DNA from: Roseicyclus sediminis
Lineage (GTDB): Bacteria > Pseudomonadota > Alphaproteobacteria > Rhodobacterales > Rhodobacteraceae
Direction of reading: 5' to 3'
Length of the DNA stretch: 64,000 nucleotides
NCBI RefSeq assembly: GCF_025515305.1
Contig: NZ_JAOPHT010000003.1
Coordinates: 310,001 to 374,000 of the forward strand
Below the pieces are notes generated by a model. That model made no database searches and was not told the origin of the DNA. It worked only from the letters and a program-made list of their open reading frames with translations. Made by a program: the position numbers and the translations under genes. Below, piece after piece: positions 1 through 64,000 of this stretch; within the stretch, counting starts at the first letter, position 1; the number at the start of each line of letters is the position of its first letter.

Positions 1-71
1 TCAACACGGCGGCCGGCGCGGCTCTCGGCTCGAGCAGCACGTGGTCCTTCGGCCTCAACATGGCATTCTAA
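1..71 (+). CDS. C-terminal end of an outer-membrane-type protein (partial)
   Basis: Only the last 22 codons of an open frame are inside the window, ending at TAA (69-71). The visible tail is rich in Gly, Ala, Ser and Thr and ends in SFGLNMAF. A terminal Phe preceded by alternating hydrophobic residues is the usual C-terminal signature of an outer-membrane beta-barrel. The gene is followed at once by an intrinsic terminator and then by a PagL-like barrel gene on the same strand. The family cannot be named from so short a piece; porin or OmpA/OmpW-like protein is an inference. Confidence 0.45.
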   Translation, partial: NTAAGAALGSSSTWSFGLNMAF

Positions 72-97
72 ACACAAGTACAGTGTGTTAAGGATGG

Positions 98-124
98 AAG
101 AGCGGGCCTTGCGCCCGCTCTTTT
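98..124 (+). terminator. Rho-independent terminator
   Basis: A perfect 9-bp GC-rich stem (99-107 pairs with 113-121, extended by A98-T122) with a 5-nt loop is followed by TTTT. It lies 27 bases past the stop of the upstream barrel gene and separates it from the PagL-like gene. Confidence 0.85.
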
Positions 125-181
125 CGCATAAAGCAGGAGCACGGCAAACGTGCCCGCGAGCAGCAATGAGGCAACAAGAAC

Positions 182-682
182 ATGGCAAGGAACACGCGTT
201 TCAACCTTTTTACCCTGGGGACGGCAGCATTCGTCGTGGCGATCGCGGTCGCGGCCGGACAGGCCCGGTCCCAAAGCCTCGATGTCGGTCTCACCGGCGA
301 CCTCAAGCGCGGTGACCTTGGCGGGACGCTCGAACTCCACGGGCTTCCGGTGTTCACGCAGCCCAGCGGGATCTCCGGTGGCTGGGGTGTCGCGGCGCGG
401 GCCGAAACCGATGGCGACGTCTGGGTCGGCGGCGGCTTCGTCCTCGACGTTCCGCTGTCGGACGCCGCCTTCGTCGAGGCGAGCTTCATGCCCGGCTTCT
501 ACCACCCCGGCGACACCGAACTGGGCGGCAACCTGCAGTTCCGCTCGCTCGTGGGGGTCGGCTGGCGTGTGTCGCCTGCGGGGGCTGTGATTCTCAGCCT
601 CGACCACATGTCGAACGCCGGGCTCGAGGACTTTAATCCGGGCACCGAGACGGTTGCACTCCGCTACCGGATGGAGTTCTGA
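182..682 (+). CDS. PagL-like lipid A 3-O-deacylase (acyloxyacyl hydrolase family)
   Basis: A 166-aa protein with an N-terminal signal peptide (hydrophobic core about residues 10-27) and a small barrel-like body ending in Phe. The C-terminal region carries HMSNAGL followed by NPGTE. His142, Ser144 and Glu156 have exactly the spacing (H-x-S, then 12 residues to E) of the catalytic triad of PagL, the outer-membrane enzyme that removes the 3-O acyl chain of lipid A. Length matches PagL (about 150-170 aa). A GAGG lies 12 bases before the ATG. It stands alone between a terminator and yggS. Family assignment is strong because the triad geometry is preserved; actual lipid A deacylation is inferred. 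Confidence 0.75.
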   Translation: MARNTRFNLFTLGTAAFVVAIAVAAGQARSQSLDVGLTGDLKRGDLGGTLELHGLPVFTQPSGISGGWGVAARAETDGDVWVGGGFVLDVPLSDAAFVEASFMPGFYHPGDTELGGNLQFRSLVGVGWRVSPAGAVILSLDHMSNAGLEDFNPGTETVALRYRMEF

Positions 683-722
683 TCCCGCGAGCCAGCCGAC
701 AGACCGGGACGGACAAGACGCC

Positions 723-1379
723 ATGCCCCTTGCCGACATAACCGAGCGCCTGCACGCTGCGCTGGCCGCCGCAGGCCGGCCGGAGGACGACGCGACCCTG
801 ATCGCGGTCTCCAAGGTGCAGCCGCCGGAGCGCGTCGAGCCCGTCTTGCGCGAAGGCCACCGTGTCTTCGGCGAAAACCGGGTCCAGGAAGCGCAGGGCC
901 GCTGGCCCGACTTCCAGGCGCGGTACGACGGAATCGAGCTTCACCTGATCGGGCCCTTGCAGACCAACAAGGCCCGCGCCGCGGTCGAGATGTTCGACGC
1001 GATCCACACCGTGGACCGGCCGAAACTCGCCGCGACGCTGGCCCGTCTGGCCCAGGAGCGGGGGGCCTGCCCCGACCTCTTCATCCAGGTGAACACCGGG
1101 GAAGAGCCGCAGAAGGCCGGGTGCATGCCCGCCGAAGTCGATGCCTTCGTGGCCGAGGTGCGGGGCATGGACCTGCCGCTTGCCGGGCTCATGTGCATCC
1201 CGCCCGTCGAGGAAGAGCCGAGCCTGCACTTCGCGCTTCTGGCCAAGATGGCGGAGCGCAACGGGCTTCGGGGCCTTTCGATGGGCATGAGCGCCGATTT
1301 CGAGAAGGCCATCGCGTTCGGCGCGACCCATGTCCGCGTCGGTTCCGCGATCTTCGGGGAACGGGCCTACGAACTCTAG
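723..1379 (+). CDS. yggS: YggS/PROSC-family pyridoxal-phosphate homeostasis protein
   Basis: A 218-aa single-domain alanine-racemase-fold protein. Family motifs are present in order: AVSK with the PLP lysine at about K31, GENRVQEA, HLIGPLQTNK, GLSMGMSADFEKAI and GSAIFG. Members bind PLP without a known catalytic reaction and buffer vitamin B6 and amino-acid pools. The ATG at 723 starts the conserved sequence; an upstream ATG at 654 lies inside the preceding gene and adds 23 unconserved residues. The TAG stop shares its bases with the stop of the convergent L,D-transpeptidase gene. Confidence 0.9.
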   Translation: MPLADITERLHAALAAAGRPEDDATLIAVSKVQPPERVEPVLREGHRVFGENRVQEAQGRWPDFQARYDGIELHLIGPLQTNKARAAVEMFDAIHTVDRPKLAATLARLAQERGACPDLFIQVNTGEEPQKAGCMPAEVDAFVAEVRGMDLPLAGLMCIPPVEEEPSLHFALLAKMAERNGLRGLSMGMSADFEKAIAFGATHVRVGSAIFGERAYEL

Positions 1380-1888
1380 CGCCGGGCCATCGGCTCCGGC
1401 ACGACAAGGCGCGTGTCGTAGCCGATCTTCGTCACGATCCGTCTCAGGTGCCCCGGCGAAAGTGCGATGCAGCCTTCCGTCGGTCGCCCCGGCGCGCGCC
1501 AGCGGTGGAGGAAGATCGCCGATCCCCGCCCCCTTTCGGCATAGGGCCAGTTCCAGTCCGTGAGCAGGACGAGGTCATAGAGCCGGTCACCCCGAAACAG
1601 GCGTTCCGCCGACCATGAGTATGGCACGCGCACCATGAGGTTGTAGTCCTCGTGCCGCGGGTCGTCGGACCACAGGTCGCCCGGACGGATCGGCAGCGCC
1701 CAATCGCACGGCCGCGACATCCGGTCCGGCCGATAGAGGCAGCCGACGATCCGGTGGACGCCCGCGGGCGTCGCTCCGTCGCCCTCACGCTTGTTCAGCG
1801 TCACGCCGGAACGCCCGACCGTGCAGGGATAGGTCACGCCCCGGAACCTCAGGCCCATCGGCGTCAGCACCATGTCGCTTGGGGTCAT
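1376..1888 (-). CDS. L,D-transpeptidase catalytic domain (YkuD) family protein
   Basis: A 170-aa protein with a YkuD-type core: IFLHRW (His128) and PTEGCIAL (Cys140), the spaced His/Cys of L,D-transpeptidases that make 3-3 peptidoglycan crosslinks or attach proteins to the wall. It is short and has no visible signal peptide or membrane segment, which is odd for an enzyme expected to work in the periplasm. The start at 1888 begins the conserved sequence; a longer frame upstream overlaps the DUF1330 gene and is low-complexity. It is divided by only 16 bases from that upstream gene, so they are probably co-transcribed. Substrate unknown. Confidence 0.75.
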   Translation of the reverse strand: MTPSDMVLTPMGLRFRGVTYPCTVGRSGVTLNKREGDGATPAGVHRIVGCLYRPDRMSRPCDWALPIRPGDLWSDDPRHEDYNLMVRVPYSWSAERLFRGDRLYDLVLLTDWNWPYAERGRGSAIFLHRWRAPGRPTEGCIALSPGHLRRIVTKIGYDTRLVVPEPMARR

Positions 1889-1904
1889 GCGTCCTTGCCG
1901 CCTC

Positions 1905-2192
1905 TCAGACGCCCTGCACGATGCGCAGGTCGGTGTCGGCGATGGCCTCGCGGATCGTCCGGGCGGCGGTGTATCCGGCCGATTCGTAGAAACGGCGCGC
2001 GGTTTCGACGTCGTCGAACTCGACGATGACGGAGATCCCCTCGAGCTCGCCCTCGCGAAGCTCCGGTGCCGGGTCGCGGGCAAGAACGCGACCGCCATAC
2101 TCCGCGATCACCGGCGCCGAGGCCTCGGCAAAGCGCTGCATCCCGGCGCGGTCTCGGGCGCGGATGTTGGCGACGATGTAGCCCTTCGGCAC
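1905..2192 (-). CDS. DUF1330 family protein
   Basis: A 95-aa protein beginning MPKGYIVANI, the typical opening of the DUF1330 ferredoxin-like-fold family, with the conserved ...VIVEFDDVETARRFYES... type region in the second half. The start is a GTG at 2192 preceded by a strong GGGAGGA 7 bases upstream; an ATG at 2246 would add unconserved residues. Small dimeric alpha-beta barrel proteins of this kind are often of unknown role. It precedes the L,D-transpeptidase gene on the same strand. Confidence 0.8.
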   Translation of the reverse strand: MPKGYIVANIRARDRAGMQRFAEASAPVIAEYGGRVLARDPAPELREGELEGISVIVEFDDVETARRFYESAGYTAARTIREAIADTDLRIVQGV

Positions 2193-2259
2193 GATGTGAT
2201 CCTCCCATTCTTCCGGTCCGGGGTGCGGGCGTAACCCGCACGTCATCTGCCGCCGAAGG

Positions 2260-3369
2260 TTAGAACATGTGCCCGGACTTGTCCCGTTTCACCGCGAGGT
2301 AATGGGCATTGTGGCGGTTGGTCCCGGTTACCAGCGGAACGCGTTCGGCGACGGCGATTCCCTCGGCTTCCATCATCTCGACCTTGCGCGGGTTGTTGGT
2401 CATCAGCCGGACCGAGCCAAATCCCATCCGCCTGAGGATGTCCGCCCCGATGCGGAAGTCGCGTTCGTCGTCCTCGAAGCCAAGCCGGTGATTCGCCTGC
2501 ACCGTGTCGAAGCCCTGATCCTGAAGGGAATAGGCCCGCATCTTGTTGGCGATGCCGATGCCGCGCCCCTCCTGGTTGAGGTAGAGCAGGACGCCCGCCC
2601 CTTCGCGCCCCATTTCGGCCAGCGCGGTCCGGAGTTGCGGGCCGCAGTCGCACTTGAGGCTGCCCAGCACGTCGCCCGTGAAGCAGGCCGAATGAAGGCG
2701 GGCCAGGACCGGCGCGGCGCGGTCCGGTTTGCCGATCTCGATGGCGAAATGTTCCACCCCGCCGTTGTCCGGCCGGAAGATGTGCAGGCGCCCCGCCTCC
2801 GACGCCTCCATCGGCAGGCGCGCGGCGGCGACAGGCAGCAACTCGTGATGGAGCGCGAGGTCCTCGGCGGCAGCGACCGCGTCCAGCCGTGTCAGATCAT
2901 GCGCCACGGCCAGAGCGGCGGCGTCCTGCGCCGGAACCGTCAGCACGGCGGGAAGAAGTTGCGCGGATTTCGCGAGAAGCAGGCCAAGACGATGCAGCGA
3001 CGCGTCTCCCTCCCGCAGGGTGCGCAAGGGGCCCTTCATCGGCGCCATGAGGTCGCGCGCGGGATCGGCCAGGTCGCGCAGCCAGTCCGCGCCGACGTCC
3101 TGCGGCATCACCACGCGGGCGAGGTCCCCGTCATAGGCCCGCGCCTTGAGGGTTTCCGCCCGCCGCGCGGTGATCGCCACCACCACGGGTCCGCCGAGCG
3201 CGCGCATGCCATCGATCCGTTCGGCGCGCGCGGTTTCCGCGGCCAGCAGCACCAGGGCGCCCTGCGCCCCTTCGAGGACGACGGGCAGGCCCATGCGCAG
3301 GTCGGCCCGCGCTCGGGCGACACGCTCGGCGGTACTGGGAAGAAGGGGCATGCGCGGATCGCGTTCCAT
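2260..3369 (-). CDS. ribA: GTP cyclohydrolase II with N-terminal extension (riboflavin synthesis)
   Basis: A 369-aa protein. Residues about 190-369 are a complete GTP cyclohydrolase II: zinc ligands Cys229, Cys240 and Cys242 (CFTGD...LKCDCG), NQEGRGIGIANKM, the DERDF motif and the C-terminal TNNPRK region. The enzyme opens GTP, releasing formate and pyrophosphate, in the first step of riboflavin synthesis. The first 180 residues resemble a degenerate RibB-type domain without obvious catalytic residues, a layout I know from other Rhodobacteraceae. The gene is divergent from the CenR-like regulator. ATG at 3369 chosen; an internal ATG at codon 7 is possible. Confidence 0.92.
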   Translation of the reverse strand: MERDPRMPLLPSTAERVARARADLRMGLPVVLEGAQGALVLLAAETARAERIDGMRALGGPVVVAITARRAETLKARAYDGDLARVVMPQDVGADWLRDLADPARDLMAPMKGPLRTLREGDASLHRLGLLLAKSAQLLPAVLTVPAQDAAALAVAHDLTRLDAVAAAEDLALHHELLPVAAARLPMEASEAGRLHIFRPDNGGVEHFAIEIGKPDRAAPVLARLHSACFTGDVLGSLKCDCGPQLRTALAEMGREGAGVLLYLNQEGRGIGIANKMRAYSLQDQGFDTVQANHRLGFEDDERDFRIGADILRRMGFGSVRLMTNNPRKVEMMEAEGIAVAERVPLVTGTNRHNAHYLAVKRDKSGHMF

Positions 3370-3516
3370 CGGTGCTTTCCCTTAGCGCGCGCTGCAGGAA
3401 TTTGAAACAATCCCTCGCGCATCGACACGGCTGCGTGAAATTTCCTTTCAGTCGCTTGCCACAAGCCCGCGTGCCGCGCATCTGGGAAGCATTCCGCAGC
3501 CGGGAGGACAAGGTCC

Positions 3517-4203
3517 ATGGCCACTCTGAAGAAGATTCTGCTAGTCGACGACGACGACGACCTGCGCGAGGCACTGTCCGAGCAACTCGTCATGACCGAG
3601 GATTTCGACGTGTTCGAGGCCGGGTCCGGCTCGCAGGCGATGGAACGCGCCAAGGAAGGTCTCTACGATCTGGTGATCCTCGACGTCGGCCTGCCCGACA
3701 CCGATGGCCGCGAACTCTGCCGGCTGATGCGCAAGCAGGGCGTGAAATGCCCGATCCTGATGCTCACGGGCCACGACAGCGACGCCGACACGATCCTCGG
3801 CCTCGACGCGGGCGCCAACGACTATGTGACGAAGCCGTTCCGCTTCCCCGTCCTGCTGGCCCGCATCCGCGCCCAGTTGCGCCAGCACGAACAGTCCGAG
3901 GACGCGGTGTTCCAGCTTGGGCCCTATACCTTCAAGCCCGCGATGAAGCTGCTCGAGACGGAGGACCTGAAGAAGATCCGCCTGACCGAGAAGGAAACCA
4001 ACATCCTGAAATTCCTCTATCGCGCCCAGGCGGGCGTGGTGGCGCGGGACGTCCTGCTGCACGAGGTCTGGGGCTATAACGCGGGTGTCACCACGCACAC
4101 GCTTGAGACCCACATCTACCGCCTCCGCCAGAAGATCGAGCCCGACCCCTCGAACGCCCGGCTTCTGGTGACCGAGAGCGGGGGTTACCGCCTCGTGGCA
4201 TGA
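3517..4203 (+). CDS. cenR: OmpR/PhoB-family response regulator, CenR-like
   Basis: A 228-aa regulator with a receiver domain (acidic pocket DDDDD at 11-15, phosphoacceptor Asp56, Lys106 in VTKPF) and a C-terminal winged helix ending in RLRQKIEPDP...GGYRLVA. The linker RIRAQLRQHEQSED is the feature I associate with CenR, an essential orphan regulator of cell-envelope genes in Caulobacter and Rhodobacter. No histidine kinase is adjacent, which fits an orphan. GGGAGG lies 10 bases before the ATG. It faces ribA across a 147-bp divergent region. The CenR name is from memory of the family; the OmpR-type assignment is certain. Confidence 0.8.
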   Translation: MATLKKILLVDDDDDLREALSEQLVMTEDFDVFEAGSGSQAMERAKEGLYDLVILDVGLPDTDGRELCRLMRKQGVKCPILMLTGHDSDADTILGLDAGANDYVTKPFRFPVLLARIRAQLRQHEQSEDAVFQLGPYTFKPAMKLLETEDLKKIRLTEKETNILKFLYRAQAGVVARDVLLHEVWGYNAGVTTHTLETHIYRLRQKIEPDPSNARLLVTESGGYRLVA

Positions 4204-4238
4204 CGGTGCAAACCGCTGGGTTTCCTTACCCTTGCGGG

Positions 4239-4281
4239 TTGACGCAGATCAAATCGCAACCAGAGGTTGCTGATTTAGAAT
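4239..4281 (+). promoter_or_regulatory. FNR/FnrL-type box and -10 element (candidate class II anaerobic promoter)
   Basis: Positions 4239-4252 read TTGACGCAGATCAA, one base from the TTGAT-N4-ATCAA consensus of FNR/FnrL. A -10 element TAGAAT lies at 4276-4281, predicting a start near 4287. The box centre (4245.5) is then about 42 bases upstream, the class II spacing at which FNR activates directly. There is no good -35 hexamer, as expected for an activator-dependent promoter. Transcription from here would run into the terminator at 4308-4337. Confidence 0.65.
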
Positions 4282-4286
4282 TGCTC

Positions 4287-4337
4287 CATTACCTCCCTGT
4301 TGGACTTGGCCCGAACCTCGGTTCGGGCCTTTCTTTT
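4287..4337 (+). ncRNA. Candidate FNR-controlled small RNA (about 50 nt)
   Basis: The predicted start (about 4287) and the intrinsic terminator ending near 4337 define a transcript of about 50 nt with no open frame. Its single-stranded 5' part contains ACCTCCCTG, complementary to Shine-Dalgarno sequences, followed by a stable GC hairpin with a CTCG loop and a T-rich tail. Anti-Shine-Dalgarno seed plus terminator hairpin is a common architecture of trans-acting Hfq-dependent regulators in alphaproteobacteria. I do not recognise the specific family. It could instead be a terminated leader of xthA. No expression evidence. Confidence 0.5.
4308..4337 (+). terminator. Rho-independent terminator
   Basis: A 9-bp perfect stem GGCCCGAAC/GTTCGGGCC (4308-4316 with 4321-4329), CTCG loop, followed by TTTCTTTTT. 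It lies 105 bases beyond the CenR-like gene and 87 bases before xthA. Confidence 0.9.
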
Positions 4338-4423
4338 TCCAGGCCGCGATCATCGCCCGTTCCCGGGTTGAGGCACGCCGGCCGGGGGACTAGGGTCGCG
4401 CGGCCTGACAGACCGGAGCCGCC

Positions 4424-5212
4424 ATGCCCTTCACCCTCGCCACCTGGAACATCAACTCCGTGCGCCTGCGCGCCGACCTCGTCGTGAAGCTTCTGACCGA
4501 GGAAGCGCCGGACGTTCTTTGCCTGCAGGAATGCAAGTCGCCGGTGGAAAAGATCCCGGCCGAGGTCTTTGCCGCGGCGGGCTATGGCCACATGGTCGCA
4601 AGGGGGCAGAAGGGCTACAACGGCGTCGCGATCCTGTCCAAGCTTCCGCTCGAGGATGTCGGTCACCGCGATTTCTGCGAGAAGGGCGACGCCCGCCACG
4701 TCGCCGCGCGGCTGGAGAACGGGACGGTCATCCACAATTTCTACGTGCCTGCGGGCGGGGACGAACCCGACCGGGAAAAGAACGTGAAATTCGGCCACAA
4801 GCTCGATTTCCTGACCGAGATGCGCGACTGGTTCCATGGCGACCGCCCGGAGAAGTCGATCCTCGTGGGGGATCTGAACATCGCCCCGCGCGAGGACGAT
4901 GTCTGGAGCCACAAGCAGCTCCTCAAGGTCGTCAGCCACACGCCCATCGAGGTGGAGCACCTGGGCAAGGTGCAGGACTCGGGCGGCTGGGTCGATATCA
5001 CCCGCCGCGATATTCCCGAGGGCCTCCTTTATTCGTGGTGGTCCTACCGCGCGCCCGACTGGGACGCCGCGGACAAGGGCCGCAGGCTCGATCACGTCTG
5101 GGCCACGCCCGACATCGCGAATGCCGCCCACGGAAGCCGTATCCTGCGTGCGGCGCGCGGCTGGACGCAGCCGTCAGACCACGCTCCGGTCTTCGCGACC
5201 TTCGATCTCTGA
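4424..5212 (+). CDS. xthA: Exodeoxyribonuclease III
   Basis: A 262-aa EEP-fold nuclease/AP endonuclease. Motifs run in order: WNINSVR at the N-terminus, LCLQECK with the metal-binding Glu at about 36, GDLNIAP in the middle, LDHVWAT and the C-terminal SDHAPV with the catalytic His. The enzyme cuts abasic sites and removes 3' blocked ends in base-excision repair in the cytoplasm. Length is standard. It begins 87 bases after an intrinsic terminator, so it must have its own promoter or read-through. Confidence 0.93.
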   Translation: MPFTLATWNINSVRLRADLVVKLLTEEAPDVLCLQECKSPVEKIPAEVFAAAGYGHMVARGQKGYNGVAILSKLPLEDVGHRDFCEKGDARHVAARLENGTVIHNFYVPAGGDEPDREKNVKFGHKLDFLTEMRDWFHGDRPEKSILVGDLNIAPREDDVWSHKQLLKVVSHTPIEVEHLGKVQDSGGWVDITRRDIPEGLLYSWWSYRAPDWDAADKGRRLDHVWATPDIANAAHGSRILRAARGWTQPSDHAPVFATFDL

Positions 5213-5282
5213 GCGTGCCCCCCTTGGCGCAAGCGTCCTGCGCGCGCATATAAGACCAAAGCGAAATTGACGGAGACAAGCG

Positions 5283-6209
5283 ATGCTTGAGCTGGGGCAG
5301 TCCCAACCGAACGGCGCCGCCGCGGGCGACCTTATCAAGGACGGGACCGAGGCGACCTTCATGGCCGACGTGATCGAGGGCAGCCGCGAGGTTCCCGTGA
5401 TCGTCGATTTCTGGGCGACATGGTGCGGACCGTGCAAGACGCTCGGACCGATGCTGGAGGCCGCAGTGACCGCCGCCAGGGGCAAGGTCCGCATGGTCAA
5501 GATCGACGTCGACAAGGAGCAGCGCCTCGCCGGCGCGCTGGCGCAGCAGGGCCTGCCGCTGCAGTCGATCCCGACCGTTGTGGCCTTTTTCGAGGGACGG
5601 CCCGTGGACATGTTCCAGGGCGCGATCCCGCAAGGCCAGATCACCGAGTTCATCAACAAGCTCGTTTCTCTCGCAGGCGACGGCGGACTGTCCGAGGCCG
5701 TGGAAGCCGCCGAGCAGATGCTGGCGGAGGGCGCGGTCACCGACGCCGCGCAGACCTTCGCGGCGATCCTGGGCGAGGAACCGGAGCATGCCGGCGCCAT
5801 GTCCGGGCTTGCCCGCGCCCATGTCGCCATGGGTCAGCTCGACCAGGCCGAGGCGCTTTTGAACAATGCGCCCGCCAAGATCGCCTCCGCCCCCGAGATC
5901 GAGGCTGCCCGCGCGCAGATCGCGCTCGCCCGCCAGGCCGAGAATGCCGGGCCGCTGACCGAGCTTGCGGCCGCCGTCGAGGCCGATCCGGCCAACCTTC
6001 AGGTGCGCTTCGACTATGCACAGGCGCTCCATGCCGCGGGTAAGGTGGAAGAAGCGGTCGAAGAGTTGCTCGAACTGTTCCGTCGCGATCGCGAGTGGAA
6101 CGAGGGCGCGGCGAAGACGCAGCTCTTCACGATCTTCGACGCATTGAAACCGACCGACCCGATCGCGCAGAAGGGCCGGCGCCGCCTGAGCTCGATGATA
6201 TTTGCCTGA
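5283..6209 (+). CDS. cnoX: Chaperedoxin CnoX/YbbN (thioredoxin-TPR co-chaperone)
   Basis: A 308-aa protein: a thioredoxin domain (about 20-125) with the full active site WATWCGPCK (Cys48, Cys51), then a C-terminal alpha-helical TPR-like region with repeated Ala/Glu-rich helices. YbbN/CnoX holds unfolding proteins and passes them to GroEL/DnaK. The E. coli protein lacks the first active-site Cys; this one keeps both, as in Caulobacter, and so could be redox active. The terminal residues are LSSMIFA. A TATAAG element at 5249-5254 may be part of its promoter. It heads a short run with the Lon-domain and Trm112-like genes. Confidence 0.88.
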   Translation: MLELGQSQPNGAAAGDLIKDGTEATFMADVIEGSREVPVIVDFWATWCGPCKTLGPMLEAAVTAARGKVRMVKIDVDKEQRLAGALAQQGLPLQSIPTVVAFFEGRPVDMFQGAIPQGQITEFINKLVSLAGDGGLSEAVEAAEQMLAEGAVTDAAQTFAAILGEEPEHAGAMSGLARAHVAMGQLDQAEALLNNAPAKIASAPEIEAARAQIALARQAENAGPLTELAAAVEADPANLQVRFDYAQALHAAGKVEEAVEELLELFRRDREWNEGAAKTQLFTIFDALKPTDPIAQKGRRRLSSMIFA

Positions 6210-6236
6210 GCCAAGTTGCAGCCTAGGTCGCGTGTC

Positions 6237-6881
6237 ATGATGACCGCCGCCGATCTTCCCGACACCATTCCGGTGTTCCCGCTTCCGGGCGCGCTATTGC
6301 TGCCCCGGGCGCGCCTGCCGCTGCACATCTTCGAGCCGCGTTATCTGGCAATGCTCGATGACACGATGAAGACGTCGCACCGGCTTATCGGCATGGTGCA
6401 GCCCCGCGAGGTGCCGGGCTCGCAGGAAAAGCGTCTCCATGCCATCGGGTGCGCCGGACGGCTCACGCAGTTCTCCGAGACGGAGGACGGGCGCTACATG
6501 ATCACGCTGTCGGGCATCTCGCGGTTCCGTATCCGCGAGGAAGTCTCGGGCTTCACGCCGTACCGTCGCTGCGACGTCAGCTGGGAGGGGTTCTCGGCCG
6601 ACCTCGGACCGGTGGAGCACGACGAGGGTTTCCGCCGCAAGGAATTCCTCGACCTGCTCGGCCGTTACTTCGAGGCGCTATCGCTGTCGACCGACTGGAA
6701 CAGCCTGAAGGAAGCGGAGGACGAGCTGCTCATCAACTCGCTTTCGATGCTTTGCCCGTTCGACCCCGAGGAGAAGCAGGCGCTGCTGGAGGCGCCGTCG
6801 CTGTCCACGCGGCGCGAGACGCTCGTGACGCTGATCGAGTTCGCGCTGCGGGGCGGATCGCAGGAAGAGACGATGCAATGA
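6237..6881 (+). CDS. LON peptidase substrate-binding domain protein
   Basis: A 214-aa protein consisting of the N-terminal domain of Lon alone: [25 protein letters not shown] near the start region (conserved PLPG and HIFEPRY motifs), then the beta-rich body and a C-terminal helical part. There is no AAA+ or protease domain. Such stand-alone proteins are common and their role is unclear, possibly substrate recognition. The ATG at 6237 (or 6240) fits the family start; a TTG at 6216 would add seven unconserved residues. Its TGA overlaps the ATG of the next gene. Confidence 0.85.
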
Positions 6882-7102
6882 ACGCGGATGGCCTGGACCC
6901 TCCGGACAACCCAGCGGCAGCCGCTTCGCGCGCGCCGATCGACCGCAGGATGCTCGAAGCGCTGGTCTGCCCGATGACGCATGGAACGCTCACCTACGAC
7001 CCCGAGCGGCAGGAGCTGATCTCGAAAGCCGCGCACCTCGCCTACCCGATCCGGAACGGTATCCCGATCATGCTCGAGGAAGAGGCGCGGCAGCTCGACT
7101 GA
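6878..7102 (+). CDS. Trm112-like protein
   Basis: A 74-aa protein of the Trm112/YcaR family: [17 protein letters not shown], then [16 protein letters not shown] near the C-terminus. Bacterial members are small scaffolds, some helping methyltransferases. The usual paired cysteines are reduced to one (CPMTHG), so zinc binding is doubtful. The ATG overlaps the stop of the upstream Lon-domain gene (ATGA), which argues for translational coupling. A composite repeat element lies just downstream. Confidence 0.85.
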
Positions 7103-7120
7103 CAACGCGCGCCCGGCGCA

Positions 7121-7185
7121 CTCTCGCCGAAGCCCCGCGAGGGCGTCAGAGGCCCGTGCATGCGTATTTTTCGGAAAGATGAAGG
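7121..7185 (+). repeat. Composite repeat copy A: hairpin plus GCGTATTT...GAAAGATGAAGG
   Basis: The conserved core is 7162-7185, GCGTATTTTTCGGAAAGATGAAGG in two parts (GCGTATTT, then GAAAGATGAAGG). It is preceded by a 7-bp stem (7121-7127 with 7137-7143, one G-T pair). Two further copies are at 20122-20177 (minus) and 59322-59375 (plus). It sits between the convergent ends of the Trm112-like and UbiH-type genes. Confidence 0.7.
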
Positions 7186-7191
7186 ACCGGG

Positions 7192-8418
7192 CTAGAGCGG
7201 ACGGCCCCGGAGAAGCTTCGGCACGTCACCGGTGAGGCCGGCAGCCTCACGGATGAACATGCGCCGGAGGCCGGGGACAGCCTGAACCACGCCCATGCCC
7301 GCATCGCGCAGCACACGCAGGGCGGGGTTGTCGTTCGAGAAAAGGCGGTTGAAGGCGTCCGTCGCCACGGCCATGGCCGCGGTGTCGAAGCGCCGCCAGG
7401 ATTGGTAACGCGCCAGCACGTCGGCGCGCGCGATATCCTCGCCCCGCCGCCGCGCATCGGCCAGCACTTCCGCCAGCGCCGCCACGTCGCGCAGGCCGAG
7501 GTTCAGTCCCTGTCCGGCGATGGGGTGCACGCCATGGGCCGCGTCGCCGACGAGGGCGAGGCGCGTGTCCACGAAGCGCTCGGCGATGCTGAGGCTGAGC
7601 GGATAGCTGTAGCGGTGCCCGGCGAGCGTGATCTCGCCCAGGAAATCCCCGAAGGCGGGGCGCAGCGCGTCGAGATAGTCAGCATCGTCCATCGCCGCGA
7701 TCTCGGCGGCGCGCGCGGTGCGTTCCGACCAGACGATCGAGGAGCGGTTGCCGGGCAGGGGCAGGATGGCCAGCGGCCCGGCAGGCATGAAGAACTGCTG
7801 CGCGATGCCGTGGTGCGGCCTTTCGTGCGCGATGGCGCAGACCAGGGCGGTCTGCCCGTAGTCCCAGCCGGTGCGCCGGATGCCTGCGCGCTCGGCCGTG
7901 CCGCTGCGCCGTCCGTCCGCGCCCACGAGGAGCGCGCCGGTCAGGACCCGGCCGCCCTCCAGCGTGACGCGCGCGGCGGCATCGCCGGTCTCCTGCGCCA
8001 CGACCGTCGCGCCGGGCAGGTGGGTCACGCGGGGCTCGGCCGCCATCGCATCCAGGAGCGCGCGGCGAAGGAACCGGTCCTCCAGCATGTGGCCCATCGG
8101 GCCTTCCTCGATCTCGGCATGGTCGAGGTGCAGGAAGAAGGGCCCCGCGCCTTCCCCGGCGCGCCCGTCGGAGGCCTTGACCTCGAGGATCGGCTGCGCG
8201 TCGCCCTCCAGCACGTCCCAGAGGCCGATGGCCGACAGCATCCGTACCGAGGCCAGCGCCAGCGCGTAGGAGCGTCCGTCGAACCCGTCGCCGCTGCGCG
8301 TTTCCTCGGGCAGGGCGTCGATCACCACGGACGTGAGCCCCGCCTGCGCCAGCGCCAGCGCGAGACAGGGGCCGTTCAGCCCGCCGCCGACGATCAGGAT
8401 ATCCGCGTCGTGTGTCAT
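7192..8418 (-). CDS. FAD-dependent UbiH/UbiF/VisC-family monooxygenase
   Basis: A 408-aa class A flavoprotein hydroxylase. It has the N-terminal Rossmann dinucleotide motif ILIVGGGLNGP, a central VGADGRRS (DG motif), and GDAAHGVHPIAGQGLNLGLRDV, the C-terminal FAD ribityl motif. This family hydroxylates the ubiquinone ring; UbiH, UbiF, UbiL and UbiM cannot be told apart safely by eye, though UbiH/UbiL is likely in this group. The start at 8418 begins with the flavin-binding strand; the open frame continues far upstream antisense to the amidase gene but without family sequence. Confidence 0.87.
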   Translation of the reverse strand: MTHDADILIVGGGLNGPCLALALAQAGLTSVVIDALPEETRSGDGFDGRSYALALASVRMLSAIGLWDVLEGDAQPILEVKASDGRAGEGAGPFFLHLDHAEIEEGPMGHMLEDRFLRRALLDAMAAEPRVTHLPGATVVAQETGDAAARVTLEGGRVLTGALLVGADGRRSGTAERAGIRRTGWDYGQTALVCAIAHERPHHGIAQQFFMPAGPLAILPLPGNRSSIVWSERTARAAEIAAMDDADYLDALRPAFGDFLGEITLAGHRYSYPLSLSIAERFVDTRLALVGDAAHGVHPIAGQGLNLGLRDVAALAEVLADARRRGEDIARADVLARYQSWRRFDTAAMAVATDAFNRLFSNDNPALRVLRDAGMGVVQAVPGLRRMFIREAAGLTGDVPKLLRGRPL

Positions 8419-8514
8419 GCGCCGGACTATGGCCCGCCGCCGGGGATTGTCCATGCCGCGCGGGGTCGCTAGCGTCCGACCGCGACAACGTGCCGGGGCG
8501 CGAGGAGGGCGGGA

Positions 8515-9858
8515 ATGGACGACTGGCTTTGGATGAGCGCGAGCGATCTCGGACGGGGGATCGGCGCGGGCGAGATAGACCCCGTAGCCCTGGCCGAGGC
8601 CTACCTCGCGGCGGCGGAGGGTCACGGGTACCGCGACCGCATCTACACGGTCCTGACGCGGGATCGTGCGCTGGCCGAGGCCGAGGCCGCCGCCCACCGG
8701 GCGCGGCATGGCGTCCGGCGCGGCCTGCTCGACGGCGTGCCGATCAGCTGGAAGGACCTGTTCGACAGCGCCGGCACCGCGACGGAGGCCGGATCGCGCC
8801 TTCTGGAAGGCCGGGTGCCCGGGGCCGATGCCGAAGTGCTGGCGCGGGCGACGCGGGCGGGTCTGGTCTGCCTCGGCAAGACGCACATGAGCGAGCTGGC
8901 CTTCGCGGGGCTGGGCCTGAACCCCGCCTATCGCGGTACTGCGGAGGGCGCGACGCCGCCGAACGTGCACGACCCGGCCTGTGTGCCCGGGGGCTCTTCC
9001 TCGGGCGCGGCGGCCTCGGTCGCCTTCGGGCTGGCGGCGGCCGGGATCGGCTCGGACACGGGGGGGTCGGTGCGGGTGCCGTCCGCGTGGAACGATCTCG
9101 TGGGGCTCAAGACCACCTCGGGGCGGTTGTCGCTCGAGGGGGTCGTGCCGCTTGCCGAAAGCTTCGACACGGTCGGGCCGCTCTGCCGCAGCGTCGAGGA
9201 TTGCGCGGAGCTTCTGGCGGTCATGGAGGGGGGCAAGGCGGCCGACCTCACCGGTGCAACGCTGGAGGGGACGCGGTTCCTCGTCCTGGAGGCCTACACG
9301 AACGATGCGGCGCCCGCACAGGCGAAGGGGTTCGCCAGCGCGATCGAGCGCCTTGAGGCAGCGGGCGCGCGGATCGAGACGGGCAGCGTCGCCTCGATCG
9401 CGCCGGCGATGAGCCTTTCCCCGATCCTCTTCGCGGCGGAGGCCTATGGCACGTGGTCCGAGGCGATCGAGGCCGCGCCCGAAAAGATGTTCGACCGCGT
9501 GTGCGAGCGGTTCAGGGGCGGGGCGCAGTTCAGCGCGCCCGACTTCGTCGCGGCCTGGCGCAGGCTTCGCGACCTGCGCAGGGACTGGCTGCGGGAAACG
9601 GCGGAATACGACGCCGTCCTTCTGCCCACGACGGCCAACGCGCCGCCGGACATCGCGCGGCTCATGGCGGACCCGGATTACTACGTGGCCGAGAACCTCC
9701 TGTGCCTGCGCAACACGCGGGTCGGCAACCTCATGGGCCTTTGCGGTCTCAGCCTGCCGACGGGTGTTCCGGCTGCCGGGCTGATGATGCTGGCCGCGCC
9801 CATGGCGGAGGAGCGGCTTCTGCGCCTGGGGGCGGCGGCCGAGGCGGCTCTGGCCTGA
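8515..9858 (+). CDS. Amidase signature family hydrolase
   Basis: A 447-aa amidase. The catalytic triad is visible: Lys80 in VPISWKDLF, the cis-Ser in GGSSSGAAASV (161-163) and the nucleophile Ser185 in GSDTGGSVR. GatA also belongs to this family, but no gatB or gatC is near and the protein lacks GatA length and C-terminal features, so a substrate-specific amidase is more likely; the substrate is unknown. It is divergent from the UbiH-type gene with 96 bases between starts. Confidence 0.85.
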   Translation: MDDWLWMSASDLGRGIGAGEIDPVALAEAYLAAAEGHGYRDRIYTVLTRDRALAEAEAAAHRARHGVRRGLLDGVPISWKDLFDSAGTATEAGSRLLEGRVPGADAEVLARATRAGLVCLGKTHMSELAFAGLGLNPAYRGTAEGATPPNVHDPACVPGGSSSGAAASVAFGLAAAGIGSDTGGSVRVPSAWNDLVGLKTTSGRLSLEGVVPLAESFDTVGPLCRSVEDCAELLAVMEGGKAADLTGATLEGTRFLVLEAYTNDAAPAQAKGFASAIERLEAAGARIETGSVASIAPAMSLSPILFAAEAYGTWSEAIEAAPEKMFDRVCERFRGGAQFSAPDFVAAWRRLRDLRRDWLRETAEYDAVLLPTTANAPPDIARLMADPDYYVAENLLCLRNTRVGNLMGLCGLSLPTGVPAAGLMMLAAPMAEERLLRLGAAAEAALA

Positions 9859-9976
9859 AGGCCACAACCGTCCGGTTCCGAAACCCTTTTTCTGGACAGG
9901 CGCCGCAAGCCCAAGGTAGATTGCCTCAAAACCGGGACGAAACGATCCCGGGCCCTTGAGGCAGTTGCAGGCATAT

Positions 9977-11158
9977 ATGGTTTTTCCCGAGCGGTTCTCG
10001 AACCTGCCAGATTACGCGTTTCCGCGTCTGCGGAAGCTGCTCGACGTCCATGAACCGGGCGGCGAACCCATCGCCATGACCATCGGCGAGCCGCGGCACG
10101 CCTTCCCCGCCTGGGTCGGCGACGTGATCGCCCAGAGCCTTGAAGGCTTCGGCCGCTATCCCCCGAACGAGGGCACGCCGGGCCTTCAGACCGCCATCGC
10201 CCGCTGGATCGCAAGACGCTATGGCGTCAACGTTCCGGCGGCAGGCCAGGTCCTGCCTCTGAACGGCACGCGCGAAGGGCTGTTCAACGCCTGCCTCGCC
10301 CTCTGCCCCGAAACGAAGCGCGGCAAGCGGCCCGTCGTCCTGATGCCGAACCCGTTCTACCAGGTCTATGCCGTAGCCGCACTCGCCGTTGGGGCCGAGC
10401 CGGTCTACGTCCCCGCGACCGAGGCGACGGGCGATCTGCCGGACTACGGCGCGCTGCCCGACGAGGTTCTGTCGCGCACGGCCATCGCCTATATCTGCTC
10501 GCCCGCGAACCCGCAGGGCGCCGTGGCCGACGAGGGCTATTGGGCCGATCTGATCGCACTCGCCGAAAAGCACGATTTCCAGATCTTCGCCGACGAGTGC
10601 TATTCCGAGATCTATCGCGATAAGCCGCCGCCCGGCGCGCTGTCCGTGGCGCAGGCCCGCGGTGCGGACCCCGAGCGCGTGGTGCTGTTCAACTCGCTGT
10701 CGAAGCGATCGAACCTGCCGGGGCTGCGCTCGGGCTTCGCCGCGGGTGGCCCCGCAAGCGTCGCGCGGATGCAGCAGCTTCGGAACTATGCCGGTGCGCC
10801 GCTTCCCCTGCCGCTGCAGGCGGTGGCCGAGCGCGCCTGGAGCGACGAGATGCATGTCGAGGAAAACCGCGCGCTCTACCAGGAGAAGTACCGGATCGCC
10901 GACGAGATCCTGTCGGGCGTGCCCGGCTATCGCGGTCCTGCGGCGGGCTTCTTCCTGTGGTTGCCGGTGGACGACGCCGAGGCGGCCGCGCTCAAGCTCT
11001 GGCGGGAGGCCGGGGTGCGCGTGCTGCCCGGCCACTACCTCGCTCGCGAGACGGAGGCGGGCACGCCCGGGTCCGACCGGATCCGCGTGGCGATGGTCGC
11101 CGAAAAAGAAGAAATGCGCCGCGGCCTGATGCGTCTGCGGCAGACGATATACGAGTGA
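9977..11158 (+). CDS. Class I aminotransferase, probable succinyldiaminopimelate aminotransferase (DapC type)
   Basis: A 393-aa fold-type I PLP enzyme. The PLP lysine is K243 in [15 protein letters not shown]; other motifs are [29 protein letters not shown] and the C-terminal Arg region SDRIRVAM. Proteins with the opening [17 protein letters not shown] are usually annotated as DapC, which makes N-succinyl-L,L-diaminopimelate for lysine and peptidoglycan. The ATG at 9977 fits this opening; a TTG at 9956 is less likely. It is followed closely by ftsK (13 bases), probably one transcript. Confidence 0.8.
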
Positions 11159-11171
11159 GGGAGAACGCCCA

Positions 11172-14048
11172 ATGGCCTACCAGACCCGACAGCGTGACCC
11201 GTTCCTCGACGAGGAGACACATGCCATCCTCGTCCGTCGCGGGCAGGAACTCCTTGGGCTTGCGCTACTGGCTCTCGGGGTCGCCTTTGCCGCGCTGATG
11301 CTGAGCTACGCGCCGGAAGACCCGAATTTCATGGCCGCGACGGATGCGCCGGCCCAGAATCTCCTGGGACGCACCGGGGCCTCCGTGGCCGCGATCCTCA
11401 TGATGATCGTGGGTTACGGCGCGCTCGTGCTGCCTGTCGCCTGCGTCATATGGGGCCTGCGTTTCCTGCTTCATGCCGGGGCCGAGCGCGCTGTGCCGCG
11501 GGTCTTCTTCCTGCCGATCGTTCTGGCGCTCGCCTCGATCTATGCGGCAAGCCACGTGCCGCCGCCGGGCTGGACGCATTCCTTCGGGCTTGGCGGTCTT
11601 TTCGGCGACACGGTACTGGGCGCCGTCCTGCACGCGCTTCCCGTCTCGGCGCAGGCGGCGCTGAAGATCATCGCTGCGGCGGCCTTCCTCGGCGGGGCGG
11701 CGATGCTGTTCCACGTGGTCGGCGTCACCAGCCGCGAGTTCCGCGCCGCGATGCGGTTTCTCGTTTACGGACTGGTCGCCACCGGAACCATGCTGATGAC
11801 CATGCTTCGCGGTGCCGGCACCGGCGCCGGACATGCCGCCCAGCGCCTGCAGGACGCCAGGGCCGAGCGACGCGCCGTGCGGGCCGAGGCCGCGGCGGCC
11901 TCTGCCGCGATGGCGCGCGGTCCGGTCCTTCGTCGTACGCCTGCGCATGTGGACGAGGACGAGCTTTTCGAAGACGACATGGACGAGGCCGGCCCTGTCC
12001 GCCGCGCGTCCGGCTTCTTCGCGCGTCTGCGCGGTCGCCAGGCCGACCCGGAGATGGCGGTCGCCGACCTCGAGCCCGAACTGCCCGAACGCGGACGGCG
12101 TCACCTGACCGACGATATCGAGGCGCCCGACGACGCGCAGATCCGTGCCCGCATCTCCGACGCGATCCGCAGCCGCGTCCGCCGCCCCGACACCATCGCC
12201 GCCGCCGCACAGCGACGCCTGATGGCCGGTGCAGGCGCACCCGGGCCGATGCCCTTGTCGCCCGCACTGCGCGCCGAGCCGCCGCTGACGGCCGGCCACG
12301 CCCTCGCGCAGCAGCCCGAGACCGATGTCGAGGATTGGGAAGACGACGTCGACGACAACATCTTCGCCGAGGACGGCGTGGGCGAGGGGGCCTATGCGCG
12401 GGTTCAGGCGCAGTCCGTGCCGCGCGCCGAGCTGCAGCGCCGCGTCGTTCAACCCGCGACGCGCAAACCCGCGCCCTCGCGCCGTGCCCTGGCCGATGCG
12501 CAGCCTTCGCTGCCCCTGAACGAGCCGGAGCCCTACGAGTATCCGCCGCTGACGCTTCTGACGAACCCCGACACGATCACGCGCCATCACCTCAGCGACG
12601 AGGCGCTGGAGGAGAACGCGCGCATGCTGGAAAGCGTGCTCGACGATTACGGCGTGAAGGGTGAGATCGTCAGCGTCCGTCCCGGCCCCGTCGTCACCAT
12701 GTACGAGCTGGAGCCTGCGCCCGGCCTGAAGGCCAGCCGTGTCATCGGCCTCGCCGACGACATCGCGCGGTCGATGTCCGCGCTCTCGGCCCGCGTCTCG
12801 ACCGTGCCGGGCCGCTCGGTCATCGGCATCGAGCTTCCCAACCAGCACCGCGAGAAGGTCGTCCTGCGCGAGATCCTGTCGAGCCGCGAGTTCGGCGACG
12901 GCACGCACCGCCTGCCGCTTGCGCTGGGCAAGGATATCGGGGGCGACCCGATCGTGGCGAACCTCGCCAAGATGCCCCACCTCCTGATCGCGGGCACAAC
13001 CGGCTCGGGCAAGTCCGTGGCCATCAACACGATGATCCTCAGCCTCCTCTACAAGCTCACGCCCGAGGAGTGCCGGATGATCATGATCGACCCCAAGATG
13101 CTGGAACTCAGCGTCTATGACGGCATTCCCCATCTCCTCAGCCCCGTGGTCACCGACCCCAAGAAGGCGGTCGTCGCGCTGAAATGGGTCGTGGGCGAGA
13201 TGGAGGAACGCTATCGCAAGATGTCGAAGATGGGCGTGCGGAACATCGACGGCTACAACGGCCGTGTCGCCGAGGCGCAGCGCAAGGGCGAGATGTTCAA
13301 GCGCACCGTGCAGACCGGCTTCGACGACGACACGGGCGAACCCGTCTTCGAGACCGAGGAATTCGCGCCCGAGAAGATGCCGTTCATCGTCGTCATCGTC
13401 GACGAGATGGCCGACCTGATGATGGTCGCCGGCAAGGAGATCGAGGCCTGCATCCAGCGTCTCGCCCAGATGGCGCGCGCCTCCGGCATCCATATCATCA
13501 TGGCCACGCAGCGCCCCTCGGTGGACGTCATCACCGGCACGATCAAGGCGAACTTCCCCACGCGGATCAGCTTCCATGTCACGTCCAAGGTCGACAGCCG
13601 CACGATCCTTGGCGAGATGGGGGCCGAGCAGCTTCTCGGCATGGGCGACATGCTCTACATGGCGGGCGGGGCGAAGATCACCCGCGTTCACGGGCCTTTC
13701 GTGTCCGACGAAGAGGTAGAGGAGATCGTGAGCCACCTGAAAAGCTTCGGTCCCCCGGATTACGCCGCGAGCGTTCTGGACGGGCCCGACGAGGACAAGG
13801 AAAGCGATATCGACGCGGTCCTCGGCCTCAACACCGGCGGCAACACGACCGGCGAGGACGCGCTCTACGACCAGGCGGTGGCGATCGTCATCAAGGACCG
13901 GAAGTGCTCCACCTCCTACATCCAGCGCAAGCTCGGCATCGGCTACAACAAGGCCGCGCGCCTCGTCGAGCAGATGGAGGAACAGGGCCTCGTGAGCCAG
14001 GCCAACCACGTCGGCAAGCGCGAGATCCTCGTGCCCGAACAGGAATAG
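11172..14048 (+). CDS. ftsK: DNA translocase FtsK
   Basis: A 958-aa protein with four to five N-terminal membrane segments (about residues 25-205), a charged, Arg/Ala/Asp-rich linker (about 215-470), a RecA-like motor with Walker [10 protein letters not shown] (Lys614) and Walker [14 protein letters not shown], and a C-terminal winged-helix gamma domain (about 890-955, ending LVPEQE). FtsK anchors at the division septum, pumps DNA toward dif and activates XerCD. GGGAG lies 9 bases before the ATG. It follows the aminotransferase gene closely and is followed by lolA, a neighbourhood seen in many alphaproteobacteria. Confidence 0.95.
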
Positions 14049-14136
14049 GCGGGGTTCGGCCGGTGCCGATGACAATTTCGCGTGTGGGCCGCGAGCGGGC
14101 ATTTACCGACGGGCGCCGCGTGCCTACATCGGCGCC

Positions 14137-14733
14137 ATGAAGACGATGACCCTTGCACTCGCTGCCGCGCTGTCGGCGCCGTTGCCGGCCCTGGCCGACG
14201 CCATCCCGCTGTCGGAAATCAACGATTACCTGAACGGGATCGAGGCCGCCGAAAGCACGTTCACCCAGATCAACGGCGACGGCACGGTATCGACCGGGCA
14301 GTTCTACATCCAGCGCCCCGGCCGGGCCCGGTTCGAGTACGACGGCGACGATCTTCTGGTGATGGCCGGTGGCGGCCAGCTCGCGATCTTCGACGGGCGC
14401 GGCAACACCATGGCCGAACAATACCCGCTTCGGGAGACGCCGCTGTCGATCATCCTCGACCGGAACGTGGACCTCCTGGCCAGCGGCATGGTCATCGGCC
14501 ACGACTTCGACGGCACGGCGACGCGTGTCGTCGCGCAGGACCCCGAGCGGCCCGAGATCGGGTCGCTGACGATGGTCTTCACCGACGAGCCGGTGGAACT
14601 GCGCCAGTGGGTCGTGACCGACCAGGGCGGGACGGAGACGACGATCGTTCTCGGCGCGCTGAGGCAGGATGAGCGCCTGTCTCAGGGGCTGTTCAGCATT
14701 CCCCAGGAGATCAACCGCCGTTCAGGCGAATGA
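14137..14733 (+). CDS. lolA: Outer-membrane lipoprotein carrier protein LolA
   Basis: A 198-aa periplasmic protein with a Sec signal peptide (MKTMTLALAAALSAPLPALADA, cleavage near residue 20) and the LolA body: INDYLNGIEAAESTFTQ, FYIQRPGRARFEYD and PLSIILDRNVDL. LolA receives lipoproteins from LolCDE and hands them to the outer-membrane receptor. It follows ftsK by 88 bases and converges on the transglycosylase gene with six bases between stops. Confidence 0.9.
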   Translation: MKTMTLALAAALSAPLPALADAIPLSEINDYLNGIEAAESTFTQINGDGTVSTGQFYIQRPGRARFEYDGDDLLVMAGGGQLAIFDGRGNTMAEQYPLRETPLSIILDRNVDLLASGMVIGHDFDGTATRVVAQDPERPEIGSLTMVFTDEPVELRQWVVTDQGGTETTIVLGALRQDERLSQGLFSIPQEINRRSGE

Positions 14734-14739
14734 CACGGT

Positions 14740-15327
14740 TCAGCGCCGCCCACAGGTGATCAGCTGCATCTCGTAGGTCTGGGCGCGCTCGGCAACGGCA
14801 TCGGCCACCCGCAGAAGCCAGGGCTTGGCGTTGTGGCTGCCGCGGCGGTAGCCGGCGTGCCCCTCGTGATAGGCGAGGTACTGGTTGCGCGCATCGTTCA
14901 ACGGGATGCCGTTCCGCTCGGCGCTCAGGGTCATGTACCAGCCCATGAAGTCCGAGGCGTCCGCGATGTCGGTGCGCCGCGCGCGGCGGTTCCCGGTCTC
15001 CTGCTGATACTCCGCCCAGGTGCCGTCGAGCGCCTGGCTGTAGCCGTAGGCAGAGCTCATCCGCCCCATCGGGATGATCCCGAGCGTGTAGACATGCGGC
15101 GGCCGCGCATCGCCGACGAAACGGCTTTCCTGGTAGAACGTCGCCATCTGCACGTGAACCGGAACGCCCCAACGTCGCTCGGCCTGTTCCATGGCACGGA
15201 AGTACTGAGGCCGTTCCTGCGCCAGCAGACACGCGTTGTCGAGATTGCGCGGCGCGCTGAAATTGCCGCCGCCGCCACACGCCGCCAGAAGACCCGCGGC
15301 GAGCACGAGGATGAGAATCGGTTTCAT
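14740..15327 (-). CDS. Transglycosylase SLT-domain lipoprotein
   Basis: A 195-aa lipoprotein: signal peptide with lipobox LLAAC (Cys17), then an SLT-like lysozyme domain with FYQESRFV (probable catalytic Glu67) and ...MSSAYGYSQALDGTW..., resembling the family of small lytic transglycosylases. It would cut peptidoglycan glycan strands at the inner face of the outer membrane. The start at 15327 gives a clean lipoprotein signal; a longer frame to 15363 does not. Its promoter region carries a perfect DnaA box. Confidence 0.85.
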   Translation of the reverse strand: MKPILILVLAAGLLAACGGGGNFSAPRNLDNACLLAQERPQYFRAMEQAERRWGVPVHVQMATFYQESRFVGDARPPHVYTLGIIPMGRMSSAYGYSQALDGTWAEYQQETGNRRARRTDIADASDFMGWYMTLSAERNGIPLNDARNQYLAYHEGHAGYRRGSHNAKPWLLRVADAVAERAQTYEMQLITCGRR

Positions 15328-15366
15328 TGTACGTTGCCTGCTCGACAGCCGTTTTTTCGGCACTTG

Positions 15367-15380
15367 TTATCCACAGTATA
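15367..15380 (-). promoter_or_regulatory. DnaA box overlapping the -10/+1 of the transglycosylase promoter
   Basis: Positions 15367-15375 read TTATCCACA on the plus strand, a perfect high-affinity DnaA box. On the minus strand a perfect-looking -10 TATACT (15375-15380) abuts it, so the box covers the predicted start (about 15368), 41 bases before the transglycosylase ATG. The -35 is weak (TTTCCT, 16-bp spacer). Bound DnaA would be expected to block this promoter. One box alone is not an origin. Confidence 0.45.
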
Positions 15381-15596
15381 CGCGAGACGGCCCTGCAGGA
15401 AAATACCGGCCTTGCCCCAGTCCCCGGATTTGCGCGAAACCGTGATCGGGAAGGCGCGTGATGCCGCATGACCGGGTGCGCGAAGGGCGCCGCGATGTGA
15501 CTGTCAGGCGAGTTTCCACAGACTGTTTCCCGCGATTCGGGGCCCCATCCATGGACAAGACCCCCGCCGCGGCGGTAGGTGGACGATAGGGGCTTG

Positions 15597-15929
15597 ATGC
15601 AAATGTTGAAGACACACGCCAAATACAATCTTGGCCAGGTCGTGCGCCATCGAAAGCACCCCTTCCGGGGCGTGGTGTTCGATATCGATGCCGAATTCGC
15701 CAACACCGAGGAATGGTACGACGCCATCCCCGAGGAGGCCCGCCCTCCCAAGGGACAGCCGTTCTATCACCTGCTCGCCGAGAACGACCACACCTACTAC
15801 GTGGCCTATGTCTCCGAGCAGAACCTCGTGCCCGACGAGACGGGGGAGCCGGTCGATCACCCCGACCTCCCCGATCTCTTCGGTGAATTCAGCGACGGGC
15901 GCTATCCGCTGGAATACCAGCTGAACTGA
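15597..15929 (+). CDS. hspQ: Heat-shock protein HspQ
   Basis: A 110-aa protein of the HspQ/YccV-like family: KYNLGQVVRHRKHPFRGVVFDID at the N-terminus, EEWYDAIP and QPFYHLLAEND in the middle, YVAYVSEQNLVPD near the end. HspQ acts as a specificity factor for Lon and was earlier described as a hemimethylated-DNA-binding protein. AGGGG lies 4 bases before the ATG at 15597 and 10 before a second ATG at 15603; the choice is uncertain. It is divergent from the transglycosylase gene across about 270 bases. Confidence 0.88.
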   Translation: MQMLKTHAKYNLGQVVRHRKHPFRGVVFDIDAEFANTEEWYDAIPEEARPPKGQPFYHLLAENDHTYYVAYVSEQNLVPDETGEPVDHPDLPDLFGEFSDGRYPLEYQLN

Positions 15930-15953
15930 CCCGACCGAGGGCCGAATGCGCGC

Positions 15954-17534
15954 TCAATACCCGAGCGCACAGCCGTCCTTTCTCGGGTCGGACCCGCCCT
16001 CCAGCACGCCGTTGTCAAGAATGCGGATCGCCTGCGCGCCACCGATGCCGATCGAGGGAATGACCACGTTGTGCCCAAGGTCCCGAAGCTCCTGGCGCAC
16101 CTGTTCCGAGTAGCCCTTCTCGACCTTCATCGGTCCGTATTCCGTGAAACAGCGCGGCCCGTCGATCGCCGCCTGCGGATCGAGGCCGAAGTCCACCATG
16201 TTGCTGATGATACGCGCGTGGCCCGTGGCCTGGTACTGACCGCCCATGACGCCGAACGGCATCGTCACCTTGCCGTTCACCCGCAGCATCGCGGGAATGA
16301 TCGTGTGCAGGGGACGCTTGCCGCCATCCGCTTCGTTCGGGTGCCCCGCGTCCAGCCGGAAGCCCGCGCCGCGGTTGTGGAACAGGATGCCGAACTTGTC
16401 CGAAGCGACGCCCGATCCGAAATCCTTGAAGATCGAGTAGATCAGAGAAACCGCCATCCGGTCGCGGTCGACCACGGTCAGGTACACCGTCTCCTTGTGC
16501 GGGCTTTCGGTCGGGTGCGGCGGGCAGGGCATGGCGCGCGTCGGATCGATCTGCGCGGCAAGCGCCTTGCCCGTGGCCGGGTCCAGCATCTCCTTCAGGC
16601 CGGTCACGTGATCGGCGTCGGCGATGATCCTGTCGCGCGTGGAATAGGCGAGTTTGGTCGCCTCGGCCTCGATATGCGCGCGCAGGGTGCCCCAGGGGTC
16701 CATCGACGCGATGTCGAACTCGGCGAGGATATTGTTCAGGAGAATCGCCGTCGCGCCCTGTCCGTTCGGCGGATGCTCGACCAGTTCGACGCCCTTGTAG
16801 GTGCCGCTGACGGGCGTGGAGTAGTCGGCGCGGACGTTCGCGAAATCCTCCATCGTGTGCACGCCGCCGATCGCCCGGAGCGAGGCGACCATGTCCTCGG
16901 CGACCTCGCCCTCGTAGAAGCCTGCGCGGCCTTCCCTTGCCACCCGGCGCAGGACCTCCGCCTGACCGGAGTGGCGGAACCGCTGTCCGGCGCGCGGCGG
17001 CTCTCCGTCGAGAAGGTAGAAGTCGCGGGCGCGTCCGGACAGGTTGCCCTGGTAATCCGCCCAGTCGAAGGCGGCGCGCGGGGCCACGGGAACCCCGGCC
17101 TCCGCGTAATGGATGGTCGGCGCCAGCACCGCCTCGAGGCCGAGCCGCCCGTGATCCTCCGACAGTTTGCAGAACGCGTCGATGGCCCCCGGAAGCGTGA
17201 TCGGCTCGGGCCGTCCGAACAGCGGAATGTGCGTGAGCCCCGCCGCTCTCAGCGCTGCGCCCGACAGCGCGGCCGGTGCCCGCCCCGAGCCGTTGAGCGC
17301 CACGATGTCCTCGCTGCCCGCCGGTTTGATCAGCGCGAAGCAATCGCCACCGATCCCTGTCATGGCCGGTTCGCACAGGCCGAGCAGGACCGCACCCGCG
17401 ATGGCGGCATCCGCGGCATTGCCGCCCGCCTGAAGGATGTCGATGGCCACCTTCGCGGCCAGCGGGTGCGACGTCGCGCACATGCCGTTGTCGGAATAGA
17501 CCGCCGAGCGGCCAGGATGATGGAAATCGCGCAT
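15954..17534 (-). CDS. ggt: Gamma-glutamyltransferase family protein
   Basis: A 526-aa Ntn-hydrolase of the gamma-glutamyltranspeptidase family: SAVYSDNGMCATSHPLAA and GGNAADAAIAG at the N-terminus, a conserved TGIGGDCFAL, and a central HKETVYLTVVDRD in which the Thr following the Glu is the probable self-cleavage site and nucleophile. The usual TTH motif is altered here (ETVYLT), as in the bacterial GGT-like subgroup acting on glutathione-type or cephalosporin-type substrates. No signal peptide is visible, so it is probably cytoplasmic. Substrate uncertain. Confidence 0.82.
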   Translation of the reverse strand: MRDFHHPGRSAVYSDNGMCATSHPLAAKVAIDILQAGGNAADAAIAGAVLLGLCEPAMTGIGGDCFALIKPAGSEDIVALNGSGRAPAALSGAALRAAGLTHIPLFGRPEPITLPGAIDAFCKLSEDHGRLGLEAVLAPTIHYAEAGVPVAPRAAFDWADYQGNLSGRARDFYLLDGEPPRAGQRFRHSGQAEVLRRVAREGRAGFYEGEVAEDMVASLRAIGGVHTMEDFANVRADYSTPVSGTYKGVELVEHPPNGQGATAILLNNILAEFDIASMDPWGTLRAHIEAEATKLAYSTRDRIIADADHVTGLKEMLDPATGKALAAQIDPTRAMPCPPHPTESPHKETVYLTVVDRDRMAVSLIYSIFKDFGSGVASDKFGILFHNRGAGFRLDAGHPNEADGGKRPLHTIIPAMLRVNGKVTMPFGVMGGQYQATGHARIISNMVDFGLDPQAAIDGPRCFTEYGPMKVEKGYSEQVRQELRDLGHNVVIPSIGIGGAQAIRILDNGVLEGGSDPRKDGCALGY

Positions 17535-17998
17535 CTTGTTGTCCCTCCCCTGCGATGGGCGCTGCGCACCCTAAGCCACCCGTCGGCGACGGCAAGAGAC
17601 CGCAAGCAGTCCATCGGTCGCTTGGGGCCTGAAATCGGTTGGGGAGGTCGAGCGCAGAGACCTCGACGCCGCGCACTGGGTGGGGGCTTGATACGCGCGA
17701 CGCCGAGGGAAGCCTCTGCAGCTACGGGAGGAGGTATCGCAACGATTCGCGGCGCGGATTGGAACGGATTGTGTCCTTTCCTTGGCGGACTTGCCCAATT
17801 GCCCCGAAGATGTGCGTTCCACCGGCACCGGTTTCCACCCGCGGGATTGCGCCAGTGCCCTTGTTTTCCTTCCAAGAACCCTTCGTCGGACGCGTCCCGC
17901 CACCGTCGCAGGGTGTCTCGTTCCCTTGGTCGGCTCGCGACCGCAGCGCATTCCATCGGCCAGCGCCTCGTCCCCCTGTCGCGCCGGATCTCTGGGAT
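17535..17998. other. Intergenic stretch without a recognisable gene
   Basis: About 460 bases between the gamma-glutamyltransferase start and the end of the anti-sigma kinase gene. Open frames on both strands are low-complexity with no family motif. Base composition is less GC-rich around 17740-17900 than in neighbouring genes. I see no terminator, tRNA or repeat. It may hold the promoter of the minus-strand gamma-glutamyltransferase gene or a decayed gene. Confidence 0.5.
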
Positions 17999-18490
17999 CT
18001 AGCCAGGCGTTCCCCTCCGCGGCGCAGAGGCGGGCGAGATCGTGAAGCACAGCCGGTTGCGATCCTCTGTCCGCACGTAGCGAATGTCGTGGACGAGGCG
18101 GCGAACCATGGCCCAGCCGAACCCGCCCTCAGGCCAGCTTTCGGGCGCGGCGGGGTCCGAGGCCGGCATCGTGCCGGAGGGAAGGCTGCCGCCGGGCATC
18201 GGCGCGCCCAGATCCTCCACGGCGCAGCGGAGCGCGCCGTCGTCCGCCGCGAGTTCCACATGCACGCAGCCCCCGGCCTGTCCGGCATAGGCGTGCTCCT
18301 CGACATTGTTGAGAATCTCGGCCAGCGCGATCATCCCGTCCTCCACCAGCTCCCGCCCCACTCCCAGACCGTGCAGATGTCGGGAAAGCTCGGACAGCAT
18401 GGGACCGATGGCGCCGTCGCCGGTGCGGAACCCAAGACGACAGCGCGCCGGGTCCGTCAGGTCGATCCGGTATCGGGGAACCGCGCGCAT
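17999..18490 (-). CDS. RsbW-like anti-sigma-factor serine kinase (HATPase_c_2)
   Basis: A 163-aa GHKL ATPase. It has an N-box ALAEILNNVEEHAY, a G1-like VEDLGAPMPGG and a G2-like GGFGWAMVRRLV. Such proteins phosphorylate an STAS partner and bind a sigma factor or other target in partner switching. The STAS gene is immediately upstream with 9 bases between, so the pair is an operon. No sigma factor or PP2C phosphatase is encoded nearby. Target unknown. Confidence 0.8.
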   Translation of the reverse strand: MRAVPRYRIDLTDPARCRLGFRTGDGAIGPMLSELSRHLHGLGVGRELVEDGMIALAEILNNVEEHAYAGQAGGCVHVELAADDGALRCAVEDLGAPMPGGSLPSGTMPASDPAAPESWPEGGFGWAMVRRLVHDIRYVRTEDRNRLCFTISPASAPRRGTPG

Positions 18491-18499
18491 CGCGGTGCC

Positions 18500-18862
18500 C
18501 TAACCGCCGCCCCGGCCACCGGCCCCGGCAAGGGCCGCGGCCGCATCGGGGTAGATCGGGAAGATCCGATCCATGTGCGTCAGCCGCATGACCTTCGCCA
18601 CGGCGGGCTGCAACGCGGCGAGCGCGAGCGTCCGTCCGGTCCCGAGCAGCTTGCGCGCGGCGACGACGGCGCCGAGCCCGCTGCTGTCCAGGAACTCAAC
18701 CTCTTCGAGGTCGAGCAGGACCGTGTCCGCGATGGCGGCCCCCGGCTCCCCGGTCACCGCGCTGAAGCGGTCCTTGAACTGGATCGCGACCGCGGCATCG
18801 ATGCGCGGGGCATGGACACGCACGACGCCGATCCCTTCCTCCACGCGGTATGACAAGTTCAC
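18500..18862 (-). CDS. STAS-domain anti-sigma-factor antagonist
   Basis: A 120-aa STAS protein: VLLDLEEVEFLDSSGLGAVVAA contains the conserved DSSGL with the phosphorylatable Ser, followed by LMRLTHMDRIFPIY-type sequence at the C-terminal helix. The start is GTG at 18862, placed 5 bases after a perfect AGGAGGG; an upstream ATG at 18880 overlaps that ribosome-binding site. It pairs with the RsbW-like kinase downstream. Expected to bind the kinase when unphosphorylated. Confidence 0.85.
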   Translation of the reverse strand: MNLSYRVEEGIGVVRVHAPRIDAAVAIQFKDRFSAVTGEPGAAIADTVLLDLEEVEFLDSSGLGAVVAARKLLGTGRTLALAALQPAVAKVMRLTHMDRIFPIYPDAAAALAGAGGRGGG

Positions 18863-18940
18863 GTCTGCCCTCCTGTGCATGGCTCTGCTATGAGGCTACC
18901 CGCAAAGTCTTGCCAATTCGTAGCGAGAGGGAGGGATGCC

Positions 18941-20119
18941 ATGGACGAGGTCGTGATCGCGGGGGCTGCCCGCACGCCGATGGGCGGTTTCCAGGGGGAC
19001 CTCGCGCCGATGACCGCGCCCGAGCTCGGCGGGGCCGCGATCGCCGCGGCGCTCGATGGCGGCGGGGTCGGCCGAGGCGACGTGGACGAGGTCCTGATGG
19101 GATGCGTCCTGCCGGCGGGCCAGGGCCAGGCCCCGGCGCGGCAGGCGGGCTTTCTCGCCGGTCTCGGCGAGGGGGTGCCGGCGACGACGCTCAACAAGAT
19201 GTGCGGGTCCGGCATGAGGGCGGCGATGTTCGCGTGGGACCGGCTCGCGCTCGGACAGGCCGACGTCATCGTCGCGGGCGGCATGGAGAGCATGACGAAC
19301 GCGCCCTATCTCCTGCCCGCGATGCGGGGCGGTGCGCGCATCGGCCACCAGACGGCGCAGGATCACATGTTCCTCGACGGGCTGGAGGACGCCTACGACA
19401 AGGGCCGTCTCATGGGCACCTTCGCCGAAGATTGCGCCGAGGCCTTCCAGTTCACGCGCGCCCAGCAGGACGACTACGCGCTCGGGTCGCTCTCGAACGC
19501 GCTCGCCGCCATCGAGACCGGCGCCTTCGACGCCGAGGTCGCGCCGGTGACGGTGAAGTCCCGCAAGGGAGAGACGCGGATCGCCGTCGACGAACAGCCG
19601 GGCAAGGCCCGCCCCGAGAAGATCCCGCAGCTGAAGCCCGCCTTCCGCGAGGGCGGCACGGTCACGGCCGCCAATTCCTCCTCCATCTCGGACGGCGCCG
19701 CGGCGCTGGTCCTCGCGCGCGCCGCGGCCGCGGAGGCGAAGGGGCTGAAGGTCCGCGCCCGGATCCTCGGCCATGCCTCCCACGCGCAGGCGCCGTCGCT
19801 CTTCCCCACGGCTCCGGTCCCCGCCGCCCGTAAGCTGCTCGATCGCATCGGCTGGAGCGTCGACGACGTCGACCTCTGGGAGGTGAACGAGGCCTTCGCC
19901 GTGGTTCCCATGGCCTTCATGCGGGAGCTTGGCGTTCCGCGCGAGAAGATGAACGTGAATGGCGGCGCCTGCGCGCTGGGGCATCCGATCGGCGCCTCAG
20001 GCGCGCGCATCATGGTGACGCTTCTCCATGCGCTCGAGGCCCGCGGCCTCCGGCGCGGTGTCGCCGCCATCTGCATCGGCGGCGGTGAAGGCACGGCCAT
20101 CGCCATCGAACGGACCTGA
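18941..20119 (+). CDS. Acetyl-CoA C-acyltransferase (thiolase)
   Basis: A 392-aa thiolase with the acyl-accepting Cys88 (LNKMCGSGMRA), NEAFA, the His-containing GGACALGHPIGASG, and the C-terminal active Cys in CIGGGEGTA. It condenses or cleaves acyl-CoA; acetyl-CoA acetyltransferase (PhaA/AtoB type) is likely, but no phaB or fatty-acid oxidation gene adjoins it. The ATG at 18941 follows GAGGGAGGG; earlier in-frame ATGs overlap the divergent STAS gene. A composite repeat element follows its stop. Confidence 0.88.
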   Translation: MDEVVIAGAARTPMGGFQGDLAPMTAPELGGAAIAAALDGGGVGRGDVDEVLMGCVLPAGQGQAPARQAGFLAGLGEGVPATTLNKMCGSGMRAAMFAWDRLALGQADVIVAGGMESMTNAPYLLPAMRGGARIGHQTAQDHMFLDGLEDAYDKGRLMGTFAEDCAEAFQFTRAQQDDYALGSLSNALAAIETGAFDAEVAPVTVKSRKGETRIAVDEQPGKARPEKIPQLKPAFREGGTVTAANSSSISDGAAALVLARAAAAEAKGLKVRARILGHASHAQAPSLFPTAPVPAARKLLDRIGWSVDDVDLWEVNEAFAVVPMAFMRELGVPREKMNVNGGACALGHPIGASGARIMVTLLHALEARGLRRGVAAICIGGGEGTAIAIERT

Positions 20120-20121
20120 CC

Positions 20122-20177
20122 CCTTCATCTTTCCCGAAATACGCTCCGGGGAGCGCGAGGGGTGGAAAACCCCTCGC
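20122..20177 (-). repeat. Composite repeat copy C: hairpin plus GCGTATTT...GAAAGATGAAGG
   Basis: On the minus strand a perfect 9-bp hairpin (20155-20163 with 20169-20177, 5-nt loop) is followed after 10 bases by the core at 20144-20122, GCGTATTT-CGG-GAAAGATGAAGG. The core begins 2 bases after the thiolase stop. It matches copies A and B in sequence and in having a hairpin on its 5' side. Confidence 0.7.
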
Positions 20178-20203
20178 TCCTGCCTCCAGCCAAAGGTGCC
20201 GAC

Positions 20204-20656
20204 ATGAGGGCCGATTACGCCGACCTGAGAAAGACAGCCGCCGCGCTGACCGAGGGCGAGACCGACATCGTCGCGCTCATGGCCACGCTCGCCTGCGAGA
20301 TCCACCATGCCGATGACCGTTTCGACTGGACCGGCTTCTACCGTGTCACCGAGCCGGGGCTTCTCAAGATCGGGCCCTACCAGGGCGGCCACGGCTGCCT
20401 CGTGATCCCGTTCGACCGTGGCGTCTGCGGGGCGGCCGCGCGCACCGGCGAGACGCAGCTCGTCCCGGACGTGGAGGCCTTCCCGGGCCACATCGCCTGC
20501 TCGTCCTCGACGAGGTCCGAGCTCGTCATCCCCGTTCGCGACGCTACGGGCGCCTTGATCGGGGTGTTCGACATCGACAGCGACCGGCCGGACGCCTTCA
20601 CGCAGACCGACGCGGCCGAACTCGACGCGATCCTGCGCGACACCTTCGGCCGCTGA
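20204..20656 (+). CDS. GAF-domain free methionine-(R)-sulfoxide reductase
   Basis: A 150-aa single GAF domain with the three diagnostic cysteines of fRMsr: Cys65 (GGHGCLVIPF), Cys75 (RGVCGAAA) and Cys99 (GHIACSSSTRSE). The 10- and 24-residue spacings equal those of the E. coli enzyme. It reduces free L-methionine-R-sulfoxide in the cytoplasm, using thioredoxin. The conserved start MRADYADLRK is at 20204; an in-frame ATG at 20162 is within the hairpin of the composite repeat. Confidence 0.9.
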   Translation: MRADYADLRKTAAALTEGETDIVALMATLACEIHHADDRFDWTGFYRVTEPGLLKIGPYQGGHGCLVIPFDRGVCGAAARTGETQLVPDVEAFPGHIACSSSTRSELVIPVRDATGALIGVFDIDSDRPDAFTQTDAAELDAILRDTFGR

Positions 20657-20662
20657 GGCCGC

Positions 20663-21262
20663 TCACGCCGTGAGGGCCGAGACATGGCCCTCGCGGATCA
20701 CGTCCGGGTCGTAGGCTTTTCGCCCGAAGACCTCGCGCACCATCGGCTCGAAATGAGACAGCGGCAGGCTGTCGTAATCGGGATCGAAGCTCGATTGGTC
20801 CCAGCGTTCGCAGAAGGCCGCACAACTGTCGAAACAGGGATGGTCGCGGAAACGGTCCCGCGCGTTCCGGTCCCAGCCGTAGTGATGCGCGTAGTAGAGC
20901 ATCTGGAAGATCCCGTGATGCTCGACCACCCAGGCCACGTCCCAGCGGACGAAGGGCCGGATCACCTCGGCCGACATCCGGTCATGGTTCTGGGGCGCCA
21001 GCCCGTCGCCGATGTCGTGCAGCAGCGCGCCGACGATCCAGTCCACGTCCGCCCCGTCGCGTTCGGCCCGCGTCGCCGATTGCAGACCATGCTCCAGCCG
21101 CGTGATCCGATAGCCTTCGAGCGTGACGTGCTCCTGCCGCCGCAATTCGTCCAGAACCCGGTCGGCGGTCAGCGCGAGGAACGGCTTCTCGAGCTCGTGG
21201 AGCAACTCGTACTCCTCCTTCGTGCCGTCCTTCATCTGGGTAAACGTGACGGTGCGTTCCAT
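20663..21262 (-). CDS. HD-domain protein, PhnZ/TmpB-like
   Basis: A 199-aa HD-fold protein. Metal-ligand candidates are His58 (RLEHGLQSA), His82-Asp83 (LLHDIGD), His93 and His115/116 (VVEHHGIF). The 24-residue spacing between the first His and the HD pair, a Tyr shortly before the first His, and the LEHxLQSATRAxxDGAD block recall the PhnZ/TmpB oxygenases that cleave organophosphonates with a mixed-valence di-iron centre, rather than nucleotide phosphohydrolases. No other phosphonate gene is nearby. Start 21262 fits the family opening. Function inferred only from motif resemblance. Confidence 0.7.
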   Translation of the reverse strand: MERTVTFTQMKDGTKEEYELLHELEKPFLALTADRVLDELRRQEHVTLEGYRITRLEHGLQSATRAERDGADVDWIVGALLHDIGDGLAPQNHDRMSAEVIRPFVRWDVAWVVEHHGIFQMLYYAHHYGWDRNARDRFRDHPCFDSCAAFCERWDQSSFDPDYDSLPLSHFEPMVREVFGRKAYDPDVIREGHVSALTA

Positions 21263-21365
21263 GTCCGGCCTCCCGTGCGATGCCGTCGGATCATCGGTCG
21301 CCGGATATTGCCCGTCGCCTTCGCCGCCGACATGAACCGTTCCGCGTGCGACCGTCGCCGCCGGC

Positions 21366-22367
21366 TCAGGAAGGGGTTGCCGGCGCCTCTCCGCGCTCCC
21401 ATGCGGCGAACCTTGCATCCAGATCGGCGAGGCTCAGCGAACCCGGACCGGCCCCGCTGGCGGCGATCCGGTCCATGAGGTCCGCAAGGAACGCGTTGGC
21501 CGGCGCCTCCATCCCGTGCATCCGGGCGAGCCAGGCGATCTCGCCGTTGAGATAATCCGTCTCGACCCGCCCCGTCCCCCGCAGAAGGCTCTGCGATGTC
21601 GAGCCGCCGAAACGCGCCTCGCCCGGGATGTCGCCCATCTGCATGAGTTCCTTCCGGCGTGGCGCGTCCATGCCCACGTCGTCCCATGCAAGGCCCGCCG
21701 CGCGGAACACCGCCTCTGCCTCGGTCCGCACACGAGCGGGCCAGTCGCCGCGCTCCGTCCCGCGTCCGAGCGATGCCTCGAGCGCGTTGCCGAGGTTGAG
21801 CAGAAGCTTGCCGCGCTTGCTCGACATGACGTCCTCATGGACGAAGCCCGCCATCCCCGCCCGGTCGAATGCGTCCGCCAGCGCTCGGTCCGCATCATCC
21901 GAGCCGGAGGGGAAACGCCCGATGTCGAACATGCCGAGCTTCGGCGTCCCGTGGCACAGGACCTCTCCCGGTTCGGCGTAGCCGGCAGGGGTCATCACCG
22001 TGACGCCATGGACATTCGGGAAGAACCGAAGCGCGCGGGGTTCGTTCGCGATCCCGTTCTGCAGGCAGAATATGGCCTGATTCCGAACGCCCGCGGCCCG
22101 CAGTTCCAGTAGCGCGGCCTCGGTATCCTGCGACTTCATCGTCAGGCAGATGAGATCGTCGGGGCGGAAGTCGACCTCGGCCGGTGTCCCGAAGCAGGGC
22201 ACCGTGACGACGATCTCTCCACCCGGATGGCGCAGGCGCAGGGGGCGGTCGTGCAGCGCCTCCAGCATCGCGCCACGGGCGATGCCCGCAACCTCAACGC
22301 CCGCATTGGCAAGCGCGGCGGCGATCGTGCCGCCCACCGCGCCGAGGCCGTAGAGAACGACGCGCAT
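21366..22367 (-). CDS. panE: Ketopantoate reductase family (2-dehydropantoate 2-reductase)
   Basis: A 333-aa NADPH-dependent reductase: GLGAVGGTIA Rossmann motif at the N-terminus, LTMKSQDT with the catalytic-type Lys, LQNGIANE and a C-terminal ApbA/PanE helical domain with ...GDWPARVRTEAE.... PanE reduces ketopantoate to pantoate for coenzyme A; many paralogues act on other 2-oxo acids, so the symbol is tentative. Its ATG overlaps the TGA of ahcY by one base, indicating co-transcription and translational coupling. Confidence 0.8.
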   Translation of the reverse strand: MRVVLYGLGAVGGTIAAALANAGVEVAGIARGAMLEALHDRPLRLRHPGGEIVVTVPCFGTPAEVDFRPDDLICLTMKSQDTEAALLELRAAGVRNQAIFCLQNGIANEPRALRFFPNVHGVTVMTPAGYAEPGEVLCHGTPKLGMFDIGRFPSGSDDADRALADAFDRAGMAGFVHEDVMSSKRGKLLLNLGNALEASLGRGTERGDWPARVRTEAEAVFRAAGLAWDDVGMDAPRRKELMQMGDIPGEARFGGSTSQSLLRGTGRVETDYLNGEIAWLARMHGMEAPANAFLADLMDRIAASGAGPGSLSLADLDARFAAWERGEAPATPS

Positions 22368-23758
22368 CAGTAGCGGTAGTGTTCGGGCTTGAAGGGCCCG
22401 TCCGCCGGCACGCCGATATAGTCGGCCTGCTCCTTCGAAAGCTGCGTCAGCTTCACGCCGATCCGCCCGAGGTGAAGGCGCGCCACCTTCTCGTCGAGCA
22501 CCTTGGGAAGGACGTAGACCTTGTTCTCGTAGTTCTCACCCTTCGTCCACAGCTCGATCTGCGCGAGGACCTGGTTGGTGAAGGAGGCCGACATCACGAA
22601 AGACGGGTGCCCCGTGGCGTTGCCGAGGTTCAGGAGGCGCCCCTCGGACAGGAGGATGATCCGGCTGCCCGAGGGCATCTCGATCATGTCCACCTGGTCC
22701 TTGATGTTGGTCCACTTGTGGTTCTTCAGCGCGGCGACCTGGATCTCGTTGTCGAAGTGGCCGATGTTGCCGACGATGGCCATGTCCTTCATCTCGCGCA
22801 TGTGCTCGATGCGGATCACGTCCTTGTTGCCGGTGGTGGTGATGAAGATGTCGGCCGAGCCGACCACGTCCTCCAGGAGCACCACCTCGTAGCCGTCCAT
22901 CGCCGCCTGCAGGGCGCAGATCGGGTCGGCCTCGGTCACCTTCACGCGGGCACCGGCACCGCGGAGCGACGCCGCCGAACCCTTGCCGACGTCGCCATAG
23001 CCGCAGACCACGGCGACCTTGCCGGCCATCATCGTGTCGGTGGCGCGGCGGATGCCATCCACGAGCGATTCCTTGCAGCCGTACTTGTTGTCGAACTTCG
23101 ACTTCGTGACGCTGTCGTTCACGTTGATGGCCGGGAAGGGCAGGTGGCCCTTCTCCATCATCTGGTAGAGGCGATGAACGCCCGTGGTGGTTTCCTCGGT
23201 CACGCCCTTGATCATGTGGCGCTGCTTCACGAACCAGCCGGGGCTTTCCTTCATCCGCTTCTTGATCTGGTTGAAGAGTGCGACTTCCTCTTCCGAGGTG
23301 GGAACCTCGATCAGGTCGGTCTCGCCTTCTTCCACCCGCGCGCCGAGCAGGACGTAGAGCGTCGCGTCACCGCCATCGTCGAGGATCATGTTCGCGCCGC
23401 CTTCCTCGAAGTGGAAGATGCGGTCTGCGTAGTCCCAGTATTCCTCCAGCGTCTCGCCCTTCGTGGCGAAGACGGGGATGCCGGCGGCCGCGATGGCGGC
23501 GGCGGCGTGGTCCTGGGTCGAGAAGATGTTGCACGATGCCCAGCGCACGTCGGCCCCAAGCTCCGCCAGCGTCTCGATCAGGACGGCGGTCTGGATCGTC
23601 ATGTGGAGCGACCCGGCGATGCGCGCGCCCTTGAGCGGCTTCGATGCACCGTATTCCTCGCGGAGCGCCATAAGCCCCGGCATCTCCGTCTCGGCGATGT
23701 CCAGTTCCTTGCGGCCGAAATCGGCGAGCGCGATGTCCTTCACGATGTAGTCGGTCAC
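22367..23758 (-). CDS. ahcY: Adenosylhomocysteinase
   Basis: A 463-aa S-adenosylhomocysteine hydrolase: [17 protein letters not shown] opening, [28 protein letters not shown], the NAD-binding [20 protein letters not shown] and the C-terminal KPEHYRY. It splits SAH to homocysteine and adenosine, keeping methylation going. The GTG at 23758 follows GAGGA by 8 bases and fits the family start; an ATG at 23797 would lie at the predicted transcription start. In Rhodobacter ahcY lies beside the regA cluster; here it is 2.6 kb away. Confidence 0.95.
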
Positions 23759-23794
23759 GGGATCTGTCCTCGGAATAGGCAATCGGTTGCCGGG

Positions 23795-23823
23795 CACTTA
23801 GCACCGGCGCCGCGATGCGGCAA
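23795..23823 (-). promoter_or_regulatory. Sigma-70-type promoter of ahcY
   Basis: On the minus strand TTGCCG (23823-23818) and TAAGTG (23800-23795) are separated by 17 bases. The start would lie near 23788, giving a leader of about 30 nt before the GTG. The leader is too short for a SAH riboswitch. Confidence 0.5.
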
Positions 23824-24107
23824 TGCCACGCGGGGTGAAGCGTTGATCCCTGTCGTGGAAATGACGGCCCGGTCGCGCCAGGCGACGGCCGATCACAACC
23901 CAAGGTGGCTCGACATGTCGGGGCCCACAAAGCTGCGCGGTGCCGTCGCCGGTACCCGGAGCGACCCGCGCGCGGGGCCTGTCCCGGCGGGTGAGGGAAA
24001 GGTCGCCGCGCATTTCGCATGGGACGGGCCGGAAACCCTGAATGCGATCGTCGAGCCGATCAAGGCCGGCGCGACCGTGGGGGCAATCCCAAGCGACGGA
24101 CCCATCG
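23824..24107. other. Intergenic stretch between ahcY and the 34-aa gene
   Basis: No gene is supported here. The long open frame on the plus strand is the shadow of ahcY running on. I see no repeat or terminator until the hairpin at 24112-24144. Confidence 0.5.
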
Positions 24108-24144
24108 AGAAAGGACCGGGCCACCAAGCGGGTGGTCCGGTCCT
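24108..24144 (-). terminator. Rho-independent terminator of the 34-aa gene
   Basis: A 14-bp stem (24112-24125 with 24131-24144, one G-T pair) with a 5-nt loop, followed on the minus strand by TTTCTC. It lies 20 bases after the stop of the small gene. Confidence 0.8.
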
Positions 24145-24163
24145 GTCCGTGGTGGTGGCCGGC

Positions 24164-24268
24164 TTATTTGCCCTTGCCGGGCATCGGCTTGCCGCCGCCC
24201 TTGGTGGGGGCTGCGGTGTTGCCACCCTCGACTGGCGGCTTCTTTCCGCCTGCGGTCTTGTCGGTCAT
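24164..24268 (-). CDS. 34-aa Lys/Gly/Pro-rich small protein
   Basis: A 34-codon frame encoding a basic, disordered peptide with Lys, Gly and Pro in short repeats (GGKKPP, TKGGGKPMPGKGK). Evidence that it is real: GGAGG 5 bases before the ATG, and a strong 14-bp intrinsic terminator 20 bases after the TAA, so it forms a self-contained unit. There is no signal peptide or membrane segment. I do not recognise the family. Lys-rich disordered small proteins may bind nucleic acid or acidic partners, but this is speculation. Confidence 0.6.
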   Translation of the reverse strand: MTDKTAGGKKPPVEGGNTAAPTKGGGKPMPGKGK

Positions 24269-24449
24269 CTCGTCCTCCTCTCCGGTCTTGGCACGATGGA
24301 CAGAGGCTAGCCCGCCCCCGTCACTTGGGGCCAGCGATTTCCCGGCCCTGCCGGGTCGGGTTTTCCCGCCTTTGCCGCCCATGGCGGGGCTGGCCCGTTC
24401 CCGAACAGGTGATACAAGGCGAACCGGTGCCAATCCCCGGAGCACGGCC

Positions 24450-25046
24450 ATGCCCAAAGCCCCGCCCCGCGCCTGGCAGCGGATGCTGTCCGGCCGACGA
24501 CTCGATCTGCTCGATCCGACACCCGTCGACATCGAGATCGAGGACATCGCCCACGGTCTCGCTTTCGTCGCGCGCTGGAACGGGCAGACGCGAGGCGACT
24601 TCCCCTATTCCGTGGCCGAGCACTCGCTGCTGGTCGAGGAGATCCACGTCAGGATGCAGCCGGGCGCGCCGGTGAAATGGCGGCTTGCGGCACTTCTTCA
24701 CGACGCACCTGAATACGTGATCGGCGACATGATCTCGCCGGTGAAGGCGGCCGTCGGCCCCGGCTACGGCGAACTCGACGCACGCCTTTCCGCGGCGATC
24801 CACCTGCGCTTCGGCCTGCCGGCGGTCCTGCCAAAGACGGTCAAGCAGGCGATCAAGCGGGCCGACCGGGTTTCGGCCTGGCTCGAGGCGGTTCAACTCG
24901 CGGGGTTCGCGGAAGCGGAGGCCGACCGTTTCTTCGGTCGTCCCGACGCCGCGCTGGTGGCGGGGCTCACGCTGCGGTTGCGTCCCCCGGCGGAGGTGAG
25001 AGCGGAGTTCACCGCACGCCACGCGGCCCTTCTGGCGGCATTGTGA
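24450..25046 (+). CDS. HD-domain phosphohydrolase (YfbR-like)
   Basis: A 198-aa HD protein. AEHSLLVEE gives the first His, LLHDAPEYVIGDMISPVK the HD pair and the Glu/Asp residues typical of YfbR-type 5'-deoxynucleotidases and related hydrolases. Length equals that of YfbR (199 aa). The ATG at 24450 starts MPKAPPRAWQRM, the usual opening in alphaproteobacteria. Its TGA overlaps the ATG of the GNAT gene. Substrate probably a deoxynucleoside monophosphate, not proven. Confidence 0.8.
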   Translation: MPKAPPRAWQRMLSGRRLDLLDPTPVDIEIEDIAHGLAFVARWNGQTRGDFPYSVAEHSLLVEEIHVRMQPGAPVKWRLAALLHDAPEYVIGDMISPVKAAVGPGYGELDARLSAAIHLRFGLPAVLPKTVKQAIKRADRVSAWLEAVQLAGFAEAEADRFFGRPDAALVAGLTLRLRPPAEVRAEFTARHAALLAAL

Positions 25047-25486
25047 TGCCGGGTATCGCACGGGCCGCCATGCCCGCCCATGCCCGCGACATCTCCCTGT
25101 TGATGAAGGGGCTTGGAACGGAGCGCGCCGCGGTGGACATCCGCCGCGCGATGACCCAGCCGCGAAGCGTCTGGACGGTCGTCGAGACCGGGCAGGGCGC
25201 GGTTCTCGGCGTCCAGTGGATCGAGGCGGGTCCCGAGCGGGCGCTTGCCGAAATCGCGACCTTCACGGCAGAGGGGGCAGAGCGCATCGCCGTCGGTTCG
25301 GCGCTGTTCGAGGTGACGCGGGCCGAAGCCCGGAGGCTGGGTTACCGCTGGTTGATCGCCGATCTGGCGGCGGCCAATTCCGGTGCGATCGTCTACTACC
25401 GCTCGCGCGGGTTCGAGCCCGTGACGGGACGTCTCGCCGGGCCGCGCGGCTCTGGCCGGATGCGTCTCGGCTACGACCTTCGCTAA
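25046..25486 (+). CDS. GNAT-family N-acetyltransferase
   Basis: A 146-aa GNAT-fold protein: a central IATFTAEGAERIAVGSALFEV region occupying the acetyl-CoA-binding strand/helix position and IVYYRSRGFEPV, the typical motif B end. The Q/RxxGxG/A loop is not canonical (EGAERIAVGSA). The ATG overlaps the TGA of the HD gene (TGATG), so the two are coupled. Substrate unknown. Confidence 0.75.
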   Translation: MPGIARAAMPAHARDISLLMKGLGTERAAVDIRRAMTQPRSVWTVVETGQGAVLGVQWIEAGPERALAEIATFTAEGAERIAVGSALFEVTRAEARRLGYRWLIADLAAANSGAIVYYRSRGFEPVTGRLAGPRGSGRMRLGYDLR

Positions 25487-25767
25487 GGCGGCGTGCAACA
25501 AGCGGGCGCGGCCTCCCGGTGTCCCTGGGATGACGCCGGGGGCGGGCGCGATCGTGTTGCGTTTGCGTGGCGAGATTTCGGTCCGGGGTGGCGGACTGCT
25601 TCCACTGATGCACGGGATGCCGAAGTCTACGCCGGGATGCGGGCCGCCAGACTGAAACAAGACCTGTGCGACGCCGGGCGGTTCGTCACGGGGCCGCGGG
25701 TTACTCGCCAGCATTCACTACGCTGCGGGTCCGCACCTTCATCGGGCGGGTTCCGCCGGCCGTCCTC

Positions 25768-26265
25768 CTAGCGGAAGAAGCAGGTCGCGCCTGACCACAT
25801 GATCTGGATTTCCGTCTCGGTCGGATCGAGAAGCCCGCTGACCGGTCCGACGTTGAACTCATTGCCGAGCGAGGTGACCTGGAAGCTCACCTGCGGCATC
25901 GCCACCCGTGCCGTTCCGGGCGTGAAGCCGCCCGCAACCGGAAGCGCCGGGTCGGAGGAGACCCAGCCCCGGAAATCCTGGTCCACGAAATTGAGCGCGA
26001 GGCCGTTCTGCCAGCGCGCGACCGTCATGGGGCCCGCGCCGCATTCGGCGATCGTGGTGATCTCGGCGGGCTGTTCCCGCAAGAGACGCGAGACCGTGTC
26101 GATCACGCCGACCTGTGCCCGGCCGAAGTCGATCCTGAGACGCGAGATGGTCGGCTCTATCCCGTTTCCATCGAGCGTGAAGGGCGGCAATTCAGGCTCT
26201 TCCGGCGTGCCGACACAGGCCGAGACCGCGGTCACGGCGATCAACAGCAGAGCTACAAGGCGCAT
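25768..26265 (-). CDS. Predicted lipoprotein of unknown function
   Basis: A 165-aa protein with a lipoprotein signal peptide, lipobox VSAC (Cys17), and a soluble beta-rich remainder with two further Cys (AECGAG and the C-terminal ATCFFR), which could form a disulfide in the periplasm. I do not recognise the family. It follows regA by 62 bases on the same strand, the place occupied by hvrA in Rhodobacter, so it may be co-transcribed with the redox regulator. 281 bases beyond its end, up to the GNAT gene, contain nothing I can identify. Confidence 0.7.
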   Translation of the reverse strand: MRLVALLLIAVTAVSACVGTPEEPELPPFTLDGNGIEPTISRLRIDFGRAQVGVIDTVSRLLREQPAEITTIAECGAGPMTVARWQNGLALNFVDQDFRGWVSSDPALPVAGGFTPGTARVAMPQVSFQVTSLGNEFNVGPVSGLLDPTETEIQIMWSGATCFFR

Positions 26266-26327
26266 GGTGCACGCTCCTTACTTGGGGTCCCGCCCAAACA
26301 CCTGGCCGGACCTCCGGGGCCGGCGTG

Positions 26328-26885
26328 TCAGCGCGGGCTGCGCTTGGCGAGGATGCGCTGCAGCGTCCGGCGATGCATGTTGAGCCGCCGCGCCGTTTCG
26401 GACACGTTGCGGTCGCACAACTCGTAGACGCGCTGGATATGCTCCCAACGCACGCGATCGGCCGACATCGGGTTTTCCGGCGGCGGCGGCATCTCTTCCT
26501 CGTCGGCGAGAAGGGCGGCGGTGATGTCGTTGGCATCGGCGGGCTTGGACAGGTAGTCGGTCGCGCCGATCTTCACCGCGGCGACCGCGGTTGCGATGGC
26601 GCCATAGCCCGTCAGCACGACGATCCGGCTGTCGGGACGCTTCTCCCGCAGGGTTTCCACCACGTCGAGCCCGTTGCCGTCCTCCAACCGCAGGTCGACG
26701 ACGGCATAAGCCGGGGGACGCGCCGTTGCGATGGCCTTGCCCGCGGTGACCGAGCTTGCCGCCTCCACCTCGAAACCGCGCTTCTCCATCGCGCGTTCGA
26801 GGCGACGCAGAAAGGGCTCGTCGTCGTCGACAAGCAGGAGGGACTTGTCGGGTCCGATATCCCTCAAGGTGCGTTCCTGGCTCAC
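26328..26885 (-). CDS. regA: Redox response regulator RegA/PrrA/ActR
   Basis: A 185-aa regulator nearly identical in motif to Rhodobacter PrrA (184 aa). The receiver domain has LLLVDDDEPFL, phosphoacceptor Asp64 in VVDLRLEDG and Lys in YLSKPADAND; a proline linker (PPPPENPM) leads to the Fis-type helix-turn-helix NVSETARRLNMHRRTLQRIL. It controls photosynthesis, respiration, nitrogen and carbon genes in response to RegB. The GTG at 26885 follows GGAGGA by 7 bases and lies downstream of a strong promoter; the ATG at 26972 lies upstream of that promoter. Confidence 0.96.
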   Translation of the reverse strand: MSQERTLRDIGPDKSLLLVDDDEPFLRRLERAMEKRGFEVEAASSVTAGKAIATARPPAYAVVDLRLEDGNGLDVVETLREKRPDSRIVVLTGYGAIATAVAAVKIGATDYLSKPADANDITAALLADEEEMPPPPENPMSADRVRWEHIQRVYELCDRNVSETARRLNMHRRTLQRILAKRSPR

Positions 26886-26916
26886 GGGCGTCTCCTCCGG
26901 TCGTTTCCTCCACAAC

Positions 26917-26944
26917 TCTATAGAGCAAGGGAGACGGGGGTCAA
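26917..26944 (-). promoter_or_regulatory. Sigma-70-type promoter of regA
   Basis: On the minus strand TTGACC (26944-26939), 16-bp spacer, TATAGA (26922-26917). The start would fall near 26910, about 25 nt before the regA GTG. It lies in the 132-base senC-regA gap, so regA can be transcribed apart from senC. Confidence 0.7.
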
Positions 26945-27017
26945 TTTGTCGCGTGTAGGTTGTGTCGGCCAAACGCCCGGTCTTCGGGGCCTTTTTCGAC
27001 CGAAGGGCGCGCAGCCG

Positions 27018-27662
27018 TCAGTTCGCGGCGGCCGCGGCCTCGACGTAGCATGCCGTTATGTCGGCCATCTCGGCCGGAGTGACGTCGCGGTTGAAGAACT
27101 CGACGAAGCCATAGTCCGGGAGAACGAGATAAGCGAAGGCGGAATGATCCACGAGGTAATAGGGGTCGTCGCCGTCGCGATTGATCCGGTAGTAGACCCG
27201 GTAGGCGCGCGCGGCGGCGTCGGTCTGCTCGGGCGTGCCGGTGAGGCCCAGCATCCGCGGATGGATGTTGGCGGTGAAGTCGTCCATCACCTCCGGCGTG
27301 TCACGTTCCGGGTCGACGGTGATCATCACCGGCTGCACCATCATGCCCCGCTCTTCCAGGATCGCCACCGCCTCGGCGTTGCGCACTGTGTCCAGAGGGC
27401 AGACATCCGGGCAGAAGGTGTAGCCGAAGTAGAGCAACGTCGGCTGCGTGATGACATCCGCGTCGGTCACGGTTTCGCCGGTCTCGGATACCAGCGTGAA
27501 CGGCCCGCCGATCTCGGCGCTTCCGCCGGCGACGACGCTTGTCCGGCACTGGGCGAAAATGTCCTCGGACGGGTCGGAACGGCCAAGCCACAGCGCCAGG
27601 CCGACGCCAGCCAGAAGGATACCGATGAGGGCGACCGATGCGAGGGCGTAAAGGCGTGTCAC
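27018..27662 (-). CDS. senC: SCO1/SenC/PrrC copper-binding protein
   Basis: A 214-aa membrane-anchored thioredoxin-fold protein: an N-terminal transmembrane helix (about residues 7-26), then copper ligands Cys84 and Cys88 (FCPDVCP) and His173 (LVDHSAF). SenC/PrrC delivers copper to cytochrome oxidase and affects Reg signalling. The GTG at 27662 follows GGAG by 9 bases and fits the family start; a TTG at 27692 overlaps the predicted promoter. Divergent from regB and upstream of regA, exactly as in Rhodobacter. Confidence 0.93.
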   Translation of the reverse strand: MTRLYALASVALIGILLAGVGLALWLGRSDPSEDIFAQCRTSVVAGGSAEIGGPFTLVSETGETVTDADVITQPTLLYFGYTFCPDVCPLDTVRNAEAVAILEERGMMVQPVMITVDPERDTPEVMDDFTANIHPRMLGLTGTPEQTDAAARAYRVYYRINRDGDDPYYLVDHSAFAYLVLPDYGFVEFFNRDVTPAEMADITACYVEAAAAAN

Positions 27663-27694
27663 GGTGTCGGGCTCCGTTCGCGGCGACTGCAACG

Positions 27695-27723
27695 TTGAAT
27701 ACCTAGGCGTGCGGACCTATCAA
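27695..27723. promoter_or_regulatory. Interlocked divergent promoters of regB and senC
   Basis: Plus strand: TTGAAT (27695-27700), 17-bp spacer, TATCAA (27718-27723), start near 27730 for regB. Minus strand: TTGATA (27723-27718), 16-bp spacer, TATTCA (27701-27696), start near 27690 for senC. The -35 of each promoter is the -10 of the other, and both leaders would be about 28 nt. Polymerase could occupy only one at a time. RegA is known to act at this intergenic region in Rhodobacter. Confidence 0.55.
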
Positions 27724-27757
27724 TTCACGATCCACCAACTGCGACGGAACGCCCCTG

Positions 27758-29161
27758 ATGGCCGGCCTCATAGATCCCGCCCTCGAGCTTGTGCGCCAGG
27801 ACACGCGCAGCGACTGGGTTCGGCTGCGCACGCTTCTCGTGCTGCGCTGGCTGGCGATCCTCGGCCAGACCGCGACCGTCGTCATCGCCAGTTTCTATCT
27901 GGGGCTGCGGGTCGAGCTTGGCCTGTGCTTTCTCGCCATCGGGGCGAGCGTGATCTCGAACCTGATCGCCATGTCGATCTTCCCCGAGAACCAGCGGTTG
28001 AGCGACCGGGACGCGATGCTGACGCTGCTGTTCGACCTCGCGCAGCTGTCGTTCCTGCTGTTTCTGACCGGGGGACTCAACAACCCCTTCGCGCTTCTGA
28101 TTCTCGCGCCGGTGACCATTTCGGCCACGGCGCTGACGATGCGTTCGACGACAATCCTCGGTGCGCTGGCGATCGTTCTGATCTCGCTTCTCGCCTATTT
28201 CCACGTTCCGCTGACGCTGACGACCGGCGAGGTTCTGCAACTGCCGGACCTGTTCATCCTGGGATTCTGGATCTCGATCGCCATCGGGATCATCTTCCTG
28301 TCGGCCTATGCCCGGCGCATCACCCAGGAAAGCCATTCGATGAGCCAGGCGCTGCTGGCGACGCAGATGGCGCTGGCCCGCGAGCAGAAGCTGACCGACC
28401 TCGGCGGTGTGGTGGCGGCGGCGGCGCACGAACTGGGCACGCCGCTTGCCACGATCAAGCTGGTCTCGACCGAGCTGGCCGAGGAACTCGAGGGGCAGCC
28501 GCAACTGGCGGAAGACGCCATGCTCATCAGCCAGCAGGCGGACCGGTGCCGGGATATCCTGCGCTCCATGGGACGGGCCGGGAAGGATGACCTCCACATG
28601 CGCTCGGCCCCGTTCGGCGCGGTTGTGCGCGAGGCGGCCGAACCCCACGCGGACCGGGGCGTGCTGATCGAGATGGACTTCGCCGCCGGCGAGGGCGCGC
28701 CCGAGGGACAACCCATCGTCTGGCGCAAACCGGAGATCATCCACGGGCTCCGCAATCTCGTGCAGAACGCCGTCGACTTCGCCGAGGGCACCGTCTGGAT
28801 CGACGGCACCTGGAGCGCGGGAACGATCCGGCTTGTCATTACCGACGATGGCCCGGGGTTCCCGCAGGACATGCTCGGGCGGCTCGGCGATCCGTTCCTG
28901 CGCCGCCGGTCGCGAGCGCCGGACATGGCGCGACCGGGCTACGAGGGGATGGGCCTTGGACTGTTCATCGCCAAGACGCTTCTGGAGCGGTCGGGCGCGA
29001 CGGTCGCCTTCTTCAATGCGTCGGACCCGTTCCTCGCCCAGGAAGACATGGAGGAGAAGGGGGGCGCGCGGGTCGAGGTGATCTGGCCGCACGAGGCCAT
29101 CGGTCTTCTCGAGGATGAGGCGAACGCCCCGCTTGGTGAAAACCAGCCCATCGCGGTCTGA
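27758..29161 (+). CDS. regB: Redox sensor histidine kinase RegB/PrrB
   Basis: A 467-aa kinase. Six membrane segments (about 25-190) hold the ubiquinone-sensing loop GGLNNPF (105-111). The dimerisation domain has the phosphorylated His224 in AAAHELGTPLATI, and the redox-active Cys264 in QADRCRDIL; both align with R. capsulatus H225 and C265. The ATPase domain has NLVQNAVDFA, DDGPGFP and GMGLGLFIAKTLL. It phosphorylates RegA when the quinone pool is reduced. All known sensing residues are intact. Confidence 0.96.
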   Translation: MAGLIDPALELVRQDTRSDWVRLRTLLVLRWLAILGQTATVVIASFYLGLRVELGLCFLAIGASVISNLIAMSIFPENQRLSDRDAMLTLLFDLAQLSFLLFLTGGLNNPFALLILAPVTISATALTMRSTTILGALAIVLISLLAYFHVPLTLTTGEVLQLPDLFILGFWISIAIGIIFLSAYARRITQESHSMSQALLATQMALAREQKLTDLGGVVAAAAHELGTPLATIKLVSTELAEELEGQPQLAEDAMLISQQADRCRDILRSMGRAGKDDLHMRSAPFGAVVREAAEPHADRGVLIEMDFAAGEGAPEGQPIVWRKPEIIHGLRNLVQNAVDFAEGTVWIDGTWSAGTIRLVITDDGPGFPQDMLGRLGDPFLRRRSRAPDMARPGYEGMGLGLFIAKTLLERSGATVAFFNASDPFLAQEDMEEKGGARVEVIWPHEAIGLLEDEANAPLGENQPIAV

Positions 29162-29201
29162 GCCACCTGCGACGGCGGGCCGCGTCCCGTCTTCACCATT
29201 C

Positions 29202-29227
29202 TTAACGGCCCGTTAACGACCCGTTAA
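29202..29227 (+). promoter_or_regulatory. Two overlapping CtrA-type boxes
   Basis: Three TTAA half-sites at 29202-29205, 29213-29216 and 29224-29227 are each separated by exactly 7 bases, so they form two overlapping TTAA-N7-TTAA boxes, the CtrA consensus, with an 11-bp period. They lie 60-85 bases before the ATG of the PAS-repeat gene and 40 bases after regB. Confidence 0.65.
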
Positions 29228-29286
29228 CGCATTGACTGCATTGCTGGGGTGACGGCGCGGAGTTTGGGGCGGCTCGGAGGGCGGGG

Positions 29287-30975
29287 ATGAACCTGACCGA
29301 AGGCGTTGCATATGTTCTGTTCGCGGCGATCAGTCTGCTCTCCGCAGCGGCTGCGGTTGTGCTGACGGGGTATCTGCAACGCGCTGCGGCGCGCGCGCGA
29401 CCCGGGACAATGCCCGTTCCGCTGACCGCCGATACCGACCCGTTCGGCTGTGACACCGCCTTCGATCTGCCGCGCGTCTACGAATTCCGCGACGGCCACC
29501 TTTTGTCCGGCACCGAGCGCGACGATGCCTTCCTCGGCTCCGGCACGGACCCCGCCAACGCCTTCGCCACCCTGACCGAGGCGCTCTCGGTGCTGCATCC
29601 CGATCTGCCCGCGCGAATGACGGCGCTGTTCCGGCGCGGTCAGGCCTTCTTCCTTGTCGGTTACCTCGGGCCCGACGCCCTGGCCGTGGCGGGCCGTGTC
29701 CTGCAGGATCGCCTGAGCGTCACGGTTACCCCGGCCGACGAGACCGGGGGCCGGCGCATGGTCGATGTCCGTGCGCTCGATGCCCTGCAGGAGGAAGCCG
29801 AGGCGCTGCGCCGCGCGCTGAAGCTTTCGGCGGCCGTGCAGTGGAAGGAAACGGACGACCATCGCGTGATCTGGGCCAATCCGCCCTATCTCGATCTCGC
29901 GGCGCAGGTCACGGGACGCTCGGGCGACGAGGTCGGCTGGCCTTTGCCGGCCCTGTTCGGGGATCAGCTTGTCCCCAACCCCGCCGAGGGGAGCCTCCGG
30001 CGCTGCAGCGTGGCCCTGCCCGATCGCACCAGGCCGCTCTGGTTCGAGGTCGCCGCGATGCCTCTGGGGGACGGCACCGTATACTACAGCGCGCGGCCCG
30101 TGGACCGGCTTGTCGATGCCGAGGCGGCCTTGCGCGAGTTCGTCCAGACGCTGTCCAAGACCTTCGCGTCCCTGCCGATCGGACTGGCCGTCTTCGACCG
30201 CAGGCGCGAGCTTGTCATGTTCAACCCCGCCCTCGTCGCCCTTTCGATGCTCGAGCCGGGCTACCTCAGCCAGCGCCCGACGCTGCGCGCCTTCCTCGAC
30301 CAGCTCCGCGAGCGGCGCCGGATGCCGGAGCCACGCGACTACCACAGCTGGCGCGAGGATATCGCGCGGCTGGAGGAAGGCGCCGAGAAGGGCACCTATC
30401 ACGAGCTCTGGACGCTGCCGGGGGGCGAGAGCCTGCGTGTCACCGGCCGGCCCCATCCCGACGGGGCGGTGGCGTTCATGTTCGAGGACATCAGCCACGA
30501 AATGTCCGTCACGCGCCGGTTCCGTGCCGACCTCGACCTCGACCGCTCGGTGCTGGACGACATGGCCGCGGCCTTTGCCGTTTTCGACCGCGAGGGGCGG
30601 GTTCTTCGCACCAACGCCGCCTACAACGCGATGTGGCGGGGCAATGGCAGCGGTCCGGCGACCTCGCTGATCGAGGCGACCCGGCGCTGGGAGGCCGCGT
30701 TCGAGCCAACCGGTCTTTGGGGTGACATCCGCCAGTTCGCCCAGCACGAGACCGATCGCGCCGCCTGGTCGGAGTCCGTGATTGCGCGGTCCGGTGGCGA
30801 GGCGCTGTGCCGGGTCGCCCCGCTGAAGGGCGGGCACACGATCGTCTGGTTCCTGAGCAGCGATGCAGGCCACGACGACCCCCTGTCCGCCTGGCTCCCG
30901 GACAGGGGGCCGGCCCGCACCGATCTGGAGCCGGCGGGCCCGGTTGCGTCCGGCCGTGGGGAAGGCGCCGCCTGA
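29287..30975 (+). CDS. Membrane-anchored PAS-repeat protein, DivL-like
   Basis: A 562-aa protein with one N-terminal membrane helix (about 5-30), then three or so PAS-like segments: about 180-270 (KETDDHRVIWANPPYL), 290-400 (LPIGLAVFDRRRELVMFNPAL) and 425-520 (MAAAFAVFDREGRVLRTNAAY). There is no histidine-kinase or ATPase domain. The arrangement recalls the DivL homologues of Rhodobacteraceae, which signal through CckA-ChpT-CtrA by PAS contacts and lack kinase activity. CtrA-type boxes upstream support a link to that pathway. Placing next to regB may be incidental. DivL identity is an inference. Confidence 0.65.
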   Translation: MNLTEGVAYVLFAAISLLSAAAAVVLTGYLQRAAARARPGTMPVPLTADTDPFGCDTAFDLPRVYEFRDGHLLSGTERDDAFLGSGTDPANAFATLTEALSVLHPDLPARMTALFRRGQAFFLVGYLGPDALAVAGRVLQDRLSVTVTPADETGGRRMVDVRALDALQEEAEALRRALKLSAAVQWKETDDHRVIWANPPYLDLAAQVTGRSGDEVGWPLPALFGDQLVPNPAEGSLRRCSVALPDRTRPLWFEVAAMPLGDGTVYYSARPVDRLVDAEAALREFVQTLSKTFASLPIGLAVFDRRRELVMFNPALVALSMLEPGYLSQRPTLRAFLDQLRERRRMPEPRDYHSWREDIARLEEGAEKGTYHELWTLPGGESLRVTGRPHPDGAVAFMFEDISHEMSVTRRFRADLDLDRSVLDDMAAAFAVFDREGRVLRTNAAYNAMWRGNGSGPATSLIEATRRWEAAFEPTGLWGDIRQFAQHETDRAAWSESVIARSGGEALCRVAPLKGGHTIVWFLSSDAGHDDPLSAWLPDRGPARTDLEPAGPVASGRGEGAA

Positions 30976-30981
30976 GGACGG

Positions 30982-31009
30982 TTGCGGCGGCCGATCCCTA
31001 GGCTAGACT
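30982..31009 (+). promoter_or_regulatory. Promoter of the tsaE operon
   Basis: TTGCGG (30982-30987), 16-bp spacer, TAGACT (31004-31009). The predicted start (about 31016) is at the tsaE ATG (31017) or second ATG (31020), suggesting a leaderless or nearly leaderless mRNA; no ribosome-binding site is seen before the ATG. Confidence 0.45.
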
Positions 31010-31016
31010 CGGCATC

Positions 31017-31577
31017 ATGATGTCCCCGACCCTCCCGCATGATGCCGCTTCGGACGGCTGGCCGGCGCCACCCGGCTGGGCTGTTTGGGTCCGTTGCGGG
31101 CTTGGCTCGACGGAGGACACCGACGCCCTCGCCGCCGGCATGGCCGAGGCGACGAGGCCGGGCGACACGCTCCTGCTTTCGGGCGATCTCGGCGCCGGCA
31201 AGACGCATTTCGCGCGCGCCTTCATCCGTCATGCGCTGGGTGCCGCCGGCGCGGCCGAGGACATCCCGTCCCCCTCCTTCACGCTGGTTCAGGCCTACGA
31301 GACGGAGACCGGCGAGATCTGGCACGCCGATCTCTACCGCCTGTCGGGACCCGGCGAGATCCGGGAGCTGGGCCTCGATCTCGCCATGGACGAGGCGCGG
31401 TGCCTCGTCGAATGGCCCGAGCGACTGGCGCCCGACTGGCCCGAGGCGGCGGTGCTCCTGCGGTTTTCTCCCGATCCGCGCGGCGAGGAGGACGCAAGGT
31501 CGCTGACGCTGTGGGCGCGCCCCGGCAACCCGCTGGCCGAACGGCTTTCACCGCTCCTGAAGGGGGCGGATGCATGA
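31017..31577 (+). CDS. tsaE: tRNA threonylcarbamoyladenosine biosynthesis ATPase TsaE
   Basis: A 186-aa P-loop ATPase: Walker A SGDLGAGKTHFARAF (Lys near 62), SPSFTLVQAYE, HADLYRLSGPGEIRELGLD and the C-terminal VEWPERL. TsaE drives the TsaBDE complex that makes t6A37 of ANN-decoding tRNAs. About 25 residues precede the usual start; no in-frame start codon near the domain allows a shorter form. It begins an overlapping operon tsaE-amgK-murU-addB-addA. Confidence 0.92.
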   Translation: MMSPTLPHDAASDGWPAPPGWAVWVRCGLGSTEDTDALAAGMAEATRPGDTLLLSGDLGAGKTHFARAFIRHALGAAGAAEDIPSPSFTLVQAYETETGEIWHADLYRLSGPGEIRELGLDLAMDEARCLVEWPERLAPDWPEAAVLLRFSPDPRGEEDARSLTLWARPGNPLAERLSPLLKGADA

Positions 31578-32548
31578 CGGCGCGGGACGCGTTTCTCGCC
31601 GCTGCGGGCTGGTCGGGGGCGGAGGGTCTGCCGATCGATGCCGATGCCTCGGACCGGTCCTACCTGCGGCTCCGCCGGGGCGACGGGGCCACGGCGATCC
31701 TGATGGCGGCGCCGGTCGCCACCTCGGACGTGGCGCGCCGACAGTTCGATGCGTTCCGAGACATCGGTGCGTGGCTCCGGGCGCAGGGCCTGGCCGCGCC
31801 GGCCGAGATGGCGGTCGATCCGGAGGCGGGACTGATGCTTCTGCAGGACTTGGGCCAGCTCCCTCTCTCGCGGTTGCTCGATATCGCCGATCCGGCGGCG
31901 AGGGACGCCTACGGCGCGGCCGTCGGGGTCCTGGCCCATGTCGCGCAAGCCACGCCGCCCGAGGGTCTCGAGCGGCCGGATCCCGTCGGAATGGCCGAGA
32001 TGACGCGGCTGACCTTCGAGGCGCTGCGGGGCGCCGACACGCTGTGGCCCGAGCTTCGCGCGGCGCTGATCGCGCAGCTTTCGGCGATTTCCGGGACAAG
32101 TGTCCTCTCGCTCCGCGACGTGCATGGCGACAACCTGATGTGGAGACCGGGAGAGGCCGGTCTCGCACGGATCGGCCTTCTCGATTTCCAGGACGCGCTG
32201 CTCCTGCCCGATGGTTACGACCTCGCGTCGCTGCTCGACGACCCGCGGCGCGAGGTGCCCGAGACATGGCGCCGGGACCTCGTTGCCGCCTATGCCGCGG
32301 CCCGCGGGGTCAACGTGGAGGAGATGGCGTTCCGAACCGACCTCCTGTCGTTGCAGCGCAATCTGCGGGTTCTGGGCATATTCCGCCGCCTTGCAGTGGA
32401 ACGGGGGCGACCGTCCTATGCGCGGTTCATCCCGCGGACCCGGACGCTCCTCGCCCGCGCGGCGGGGCATCCGCGGCTCGCGGCGCTCGGCCCGCTCGTC
32501 CTCGATTTGCTGGCGCACACGGCGCAGTGGCCGGAGGCGGCGGCATGA
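31574..32548 (+). CDS. amgK: N-acetylmuramate/N-acetylglucosamine anomeric kinase (AmgK-like)
   Basis: A 324-aa aminoglycoside-phosphotransferase-fold kinase: catalytic LRDVHGDNLMW and the metal-binding LLDFQDALLLP. In Pseudomonas AmgK phosphorylates MurNAc or GlcNAc at C1 for the MurU salvage route that bypasses de novo UDP-MurNAc synthesis. The next gene is the matching nucleotidyltransferase, and the order tsaE-amgK-murU is widely conserved, which supports the assignment. The ATG overlaps the tsaE stop (ATGA). Confidence 0.87.
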   Translation: MTARDAFLAAAGWSGAEGLPIDADASDRSYLRLRRGDGATAILMAAPVATSDVARRQFDAFRDIGAWLRAQGLAAPAEMAVDPEAGLMLLQDLGQLPLSRLLDIADPAARDAYGAAVGVLAHVAQATPPEGLERPDPVGMAEMTRLTFEALRGADTLWPELRAALIAQLSAISGTSVLSLRDVHGDNLMWRPGEAGLARIGLLDFQDALLLPDGYDLASLLDDPRREVPETWRRDLVAAYAAARGVNVEEMAFRTDLLSLQRNLRVLGIFRRLAVERGRPSYARFIPRTRTLLARAAGHPRLAALGPLVLDLLAHTAQWPEAAA

Positions 32549-33246
32549 GCCTGCCTTGCCTGATCCTTGCCGCCGGGTTCGGCACCCGGATGGGAGAGCT
32601 TTCGCGCGACCGGCCCAAGGCGCTGATCGAGGTGGCGGGCATGCCGCTCATCGCCCACGCGCTCGCCGCGGCACGGGCCGGCGGTGCCGGTCCCATTGCG
32701 GTCAACGCGCATTACCGGGCGGAGGCATTGACCGGTTGGCTGCGCGTGCACGCACCCGACGTCCATGTCCTGCACGAAAGCCCCGACATCCTCGACAGTG
32801 GCGGAGCCATCAAGAACGCCCTTGCCGTCCTCGGGGAGGGGCCGCTCTTCACGCTCAATGCCGACGCGGTATGGGAAGGGGAGGCGCCGCTCGCAGCGCT
32901 TGTCCGGGTGTGGGACCCCGAAAGGATGGAGGCGTTGCTGGCGCTCGTGCCACGCGGCGCGGCTGTCGGGCGGCAGGGTGGCGGCGATTTCGCGCGCGGC
33001 GGAGACGGGCGCCTCGTGTGGGACAAGGGCCCCGATGGCGCGGTCTACGTGGGGGCGCAGGTCATCGACCCGGCGCGGATCGCGGCCAATCCGGCGCGGA
33101 TCTTCCCGCTCCGGGACACCTGGGAGGAGATGCGCGGCGAAGGGCGGCTGTTCGGGATGATGCACGCGGGGCGCTGGGCCGATGTGGGCCATCCGGGCGG
33201 CATCACCGCGGCCGAGGAGATGCTGGGCCATGACGCGGATCTTTGA
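32545..33246 (+). CDS. murU: N-acetylmuramate alpha-1-phosphate uridylyltransferase (MurU-like)
   Basis: A 233-aa sugar nucleotidyltransferase: LILAAGFGTRMGELSRDRPKALIEV at the N-terminus (GTRM and PKAL motifs), LDSGGAIKNAL and LNADAVW (metal-binding Asp). With AmgK it turns MurNAc into UDP-MurNAc. The ATG overlaps the amgK stop (ATGA) and the gene overlaps addB by 17 bases. Confidence 0.87.
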   Translation: MSLPCLILAAGFGTRMGELSRDRPKALIEVAGMPLIAHALAAARAGGAGPIAVNAHYRAEALTGWLRVHAPDVHVLHESPDILDSGGAIKNALAVLGEGPLFTLNADAVWEGEAPLAALVRVWDPERMEALLALVPRGAAVGRQGGGDFARGGDGRLVWDKGPDGAVYVGAQVIDPARIAANPARIFPLRDTWEEMRGEGRLFGMMHAGRWADVGHPGGITAAEEMLGHDADL

Positions 33247-36220
33247 GCCGGCGGTCACGCCGCGCATCTTCGCCACGGCCCTCGGCGTCGATTTCTGCGC
33301 CGCGCTGATCGCGGGTCTCGACGCGCGTCTGGAGGGCCAGCCTCCCGAGGCCATCGCACGGGTCGAGGTTCATGTCGCCAATGCCCGGATGCAACGGCGC
33401 TTGCAGGCGCTCTACCTCGCGCGCGGGGCGGGGTTCCTGCCGCGCATCCGTACCGTCGCGGCGCTGTCCGAGGCGGGGGACCTGGCCGGGTTGCCGCCCG
33501 CGATGCCGCCCCTGCGCCTCCGGCTGAAACTGGCCGACCTCGTGCGGCGCCTGATCGATTCCGACCCCGAGCTTGCGCCGCGCGCCGCCATCTATCCGCT
33601 GGCCGACAGCCTTGCCGATCTCATGGGCGAGATGTTCGAGGAGCGGGTGACACCCGAGATGATCGCAGCGCTCGACATGGGGACGCAGTCGCGCCACTGG
33701 GCGCGCTCGCAGGCGGTGCTCGCCGTGGTGGAGGAATTCTTCGGCGCCGATGCCGCGCTGACGGGCGAGGCGCGGCAGGCGCAACTGGTCGACCGCCTCT
33801 CGCGGCAATGGGCCGAGGCGCCGCCGGAACATCCGGTGATCGTGGCGGGGTCGACCGGGTCTCGTGGGGCGACGGCGCGGCTGATGCAGGCGGTCGCGCG
33901 GCTGCCGCAGGGCGCGGTCGTGCTGCCGGGGCTCGATCGCGACATGCCGCAAGAGATCTGGGCCCGGTTGCTCGATGAACGGCGGCGGGCCGGGCTTGGC
34001 GGCGAGGACCATCCGCAATACCGCCTGGCCCGCGTGGCGGAGGCCGCGGGCCTCGCGCCGGCCGAGATTCCCGAATGGGCGCCCGCCATGGAACCCGCCA
34101 GCGCGGCGCGCAACGCGATGGTGTCGCTCGCCCTCCGCCCCGCGCCCGTCACCGACCAGTGGCGCGAGGAGGGTCCGAAGCTCGCCGATCTGCCGGATGC
34201 ACTGGCCCGTGTGACCCTTCTCGAGGCGCCGAGCCCGCAGACCGAGGCCACGGCCATCGCGCTCGGCCTGCGCGAGGCGGCCGAACGGGGCATTCGCGCC
34301 GCGCTCGTCAGTCCCGACCGCGTTCTGACCAGGCAGGTCGCCGCAGCGCTCGACCGCTGGGGCATCCTGCCGGACGACAGCGGTGGCGAACCCCTCGGCC
34401 TCACGACGCCCGGACGCTTCCTGCGCATGGTGGCGGAGGCGCAGTGCGGGCCGATGGATGCGGAAATGCTCGTGGCACTCCTTTCCCATCCGCTGTGCCA
34501 CAGCGGGGTGGAGCGGGGGCCGCATCTGCGGTTCTCCCGCGAGTTCGAGCTGGATGCGTTGCGCGGTCGCGTCGCCTTCGCGGTGCCGGCGACGCTTGCG
34601 GACTGGGCAGCCGCGCGGACCGGGGCGGACCGGGACGAGGCGCTGGCCTGGGCCGGGTGGGTGGCCTCCGTGCTCCTCGGGCCGCGCCATACCGCGCCGC
34701 TTCCCTTCGCGGATCGCGTCGCGGCGCATGTCGCCATGGCCGAGGCGCTTGCGGCAGGGCCTGGGCAGGACGGCTCGGGGGGGCTCTACGACAAGGACGC
34801 GGGCGAGGCGGCGGCGAAACTCGTTTCCGATCTGACGGTCGAGGCCGGATCGGGCGGGTTGATGAACGCCCGTGACTACGCCGATTTCTTCACGGCGCTC
34901 GCGGCCGACCGCGAGGCGCGTTCCGTGCTGCGTCCTCACGCGCTGATCCAGGTCTGGGGCACGCTGGAGGCGCGGGTTCAGGGGGCCGATCTCCTCATCC
35001 TCGCCGGTCTGAACGAAGGGGCCTGGCCCGCCGCGCCCAAGGCCGACCCCTGGCTGAACCGTCCACTGCGCGACACCGCCGGGCTGAGGCTGCCCGACCG
35101 GGTGATCGGTCTGTCGGCCCATGATTTCCAGCAGGCCATCGCCGCGCCCGAGGTCTGGATTTGCCGCGCCCGGCGCGATGCCGAGACGGACACGGTCGCG
35201 TCCCGCTGGCTGAACCGGATCACCAACCTGCTCGAAGGGGCGAGCGAGACCTCCAAGGCGGCGCTCGAGCAGATGCGAAATCGCGGGGAATGCTGGATCG
35301 CCCTAGCCGAGGCCGTGCTGCGGCCCGCGGCGCACGTGCCCGCCGCACCGCGACCGGCGCCGGCCCCGCCGGTCGCGGCCCGACCCCGGCAGATCAGCGT
35401 GACGGAGGTCGAGACACTGATCCGCGACCCCTACGCCGTCTACGCGCGCAGGGTCCTCGGCCTGAGGCCGCTCGACCCGCTTCGGCCGCAGCCCGACGCC
35501 GCCGGGCGCGGCTCGACGCTCCACGATATTCTCGACCGCTTCTGCGCGGCCTTCCCCGACACGCTCCCCAAGGACGCCGAGGCCGAGCTTCTGCGCATCG
35601 CCGACGCCGTGCTGGAGGATGCCGCCCCGTGGCCTGCCGCGCGGCGGCTCTGGCATGCGCGGCTGGCCCGCGTGGCGCCCTGGTTTCTCTCGACCGAGGC
35701 CGAGCGCCGCGACTTCGCGGCGTCCTGGCTGCGCGAGGCGCGGGGCGCCTGGGCCCTTCCGGGTCTTGGCGTCACGCTGGTGGGCAAGGCCGACCGGATC
35801 GACAGGCTGCCCGATGGCCGCGTCGCGATCTACGACTACAAGTCCGGCAAACCGCCGACCGAGAAGGAGGAGCGCGCCTTCTCCAAGCAGCTCTGGCTGG
35901 AGGCCGCGATGGCGGCGGAGGGCGCCTTCGGAGAGGAAGGGCCGCTCCAGACTGCGCGCATCGCCTACATCGGCCTCGGCGCGCAGCCCGAGATCATCGC
36001 CCATGACCCCGCACCATCGGACCTTGCGGAGATCACTGGCGGGTTCCGCCGCCTGATCGGGCATTTCCTCTCGCCATCAAAGGGCTACCCATCGCGCCGA
36101 GCGTTGAAGAACGTCCGCTGGAGCGGCGATTACGACCAGCTCGCGCGCTACGGCGAATGGGACGAGACCGAGGACGCCGTGCTCCTGCCCGTGGGCGACG
36201 CCGAGGGAGGTGGATCGTGA
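33230..36220 (+). CDS. addB: Double-strand break repair protein AddB
   Basis: A 996-aa alphaproteobacterial AddB. The N-terminal inactive-helicase region lacks a Walker A motif (VEVHVANARMQRRLQAL lies where it would be). The C-terminal RecB-like nuclease (about 720-960) has GSTLHDILDRF, GKADRID and the catalytic IYDYKSGKPP (Asp869, Lys871), followed by a conserved Gln. No cysteine cluster for a 4Fe-4S site is seen, unlike Firmicute AddB. With AddA it resects broken ends to Chi for RecA. Start ATG 33230; the stop overlaps the addA GTG. Confidence 0.9.
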   Translation: MTRIFEPAVTPRIFATALGVDFCAALIAGLDARLEGQPPEAIARVEVHVANARMQRRLQALYLARGAGFLPRIRTVAALSEAGDLAGLPPAMPPLRLRLKLADLVRRLIDSDPELAPRAAIYPLADSLADLMGEMFEERVTPEMIAALDMGTQSRHWARSQAVLAVVEEFFGADAALTGEARQAQLVDRLSRQWAEAPPEHPVIVAGSTGSRGATARLMQAVARLPQGAVVLPGLDRDMPQEIWARLLDERRRAGLGGEDHPQYRLARVAEAAGLAPAEIPEWAPAMEPASAARNAMVSLALRPAPVTDQWREEGPKLADLPDALARVTLLEAPSPQTEATAIALGLREAAERGIRAALVSPDRVLTRQVAAALDRWGILPDDSGGEPLGLTTPGRFLRMVAEAQCGPMDAEMLVALLSHPLCHSGVERGPHLRFSREFELDALRGRVAFAVPATLADWAAARTGADRDEALAWAGWVASVLLGPRHTAPLPFADRVAAHVAMAEALAAGPGQDGSGGLYDKDAGEAAAKLVSDLTVEAGSGGLMNARDYADFFTALAADREARSVLRPHALIQVWGTLEARVQGADLLILAGLNEGAWPAAPKADPWLNRPLRDTAGLRLPDRVIGLSAHDFQQAIAAPEVWICRARRDAETDTVASRWLNRITNLLEGASETSKAALEQMRNRGECWIALAEAVLRPAAHVPAAPRPAPAPPVAARPRQISVTEVETLIRDPYAVYARRVLGLRPLDPLRPQPDAAGRGSTLHDILDRFCAAFPDTLPKDAEAELLRIADAVLEDAAPWPAARRLWHARLARVAPWFLSTEAERRDFAASWLREARGAWALPGLGVTLVGKADRIDRLPDGRVAIYDYKSGKPPTEKEERAFSKQLWLEAAMAAEGAFGEEGPLQTARIAYIGLGAQPEIIAHDPAPSDLAEITGGFRRLIGHFLSPSKGYPSRRALKNVRWSGDYDQLARYGEWDETEDAVLLPVGDAEGGGS

Positions 36221-39200
36221 GCCCGATGGACGACGCCACCCGCGCCCAGGTCGAGGCCGCCGCGCCGGATGTCTCGACATGGCTTTCGGCCAATGCGGGC
36301 TCGGGCAAGACGCGGGTGCTGACCGACCGCGTGGCGCGGCTTCTCCTGCAGGAAGTGCCGCCCGAGCGCATCCTATGCCTGACCTATACCAAGGCGGCGG
36401 CGATGGAGATGCAGAACCGCCTGTTCAAGCGTCTTGGCGAATGGGCGATGATGCCGCCGGAGAACCTGCGCGACGCGCTGGCACTGGTCGGCGTGCCGAC
36501 GGCGAGCCTGACGCCGGACCTGCTGTCGCGGGCGCGGACGTTGTTTGCGCGGGCCATCGAGACGCCGGGCGGCCTGAAGATCCAGACGATCCATTCCTTC
36601 TGCGCCTCGGTCCTGCGCCGCTTTCCGCTGGAGGCCGGTGTGAGCCCCGGCTTCACCGAGATCGACGAGCGCGTGCAGGCCCGCCTGATCGCCGACATCC
36701 TGGACGAGATGGCCGACGATCCGGCGCGGCGCGACGCCATCGACGCGGTCGTGCCATATCTCGGCGACGAGGACGGTATTCTCGACCTCGCCCGCGCCGC
36801 CGCCCGCGAGGCGGAGGGGCTGGCCGAGCCGCTGGGCTGGGACGGGATCTGCGCCGCCCTGGGGATCGACGCGGGGCTGACGGAGGAGGGTGTTCTCGCC
36901 GCCGTCCTGACTGGCGAGGAACGCGACATCTGCGATGCGGTCTGGCCGCGCCTCGACCCGGAAGGAAAGCAACAGGCCAAGCCCTACCGTGTCCTGCGGG
37001 ACATGCCGTGGGAGGCGATGACCCTCGATGCGCTGAAAGACCTCGAGGAGGTTGCCTTGACCGGCGAGGGCGCGAAGGTTCCTTTCGCCGCCAAGGGCGA
37101 CAAGATCGGCAATGCCGATGTTCGCGACGCCATCGGCCCGGACGCGATGGCGGCCTTCGTCGATCTCTGCCTTCGCGTGGAGGCGGCCCGCCCCCTCCGC
37201 GCGGGCCTTCTCACCGCGCGGCGGACCCATGCGTTGCATCGCTTCGCGGCCGCCTTCCTGCCTGCCTATGCCGAGGCCAAGACGGCGCGCGGCTGGCTGG
37301 ATTTCGACGACCTGATCTCGCGTACGCGCGGCCTGCTCAGCGCGCCGGGGATCGCGCAATGGGTCCTGTTCCGGCTCGACGGCGGGATCGACCACATCCT
37401 TGTGGACGAGGCGCAGGACACCAGCCCCGAGCAATGGGACATCGTCAAGCGTCTCGCCGAGGATTTCGCCGCCGGCGAGGGCGCGCGGGCCGATGTGCAA
37501 CGCACGATCTTCGTCGTCGGTGACAGGAAACAGTCGATCTATTCGTTCCAGGGCGCGGACCCCGAGGGGTTCAACCGGATGCGCGAACATTTCCAGGAAC
37601 GCCTCCGCGGTATCGGGCTGCCCTTCGCCGTCCGAGAGCTCGAGCATTCCTTCCGCTCCTCTCCGGCGATCCTCCGGATTGTCGACAGGGTCTGCGGCCC
37701 CGGGGCCGACCTCAGCGCGGGCGACGGGATGGAACACAAGGCCTTCTTCGCGGCCAAACCCGGCCGCGTCGACCTCTGGCCGCCTGTGCCGCCCCCGGAG
37801 AAGATCGAGGATCCCGATTGGGACGATCCGCGCGATCTCGTGGACGAGGATCACCAGTACAGCGTTCTGGCCTCCGTCATCGCCGACCGGCTGCACGACA
37901 TGCTGGAGATCGAGCGCCCCGAAATCGAAACCCGGGACGGACGGCGCGCCGTCGAGGCGGGCGATGTCCTGATCCTCGTGCGGAGCCGCTCGCCGCTGTT
38001 CCGGCAGATCATCGGTGCGCTGAAACGCAAGGGCCTGCCGGTCGCGGGCGTCGACCGGAGCGAGCTGACCGCACCGCTCGCCGTGCAGGACCTTCTGGCG
38101 CTGCTGCGCTTCCTCGCGACGCCGGAGGACGACCTGTCGCTTGCCGCCGTCCTTCGGTCCCCCATCGGCGGATGGAGCGAGGATGACCTCTTCCGCCTCG
38201 CGCACGGGCGCAGGGGCTACCTGTGGGAAGCGCTCCGGGCCCGCGCGGGCGAGCGCGGGGCCTGGGCGGAAACCCACGCGATGCTGTCGGATTTGCGGAA
38301 GGAGGCCGATTTCAAGCGGCCCTACGACCTGCTGGAGCGCGCGCTCATCCGGCACGACGCGCGCCGGCGCCTCGCCGCGCGGCTGGGTCCGGAAGCCGAG
38401 GACGGGATCGACGCGATGCTGGCGCAGGCGCTGGCCTACGAGAGGATGGAGGTGCCGAGCCTGACCGGCTTCATCGGCTGGCTGGAGACGGGGGAGGTCA
38501 CGGTCAAGCGCGACCTCGCGCAGGCCAAGGGGCAGATCCGCGTGATGACGGTGCATGGCGCGAAGGGGCTGGAGGCGCCCGTGGTGATCCTGCCCGACAG
38601 CGGTCAGTGGCAGCCACGGCGTGAGGCGATCCGGCTGGTGGCCGGGCAGGGGGGGACGGTCTGCTGGTCGCCCTCGAAGGCCGATGCGACCGATGCGATC
38701 CGCGAGGCGCTGGGCGAGACCGACGCGCGCCTGAAGGAAGAGCGTAACCGCCTGCTCTACGTGGCGCTGACGCGCGCGGAAAGCTGGCTGATCGTGGCGG
38801 CGGCGGGCAAGGCACGAAGCGGGACGACCAAGACCTGGTATGCCGCCGTTGAGGATGGACTGCAGGCGCTGGGCGCCGCGCCTCTGACGGTGGAGGGCAT
38901 CGGCGAGGGTGGCCTGAGGCTTCAGGTCGGGGATCTGCCACATGCAGGCCCGAGGGCGTCCTCGACCGGGGAAATTCCGGGCCGCCCGGGGATTCCGGGC
39001 TGGGTCGAGGTCGCCGCCGCCCCTGTTCCGAGGGACGCGGTGGCGCGTTCCCCGTCCGATCTGGGCGGTGAAAAGGCGATTCTCACGGAAGGCGCCGGGT
39101 CCGCCGGACGTGACGCGGCGCTGCGGCGGGGCCGGCTGGTGCACCTGTTGCTCGAACACCTGCCGCGCTTTCCCGCGCCCGGATGGCGCGCCGCCGCGCC

Positions 39201-39630
39201 GCGCATCGCCGGGCTCGAGGCCCCGGATATCGGCGAGGCGGAGCTCGCCGAGGCCTACGCGGAGGCGGAGGCCGTCCTCACCGCGCCGCATCTGGCCCAT
39301 GTCTTCGCGCCCGGCACGCTGGCCGAGGTGGAGCTTTGTGCCGACAGCGCGGCGCTGGGCGTCCCGCTCCTCGGTGCGATCGACCGGCTGATCGTGGGCG
39401 AGGCGCAAGTGCTTGCCGTGGATTTCAAGACCAACGCCGAGGTTCCCGCCAGTGCCGAGGGCGTTCCCGAGGGTATCTTGCGGCAGATGGGGGCCTATGC
39501 CGAAATGCTCGGCGCGATCTATCCGGGGCGCGAAATCGCCACAGCCGTCCTGTGGTCGCGCAACGCGACACTGATGCCCTTGCCGCACGATCTGGTGTCC
39601 GAAGCATTGTCGCGCGCAAGGGCTTCTTGA
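36217..39630 (+). CDS. addA: Double-strand break repair helicase AddA
   Basis: A 1137-aa UvrD-type helicase-nuclease. Helicase motif I ANAGSGKTRVLT (Lys31), motif II VDEAQDTSPEQW (397-401), motif III GDRKQSIYSFQGAD, motif V VHGAKGLEAPVV and motif VI RLLYVALTRAE. The C-terminal RecB nuclease carries LAVDFKTNAE (Asp1069, Lys1071). The GTG at 36217 overlaps the addB stop (GTGA) and follows GGGAGG by 7 bases; an ATG at 36226 is the alternative. Confidence 0.93.
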   Translation: MSPMDDATRAQVEAAAPDVSTWLSANAGSGKTRVLTDRVARLLLQEVPPERILCLTYTKAAAMEMQNRLFKRLGEWAMMPPENLRDALALVGVPTASLTPDLLSRARTLFARAIETPGGLKIQTIHSFCASVLRRFPLEAGVSPGFTEIDERVQARLIADILDEMADDPARRDAIDAVVPYLGDEDGILDLARAAAREAEGLAEPLGWDGICAALGIDAGLTEEGVLAAVLTGEERDICDAVWPRLDPEGKQQAKPYRVLRDMPWEAMTLDALKDLEEVALTGEGAKVPFAAKGDKIGNADVRDAIGPDAMAAFVDLCLRVEAARPLRAGLLTARRTHALHRFAAAFLPAYAEAKTARGWLDFDDLISRTRGLLSAPGIAQWVLFRLDGGIDHILVDEAQDTSPEQWDIVKRLAEDFAAGEGARADVQRTIFVVGDRKQSIYSFQGADPEGFNRMREHFQERLRGIGLPFAVRELEHSFRSSPAILRIVDRVCGPGADLSAGDGMEHKAFFAAKPGRVDLWPPVPPPEKIEDPDWDDPRDLVDEDHQYSVLASVIADRLHDMLEIERPEIETRDGRRAVEAGDVLILVRSRSPLFRQIIGALKRKGLPVAGVDRSELTAPLAVQDLLALLRFLATPEDDLSLAAVLRSPIGGWSEDDLFRLAHGRRGYLWEALRARAGERGAWAETHAMLSDLRKEADFKRPYDLLERALIRHDARRRLAARLGPEAEDGIDAMLAQALAYERMEVPSLTGFIGWLETGEVTVKRDLAQAKGQIRVMTVHGAKGLEAPVVILPDSGQWQPRREAIRLVAGQGGTVCWSPSKADATDAIREALGETDARLKEERNRLLYVALTRAESWLIVAAAGKARSGTTKTWYAAVEDGLQALGAAPLTVEGIGEGGLRLQVGDLPHAGPRASSTGEIPGRPGIPGWVEVAAAPVPRDAVARSPSDLGGEKAILTEGAGSAGRDAALRRGRLVHLLLEHLPRFPAPGWRAAAPRIAGLEAPDIGEAELAEAYAEAEAVLTAPHLAHVFAPGTLAEVELCADSAALGVPLLGAIDRLIVGEAQVLAVDFKTNAEVPASAEGVPEGILRQMGAYAEMLGAIYPGREIATAVLWSRNATLMPLPHDLVSEALSRARAS

Positions 39631-39655
39631 CTGCGCAAGGGCCGCTACCTACTTT
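39627..39655 (+). promoter_or_regulatory. Sigma-70-type promoter of trxA
   Basis: TTGACT (39627-39632, overlapping the addA stop codon), 17-bp spacer, TACTTT (39650-39655). The start would be near 39662, about 28 nt before the trxA ATG. Confidence 0.6.
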
Positions 39656-39690
39656 CGGCCCCCGATGAACACCCCCGAGGAGGGCTGCCA

Positions 39691-40011
39691 ATGGCCACCG
39701 TTTCCGTCACCGACGCGACCTTCGATGCCGAAGTGCGCCAGTCGGACATTCCCGTCGTCGTCGATTTCTGGGCCGAGTGGTGTGGCCCCTGCAAGCAGAT
39801 CGGCCCGGCCCTCGAAGAGCTGTCGGATGAATACGACGGCCGCGTTAAGATCGTGAAGGTCAACGTGGACGAGAACCCGTCCTCGCCGATGCAACTCGGC
39901 GTGCGCGGCATTCCCGCGCTCTTCATGTTCAAGGGCGGCGAGGTCGTTTCGAACAAGATCGGCGCGGCGCCGAAGGCCGCGCTGCAGAAGTGGATCGACG
40001 AAGCCGTCTGA
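39691..40011 (+). CDS. trxA: Thioredoxin
   Basis: A 106-aa classical thioredoxin with [14 protein letters not shown] (active-site Cys near 30 and 33), the cis-Pro in [10 protein letters not shown] and a C-terminal helix. It is the general dithiol donor of the cytoplasm. GAGGAGGG lies 8 bases before the ATG. It has its own promoter and terminator, so it is a single-gene unit after the addBA operon, as in related genomes. Confidence 0.94.
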
Positions 40012-40036
40012 GGCGGGTCCATCCTGACGATATGCG

Positions 40037-40063
40037 AAAGGGCGCCTTCCGGGGCGCCCTTTT
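40037..40063 (+). terminator. Rho-independent terminator of trxA
   Basis: A 9-bp stem (40038-40046 with 40053-40061) with TTCCGG loop, then TTTCCTTT, 26 bases after trxA. Confidence 0.88.
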
Positions 40064-40082
40064 CCTTTGCCGTATCCGCCCC

Positions 40083-40436
40083 TCAGTAGCGGTGCGAAAG
40101 CTCGACCCGGGTTCCGTCGGCGCGCGTGATCGCGGTGGCGTAGATCTCCAGCGGACCGTCGTCATCGACGAAGCCCGACACCGTGATGCTTTCCCCGGTG
40201 TGCGCGGGCACCAGGTTGGGGCCGACGTAGACGAGGACAGTCCCGGTTGCGTCGCGCAGGAGGAATTCGTCCTCGTCGGTGATGCGCTCGACCGTTCCGG
40301 CCAGCGTGACCGTCTGGCCCGGCGCCAGCGTCGAAACGGTGGCATCCGTCTTGCCGCTCGTCGCGGCGAAAAGCGGTGCGGCGAGCCACGCGGAAAGTGC
40401 GATTCCGGCCAGCATGGGCATGGTTGATCTGGTCAT
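40083..40436 (-). CDS. Secreted OB-fold stress protein (YgiW/YdeI-like)
   Basis: A 117-aa protein with a Sec signal peptide (hydrophobic 8-24, AAPLFAATS) and a small OB-fold body: GQTVTLAGTVERITDEDEFLLRD followed by GTVLVYVGPNLVP and SGFVDDDGPLEIYA. This matches the periplasmic bacterial OB-fold (BOF) family, of which YgiW is linked to stress tolerance. It lies 14 bases after a 55-aa membrane protein gene on the same strand, so they are likely one operon. Confidence 0.75.
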   Translation of the reverse strand: MTRSTMPMLAGIALSAWLAAPLFAATSGKTDATVSTLAPGQTVTLAGTVERITDEDEFLLRDATGTVLVYVGPNLVPAHTGESITVSGFVDDDGPLEIYATAITRADGTRVELSHRY

Positions 40437-40450
40437 TGTCTGGGTTTCCT

Positions 40451-40618
40451 TCAGTCGAGGGCCACGAGAATCAGGATCACCGCGCCGAGCGCCGCGGTCA
40501 GCAGGACCCAGCGCTCGACCGTCAGCGCGACCGGGGCGCGCAGCCAGGCGCTGGCGGAAACGGGAATGACCGTCTGGGTGTCGGTCCCGGCTTCGGACCG
40601 TTCGGCATTGTCGGACAT
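40451..40618 (-). CDS. 55-aa single-pass membrane protein
   Basis: A 55-codon frame from ATG 40618 to TGA 40451. The first 30 residues are polar; WVLLTAALGAVILILVAL near the C-terminus is one transmembrane helix. A GGAGG lies 7 bases before the ATG, and the OB-fold gene starts 14 bases after its stop. The topology is probably N-in with a very short tail outside. I know no family name. Being upstream of a periplasmic protein suggests a shared envelope role. Confidence 0.65.
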   Translation of the reverse strand: MSDNAERSEAGTDTQTVIPVSASAWLRAPVALTVERWVLLTAALGAVILILVALD

Positions 40619-40726
40619 GCGATGACCTCCGGGTTGCTGTCAGGTCAGATATGGTCCGACAGGGCAGAGTGTTCACCCTATGGGATTTTAAAAATCAATC
40701 GGAAAAAGCTATCGGGCGCTTCGATC

Positions 40727-40758
40727 AAAAAAAGGGGCGCTCCGAACGGAGCGCCCCT
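40727..40758 (-). terminator. Rho-independent terminator of glnK-amtB
   Basis: A perfect 11-bp stem (40733-40743 with 40748-40758), 4-nt loop, followed on the minus strand by seven T. It lies 52 bases after the amtB stop. Confidence 0.93.
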
Positions 40759-40810
40759 TCCAGTCTGTCCCGGGCCGAAGGGAGGACCGGCCCGGGTGCA
40801 AGCGTTTCGA

Positions 40811-42169
40811 TCAGCCCTTCGAGAACTCGGGGTAGGCTTCCATGCCCAGCTCCGAGACGTCGAGCCCGGCCATCTCGGCCTCTTCGGAGACCCGGATGCC
40901 CATGACTGCCTTGAGGATGAACCACACGATCAGCGACAGGACGAAGGTGGTGCCGACGATGGCGACGATGCCCAGGACCTGCGTGCCGAGCGCGGCTTCG
41001 CCGTGGTAGCCGCCGGTCAGGACCACGGCGAGCGTGCCCCAGATCCCCGCGAAACCGTGCACCGGGATGGCGCCCACGACGTCGTCGATCTTCAGCTTGT
41101 CCAGCATCGGGACGGTCAGCACCACGATCACGCCACCGACAGCGCCGATGATGAGCGCGAGACCCAGCGACGGGGCCAGAGGCTCGGCGGTGATCGAGAC
41201 GAGACCGGCCAGGGCGCCGTTCAGCACCATGGTGAGGTCGGCCTTGCCGTACATGATCTGCGTGAGGATCAGCGCGGCGACGGCACCCGAAGCGGCGGCC
41301 ATGTTGGTGTTCGAGAAGATCCGCGACACATCCGCGATGTCTGCTGCCGAACCCATGGCCAGCTGCGAGCCGCCGTTGAAGCCGAACCAGCCGAGCCACA
41401 GGATGAACATGCCGAGGGTGGCGAGTGCCAGGTTGGAACCCGGCATCGGGTTGACCTTGCCATCCTTGTACTTGCCCAGACGCGGGCCGAGGACGATGGC
41501 ACCGGCCAGCGCTGCTGCCGCACCACAGGCGTGCACAACGGTGGAGCCTGCGAAGTCGGAGAAGCCTGCCTCGGAGAGCCAGCCGCCGCCCCACTGCCAG
41601 GAGGCCGTGAGCGGGTAGATGAAGCCGGTCAGTACCATGACGAAGATCAGGAACGGCCACAGCTTGATCCGTTCGGCCAGCGCACCCGACACGATCGAGG
41701 CGGTCGCCGCACAGAACATCAGCTGGAAGAAGAAGTCCGAACCGGTCGACGCGTAGGAGGCGTCATCAGCAGCGGCGAGGCCCTGATCGGCGAGGTAGAC
41801 GGGTTCGAGCACGCCCCAGGCCGGGAAGAGGCCCGAGAAGTAGCCTTCGATCGCCCAGTCGCCGAGCGGGTACATCAGGTTGTAGCCGATCAGCCAGTAC
41901 ATGATCGTCGCAAGACCGAAGAGCGCGACGTTCTTGGTCATCTGCATGGTGACGTTCTTGGAGCGGACGAGGCCGCCCTCGAGCATGGCGAAGCCGGCCG
42001 CCATGAAGAACACGAGGAAGCCGCCGATGAGGAACAGCAGCGTGTTGAAGATCCAGACGACCTCTTCGGACACGGCCGGAGGGGCTTCCGCATCCTGGGC
42101 GAAGCCCATCGTCGGCAGGAGCGCGGCAGTTGCCACGGCTGCCAGCGGAAGGAGATATTTCTTGTTCAT
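40811..42169 (-). CDS. amtB: Ammonium transporter
   Basis: A 452-aa Amt/Rh channel with a cleavable N-terminal signal segment (MNKKYLLPLAAVATAALLPTMGFA region) and eleven membrane helices. Family motifs: DFAGSTVVHACGAAAALAGA (first pore His), LAGLVSITAEPLAP and VHGFAGIWGTLAV (second pore His). The C-terminus keeps the GlnK-binding tail. It moves ammonium into the cell and is blocked by GlnK when nitrogen is ample. It follows glnK by 32 bases on the same strand. Confidence 0.95.
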   Translation of the reverse strand: MNKKYLLPLAAVATAALLPTMGFAQDAEAPPAVSEEVVWIFNTLLFLIGGFLVFFMAAGFAMLEGGLVRSKNVTMQMTKNVALFGLATIMYWLIGYNLMYPLGDWAIEGYFSGLFPAWGVLEPVYLADQGLAAADDASYASTGSDFFFQLMFCAATASIVSGALAERIKLWPFLIFVMVLTGFIYPLTASWQWGGGWLSEAGFSDFAGSTVVHACGAAAALAGAIVLGPRLGKYKDGKVNPMPGSNLALATLGMFILWLGWFGFNGGSQLAMGSAADIADVSRIFSNTNMAAASGAVAALILTQIMYGKADLTMVLNGALAGLVSITAEPLAPSLGLALIIGAVGGVIVVLTVPMLDKLKIDDVVGAIPVHGFAGIWGTLAVVLTGGYHGEAALGTQVLGIVAIVGTTFVLSLIVWFILKAVMGIRVSEEAEMAGLDVSELGMEAYPEFSKG

Positions 42170-42201
42170 ATCGAAGTGATCCTTTTCGTGGAAAGGCGCG
42201 C

Positions 42202-42540
42202 TCAGAGCGCGTCGTCGTTGGTTTCGCCGGTGCGCACGCGCACTGCGCTGCCCACGTCGAGAACGAAGATCTTGCCGTCACCGATCTTGTCGGTCTTGGC
42301 CGTCGACTGGATGGTCTCGACCACCTGGTCGGCCATTCCGTCGGCCACCACGATCTCGAGCTTCACTTTCGGCACGAAATTCACGGCGTATTCGGCGCCG
42401 CGATAGATCTCGGTGTGACCGGACTGCGAGCCGAAGCCCTTGATCTCGGTCACCATCATGCCGCGCACGCCGATGGAGGTGAGCGCCTCGCGCACCTCCT
42501 CAAGCTTGAACGGCTTGATTGCTGCGATGATGAGTTTCAC
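42202..42540 (-). CDS. glnK: P-II family nitrogen regulator GlnK
   Basis: A 112-aa P-II protein of standard length: MKLIIAAIKPFKLEEV opening, T-loop GSQSGHTEIYRGAEY with the uridylylated Tyr51, and KIGDGKIFVLDVGSAVRVRTGE at the C-terminus. It senses ATP/ADP and 2-oxoglutarate and gates AmtB. The GTG at 42540 follows GGAAGGG by 8 bases; another GTG at 42549 is possible. Operon with amtB. Confidence 0.94.
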   Translation of the reverse strand: MKLIIAAIKPFKLEEVREALTSIGVRGMMVTEIKGFGSQSGHTEIYRGAEYAVNFVPKVKLEIVVADGMADQVVETIQSTAKTDKIGDGKIFVLDVGSAVRVRTGETNDDAL

Positions 42541-42855
42541 GTTTTTCACCCTTCCGGTTGATGGTGTCCCCACCCCACTCCCGGCAGGAAGGCGAAGAAG
42601 GCCGGGGGGGAACGTCACGACGCTCAAGTCAGGGCTTGGACCGTGTGAGGGCAACTTGGCGGCAGCGTTTGAAACGGCCTCGAACGGAAGATTGCAAAAA
42701 TTTTGCGCAAATCTGGGCATCTGCCGTTTTTTTGGGCAAGTGCTATACCGACCCTTTTGGCTTCGGCCCTCCACATCCGACTCGATTGCGCCTATGTTTG
42801 CCGCAAAAGAGGCAGGGCCGGGACCGCACCGGACCGAGGCAAAAAGGCAGATGTC
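42541..42855. other. Divergent regulatory region between glnK and the PBP gene
   Basis: About 315 bases with no supported gene. It contains an A/T-rich core (about 42690-42740) unlike the surrounding GC-rich sequence, including the NtrC-like palindrome at 42693-42709. TATACC at 42742-42747 could be a -10 for the PBP gene. No sigma-54 (GG-N10-GC) element with good context was seen for glnK. Confidence 0.45.
42693..42709. promoter_or_regulatory. NtrC-like site (TGC-N11-GCA)
   Basis: TGCAAAAATTTTGCGCA is an imperfect palindrome with the TGC-N11-GCA layout of NtrC sites, about 155 bases upstream of glnK, a nitrogen-controlled operon. The spacing is typical for an enhancer-like site, but a sigma-54 promoter is not evident. 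Confidence 0.4.
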
Positions 42856-45078
42856 ATGAGTAGCTCAGGTTCGGGACGCCGGCCGCCCCCACGGGGCAAA
42901 CGCACCCTCGTTGCCGACCGCCGCACTGCGGCGGCGGCGGCGTCACCCAAGCGTTCCACCTCCGCCAAGGGCGCCTCCAGCGGTTCGGGCGGCCGCAGAC
43001 CGCGCCGCCGCGCGGCCGCCCGCCGCCGTCCCCGCGGTCCGCTCGGCTGGATCGCAGCGGCCTTCCGCCTTGTCTTCCGCGTCTTCTGGGGGCTTGCCTG
43101 GCGCGGCGCGGCGGTCGGTGCCCTGATCCTCGCGCTTGCGACGGGCTACTACTACGCCCAGCTTCCGGACGTGTCGCAGGTGGTGGACGCCCGTTCCCGC
43201 GGGTCGGTCACGATGCTCGACCGCGACGGCAACGTCTTTGCCTGGCGTGGCGACCAGTTCGGCGGCGTGATCGACCCCGCAACGGCGAGCGAGCACCTCG
43301 TGCACGCCGTCGTGGCGACGGAGGATCGCCGCTTCTACCGCCATCTCGGGGTCAGCCCGCGCGGCATCGCCGGCGCCATCCGCATCAACCTGAGCGAGGG
43401 GCGCGGCCCGCTCGAAGGGCACGGCGGCTCCACCATCACGCAGCAGGTGGCCAAGCTCATGTGCCTCGGCGTCGCCTACGACCCGGAGCTGTGGGAGAAC
43501 GAGACCACCTACGAGCAGGACTGCCGCGAGACGACGATCTGGCGGAAGCTGCAGGAAGTGCCCTTCGCCTTCGCGATGGAGCTGCGCTACTCCAAGGACG
43601 AGATCCTGTCGATCTACCTGAACCGGGCCTATCTCGGGGCCGGTACGCGCGGTTTCGAGGCCGCTGCCCAACGCTATTTCGGGGTCTCCGCCGCCGAGGT
43701 GAACCCGCAGCAGGCCGCGATGCTGGCCGGTCTTCTCGTGGCCCCGTCCTACTACGCTCCGACGCGAAACCTCGAACGTGCGCAGCGGCGCGCGGCGACG
43801 GTGCTCGCGCTGATGGAGCAGGAAGGATACCTGACCGCCGAGGAAACCGCGGCCGCGCAGGCCAATCCCGCCACCTTGTCCGAAGCGGCCGAGCAGAACA
43901 TCGGCGGTTTCTTCGCCGACTGGATCATGTCGGAAGGCCCCGATTTCCTGACCCGCGACACGACCGAGGACGTCGTGATCCGCACCACCTTCGACCCGGA
44001 GATGCAGGAAGCCGCCGAGGCCGCGCTGGCCGAGATCTTCGCCAACCAGGTGCGCGAAGGCTCCGAAGCGCAGGCCGCCATCGTCGTGATGAGCGCGGAC
44101 GGCGCGGTGCGCGCCATGGTCGGCGGACGCGACACGCAGGGCGCGGGCCTTTTCAACCGCGCCACCCAGGCGATGCGGCAGACGGGCTCGGCCTTCAAGC
44201 CCTTCGTCTATGCCACGGCGCTCGATCTCGGCTGGCGCTTCGACGACATGATCCTCGATGCGCCGTTGACGATCGAAGTGCCTGGCTCGGGGCCCTATTC
44301 GCCGACGAACTATACCAACGAGTATTACGGCGAGGTCACGCTGACCGACGCGCTCCGGACCTCGCTCAACACTCCGGCGGTCCGGCTCAGCGAGGAGGTC
44401 GGGCGCGACCTGGTGCGCACCGTCGCCGCCGAGTTCGGGATCGAGAGCGATCTCGCCGCTGGCCCGGCGCTGGCGCTGGGCGCTTCCGAATCGACCCTGC
44501 TGGAGATGACGGGGGCGTATGCGGGTATCCTGAACGGCGGCTCGGCGGTGTTGCCCTACGGCGTGCAGGAACTGCGAATCGTCGGCGATGACCGCCCGAT
44601 GTTCGAGCAGCAGTCGGGTCTCCGCGACCGGGTCATCTCGGAAGGTGCGGCGCGGCAACTGACCTACATGATGAGCGTCGCGGTGGCTTCCGGCACGGGG
44701 CGGCGCGCGGCGCTTCCCGACCGGCAGGTGGCGGGCAAGACCGGAACGACGCAGGCCGCGCGCGATGCATGGTTCCTTGGTTTCACGGCCGACTACGTTG
44801 CGGGCGTCTGGATGGGCTACGACGACAACACGCCGCTGTCGGGTGTCACCGGCGGTGGCCTGCCGGCCGACATCTGGCGCATGACGATGGAGCGTATCCA
44901 CGCCGACCTCCCGCCCCGGCCCCTGCCGATGATCGATCCCGCCCTCGAAGCGCGGCAGCCCGAAGTGATCGAGTACCTCCCCGGCGGCACGCAAGTTCAG
45001 GGCGGCGGCCAGCGTCAGCCGGACCTGGCCGAGCGGATCCTCATGGAAGTGCTGGGCGGCCTACTCGGGCGGAACTGA
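42856..45078 (+). CDS. mrcA: Bifunctional class A penicillin-binding protein (PBP1A-type)
   Basis: A 740-aa protein: a very basic, Arg/Ser/Pro-rich cytoplasmic tail (1-65), one membrane helix (about 70-97), a glycosyltransferase domain with Glu156 in ATEDRRFYRHLG and GGSTITQQVAKL, and a transpeptidase domain with Ser445-x-x-Lys448 (GSAFKPF), a SLN motif (TSLNTP) and KTGTT. It polymerises and crosslinks peptidoglycan. The ATG at 42856 gives a complete tail; it is divergent from glnK. Confidence 0.92.
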   Translation: MSSSGSGRRPPPRGKRTLVADRRTAAAAASPKRSTSAKGASSGSGGRRPRRRAAARRRPRGPLGWIAAAFRLVFRVFWGLAWRGAAVGALILALATGYYYAQLPDVSQVVDARSRGSVTMLDRDGNVFAWRGDQFGGVIDPATASEHLVHAVVATEDRRFYRHLGVSPRGIAGAIRINLSEGRGPLEGHGGSTITQQVAKLMCLGVAYDPELWENETTYEQDCRETTIWRKLQEVPFAFAMELRYSKDEILSIYLNRAYLGAGTRGFEAAAQRYFGVSAAEVNPQQAAMLAGLLVAPSYYAPTRNLERAQRRAATVLALMEQEGYLTAEETAAAQANPATLSEAAEQNIGGFFADWIMSEGPDFLTRDTTEDVVIRTTFDPEMQEAAEAALAEIFANQVREGSEAQAAIVVMSADGAVRAMVGGRDTQGAGLFNRATQAMRQTGSAFKPFVYATALDLGWRFDDMILDAPLTIEVPGSGPYSPTNYTNEYYGEVTLTDALRTSLNTPAVRLSEEVGRDLVRTVAAEFGIESDLAAGPALALGASESTLLEMTGAYAGILNGGSAVLPYGVQELRIVGDDRPMFEQQSGLRDRVISEGAARQLTYMMSVAVASGTGRRAALPDRQVAGKTGTTQAARDAWFLGFTADYVAGVWMGYDDNTPLSGVTGGGLPADIWRMTMERIHADLPPRPLPMIDPALEARQPEVIEYLPGGTQVQGGGQRQPDLAERILMEVLGGLLGRN

Positions 45079-45090
45079 GGCGGCGAACGT

Positions 45091-45735
45091 CTAGCCGAAG
45101 TTGCGCAGGTCCGCCGTGAGCCGGTCGATGCTGCCGCCGCGGGCATCGAGCATCGAGCCGATTTCGCTGCGCTCCGAGATCACGAGGCTCACGCCCTCGA
45201 TCAGGATATCGATGAAGCGGCTCTGTCCGCTGCGGTCCCAGACGCGCCAGTCGATGGCGAAGGGCGCCCTGCCCGGGATGCTGACCCGCGAGGCGACCTC
45301 GACATAGCGCGAGGTGGGCCGCGCGCCGGTGACCGTGATCTGGCCGCCGATGAATTCGCGGAACCGCCGGCCATACTTGCGCGCCATGTAGCTTTGGAAA
45401 GCGGAAGAGAAGGCGCTCATCTGTCCGCTCGTCGCCGTGCGCGCCGGCGGGCCGAGGACCGAAGCGGCGATGGTCGGAACATCGCCGTACTCTCGGAAGA
45501 TCCCCTCGAATTCGCGGATCATGGCGGCCTCGCTGCGGCCGGAATTGATGATCGACAGCACGTCCGCGACGACCCTGTTCACCAGCGCGGCCGCCTCATC
45601 GGGGCTCTGCGCCATGGCCTTGCCGGGGCGAGCCAGGCCCGCGCCAAGCGTGACCGCCGCGGCAAGTCCGCCGAGGAACTGGCGCCGTCCTGCGCGCGCC
45701 ATGTCGGAACTGGTCGTGTCGTTCGCTTCTGTCAT
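45091..45735 (-). CDS. mlaC: MlaC-family phospholipid-binding protein
   Basis: A 214-aa periplasmic protein of the MlaC/Ttg2D family with a probable Tat signal (GRRQFLGGLAAAVTLGAG) and the body motifs DVLSIINSGRS, FREYGDVPTIA and FIDILIEGVSLVISERSEIGSML. MlaC shuttles phospholipids between outer-membrane MlaA and the inner-membrane MlaFEDB complex. The mlaA gene is immediately upstream on the same strand (60 bases). The Tat-type twin Arg is unusual for MlaC, though seen in this group. Confidence 0.88.
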   Translation of the reverse strand: MTEANDTTSSDMARAGRRQFLGGLAAAVTLGAGLARPGKAMAQSPDEAAALVNRVVADVLSIINSGRSEAAMIREFEGIFREYGDVPTIAASVLGPPARTATSGQMSAFSSAFQSYMARKYGRRFREFIGGQITVTGARPTSRYVEVASRVSIPGRAPFAIDWRVWDRSGQSRFIDILIEGVSLVISERSEIGSMLDARGGSIDRLTADLRNFG

Positions 45736-45795
45736 GTCTTCGATGTCCTGCCGTCGCGTGCCCCGGTTCCGGACCGGTCAACCGGTCCTCTCGCA

Positions 45796-46710
45796 CTAGG
45801 GGGCGTATGGGTCGAAATACGGATCCGCGTAGGGGTCAAGATAGGGGTCGGCGCCGGCCTCCGGAACACCGGTTTCCCCGCCCGCCACATAGGGATCGGC
45901 GTAGGGGTCGGCCCCGCCTCCACCAAGCTCGAAGCGGCGGTTCTGGAGGTAGAGCGAGCGCAGCGCGGCATAGCTGTCCTCGGACCCGTACAAGATGTCG
46001 TCGATCGCGCCGCCAAGCTCGCTCCGCGTCCCGATGGCACCGAGCGCACGCGCGCCCAGGAGATACGTGCTCTGAGGCGGGTCGACGACATGGCGCAGCG
46101 GGTTCATGGCGAAATCCACGACGCGTCCGACGGAGTCCCGCGTCGTGGAGGGGCCGAGGACCGGCAGGACGTGGTAGTCGCCCTCGCCGACGCCGTAGAT
46201 GTGCAACGTCTCGCCGAAATCGGTCACTTCGGCGGGCAGGCCAAGGGCGGTCGCGGGATCGAAGAGACCGCCGATCCCGACCGTGGAATTGATCGCGAAG
46301 CGCAGCGTGTTCTTCGCCGCGTCGTCGATGCGCAGCTGCAGCAGGTTGTTCAGAACATAGCTCGGTTGACTGAGGTTGGAGGCGAAGTTGCCGACGCCCC
46401 GCCGCACGGGGCGCGGGATCACGTCGCCGTAGGCATTCGCGGCCGGACCGACGAGCGCGCGGTCGAGCGCGACGTTGAAGCGGTGCACCGCGCGGTTCTG
46501 GTCCTCGCTGGCGTCGGCGATCCGGTCGCCCGGCGGCAGCGGGGCAGGGCTACAGGCCGCCAGCGCGGCCAGGGCGAGGCCGAAGAGTGCCGCAAGCCCG
46601 CCACGCGCGGCGGGGACCCTGCGACGCAGAAGGCTGGGCGCTCCGGGGCGCGGCTCGGTCTGTTTGCGGGGCAAGGGCAGCTTTCCCGGATGAGCAGGCG
46701 GTCGCGCCAA
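45796..46710 (-). CDS. mlaA: MlaA/VacJ-family lipoprotein with C-terminal DPY repeats
   Basis: A 304-aa outer-membrane lipoprotein. Signal peptide with lipobox LAAC before SPAPLPPG; MlaA body with RAVHRFNVALDRALVGP, NFASNLSQPSYVLNNLLQ, NSTVGIGGLFDPA and LPVLGPSTTRD. The last 35 residues carry six DPY units in two clusters, not part of MlaA. MlaA removes stray phospholipids from the outer leaflet. The N-terminal 35 residues before the signal core are basic and start from a TTG (46710) with poor ribosome-binding site; no ATG or GTG is in frame, so the true start is uncertain. Confidence 0.85.
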   Translation of the reverse strand: MARPPAHPGKLPLPRKQTEPRPGAPSLLRRRVPAARGGLAALFGLALAALAACSPAPLPPGDRIADASEDQNRAVHRFNVALDRALVGPAANAYGDVIPRPVRRGVGNFASNLSQPSYVLNNLLQLRIDDAAKNTLRFAINSTVGIGGLFDPATALGLPAEVTDFGETLHIYGVGEGDYHVLPVLGPSTTRDSVGRVVDFAMNPLRHVVDPPQSTYLLGARALGAIGTRSELGGAIDDILYGSEDSYAALRSLYLQNRRFELGGGGADPYADPYVAGGETGVPEAGADPYLDPYADPYFDPYAP

Positions 46711-46844
46711 ACCTAGTCCGCTCTGCCGCGCGGGGAAAGACCTGCCCGTCGTGATGCGTCGTCTCGCCCTGCGATGCCCCCGCTCGTTAGCGGTCCGGTA
46801 AGGGGCTTGTGTCAGGTCTGGGCCCGGAAACGGGGCGTGGGCGG

Positions 46845-48608
46845 ATGCAGGACGAGGACAGGGAAACCGGAAGGATGCGCGTCAACGGGCGGGCCCGCTC
46901 CGGCGTGGGCGAGCTGTCCGGTTTCCTTCGGGCGCAGGCCAGGGTCTGGCTTCCGGCTGTCGTCTTCGGCGCGGCCGCCAATATCCTGATGCTGACCGGA
47001 CCGCTCTACATGCTGCAGGTCTATGACCGCGTGCTGTCTTCCCGCTCGGAGGAAACGCTGGCCGCCCTGTCGCTGATCGCGGCATTTCTTTTCGTTGCGC
47101 TGGGCGTCCTCGATCATGCGCGCGGCCGGATCCTCGCGCGGTTGGGCGCACGTCTGCAGGAGGCCTTCGACGACCGCGTTTTCGGTGCGGCGCTCGATCG
47201 AGGAAGCCGGACGGCGGTGGGCGATGCCGCGCAGGCGCCACGGGATCTCGCGACGTTGCGCCGGGCGCTGGGCTCGCCGCTCTCGGTCGCGGCTCTGGAC
47301 CTCCCCTGGGCGCCCCTGTTCGCCGCCCTTGTCTTCGTGTTCCACCCCGCGCTCGGCTTGCTGGCGGCGTCGGGCGCGGTCCTCCTCGTCGGGCTCGCCT
47401 GCCTGGGTCAAAGGCTTGCCTCCGCACCGCTTGGGGAGGAGGAGCGCCTGACGCGCAGGGAACGGCAGATCGCCGCCACCCTCCAGGCCGAGGCCGGTCT
47501 ATTGAGGGGTCTCGGTATGGCGGCCGCGGCGAGGGCGCGCTGGTCGACCGGGCGGCGCGCCGCGCTCGAAGCCGCGATCAGGGCAAGCGACCGGCAGGGT
47601 AATGCCGCCGCGCTCAGCCGGATGTTGCGGTTGATGCTTCAGGCGGCGCTTCTCGGGTTCGGCGCGCTGCTGGTGCTGCGGGGCGAGATAACGGCAGGCG
47701 CGGTCCTGGCCGCGACGATCCTTGTCGGACGCGCACTCTCCCCCGTTGAACAGGTCATCGGCCATTGGGCGCTCGGCGTCGAGGCGGCGATGGCCTGGCG
47801 CCGGCTCGATCGCCTTCTCCGGGAGGTGCCGCAGGCCGCGCCCCGCCTTGGCCTCTCGCGTCCCGACGCTTGCCTGGAGATTGCGGGCCTCGCGGTGACG
47901 CCGCCCGGCGCCGCGCGTCCGGCCCTCGCCGGTGTCAGTTTTCGCCTCACGCCCGGTCGGGTGCTGGGCGTTGCGGGCCCTTCGGGGTCGGGCAAGTCGA
48001 CGCTGCTGCGCGCCGCTGTCGGCATCTGGGCCCCTTGTGCCGGACGGATCCGGCTGGGTGGCGCGCCGCTCGGGCTTCATGATCCCGACGCGTTGGGCCG
48101 CCATGTCGGATACCTTCCCCAGGCGGCGCGGCTCTTTTCCGGAACCGTGGCCGAGAACATCGCCCGGCTCGATCCTTCGCCGGATCCCGGCCTCGTGATG
48201 GCCGCCGCGCGCGAGGCCGGCGCCCACGAGATGATCCTGTCGCTGCCCCGTGGCTATGACACGCCGCTCACCGCGTCGGCGCCGCTTTCTGGCGGGCAGG
48301 TCCAGCTGATCGCGCTCGCCCGCGCGGTTTACGGGCAGCCCGTCTTCCTGGCGCTGGACGAACCCGATGCAGCGCTTGACGCCGAAGGTGCCGAAGCACT
48401 CGCGCGGATGGTCCGGGCCGCGCGGACCGCGAGGCGCGCCGTTCTGCTCTCCGCCCATCGTCCGGGCGCGATCTGGCTTTGCGACGATCTGCTCGTGCTG
48501 CGCGACGGGCGGCCGGTGGCCCTGGGTCCGACGCGCGAGGTCTTGCGCGATATCGGCGCCCTTTCCGTCCAGCCCGAGGACGTGCCCCTGCGGTCGGCCG
48601 TGCGATGA
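46845..48608 (+). CDS. Type I secretion ABC transporter, ATPase-permease (PrtD/LapB-like)
   Basis: About 587 aa. Six-helix ABC membrane domain (about 30-300) without a C39 peptidase or CLD domain, then an ATPase with Walker A GPSGSGKSTLL, Q-loop YLPQAARLF, signature LSGGQVQLIALARA, Walker B FLALDEPDAALD and H-loop SAHRPG. Together with the HlyD-type partner just downstream (ATGA overlap) it forms the inner-membrane part of a type I exporter. No TolC or RTX substrate gene is nearby. Start uncertain: GTG 46809, ATG 46845 or ATG 46875. Confidence 0.85.
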   Translation: MQDEDRETGRMRVNGRARSGVGELSGFLRAQARVWLPAVVFGAAANILMLTGPLYMLQVYDRVLSSRSEETLAALSLIAAFLFVALGVLDHARGRILARLGARLQEAFDDRVFGAALDRGSRTAVGDAAQAPRDLATLRRALGSPLSVAALDLPWAPLFAALVFVFHPALGLLAASGAVLLVGLACLGQRLASAPLGEEERLTRRERQIAATLQAEAGLLRGLGMAAAARARWSTGRRAALEAAIRASDRQGNAAALSRMLRLMLQAALLGFGALLVLRGEITAGAVLAATILVGRALSPVEQVIGHWALGVEAAMAWRRLDRLLREVPQAAPRLGLSRPDACLEIAGLAVTPPGAARPALAGVSFRLTPGRVLGVAGPSGSGKSTLLRAAVGIWAPCAGRIRLGGAPLGLHDPDALGRHVGYLPQAARLFSGTVAENIARLDPSPDPGLVMAAAREAGAHEMILSLPRGYDTPLTASAPLSGGQVQLIALARAVYGQPVFLALDEPDAALDAEGAEALARMVRAARTARRAVLLSAHRPGAIWLCDDLLVLRDGRPVALGPTREVLRDIGALSVQPEDVPLRSAVR

Positions 48609-49918
48609 GCGGCGCCTTGCCCGATCGGAACTGGTCTGCCACCCGCCCCGTGATCATCGGATGCCTTGCGCTGGCCGCGGTGCTTTTCGGCTTCGGCGGC
48701 TGGGCCTCGACGGTGCGCCTGTCCGCCGCCGTCGTCCTTCCGGGCGTGGTCCTGCCGGAGCAGCGTCACATCCTCGTTCAGCACCCTCAGGGCGGCCGCG
48801 TCGAAGCCCTCCTTGTGCGGGAGGGTGACGAAGTGGCGGCCGGGGATGCGCTCCTCCGTCTCGATCCGGCGGACACCGAAGCGGCGCTGGCCCTGGCGCG
48901 GGGCCAGTGGGCGGAATGGCGGGCGCGCCGTGCCCGGCTCGAGGCCGAACGCGACGGCGCGGAGGTCGTGGAGTTTCCGGCCGACCTGCTCAGGATCGCC
49001 GCCACCGACCCGGCCATCGGCGATTTTCTCGAGGGCCAGCATCAGCTTTTCTCCGCCCGTGCCGTCACGCTTCAGGGCGAGTTGGAGCAGCTGGCCGGCC
49101 GGATCGCGCAGGTCGCAGCGCAGATCGACGCCCTGGTCGCGATGGCGCGCGCGACGGCCGATCAGCTCGCCCTGGTCGAGGCCAACCTCGCGCTCCGGGC
49201 CGAGGCGCTGGACCGAGGCCTGGGGCGCCGCGACCCCGTGCTCGTCCTCGAACGCGAGGCCGTCGAACTCCGCGGTCACCTCACCGAGATTGCGGCCCGG
49301 CGCGCCGAGACCGCCGAACGGCGCCACGAGCTGGAACTCGCCGCGCTGCAACGTCGGGCGGCCCGGCGAGAGGCCGCCATCGCCGAGCTGCGCGAGACCC
49401 GCCAGGCCGAGCAGGAGGCCGAGGCGAGACGCGTCGCCCTGGAACGCGCGCTGGAGGGCCTGACGATCCGCGCGCCCGGCGATGGAACGATCCTCGGCCT
49501 TGGCCCCCTTGCCTCCGGTGCGGTGCTGCGCCCCGCCGATACCATCGCCCGTCTCGTGCCGCGGGATGTCCCGATGATCGTGGGCGTGCAAGTCCCGGCG
49601 CATCGCATCGCGGAGATCACCCGCGGCCAGCCGGTGAGCCTGCGTTTGCCCGTGATCGATCCCCGGACACCGCCCGTCCTGTCCGGCCGCGTCACCCTGA
49701 TCTCGGCGGATGCCTTCACTGACCAGAGCGGCGCCTCCGGTGCCCATTTCCGGGTGGAGATCGCGTTCGACCAGGCCATGCTGCCCGCTGCGGTTGAAGA
49801 GGCCCTGGTGCCTGGTCTGCCGGTCGAGGCCTACCTGCAAACCGGCGCCCGGCGCCCGGTGGACTACCTCGTCGAACCGATCGCGGCCTATTTTCGTCGC
49901 GCCCTGCGCGAGAGTTAG
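48605..49918 (+). CDS. HlyD-family type I secretion periplasmic adaptor
   Basis: A 437-aa membrane fusion protein: one N-terminal membrane helix (about 15-40), a lipoyl half-motif VQHPQGGRVEALLVREGDEV, long Ala/Arg/Glu-rich coiled coil (about 90-300) and a second lipoyl half with LEGLTIRAPGDGTILGL, then a beta-barrel with GLPVEAYLQTGARRPVDYLVEPI. Its ATG overlaps the stop of the ABC gene. It would link the ABC exporter to a TolC-type channel encoded elsewhere. Confidence 0.88.
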   Translation: MSGALPDRNWSATRPVIIGCLALAAVLFGFGGWASTVRLSAAVVLPGVVLPEQRHILVQHPQGGRVEALLVREGDEVAAGDALLRLDPADTEAALALARGQWAEWRARRARLEAERDGAEVVEFPADLLRIAATDPAIGDFLEGQHQLFSARAVTLQGELEQLAGRIAQVAAQIDALVAMARATADQLALVEANLALRAEALDRGLGRRDPVLVLEREAVELRGHLTEIAARRAETAERRHELELAALQRRAARREAAIAELRETRQAEQEAEARRVALERALEGLTIRAPGDGTILGLGPLASGAVLRPADTIARLVPRDVPMIVGVQVPAHRIAEITRGQPVSLRLPVIDPRTPPVLSGRVTLISADAFTDQSGASGAHFRVEIAFDQAMLPAAVEEALVPGLPVEAYLQTGARRPVDYLVEPIAAYFRRALRES

Positions 49919-50053
49919 ACACCGACGGCCATCGCCTTCCGCAAACGCCCCGGAAAGCGCACGAGCCGACCCGGGAATGGCTTTCCCTTTCGGCGACCTG
50001 CCGCTAGCCTCCGGCGCGGGACAAGATGGGCCCGAGCAGGGGAGGATTGCAAA

Positions 50054-50521
50054 ATGACGGGACGAATCGAAGCACGGCTGGCCGAGATGGGTGTCACCCT
50101 GCCTGACGCGCCTCCGCCTGCCGCCAACTACGTGCCCCAGGTCGTGGTCGGCGACATCGTCTATGTCTCGGGCCAGGTGGCCATGCGCGACGGCGCCTTC
50201 GTGACCGGCAAGCTTGGCGCCGACATGAGCGTGGAAGACGGCGCCGCCGCCGCGCGGCTGTGCGCGATCAGTCTGCTTGCACAGGTCCGGGCGGCCTGCG
50301 GCGGCGATCTCGACCGTCTCGTGCGGGTCGTGAAGCTGACCGGCTTCGTCAACTCGACCGCCGATTTCGGGGACCAGCCCAAGGTCGTCAACGGGGCCTC
50401 CGATTTCCTCGTCGAGGCGCTGGGCGATGCCGGGCGGCACGCGCGCTCGGCGGTCAGCGCGGCCTCGCTGCCGTTCGGCGTCGCCGTCGAGATCGAGGGC
50501 ATCTTCCAGATACGGAGCTGA
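50054..50521 (+). CDS. RidA/YjgF-family protein
   Basis: A 155-aa protein of the Rid superfamily, longer subgroup: PPAANYVPQVVVGDIVYVSGQVAM opening, LVRVVKLTGFVNSTADFGDQPKVVNGASDFLVEALG and a final HARSAVSAASLPFGVAVEIEGIF. The Arg of ARSAVSA corresponds to the substrate-binding Arg of RidA deaminases acting on enamine/imine intermediates. GGGGAGG lies 7 bases before the ATG. It is followed by a GDPD gene after 21 bases. Confidence 0.88.
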   Translation: MTGRIEARLAEMGVTLPDAPPPAANYVPQVVVGDIVYVSGQVAMRDGAFVTGKLGADMSVEDGAAAARLCAISLLAQVRAACGGDLDRLVRVVKLTGFVNSTADFGDQPKVVNGASDFLVEALGDAGRHARSAVSAASLPFGVAVEIEGIFQIRS

Positions 50522-50542
50522 GCCCTTCCCGGCGTCGCGAAA

Positions 50543-51325
50543 ATGAACCTGCCCCCCGAGTTCCTTGCCGCTCCGATCGCGCACCGCGCGCTCCACGATG
50601 CCGCAAGCGGTATTCCCGAGAACAGCCGCGCCGCCGTGCAACGGGCGGTGCGGGCGGGCTTCGGTATCGAGATCGATGTCCAGCTGTCCGCGGATGGCCG
50701 CGCGATCGTGTTTCACGATGAAACGCTCGACCGACTGACCCATTCGACGGGCGAGGTGCGGGCGCGCACGGTGCGCGAGCTTTCCGACCTGGTGCTGCGT
50801 CGCAGCGAGGAACACATCCCCACGCTGCAGGATATTCTCGCGCTGGTGGCGGGGCAGGTGCCGCTTCTCATCGAGATCAAGGACCAGTCGGGCGGCCTCT
50901 GCGAGGCGGATGATGCGCTGGAACGCGCCGTTTCGGCCGATCTGTCCGGCTACACCGGTCCCGTCGCGGTGATGAGCTTCAATCCCTATGTCGTCGACGC
51001 CATGCGCCGCATCGCGCCGCAAGTGGCGCGCGGCCTCGTGACATGCGGTTTCATCCCTTCGAAGTGGCCCCGGCTTACGCCCGAGACCTGTGCTTCGCTG
51101 CGGTCCATCGCCTCGTTCGGTCGCGTCGGTGCGCGGTTCATCAGCCATGACTGGACCGACCTCGGCAGCCCGCGCGTGGCCGAGTTGAAGGCGCAGGGCA
51201 TCCCGATCCTGTGCTGGACCGTGACATCGCCCCAGATCGAGGCCGAGGCGCGCCGCGTCGCGGACAACATCACTTTCGAAGGCTACATGGCTCGGATTGA
51301 CAGGGGCGCCGACGGACGGGATTGA
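50543..51325 (+). CDS. Glycerophosphodiester phosphodiesterase family protein
   Basis: A 260-aa TIM-barrel GDPD: IAHRALHD and PENS at the N-terminus, EIDVQLSADGRAIVFHDETLDRLT with metal and catalytic residues, LLIEIKDQ, and C-terminal ILCWTVTS. It hydrolyses glycerophosphodiesters to glycerol-3-phosphate and an alcohol. There is no signal peptide, so it is cytoplasmic. Downstream a GNAT gene begins after 65 bases. Confidence 0.9.
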   Translation: MNLPPEFLAAPIAHRALHDAASGIPENSRAAVQRAVRAGFGIEIDVQLSADGRAIVFHDETLDRLTHSTGEVRARTVRELSDLVLRRSEEHIPTLQDILALVAGQVPLLIEIKDQSGGLCEADDALERAVSADLSGYTGPVAVMSFNPYVVDAMRRIAPQVARGLVTCGFIPSKWPRLTPETCASLRSIASFGRVGARFISHDWTDLGSPRVAELKAQGIPILCWTVTSPQIEAEARRVADNITFEGYMARIDRGADGRD

Positions 51326-51390
51326 CCCGCGCCGCGCGCGCCCCATCTGAGATCTTGTTCCCGACATCGCAGCCCACCGGGAGGCACGAC

Positions 51391-52581
51391 GTGGACGGTA
51401 GCGCCCAGATCGAGATCGAGGTCCTGACCAGCCTGGCACAGATCGAGCCGGCGGAGTGGGATGCCTGCGCCTGCCCCGAAGCGGCCGATGGCGGTCCCCC
51501 GAACGACCTCTTCACCACGTACCGCTTTCTTTCGGCGCTGGAGACTTCGCGCTCGGTCGGAACCGGCACCGGCTGGCAGCCGCGGCACCTCGTGGCGCGG
51601 TCGGGCGGCGACGTGATCGCGGTCGCGCCGCTCTATGCCAAGGGACACAGCCAGGGCGAATACATCTTCGACCACAACTGGGCCCACGCCTACGAGCGCG
51701 CGGGCGGGCGCTACTACCCCAAGCTGCAGATGGCGGTGCCCTTCACGCCCGCCACGGGGCGGCGGTTCCTGACCAGGCCCGGCTGGGAAGAGATGGGGCG
51801 CGCGGCCCTCGTGCAGGGTGCCGTCCGGCTTGCCGAGGACAACGGCCTGTCCTCCGTGCACGTGACCTTCTGCACCGCGACCGAGGCGCGTGAGGGCGAG
51901 GCCATGGGCCTCATGCACCGCCACAGCCAGCAGTTCCACTGGGTCAACGGCGACTATTCCGACTTCGAGGATTTCCTCGCCGCGCTGAGCTCGCGCAAGC
52001 GCAAGAACATCCGAAAGGAGCGCGAACGCGCGCAGGCTTTCGGCGGCGAGATCGTGGCGCTGACGGGCGACGCGCTGCGGCCCGAGCACTGGGACGCGTT
52101 CTGGGTCTTCTACCAGGACACCGGCGCGCGGAAATGGGGGATGCCCTACCTGACGCGCGCCTTCTTCGACCGGGTGCAGGAAAGCCTGCGCGACGACGCA
52201 CTTCTGGTGCTCGCCATCCGCGACGGACGGCCCGTGGCGGGCGCGCTGAACTTCATCGGGCGCGACGCGCTTTTCGGCCGCTACTGGGGCTGCCGCGAGG
52301 ATCACCCCTGCCTGCATTTCGAGCTGTGCTATTATCGGGCCATCGACTTCGCCATCGAACGGGGCCTGTCGCGCGTCGAAGCCGGCGCGCAGGGCGAACA
52401 CAAGCTGGCGCGCGGCTACCTTCCGGTGGCGACCCATTCGCTGCATTGGGTGCGCGACGAGGGTTTCGCCGACGCCATCGCGCAATACCTCCAGGCCGAG
52501 CGCGCCGCGGTCGACCAGGAGATCGAGGTTCTCACGTCATGGGGACCGTTCAGGAAGGCCAACGTGGAGGAACGCGAATGA
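51391..52581 (+). CDS. FemAB-like GNAT protein (DUF482 family)
   Basis: A 396-aa protein of the DUF482/peptidogalycan biosynthesis family, a FemAB-type [33 protein letters not shown], the central [15 protein letters not shown] and [25 protein letters not shown], then [14 protein letters not shown]. The start is GTG 51391, 6 bases after GGGAGG; an earlier TTG adds unconserved residues. The substrate is unproven; tRNA-dependent or CoA-dependent acyl transfer is possible. Its stop overlaps the phhB ATG. Confidence 0.82.
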
Positions 52582-52880
52582 CGACGCCGCACAAGCTGGA
52601 AGGCATCGACCGTGAAAAGGCTCTGGCCGCGCTGGAGGAGCATGGCTGGTCGCCGGCCGAGGGGCGGGACGCGATCGTCAAGACCTTCGTCTTCGACGAC
52701 TTCAACGCGGCGTTCGGCTGGATGACACGGGTCGCGATGGTGGCCGAACACATGAACCACCATCCGGAGTGGTTCAACGTCTACAAGACCGTGAAGGTCA
52801 CGCTGGCCACCCACGATGTCGGCGGGTTGTCCAACCTCGACGTGGCGATGGCGTCCAAGATGGACCGGCTGGCGGGCTAG
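52578..52880 (+). CDS. phhB: 4a-hydroxytetrahydrobiopterin dehydratase
   Basis: A 100-aa pterin-4-alpha-carbinolamine dehydratase with the active-site block [28 protein letters not shown]. It restores quinonoid dihydropterin after aromatic amino-acid hydroxylation and is also proposed in molybdopterin or pterin maintenance. ATG overlaps the upstream stop (ATGA). No phenylalanine hydroxylase gene is in the window. Confidence 0.92.
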
Positions 52881-52892
52881 GAGTTGGAAAAA

Positions 52893-52918
52893 CCGGCATT
52901 TCCAGTTGGAAATGCCGG
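52893..52918 (-). terminator. Rho-independent terminator (peroxiredoxin side)
   Basis: A perfect 11-bp stem CCGGCATTTCC/GGAAATGCCGG (52893-52903 with 52908-52918) and 4-nt loop is followed on the minus strand by TTTTTCC. It ends the minus-strand peroxiredoxin pair; on the plus strand no U-run follows, though the hairpin may also protect phhB mRNA. Confidence 0.8.
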
Positions 52919-52940
52919 CAATTCCATTGCCCCGGACGCC

Positions 52941-53423
52941 TCAGATCACCTCGAGCAACGCCTCGCCCGTGGAAATCGCGCATTCGCCAGGCTTTTCGAG
53001 CTGCAGGTGCGTCACGACCCCGTCCTGTGCCACCAGCGCATAGCGCATGGACCGGTCGTAGAAGCCGACCTCGGGCTTGTCGTAGTTCAAACCCAGCGCC
53101 CTGGTGAAGCCCGCGTCGGCATCGGCGAGGAGGGTGATGCCCGCCTCCGTCGCGCCGCTCGTCTGCCCCCAGAGCCGCATGATGTGGGCATCGTTGACGG
53201 AGACGCAGATGATCTCGTCGATGCCCTTCTCGTCAAAGTGCGGCTTGGTGCGCACGAAGCTCGGCAGATGCTTGCCGTCGCAGGTGGGCGTGAACGCGCC
53301 CGGCACGCCGATGATGACGACGCGCCGGCCGGAGGTCAGGTCCGACAGGGACACGGTTTCGGGCCCCTGCGGGCCTATGCGGGGGAATGTCGCCGCCGGG
53401 AGGGGATCGCCGATCTGGATCAT
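52941..53423 (-). CDS. Peroxiredoxin (Prx5/redoxin family), copy 1
   Basis: A 160-aa Prx5-type protein with the peroxidatic site VPGAFTPTCDGKHLPSF (Pro, Thr and Cys at the standard spacing) and LWGQTSGA, LNYDKPEVGFYDRSMRYALV. It reduces peroxides; a reductase partner (glutaredoxin or thioredoxin) is needed. It lies 15 bases after a paralogue on the same strand, a tandem duplication. Confidence 0.9.
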   Translation of the reverse strand: MIQIGDPLPAATFPRIGPQGPETVSLSDLTSGRRVVIIGVPGAFTPTCDGKHLPSFVRTKPHFDEKGIDEIICVSVNDAHIMRLWGQTSGATEAGITLLADADAGFTRALGLNYDKPEVGFYDRSMRYALVAQDGVVTHLQLEKPGECAISTGEALLEVI

Positions 53424-53438
53424 GATTTTCCCGATGCC

Positions 53439-53924
53439 TCAGAGCGTTTCGAGCAGTTGCTCGCCACGGGAGATGTCGCAGACATTCGGCTCGTCGACGT
53501 TGGCGTGGGTCACGACACCGTCGTCTAGGACCACGGCATAGCGGTTCGACCGTCCGTAGAGCCCGATGGGCGGTGCGGTGAAGTCCATGCCGAGCGTCTT
53601 CGTCAGCGACCCGTCCGCGTCGCCGAGCATGGTGATCCCGGCATCCTTCGCGCCCGTCGCCTCGCCCCACGCCTTCAGCACGAAGGGATCGTTGACCGCG
53701 ATACAGATGATCTCGTCGATTCCCTTGGCGCGGAAGTCCTCTGCGGTGCGAATGAAGCTCGGCAGGTGCGAGGTGCTGCAGGGGCCGGTAAAGGCGCCGG
53801 GCAGGCCGAAGACCACGACGCGGCGGCCCGCGACGTACTCCGCAAGATCGACGGTTTTGGGCCCGTCTTCGCCAAGGGTCACGAGTTTCGCTCCGGGAAA
53901 CCTGCTGCCGATTTCTAGGGACAT
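53439..53924 (-). CDS. Peroxiredoxin (Prx5/redoxin family), copy 2
   Basis: A 161-aa paralogue of the downstream gene: LPGAFTGPCSTSHLPSF with the catalytic Cys, ICIAVNDPFVLKAWGEATGA and IGLYGRSNRYAVVLDDG. The second-site sequence differs (TGPCSTS for TPTCDGK), so the copies have diverged. Start 53924 follows AAGG by 9 bases. Divergent from a flavoprotein gene, which may be the electron donor partner, though this is only by position. Confidence 0.9.
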   Translation of the reverse strand: MSLEIGSRFPGAKLVTLGEDGPKTVDLAEYVAGRRVVVFGLPGAFTGPCSTSHLPSFIRTAEDFRAKGIDEIICIAVNDPFVLKAWGEATGAKDAGITMLGDADGSLTKTLGMDFTAPPIGLYGRSNRYAVVLDDGVVTHANVDEPNVCDISRGEQLLETL

Positions 53925-53942
53925 GTCTTCGCCTTCATGCAA

Positions 53943-53970
53943 TTGCGTTTCATCTCCCCGCCGATATAGG
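53943..53970 (+). promoter_or_regulatory. Promoter of the flavoprotein gene
   Basis: TTGCGT (53943-53948), 16-bp spacer, TATAGG (53965-53970); start near 53977, 30 nt before the ATG of the ferredoxin-reductase-like gene. Confidence 0.4.
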
Positions 53971-54006
53971 TGAATGCGATCGCCGCGCCAGTAGGGGGAG
54001 AGACGC

Positions 54007-55215
54007 ATGGACAGGATCGTGGTCGTCGGTGCGGGCCAGGCCGGCGCATCTTGCGTGGCAAGGCTGCGGGCCGAGGGATTCACGGGGGCCATCACGCTGA
54101 TCGGCGAGGAACATGTGCCGCCCTACCAGCGCCCGCCGCTGTCCAAGGCCTATCTGCTGGGCGAGATGGCGCTGGAGCGGCTCTATCTCCGGCCCGAGAG
54201 CTACTATGCCGAGAACGGGATCGAGCTTCTGCTCGATACGACGGTCCAGGCCATCGACCGGGCTGACCGCAAGGTCATCGCCTCGGGTCGTTCGATTCCC
54301 TACGACGCGCTGGTGCTGGCCACCGGCTCCGTTCCGCGCCGCCTGCCGGGCAGCATCGGGGGCGAGCTTGAGGGTGTCCATGTCGTGCGCACGCTGAAGG
54401 ACGTCGACGAGATGGCACCCGAGATCGTGCCGGGCGCCCGCGCGCTGATCGTAGGCGGCGGCTATATCGGCCTGGAGGCGGCGGCCGTCTGCCGCAAGAA
54501 GGGGCTCGACGTGACATTGATCGAGGCGGCGGAGCGCATCCTCGCGCGCGTCGCCTGCCCCGAGACCTCGGCCTGGTTTCGCGACCTGCACAAGCGGCAC
54601 GGCGTCGACCTGCGCGAGGGGGTGGGGCTGACCTGTCTCGAGGGTGTCGATGGGCGCGTCGCCGGCGCGATCTTCTCGGACATGACCGAGCATCCCTTCG
54701 ACGTCGTGATCGCCGGCATCGGCATCACGCCCGCCACCTCGCTTGCCGAGGCTGCGGGACTGGTCATCGAGAACGGCATCCGCGTCGATGCCCATGGCCG
54801 CACGTCGGATCCCTCGATCTGGGCCGCTGGCGATTGCGCGAGCCTTCCGTGGAGGGACGGGCGCATCCGGCTCGAGAGCGTGCAGAACGCCATCGACCAG
54901 GCCGAGGCGGTCGCCCGCAACATTCTCGGCGCGGGCGAGGACTACGTGCCGCATCCATGGTTCTGGTCCGACCAGTATGACGTGAAGCTGCAGATCGCGG
55001 GGCTGAACACCGGCTACGACCGGATCGTGGTCCGTGACATGGGCGAGGCGCGGTCGCACTGGTATTACGCCGGCGACACCCTTCTTTCCGTGGACGCGAT
55101 GAACGACCCGCGCGCCTACATGGTGGGCAAGCGCCTGATCGAAGGGGGCAAGTCGCCCGATCCGGTGGCCGTCGCCGACGCGGAGACCGACCTCAAGGCG
55201 CTCCTTCGGGCATGA
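54007..55215 (+). CDS. FAD/NAD-dependent ferredoxin-reductase-type oxidoreductase
   Basis: A 402-aa flavoprotein of the ThcD/CamA/RhDR type: N-terminal FAD GAGQAGASC, YQRPPLSKAYLLGE, the NAD Rossmann VGGGYIGLEAAAV and SIWAAGDCASLPW. A C-terminal reductase domain (about 325-402) with HPWFWSDQYDVKLQIAGL is typical of such reductases. It passes electrons from NAD(P)H to a ferredoxin or rubredoxin for an oxygenase; none is adjacent. The ATG follows GGGGGAG. Confidence 0.88.
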   Translation: MDRIVVVGAGQAGASCVARLRAEGFTGAITLIGEEHVPPYQRPPLSKAYLLGEMALERLYLRPESYYAENGIELLLDTTVQAIDRADRKVIASGRSIPYDALVLATGSVPRRLPGSIGGELEGVHVVRTLKDVDEMAPEIVPGARALIVGGGYIGLEAAAVCRKKGLDVTLIEAAERILARVACPETSAWFRDLHKRHGVDLREGVGLTCLEGVDGRVAGAIFSDMTEHPFDVVIAGIGITPATSLAEAAGLVIENGIRVDAHGRTSDPSIWAAGDCASLPWRDGRIRLESVQNAIDQAEAVARNILGAGEDYVPHPWFWSDQYDVKLQIAGLNTGYDRIVVRDMGEARSHWYYAGDTLLSVDAMNDPRAYMVGKRLIEGGKSPDPVAVADAETDLKALLRA

Positions 55216-55222
55216 GGCGCGC

Positions 55223-55783
55223 GTGAGGATCGTCGCCGGACGCTGGCGGGGCAAGACGCTCGCCGAAGTGGGCCAGGGCGATGCCGGGGCGCATCTGCGC
55301 CCGACCACTGACCGGGTGCGCGAGAGCCTGTTCAATCTTCTGACAAATGGCAAACAGGGCGACGCGGTCACCGGGGCACGGGTGCTGGACCTGTTCGCCG
55401 GGACCGGCGCGCTCGGCCTCGAGGCCCTGTCGCGCGGCGCGGTGCAGGCGACCTTCATCGACGACGGATCGGCGGCGCGCGCGCTTTTGCGCGAGAACAT
55501 CGCGCGGTGTGGCGCCCAGGGCGTCACCAAGGTGTTTCGCCGGGACGCCACCGACCTTGGCGAAATCCGCGGCGCGCCTTTCACGCTGGTCTTCCTGGAC
55601 CCGCCCTACGGGATGGGCCTCGGCGAGGATGCGCTGGCCTCTGCGATCGCGGGCGGCTGGATCGCGCCCGGTGCCCTTGTGGCATGGGAGGAGGCCGTTG
55701 ATCCCGTGCCGCCGCCGGGTTTCGAGGTTCTCGACGCGCGGAGTTATGGGGCAACGCGAATAACGCTCCTGCGGGCGCCATGA
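55223..55783 (+). CDS. rsmD: 16S rRNA (guanine(966)-N(2))-methyltransferase RsmD
   Basis: A 186-aa methyltransferase: RIVAGRWRGKTL start, RPTTDRVRESLFNLL, LDLFAGTGALGLEALSRGA (SAM site) and the catalytic LVFLDPPYGMGL. It methylates G966 of the 30S subunit. The gene begins with GTG 55223 or a nearby start; preceding overlap with the flavoprotein stop is 7 bases. Confidence 0.9.
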   Translation: MRIVAGRWRGKTLAEVGQGDAGAHLRPTTDRVRESLFNLLTNGKQGDAVTGARVLDLFAGTGALGLEALSRGAVQATFIDDGSAARALLRENIARCGAQGVTKVFRRDATDLGEIRGAPFTLVFLDPPYGMGLGEDALASAIAGGWIAPGALVAWEEAVDPVPPPGFEVLDARSYGATRITLLRAP

Positions 55784-55828
55784 ACCGCCCTATCCATCTT
55801 CGCGCACGCCAAGGCCCCTTGCGGTCCA

Positions 55829-56212
55829 GTGTCGGGCGCTTCCGTCCTGACGCCCGTGGGTAGCGGCGCGCACCACTGCCCGGCCTGCGGCACGCCCCTT
55901 CCCGCGATGACGCGTTATCCGTGGTATATCTGCGCGCTCTGCCGCGAACGGATCACCGACGCCGAGGGCGTCCCGCTCGAATTCGCGAATACCTCGATTT
56001 CAGGCGGCTTCGCGTGGCGCCGCGCGGGCGATGAGACCTTTCACGAAGCGCGGGGGTATCTGGGGCTTCTCGATGGCCGGCCCGTCCGCGTCAGCGAGGC
56101 GCGGTTCGGCGGCATCGTCGCCGAGCCGATGGCGTCACCCAGCGCCGTTGTCGGCCCGATCCTTGCCGAAGGGGAAGACGACCGCCCCAGGGGACGGCCG
56201 CCTCACTCGTGA
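55829..56212 (+). CDS. Zinc-ribbon-like protein of unknown function
   Basis: A 127-aa frame with an N-terminal CPACGTPLP and ICALCRER pair (two CxxC motifs 15 residues apart), a zinc-ribbon signature, followed by an unrecognised region. The start is uncertain (GTG at 55829, no strong ribosome-binding site). Its 3' end carries a 15-bp tandem repeat. Function unknown. Confidence 0.55.
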   Translation: MSGASVLTPVGSGAHHCPACGTPLPAMTRYPWYICALCRERITDAEGVPLEFANTSISGGFAWRRAGDETFHEARGYLGLLDGRPVRVSEARFGGIVAEPMASPSAVVGPILAEGEDDRPRGRPPHS

Positions 56213-56238
56213 CGGGGGCACTCGTTACGGGGGCACTG
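56204..56238 (+). repeat. 15-bp tandem repeat
   Basis: CACTCGTGACGGGGG (56204-56218) is followed by a one-mismatch copy (56219-56233) and a partial third copy (CACTG). The array crosses the stop of the zinc-ribbon frame. Confidence 0.6.
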
Positions 56239-56418
56239 GGCCCGTTCCCAACATAGCGCGAGCGCGCAGGCTGCAACGAGGGGGAAAGGCCGAAGATCTT
56301 CCCCGCGAAGGCAAAAGCCGGGAAACCACATGTCGCGGGTCTTGTTAACGAAACCTCATTATGGGACCCTGACAGTCAAACGAGCACAATTTCAAGAAAA
56401 CCCGACAGGCCCATCCCC

Positions 56419-58473
56419 ATGCAGGAGACCCGCCCGGACGCCTCGGCGCTTCTCGCCTCCGTTTTCGGCTTCGACGGGTTCCGGCCGGGCCAGGAGGAGA
56501 TCGTCGGCGCCGTCGCGGCGGGCAAGAACGTGCTCGCCATCATGCCGACGGGCGGGGGCAAGTCGCTGTGCTTCCAGTTGCCCGCGCTGATGCGGGATGG
56601 CGTCACGGTCGTGATCTCGCCGCTCATTGCCTTGATGCGCGACCAGGTCCGTGGGCTCAAGGAAGCCGGGGTGGATGCGGGCGCGCTGACCTCCGGCAAT
56701 ACGCCCGAGGAGACGGACGCGGTCTGGCTTGCGCTGGAGGAGCGGCGTCTGAAGCTTCTCTATATCGCGCCGGAACGCCTCGCGTCGTCCGGCACGGAAC
56801 GGATGCTGAAGCAGGCGGGCGTCGCGCTCATCGCGGTGGACGAGGCGCATTGCGTCAGCCAGTGGGGCCATGACTTCCGCCCCGACTACCTGCGGATCGG
56901 GGAGTTGCGGCGCACGCTCGGCGTGCCGCTCGCCGCCTTCACCGCGACCGCCGACGCCGAGACGCAGGAAGAGATCGTCGCCCGCCTGTTCGACGGCAAG
57001 CCGCCCGAGACCTTCCTGCGCGGTTTCGATCGGCCGAACCTGACCCTCGCCTTCGAGGTCAAGAACCAGCCCCGGCAACAGATCCTGAGCTACGCCGCCG
57101 CCCGCAAGGGGCAGTCGGGCATCGTCTATTGCGGGACGCGGGCCAAGACCGAGACGCTGGCCCAGGCGCTGCGGGAGGCCGGGCATTCGGCCTGCTACTA
57201 TCATGGCGGCATGGAGGCCGACGACCGTCGCCAGGTCGAACATCGCTTCGCCACCGAGGACGGGCTGATCGTGGTGGCCACGGTCGCCTTCGGGATGGGC
57301 GTGGACAAGCCCGACATCCGCTGGGTCGCGCAGGCCGACCTGCCGAAGTCGATCGAGGCCTATTACCAGGAGATCGGGCGCGCGGGCCGTGACGGGGCGC
57401 CGGCGGACACGCTTACGCTCTATGGTCCGGACGACATCCGCTTCCGCCGCACGCAGATCGACGAGGGGCTCGCCCCGCCGGAACGCAAGGCCGCCGACCA
57501 CGCCCGGCTGAACGCGCTTCTCGGTCTGGCCGAGGCGACATCCTGCCGGCGTCAGAAGCTTCTGGGTTATTTCGGGGAAAGCTCGGAGCCCTGCGGCAAC
57601 TGCGATCTCTGCGCCAATGCGCCGGAGGTGTTCGATGCCACGACCGCCGTGCAGAAGGCGCTATCGGCCATCCTGCGCACGGGCGAATGGTTCGGCGCCG
57701 GGCATCTTGTCGACATCCTGACCGGGACGGAGACGGAAAAGGTGCGCGCGCGCGGCCATGACCGGCTGCCGACCTTCGGGGTCGGGACGGAGTTCGACCG
57801 CAAAGGCTGGCAGGCGGTGTTCCGGCAGATGATGGGCCATGATCTCGTCCGGCCCGACCCCGCCCGCCACGGCGCGCTGCGCCTGACGGAGGCCGCGCGG
57901 CCGATCCTGCGCGGCGAGGCGGAGATCGCGCTCAGAAAGGACACCCTGACCACCGGCACGAGGCGGCCCGCCGCCAAGGCGCTGGTGTCCGAGGAGGACG
58001 CGCCGCTTCTCTCGGCGCTGAAGGCCAAGCGCCGGGCGCTGGCCGAGGCTGCGCGTGTCCCCGCCTACGTCATATTCACCGACCGCACGCTGATCGAGAT
58101 GGCCGAGACGCGACCGCAGAGCCTCGACGAGATGGCGCGCATCTCGGGCGTCGGGGCGACGAAGCTGGAGCGATACGGCGCGGCCTTCCTGGAGGTCATC
58201 ACCGGCGAGGCCGAGGCGCCCGCCCATCCCGCGCGACGCAAGCTTGCCGGCCGCGAGGCGGGGGCGGTCTACGACCGGCTTCTTTCGGTGCAGGCAGACC
58301 TCGCGCGCGGCGAGACGGGGCTGGACAAGCCCCTGTCCTGTTCTTCGGCGCAGCTTGCGAAACTGGCGGACCTGCGCCCGACCGACCGCGAAACGGTCGA
58401 AAGGCTGCTCGGCGACCGGCGCGCCGAACGTTTCGCCGATGCCTTTCTGGACGTCCTGCGCGCCACGGGCTAG
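56419..58473 (+). CDS. recQ: ATP-dependent DNA helicase RecQ
   Basis: A 684-aa RecQ: FRPGQEEIV, Walker A MPTGGGKSLCFQLP (Lys48), DEAHCVSQWGHDFRPDY, ATVAFGMGVDKPDIRWVAQADLP and GRAGRDGAPAD, then the zinc site (CRRQ...CGNCDLC), winged helix and a C-terminal HRDC domain (about 600-684). It unwinds DNA in RecF-type recombination. The start ATG is 56419; a promoter is not obvious in the 206 bases upstream. Confidence 0.94.
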   Translation: MQETRPDASALLASVFGFDGFRPGQEEIVGAVAAGKNVLAIMPTGGGKSLCFQLPALMRDGVTVVISPLIALMRDQVRGLKEAGVDAGALTSGNTPEETDAVWLALEERRLKLLYIAPERLASSGTERMLKQAGVALIAVDEAHCVSQWGHDFRPDYLRIGELRRTLGVPLAAFTATADAETQEEIVARLFDGKPPETFLRGFDRPNLTLAFEVKNQPRQQILSYAAARKGQSGIVYCGTRAKTETLAQALREAGHSACYYHGGMEADDRRQVEHRFATEDGLIVVATVAFGMGVDKPDIRWVAQADLPKSIEAYYQEIGRAGRDGAPADTLTLYGPDDIRFRRTQIDEGLAPPERKAADHARLNALLGLAEATSCRRQKLLGYFGESSEPCGNCDLCANAPEVFDATTAVQKALSAILRTGEWFGAGHLVDILTGTETEKVRARGHDRLPTFGVGTEFDRKGWQAVFRQMMGHDLVRPDPARHGALRLTEAARPILRGEAEIALRKDTLTTGTRRPAAKALVSEEDAPLLSALKAKRRALAEAARVPAYVIFTDRTLIEMAETRPQSLDEMARISGVGATKLERYGAAFLEVITGEAEAPAHPARRKLAGREAGAVYDRLLSVQADLARGETGLDKPLSCSSAQLAKLADLRPTDRETVERLLGDRRAERFADAFLDVLRATG

Positions 58474-58525
58474 GTGCGCAGCTGACGAGACCCGATTGCC
58501 CAAGACCGACGAGGAGGATCGCCCG

Positions 58526-59299
58526 ATGCTGACCGTGATTTCCCCCGCCAAGCGCCTCGACTGGACGCATCGCGACGTGGAGATGACCGCTCCGCGCTTC
58601 CAGTCCGAGGCCGAGGCCCTGGCCGGCACCGCGCGCAAGCTCTCGGTCGAGGAGCTGATGAAGCTCATGGGGATCTCGCGGGACCTCGCGGGTCTGAACG
58701 CCGAACGGTTCGCCCGTTTCGGAGAGGCCGACCTGCGGCCTGCCGCCCTCTGCTTCGCGGGGGACACATATGCGGGGCTCGAGGCCGGAACGCTTGGCGA
58801 GGACGCGCTGCGCTATGCTCAGGGCCATCTGCGCATCCTGTCCGGGCTCTATGGCCTCCTGCGGCCGCTCGACGGGATCGAGGCCTACCGGCTGGAAATG
58901 GGCAGTCGGCTCAAGACGAAGAAGGGGGCGACGCTCTATGAGTGGTGGGGCGACCGGATCGCACGCGCCCTCAACGAAGAGGCCGCGACGGTTGGCGCGG
59001 GCACGCTCGTGAACTGCGCCTCGGTCGAGTATTTCTCGGCTGTGGACCCGCAGGCCCTGAACCTCGACGTGGTGACGCCCGTTTTCCTCGAGGAGAAAGC
59101 GGAGGGGCCGCGCATCGTCAGCTTCTTCGCCAAGAAGGCGCGCGGCGCGATGGCGCGGTTCATCGTCGAGAACCGCCTGACGGAGCCCTCGGAGATCCTC
59201 GATTTCGAGACCGGCGGCTATGTCCATGCGCCGGAACTGAGCGAACCGGGCAAGCCCGCCTTCCTGCGTCGCGCGGCATCCGAGGCGGCGGCGGCCTGA
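58526..59299 (+). CDS. yaaA: Peroxide stress protein YaaA
   Basis: A 257-aa member of the YaaA/DUF328 family: VISPAKRLDW, LYGLLRPLDGIEAYRLEMGSRL, NCASVEYFSAVD and PVFLEEKAEGPRIVSFFAKKARG. YaaA limits free iron during peroxide stress in E. coli. GAGGAGG lies 10 bases before the ATG. It is followed by a composite repeat before the convergent DUF1244 gene. Confidence 0.93.
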   Translation: MLTVISPAKRLDWTHRDVEMTAPRFQSEAEALAGTARKLSVEELMKLMGISRDLAGLNAERFARFGEADLRPAALCFAGDTYAGLEAGTLGEDALRYAQGHLRILSGLYGLLRPLDGIEAYRLEMGSRLKTKKGATLYEWWGDRIARALNEEAATVGAGTLVNCASVEYFSAVDPQALNLDVVTPVFLEEKAEGPRIVSFFAKKARGAMARFIVENRLTEPSEILDFETGGYVHAPELSEPGKPAFLRRAASEAAAA

Positions 59300-59321
59300 G
59301 GCCGGTTCCGGAGCGATGCGT

Positions 59322-59375
59322 CCACGGGGCCGCCCGTGGCCGTAGTCGCGTTGCGTATTTGGAGAAAGATGAAGG
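59322..59375 (+). repeat. Composite repeat copy B: hairpin plus GCGTATTT...GAAAGATGAAGG
   Basis: A perfect 7-bp hairpin (59322-59328 with 59333-59339, 4-nt loop), 13 bases, then the core 59353-59375, GCGTATTT-GGA-GAAAGATGAAGG. It lies between the convergent ends of yaaA and the DUF1244 gene. The same arrangement as copies A and C. Confidence 0.7.
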
Positions 59376-59401
59376 GCGCGTCGGCGACCAGGGCCCGGGG
59401 G

Positions 59402-59698
59402 TCAGCCGTGTGGGTTCGACTTCTCGAAGGCCGCCTTCTGCGCGTCCGAAGCCTCGGTCTGGTATTTCGCCTTCCACTCGGAATAGGGCATGCCGTAGAC
59501 CGCTTCGCGCGCGGTGTCCCGGTCCATCTCGATGCCCATCCCGGCGGCGGCTTCCTCGTACCAGCGGCTGAGGCAGTTGCGGCAGAACCCGGCCAGGTTC
59601 ATCAGGTCGATGTTCTGGACATCCTTGCGCTCGTCGAGGTGCTGCAGCAGGCGGCGGAAGGCGGCGGCCTCCAGTTCGAGCCTCGTCTGTTCGTCCAT
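59402..59698 (-). CDS. DUF1244 family protein
   Basis: A 98-aa alpha-helical protein with FRRLLQHLDERKDVQNIDLMNLAGFCRNCLSRWYEEAA, the conserved DUF1244 block with two Cys (CRNC). GGAGG lies 7 bases before the ATG at 59698. Function is unknown; it is mostly found in proteobacteria. Confidence 0.88.
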   Translation of the reverse strand: MDEQTRLELEAAAFRRLLQHLDERKDVQNIDLMNLAGFCRNCLSRWYEEAAAGMGIEMDRDTAREAVYGMPYSEWKAKYQTEASDAQKAAFEKSNPHG

Positions 59699-59723
59699 GT
59701 CGGATCCTCCGGTTCGGCTATGC

Positions 59724-60461
59724 TCAGACCTCGGAAATCCGCAGCGCCGCGTCAAGCATGGGCGCGAGGCGGAGGCCCCAGGCACGCTGTTGCTCCGGCG
59801 TCGAGATCAGGTCGTTGCGGACCTCGACCAGGACATGGGGCAAGCCGTTCTGCACGCCGTGCCGGTCAAGGGCATCGCCGGGCAGGTGCCCCGAATAGGG
59901 CTGGTTGTCGCCGACGCAAAGGTCTGGCTCGGCGTTGAGCCGCGCGAGCAAGGGCAGCGCGAGCCGCGTGTCGCCGGCATAGAGCACGCCGACATGCCAG
60001 GGGCGCGGCGGGCGGCCAACGAATTGCGGTGTGAAGGAATGCACGGCGACGATCACCGGAGCCTCGCGTGCGGCGAGAAGCGTCTCGATTCCGCGATGAT
60101 AGGGGCGGTGATAGAGGGCGAGGCGGCGCTCGACCTCGGCGGCGTCTGCGTGGCGGTTCGCGGCGATGATCGCGCCGTCGTAGATCTTCATGAGAAGCGT
60201 CGGGTCGTCCTCGCCCCGGTTGGGGTCGATCACCAGGCGCGAGAAATCCGACAGGATCGCCGGCGCGTCGAGCGCCTCGGCCAGCGCGCGGGCGACACCG
60301 GCCGCGCCCACGTCGTAGGCGATGTGCCGCTCCATGTCCTCGCGCGGGAGGCCGAGGTCGCCGCCGGCCACCTCCGGCGGCACACGGTTCGAGGCATGGT
60401 CGCAGGTGACGACCCAGCGCGACCGTCGCGTTGCGCCCTCGATATGGAAGGGGTCCGTCAT
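59724..60461 (-). CDS. N-formylglutamate amidohydrolase
   Basis: A 245-aa N-formylglutamate amidohydrolase/DUF family: VVTCDHASNRVP, YDVGAAGVARALAE, SRLVIDPNRGEDD, AVHSFTPQF and VEVRNDLI. It belongs to the histidine-degradation enzyme family HutG2, though no hut genes are near. It precedes the DUF1244 gene by 25 bases on the same strand; probable operon. Start 60461 fits the family opening. Confidence 0.86.
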   Translation of the reverse strand: MTDPFHIEGATRRSRWVVTCDHASNRVPPEVAGGDLGLPREDMERHIAYDVGAAGVARALAEALDAPAILSDFSRLVIDPNRGEDDPTLLMKIYDGAIIAANRHADAAEVERRLALYHRPYHRGIETLLAAREAPVIVAVHSFTPQFVGRPPRPWHVGVLYAGDTRLALPLLARLNAEPDLCVGDNQPYSGHLPGDALDRHGVQNGLPHVLVEVRNDLISTPEQQRAWGLRLAPMLDAALRISEV

Positions 60462-60698
60462 GCGCCCGTTGCCTCGACGTGTTCCGAGGCGGGGACATAG
60501 GCGAGGCGGCGAGGGATGGAAAGGCGGCACGGCAGGCACCGGCGCGGCAATGCGCGCCAATGCGCAGTTGTCCTGCCGCCGGGAATGCGCCAAGAGGGGC
60601 GCACACCCGATGTGAGCGGTAACATGAGCCGGCCGGAACCGGCCCGATGGAACCGCCGAGGGGAAGACAGGGACGGCATACTGGACACGGGCAGAGCC

Positions 60699-62147
60699 AT
60701 GAAACGCGCAAGAAACGTAAAGATCGTAGCCACTCTGGGCCCCGCATCCGAGGGATACGACATGATCCGCCAGCTTTTCGAGGCGGGTGCCGACGTGTTC
60801 CGCCTGAACATGAGCCACGGCGGTCATGACGAGATCCGCGCGCGCCACGCCGCGATCCGGCAGGTCGAGAAGGACACGGGCCGTCCGATCGCCATTCTCG
60901 CCGACCTTCAGGGCCCGAAACTGCGCTGCGGCAGCTTTGCCAACGGCGAGGGATACGACCTCGAGGACGGCGCGACATTCCGCTTCGATCTGGACCCGAC
61001 CCCTGGCGATGCCATGCGGGTGCAGCTTCCGCACAAGGAGATCTTCGAGGCGCTCGAACCCGGTTCACGCCTTCTCGTGAACGACGGCAAGGTGCGTCTG
61101 CGGGTCGATGCCTGCGGTCCCGACTTCGCCGATTGCACGGTGGTTGCGGGCGGGCCGATCTCGAACCGCAAGGGCGTGAACGTGCCCGACGTGGTCCTGC
61201 CGCTGGCCGCCCTGTCCGAAAAGGACCGCAACGACCTCGAGTTCGTGTGCCAGCTCGGCGTCGACTGGCTCGCGCTCAGCTTCGTGCAGCGCGCCGCCGA
61301 CGTGCAGGAGGCCCGGGCGCTCGCCAGGGGCCGGGCCGCGATCCTGTCGAAGATCGAGAAGCCGGCGGCGGTTCAGGCCTTCGACGAGATCCTCGCGGCT
61401 TCGGACGGCATCATGGTGGCCCGCGGCGATCTCGGGGTGGAGCTTCCGGTTCATGCCGTGCCGCCGATCCAGAAGCGCCTGGTTCGCAAGTGCCGCGCCG
61501 CCGCGAAGCCCGTGATCGTCGCCACCCAGATGCTGGAGAGCATGATCGAGAGCCCGATGCCCACCCGTGCCGAGGTCTCGGATGTTGCGACCGCGCTCTA
61601 TGAAGGTGCGGACGCGGTGATGCTGAGCGCGGAATCGGCCGCGGGAAGCTACCCGATCGAGGCCGTGACGACGATGCACAACGTCGCAGTCGAGGTCGAG
61701 AGCGACACGAATTTTCCCGACATCATGCAGGCCTCCCGCGTGGTGCAGCGGAACTCGACCGCCGATGCCATCGTCGCCGCCGCGCGCGAGATCGCCGAGA
61801 CGGTCGACATCAAGGCGATCTGCTGCTTCACCCAGTCCGGCAAGACCGCCGCGCTTGTTGCGCGGGAGCGTCCGCGCGTCCCGATCCTGGCGCTGACGCC
61901 GCTGATCGACGTGGCGCGGCGGATGTGCCTGACCTGGGGGATCGTGAACTACGTCACCGAGGAGCAGCACCGCTTCAAGGGGGCCGTGGTGAACGCCGCG
62001 CGCGCCGCACGGTCGGGTGGCTATGCCACCGAGGAAGACCAGATCATCGTTGTTGCGGGCGTTCCCTTCAACGTGCAGGGTTCCACCAACATCCTGCGCG
62101 TCGCCCCCTGCGCAGAGCGGCTGATCTACGCCACCGATCCCGAGTGA
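60699..62147 (+). CDS. pyk: Pyruvate kinase
   Basis: A 482-aa pyruvate kinase: KIVATLGPAS opening, FRLNMSHG, LADLQGPKLR, LSKIEKPAAV with the catalytic Lys, MVARGDLGVELP, ATQMLESMI and AVMLSAESAAG. It makes ATP and pyruvate from phosphoenolpyruvate at the end of glycolysis. Length is normal. The 237 bases up to the N-formylglutamate gene hold no gene I can support; GCATAC at 60677-60682 may be a -10. Confidence 0.95.
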   Translation: MKRARNVKIVATLGPASEGYDMIRQLFEAGADVFRLNMSHGGHDEIRARHAAIRQVEKDTGRPIAILADLQGPKLRCGSFANGEGYDLEDGATFRFDLDPTPGDAMRVQLPHKEIFEALEPGSRLLVNDGKVRLRVDACGPDFADCTVVAGGPISNRKGVNVPDVVLPLAALSEKDRNDLEFVCQLGVDWLALSFVQRAADVQEARALARGRAAILSKIEKPAAVQAFDEILAASDGIMVARGDLGVELPVHAVPPIQKRLVRKCRAAAKPVIVATQMLESMIESPMPTRAEVSDVATALYEGADAVMLSAESAAGSYPIEAVTTMHNVAVEVESDTNFPDIMQASRVVQRNSTADAIVAAAREIAETVDIKAICCFTQSGKTAALVARERPRVPILALTPLIDVARRMCLTWGIVNYVTEEQHRFKGAVVNAARAARSGGYATEEDQIIVVAGVPFNVQGSTNILRVAPCAERLIYATDPE

Positions 62148-62154
62148 CATATCC

Positions 62155-62385
62155 ATGGCCATCGGCTCGGACATCCTGATCGTCATCGCGACGACGGTCT
62201 GCGTCTTTTCCATCGCCTCGGTCGTGGCGGGATGGGCGGTCAGGGTCTGGCCGGTGATGGCGCTTGTCTCGCTGGCGATCGGGCTGGGGCTGTTCGCGTT
62301 CGTGCATGTCTCGGTCGATGGCGGGCTCGCCCTGCGCGATGTGCCCGACGCCTTCATCCTCGTCGCCGCGCGTATCCTGAACTGA
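62155..62385 (+). CDS. Small two-helix membrane protein
   Basis: A 76-aa protein with hydrophobic segments at about 6-30 (ILIVIATTVCVFSIASVVAGW) and 32-52 (VMALVSLAIGLGLFAFVHV). It starts 7 bases after the pyk stop, so it is probably co-transcribed with pyk. I do not recognise a named family; the position suggests a conserved Rhodobacteraceae neighbour. Confidence 0.7.
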   Translation: MAIGSDILIVIATTVCVFSIASVVAGWAVRVWPVMALVSLAIGLGLFAFVHVSVDGGLALRDVPDAFILVAARILN

Positions 62386-62509
62386 TTGCCCGAGCTGAAG
62401 CCTTGCCAGCCCACGCCTTTGGCTGTATGCGACCCGCTCCAACGGCGCGGCCGGCCAGAACGGCATGCCGAGTCGCGCCCGAACCGACCCTACGAGACAG
62501 GAGACGGAA

Positions 62510-62710
62510 ATGCCGAAGATGAAGACCAAGTCGAGCGCCAAGAAGCGCTTCAAGGTGACCGGCACCGGCAAGGTGGTGGCGGCGCAGGCCGGCAAGCGGC
62601 ACGGGATGATCAAGCGGACGAACAAGTTCATCCGCAACGCACGGGGCACGACCACGCTGTCGGACGCCGATGCGAAGATCGTCAAGTCCTACATGCCCTA
62701 CGACCGCTGA
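62510..62710 (+). CDS. rpmI: 50S ribosomal protein L35
   Basis: A 66-aa L35: [13 protein letters not shown] opening, [18 protein letters not shown] and [17 protein letters not shown] precedes the ATG. It is 12 bases before rplT; infC is absent upstream, as usual in Rhodobacteraceae. Confidence 0.97.
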
Positions 62711-62722
62711 GGAGGCCGCACC

Positions 62723-63082
62723 ATGTCCCGCACCAAAGGTGGAACCGTCACCCATCGCCGCCACAAGAAGGTTCTTGACGCGGCCAAAGGCTACTACGGC
62801 GCACGGTCGCGGAGCTTCCGCACCGCGACCCAGGCCGTCGACAAGGCCAACCAGTACGCGACGCGCGACCGCAAGGCCCGCAAGCGCCAGTTCCGCGCAT
62901 TGTGGATCCAGCGGATCAATGCCGCTGTCCGCGCGCACGATGAATCGCTGACCTACTCGCGCTTCATCAACGGCCTGCTGAAGGCCGGGATCGAGGTGGA
63001 CCGCAAGGTTCTGGCCGATCTCGCCATCCACGAGCCCGACGCATTCGGCGCCATCGTGGCACAGGCGAAGGCCGCTCTCTGA
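62723..63082 (+). CDS. rplT: 50S ribosomal protein L20
   Basis: A 119-aa L20: [27 protein letters not shown] opening, [23 protein letters not shown] and [22 protein letters not shown]. It assembles the 50S subunit and represses its own operon. GAGGAGG lies 8 bases before the ATG. Confidence 0.97.
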
Positions 63083-63106
63083 GATCGTCCGGAAACGGAT
63101 GCTGAC

Positions 63107-63128
63107 AGGGCCGCCTTCGGGCGGCCCT
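63107..63128 (+). terminator. Hairpin terminator or attenuator after rplT
   Basis: A perfect 9-bp stem AGGGCCGCC/GGCGGCCCT (63107-63115 with 63120-63128) with a TTCG loop, but only TTC follows, so termination may be partial. It lies 24 bases after rplT and 83 before pheS. Confidence 0.55.
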
Positions 63129-63210
63129 TCGCGTTCGGGGCGGACGCTTGCAATCCGGGGGGTGCGTGGTAGGTGAAACGGCGCATTCGAGAGGCACGGA
63201 GACGGCGAAG

Positions 63211-64000
63211 ATGGACGGGTTGGATCAGCTGAAATCGGACTGGCTGGGCCGGATCGGGCAGGCCTCGGACGAGGCCGCGCTGGAAGAGCTGCGCGTCGCC
63301 GCGCTGGGAAAGAAGGGCGACATCAGCCTGCGGATGCGCGAACTGGGCAAGATGAGCCCGGAGGAGCGGCAGGTCGCGGGCCCCGCGCTCAACGCGCTCA
63401 AGGACGAGGTGAACGCCGCCCTGACCGCCAAGAAGGCGGCGCTGGCCGATGCCGCGCTGGACGAACGGCTGCGGGCCGAATGGCTCGACGTGACGCTGCC
63501 CGCGCGGCACCGGCGGGTCGGCACCATCCATCCCGTCTCCCAGGTGACGGAGGAGGTCACCGCGATCTTCGCCGACATGGGCTTCGCCGTGGCAGAGGGC
63601 CCGCAGGTCGAGACCGACTGGTACAACTTCGACGCGCTGAACATCCCCGGCCACCACCCCGCGCGGGCCGAGATGGACACGTTCTACATGGCGCGGGTCG
63701 AGGGCGATAACCGCCCGCCGCACGTGTTGCGCACGCACACCAGCCCCGTGCAGATCCGCCACATGGAGGCCTACGGGGCGCCGTGCCGCGTGATCGCGCC
63801 GGGCCGCGTCTACCGCGCCGACTACGACCAGACGCACACGCCCATGTTCCACCAGGTCGAGGGTCTGGCCATCGACCGCGACATCTCCATGGCGAACCTC
63901 AAGTGGACGCTGGAGGAGTTCTTCTCGGCCTATTTCGGCACGAAGGTCCGCACCCGCTTCCGCGCCTCGCACTTCCCGTTCACCGAGCCGTCCGCCGAGG
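63211..64000 (+). CDS. pheS: Phenylalanine-tRNA ligase alpha subunit (partial, runs off the window)
   Basis: The first 263 of about 355 codons. N-terminal coiled-coil ([32 protein letters not shown] region), then the catalytic domain: [71 protein letters not shown] and [14 protein letters not shown]. It charges tRNA-Phe with the beta subunit (pheT is expected next). The frame is open to the end. Confidence 0.95.

Follow-up and report, generated by a model that had tools for sequence, protein, structure and literature searches.

The 3' untranslated region of cenR in Roseicyclus sediminis probably holds a small RNA gene of the SorX type, one that has its own FnrL-activated class II promoter and that represses uptake genes. 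The locus was found in a 64,000-nt window (the whole stretch of DNA analysed), between the OmpR-family response regulator gene cenR (3517–4203, an ORF), the counterpart of the SorX host gene RSP_0847, and the downstream neighbour xthA (4424–5212; exodeoxyribonuclease III, above the cut-off of TIGR00633). Both genes, and all features between them, are on the + strand. The best 25 of 67 NCBIfam matches of the cenR product are response regulators, all under their own cut-offs, and the product is 81–97% identical to its near-full-length matches in related loci. Reading downstream from cenR, the letters give an FnrL (FNR-type) box TTGACGCAGATCAA at 4239–4252, with equal spacing in related loci, the palindrome GCAACC-AGA-GGTTGC at 4256–4270 and a −10 element TAGAAT at 4276–4281. 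A small RNA of about 50 nt is predicted at 4287–4338 from the promoter geometry, the terminator and the RNA fold; it contains the family core CCTCCCTGTTGGAC (4292–4305), which is exact in most family genomes and includes an anti-Shine-Dalgarno seed, and ends in an intrinsic terminator with a 9-bp stem and a T-rich tail (4308–4338). The predicted RNA start is 84 nt past the cenR stop, in the 3' UTR of cenR as for SorX; the small-RNA site is the known SorX position. By analogy with the 75-nt SorX, a longer form spanning about 4256–4338 would result if the RNA were cut from cenR mRNA.

In the portions of the literature available to us, RSP_0847 is identified as cenR of Rhodobacter sphaeroides (PMC9275681) and RSs2461 as SorX (PMC5036791), which a table in PMC3320616 lists as co-transcribed from an RpoHI/II promoter; SorX of R. 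sphaeroides is reported to be a processing product of the cenR co-transcript under RpoHI/RpoHII. SorX is described as blocking the translation of potA, which belongs to a polyamine transporter (PMC9438474), and takP is a published target of SorY; potA and takP are both transport genes. A ChIP-seq study places an FnrL peak in the putative promoter region of RSs2461, and the part of that paper seen states that a regulatory effect of the peak could not be established and that RSs2461 is without sequence similarity to FnrS (PMC4263372). A literature search for the core sequence, in RNA and in DNA letters, returned no paper.

For a class II FnrL promoter we took a box of the form TTGAYNNNNRTCAA, a −10 element about 22–24 nt after the box and a transcription start about 41.5 nt from the box centre. 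The window box fits this pattern, and TAGAAT, which agrees with TATAAT in 5 of 6 letters, is 23 nt downstream of the box and hence at the class II distance; this spacing would place the transcription start at about 4287–4288 and give an RNA of about 50 nt. The genome encodes FnrL: its fnrL product reaches 452 bits against NF045989, whose cut-off is 300. The 4.14-Mb genome has 38 instances of the pattern TTGAYNNNNRTCAA against roughly 1.8 expected from the base composition of the window, and none of the reversed pattern. Fifteen of the 38 were read: five are at fnrL/hemN, ccoN (two boxes), ccoG and a hupD-type gene, and the other ten are elsewhere or in surroundings without a clear gene assignment. 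The identical box TTGACGCAGATCAA is also present elsewhere in this genome, at G000:C18:23890 (8891–8904 of locus L203). Across 41 distinct spacers, drawn from 43 (41 loci of a genome scan, the window itself and L008), the best match to TATAAT 21–25 nt past the box averages 3.46 letters, compared with 2.69 in shuffled spacers (0 of 300 as high) and 2.2–2.8 at five other placements; −10-like hexamers are enriched at this position.

Of the 17 single-copy FNR-type loci, 16 have, between the box and the −10 element, a palindrome of the form RCAACY-NNN-RGTTG that begins exactly 3 nt past the FNR box (L088 lacks it), and its inner CAAC/GTTG is invariant in those 16. In the window, GCAACC-AGA-GGTTGC appears as a hairpin in the folds of an 86-nt and a 135-nt RNA; it may form the 5' hairpin of an extended cenR read-through RNA, or be the operator of a second regulator. 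The terminator stem, GGCCCGAAC-CTCG-GTTCGGGCC at 4308–4329, has 9 pairs and a 4-nt loop and is followed by TTTCTTTTT. The fold of the predicted 52-nt RNA has z = −4.8, with none of 200 shuffles equally good; its CCUCCC is unpaired in the centroid structure, and 2 of the 6 bases are paired in the lowest-energy fold. A coding RNA was considered and set aside: the 52-nt RNA has no ATG.

No Rfam family matches the window at gathering thresholds, and permissive Rfam searches gave SorX and SorY. The window copy scores 34.3 bits against SorX (RF02784; 4258–4335; gathering score 46.6), 44.9 bits against SorY (RF02651; 4263–4336; threshold 111), the best Rfam model on the window, and 34.3 bits against suhB/MmgR (RF00519; threshold 41). 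Because all three scores are under the Rfam thresholds, we describe the predicted RNA as SorX-related, by its position, core and terminator, and not as SorX. The SorX, SorY and suhB/MmgR models all align around 4262–4344 of the window, each under threshold, and the three may be one superfamily. The names GcvB and AbcR are absent from the permissive match lists for the window and for the second-kind loci described below; in these lists AgvB (anti-GcvB RNA) scores 17.4 bits against a threshold of 56.

The genome itself has two copies of the core, the one in the window and one at C22:261181; the second copy (G000:C22:261172–261225; L002 1454–1554) has an identical core and is SorY-like below threshold. 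In the six loci of this second kind that were read, a LysR regulator is upstream in all six and purL downstream in four, as judged by eye; purL was confirmed by NCBIfam in L002 only, where one more ORF intervenes. Five second-kind loci are SorY-like by Rfam at 56–59 bits, none reaching 111, and two, L011 and L017, pass the 46.6 bits of SorX.

A sequence-only reading of this DNA had proposed an FNR box, a −10 element at class II distance, CCTCCC and a terminator, arranged as a gene for a short RNA whose core is anti-Shine-Dalgarno. That reading did not include the palindrome at 4256–4270. All four elements are confirmed, and the layout of box, core and terminator is kept in relatives. The conservation looked for in close relatives is likewise found: all four other genomes of the genus in the DNA search described below (L004, L006, L007, L008) have the strict box 38–39 nt before the core, and G015 (L005) has it at the same spacing. 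What did not survive is the statement that the RNA is explained by neither neighbour, for it is the counterpart of SorX, a 3' UTR RNA of cenR; and since SorX reportedly arises by processing of cenR mRNA, FnrL need not be the sole route to the RNA. The proposal of a trans-acting, oxygen-controlled RNA stays an inference.

A DNA search with 4225–4345 found matches in 26 of 61 genomes, comprising 26 of 37 within the family and 0 of 24 outside it. Among the 11 cenR-linked genomes of this search, a count made on fetched loci (6 of the 36 match places were not fetched), the box is at the window spacing in six, is missing in four and is farther upstream in L013, 68 nt before the core. The strict box-core pattern (30–50 nt apart) occurs in 10 of 295 family genomes, our own included, and is absent in 285; the reversed control found none, and chance would produce far fewer than one in 295 genomes (1.66 cores per genome, about 1e-5 per core at window composition). 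The strict FNR form is a minority in the family.

A scan of one genome per species in 84,980 species, for the box followed after 32–46 nt by the core, gave 41 box-core loci, all of which were scanned with Rfam in three sets (15 + 13 + 13). In 40 of the 41, cenR is within 1.6 kb of the copy that has the box; the 41st, L074, ends at a contig edge, adjoins xthA and was not assigned to a copy class. In five loci (L075, L080, L082, L091, L099) it is a canonical SorX itself that carries the box. Seventeen resemble the window, with a single FNR-type copy and no canonical SorX. In the remaining 18 (L066–L068, L070, L071, L076, L077, L079, L081, L083, L085, L086, L090, L094, L097, L101, L103, L104), a canonical SorX that passes the Rfam threshold and is without a strict box is nearer cenR, and a separate, sub-threshold FNR-type copy accompanies it. 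Since the 41 loci were chosen through the box-core pattern, conservation of box and core among them follows from the selection; the −10 element, the gene context and the order of the copies did not enter into it. In the 18 tandem loci the FNR copy is beyond the SorX terminator, so these sequences are most simply explained by an FnrL promoter of the copy's own.

Two further features of these loci concern copy number and structure. In L067 (2161–3050), three family copies stand behind one cenR, two of them canonical SorX and one FNR-type. Canonical SorX copies (L071 2857–2929, L077 2543–2617 and others) have CCC 5' of the hairpin and GGG in its loop; pairing of these could form an H-type pseudoknot, which is absent from the Rfam structure line.

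The core is a better match to the ribosome-binding sites of solute-binding-protein genes than to those of the remaining genes compared. We compared 34 solute-binding genes (12 found by PF13416, 11 by PF03480 and 11 by PF00496; 8 within the sampled stretches and 26 outside them) with a further 679 genes called across 0.84 Mb (the window, C22 1–400 kb and C11 1–374 kb). The mean duplex energy with the core region is −17.9 for the solute-binding genes and −14.0 for the others (p = 1e-7); relative to the mean of 100 shuffled extensions, the values are −1.7 (n = 34) and +0.6 (n = 679; p = 7e-5). GGGAGG precedes 15/34 solute-binding genes vs 68/679 others, AGGAGG 0/34 vs 26/679, CAGGGAGG 6/34 vs 7/679, and CAAC 11/34 vs 51/679; for ACAGGGAGG, at 1/34 vs 3/679, the enrichment is not significant. 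When the second half of the core was shuffled 200 times, no control reached the real mean difference of −3.9, and two reached the real difference in the share of strong sites (the real core exceeding 198 of 200). Across the genome, CAGGGAGG followed after 3–10 nt by ATG gives 35 matches, two of which are one site, compared with 3 for the reversed control; six of the 35 precede genes found by PF13416, PF03480 or PF00496, and among the 30 loci read, nine look by eye like those of solute-binding proteins. This fit is in line with the published targets potA and takP.

Part of the target effect is ribosome-site strength, because the shuffled controls themselves average −1.7; solute-binding genes have stronger ribosome sites generally (p = 5e-6), for which the shuffles allow only partly, and 11 of the 34 show no gain over shuffled controls. 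The script that called the gene starts is biased towards strong sites, and one DctP start (L222) looks wrong. The two best duplex energies among the 687 called genes belong to genes that by eye are not transport genes: the site in L048 (G000:C11:296163–296179, −) precedes a glutamate-synthase-like gene and that in L059 (G000:C22:259929–259946, −) an indolepyruvate-oxidoreductase-like gene. The L059 site is about 1.2 kb from the SorY-like copy. A 12-nt antisense word before ATG, searched in 61 genomes, gave 34 rows, and was dropped as target evidence because 28 of them overlap family cores; shorter words and duplex energies were used for the target tests instead. Within the window, the antisense word with at most one mismatch has 3 matches, one of them the other strand of the RNA gene itself, against 2.5 expected. 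Among the papers available in part to our literature search, none was found that links SorX or SorY with AbcR or solute-binding proteins.

The same features might be explained with less. It is hardly credible that the element is a mere cenR terminator beside a chance FNR-like box: a terminator is expected after a gene, and with 4 terminator-like sites in 3 kb against 2.1 expected by chance the terminator alone is unremarkable, but the exact 14-nt core is present 133 times in 70 of 80 family genomes (1–3 copies per positive genome, with a single hit for the reversed control), the stem is seen on the 3' side of this core in the loci read, an identical core stands in an unlinked locus of the same genome, and nearly all box-core loci are at cenR. 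Conservation already leaves this explanation disfavoured. Unlikely, though more plausible than a bare terminator, is an RNA made only by processing of cenR mRNA, with the FNR box a bystander or serving read-through or xthA. The position shared with R. sphaeroides SorX, a reported processing product, favours such an origin, as do the four fetched cenR-linked genomes whose core has no strict box; against it, 18 of the 41 loci have the FNR copy as a gene in its own right, downstream of a canonical SorX, the class II spacing of the −10 elements is maintained, and the terminator at 4308–4338 separates the box from xthA.

A further possibility accepts a real, FnrL-driven RNA and has it titrate a protein or ribosomes instead of pairing with specific mRNAs. 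The core does hold the anti-Shine-Dalgarno-like CCUCCC, whose CCUCC mimics the 16S tail, and invariance over 14 nt could be protein-driven. The invariant word nevertheless continues through GUUGGAC, which the 16S tail lacks, and sites of solute-binding proteins carry its complement (the CAAC enrichment above); SorX and SorY moreover have mRNA targets, according to the published accounts available. We regard titration as very improbable.

We return to the SorX-type gene with its own FnrL promoter. Under low oxygen, FnrL would bind 4239–4252 and RNA polymerase would start at about 4287, giving a ~50-nt RNA that stops at the terminator. Near the 5' end of this RNA, CCUCCCUGUUGGAC would serve as the seed and pair with Shine-Dalgarno regions of the form (CC)AAC(A)GGGAGG, and the pairing would lower translation of nutrient-uptake genes, above all those for periplasmic solute-binding proteins. 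Read-through of the cenR mRNA probably yields a longer form as well, as for SorX.

The SorX family is already known, and the FnrL-promoted form is a new twist and not a new kind of system. For the published FnrL peak at the SorX locus (RSs2461), which may belong to SorX or to an additional FNR-type copy, the FNR-type genes, tandem as well as single-copy, offer a concrete candidate gene, a predicted start site and a predicted length. From the seed they have in common, one would expect SorX, SorY and the window RNA to act on a joint regulon of solute-binding-protein genes, through which nutrient uptake in a large bacterial family would respond to oxygen and stress. A bolder proposal, on which we are evenly divided, is that of a distinct anaerobic SorX class, transcribed by way of FnrL, about 50 nt long and starting at the anti-Shine-Dalgarno core, with three inputs into one seed. 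If so, some Rhodobacteraceae would have the FNR-type RNA as a gene of its own after a canonical SorX, and in the clade of the window it would be the sole cenR-linked copy found; SorX (stress, cenR mRNA), SorY and the FNR-type RNA would feed one shared seed that silences solute-binding-protein mRNAs, and low oxygen would throttle nutrient uptake through an RNA word common across the family.

Among known systems SorX is the closest: its place after cenR, its core ACCUCCCUGUUGGAC and its terminator layout are all common to the window RNA. The two differ in that SorX, in the Rfam model, has a 5' hairpin adjoining the core, which the window RNA lacks, GCAACC-AGA-GGUUGC standing farther upstream in its place; the window RNA also has a class II FnrL promoter layout and a different palindrome. 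SorX itself is reported to arise by RNase E processing from cenR mRNA and to depend on RpoHI/RpoHII. SorY shares the core and the terminator, and suhB/MmgR has CCUCCCU, then GACUU, then a terminator, as in the window RNA. FnrS of Escherichia coli is a short FNR-controlled RNA that represses mRNAs without oxygen, a mode of action like that proposed here. GcvB and AbcR are anti-Shine-Dalgarno RNAs that act on many transporter mRNAs, and they, too, would resemble the proposed window RNA in mode of action.
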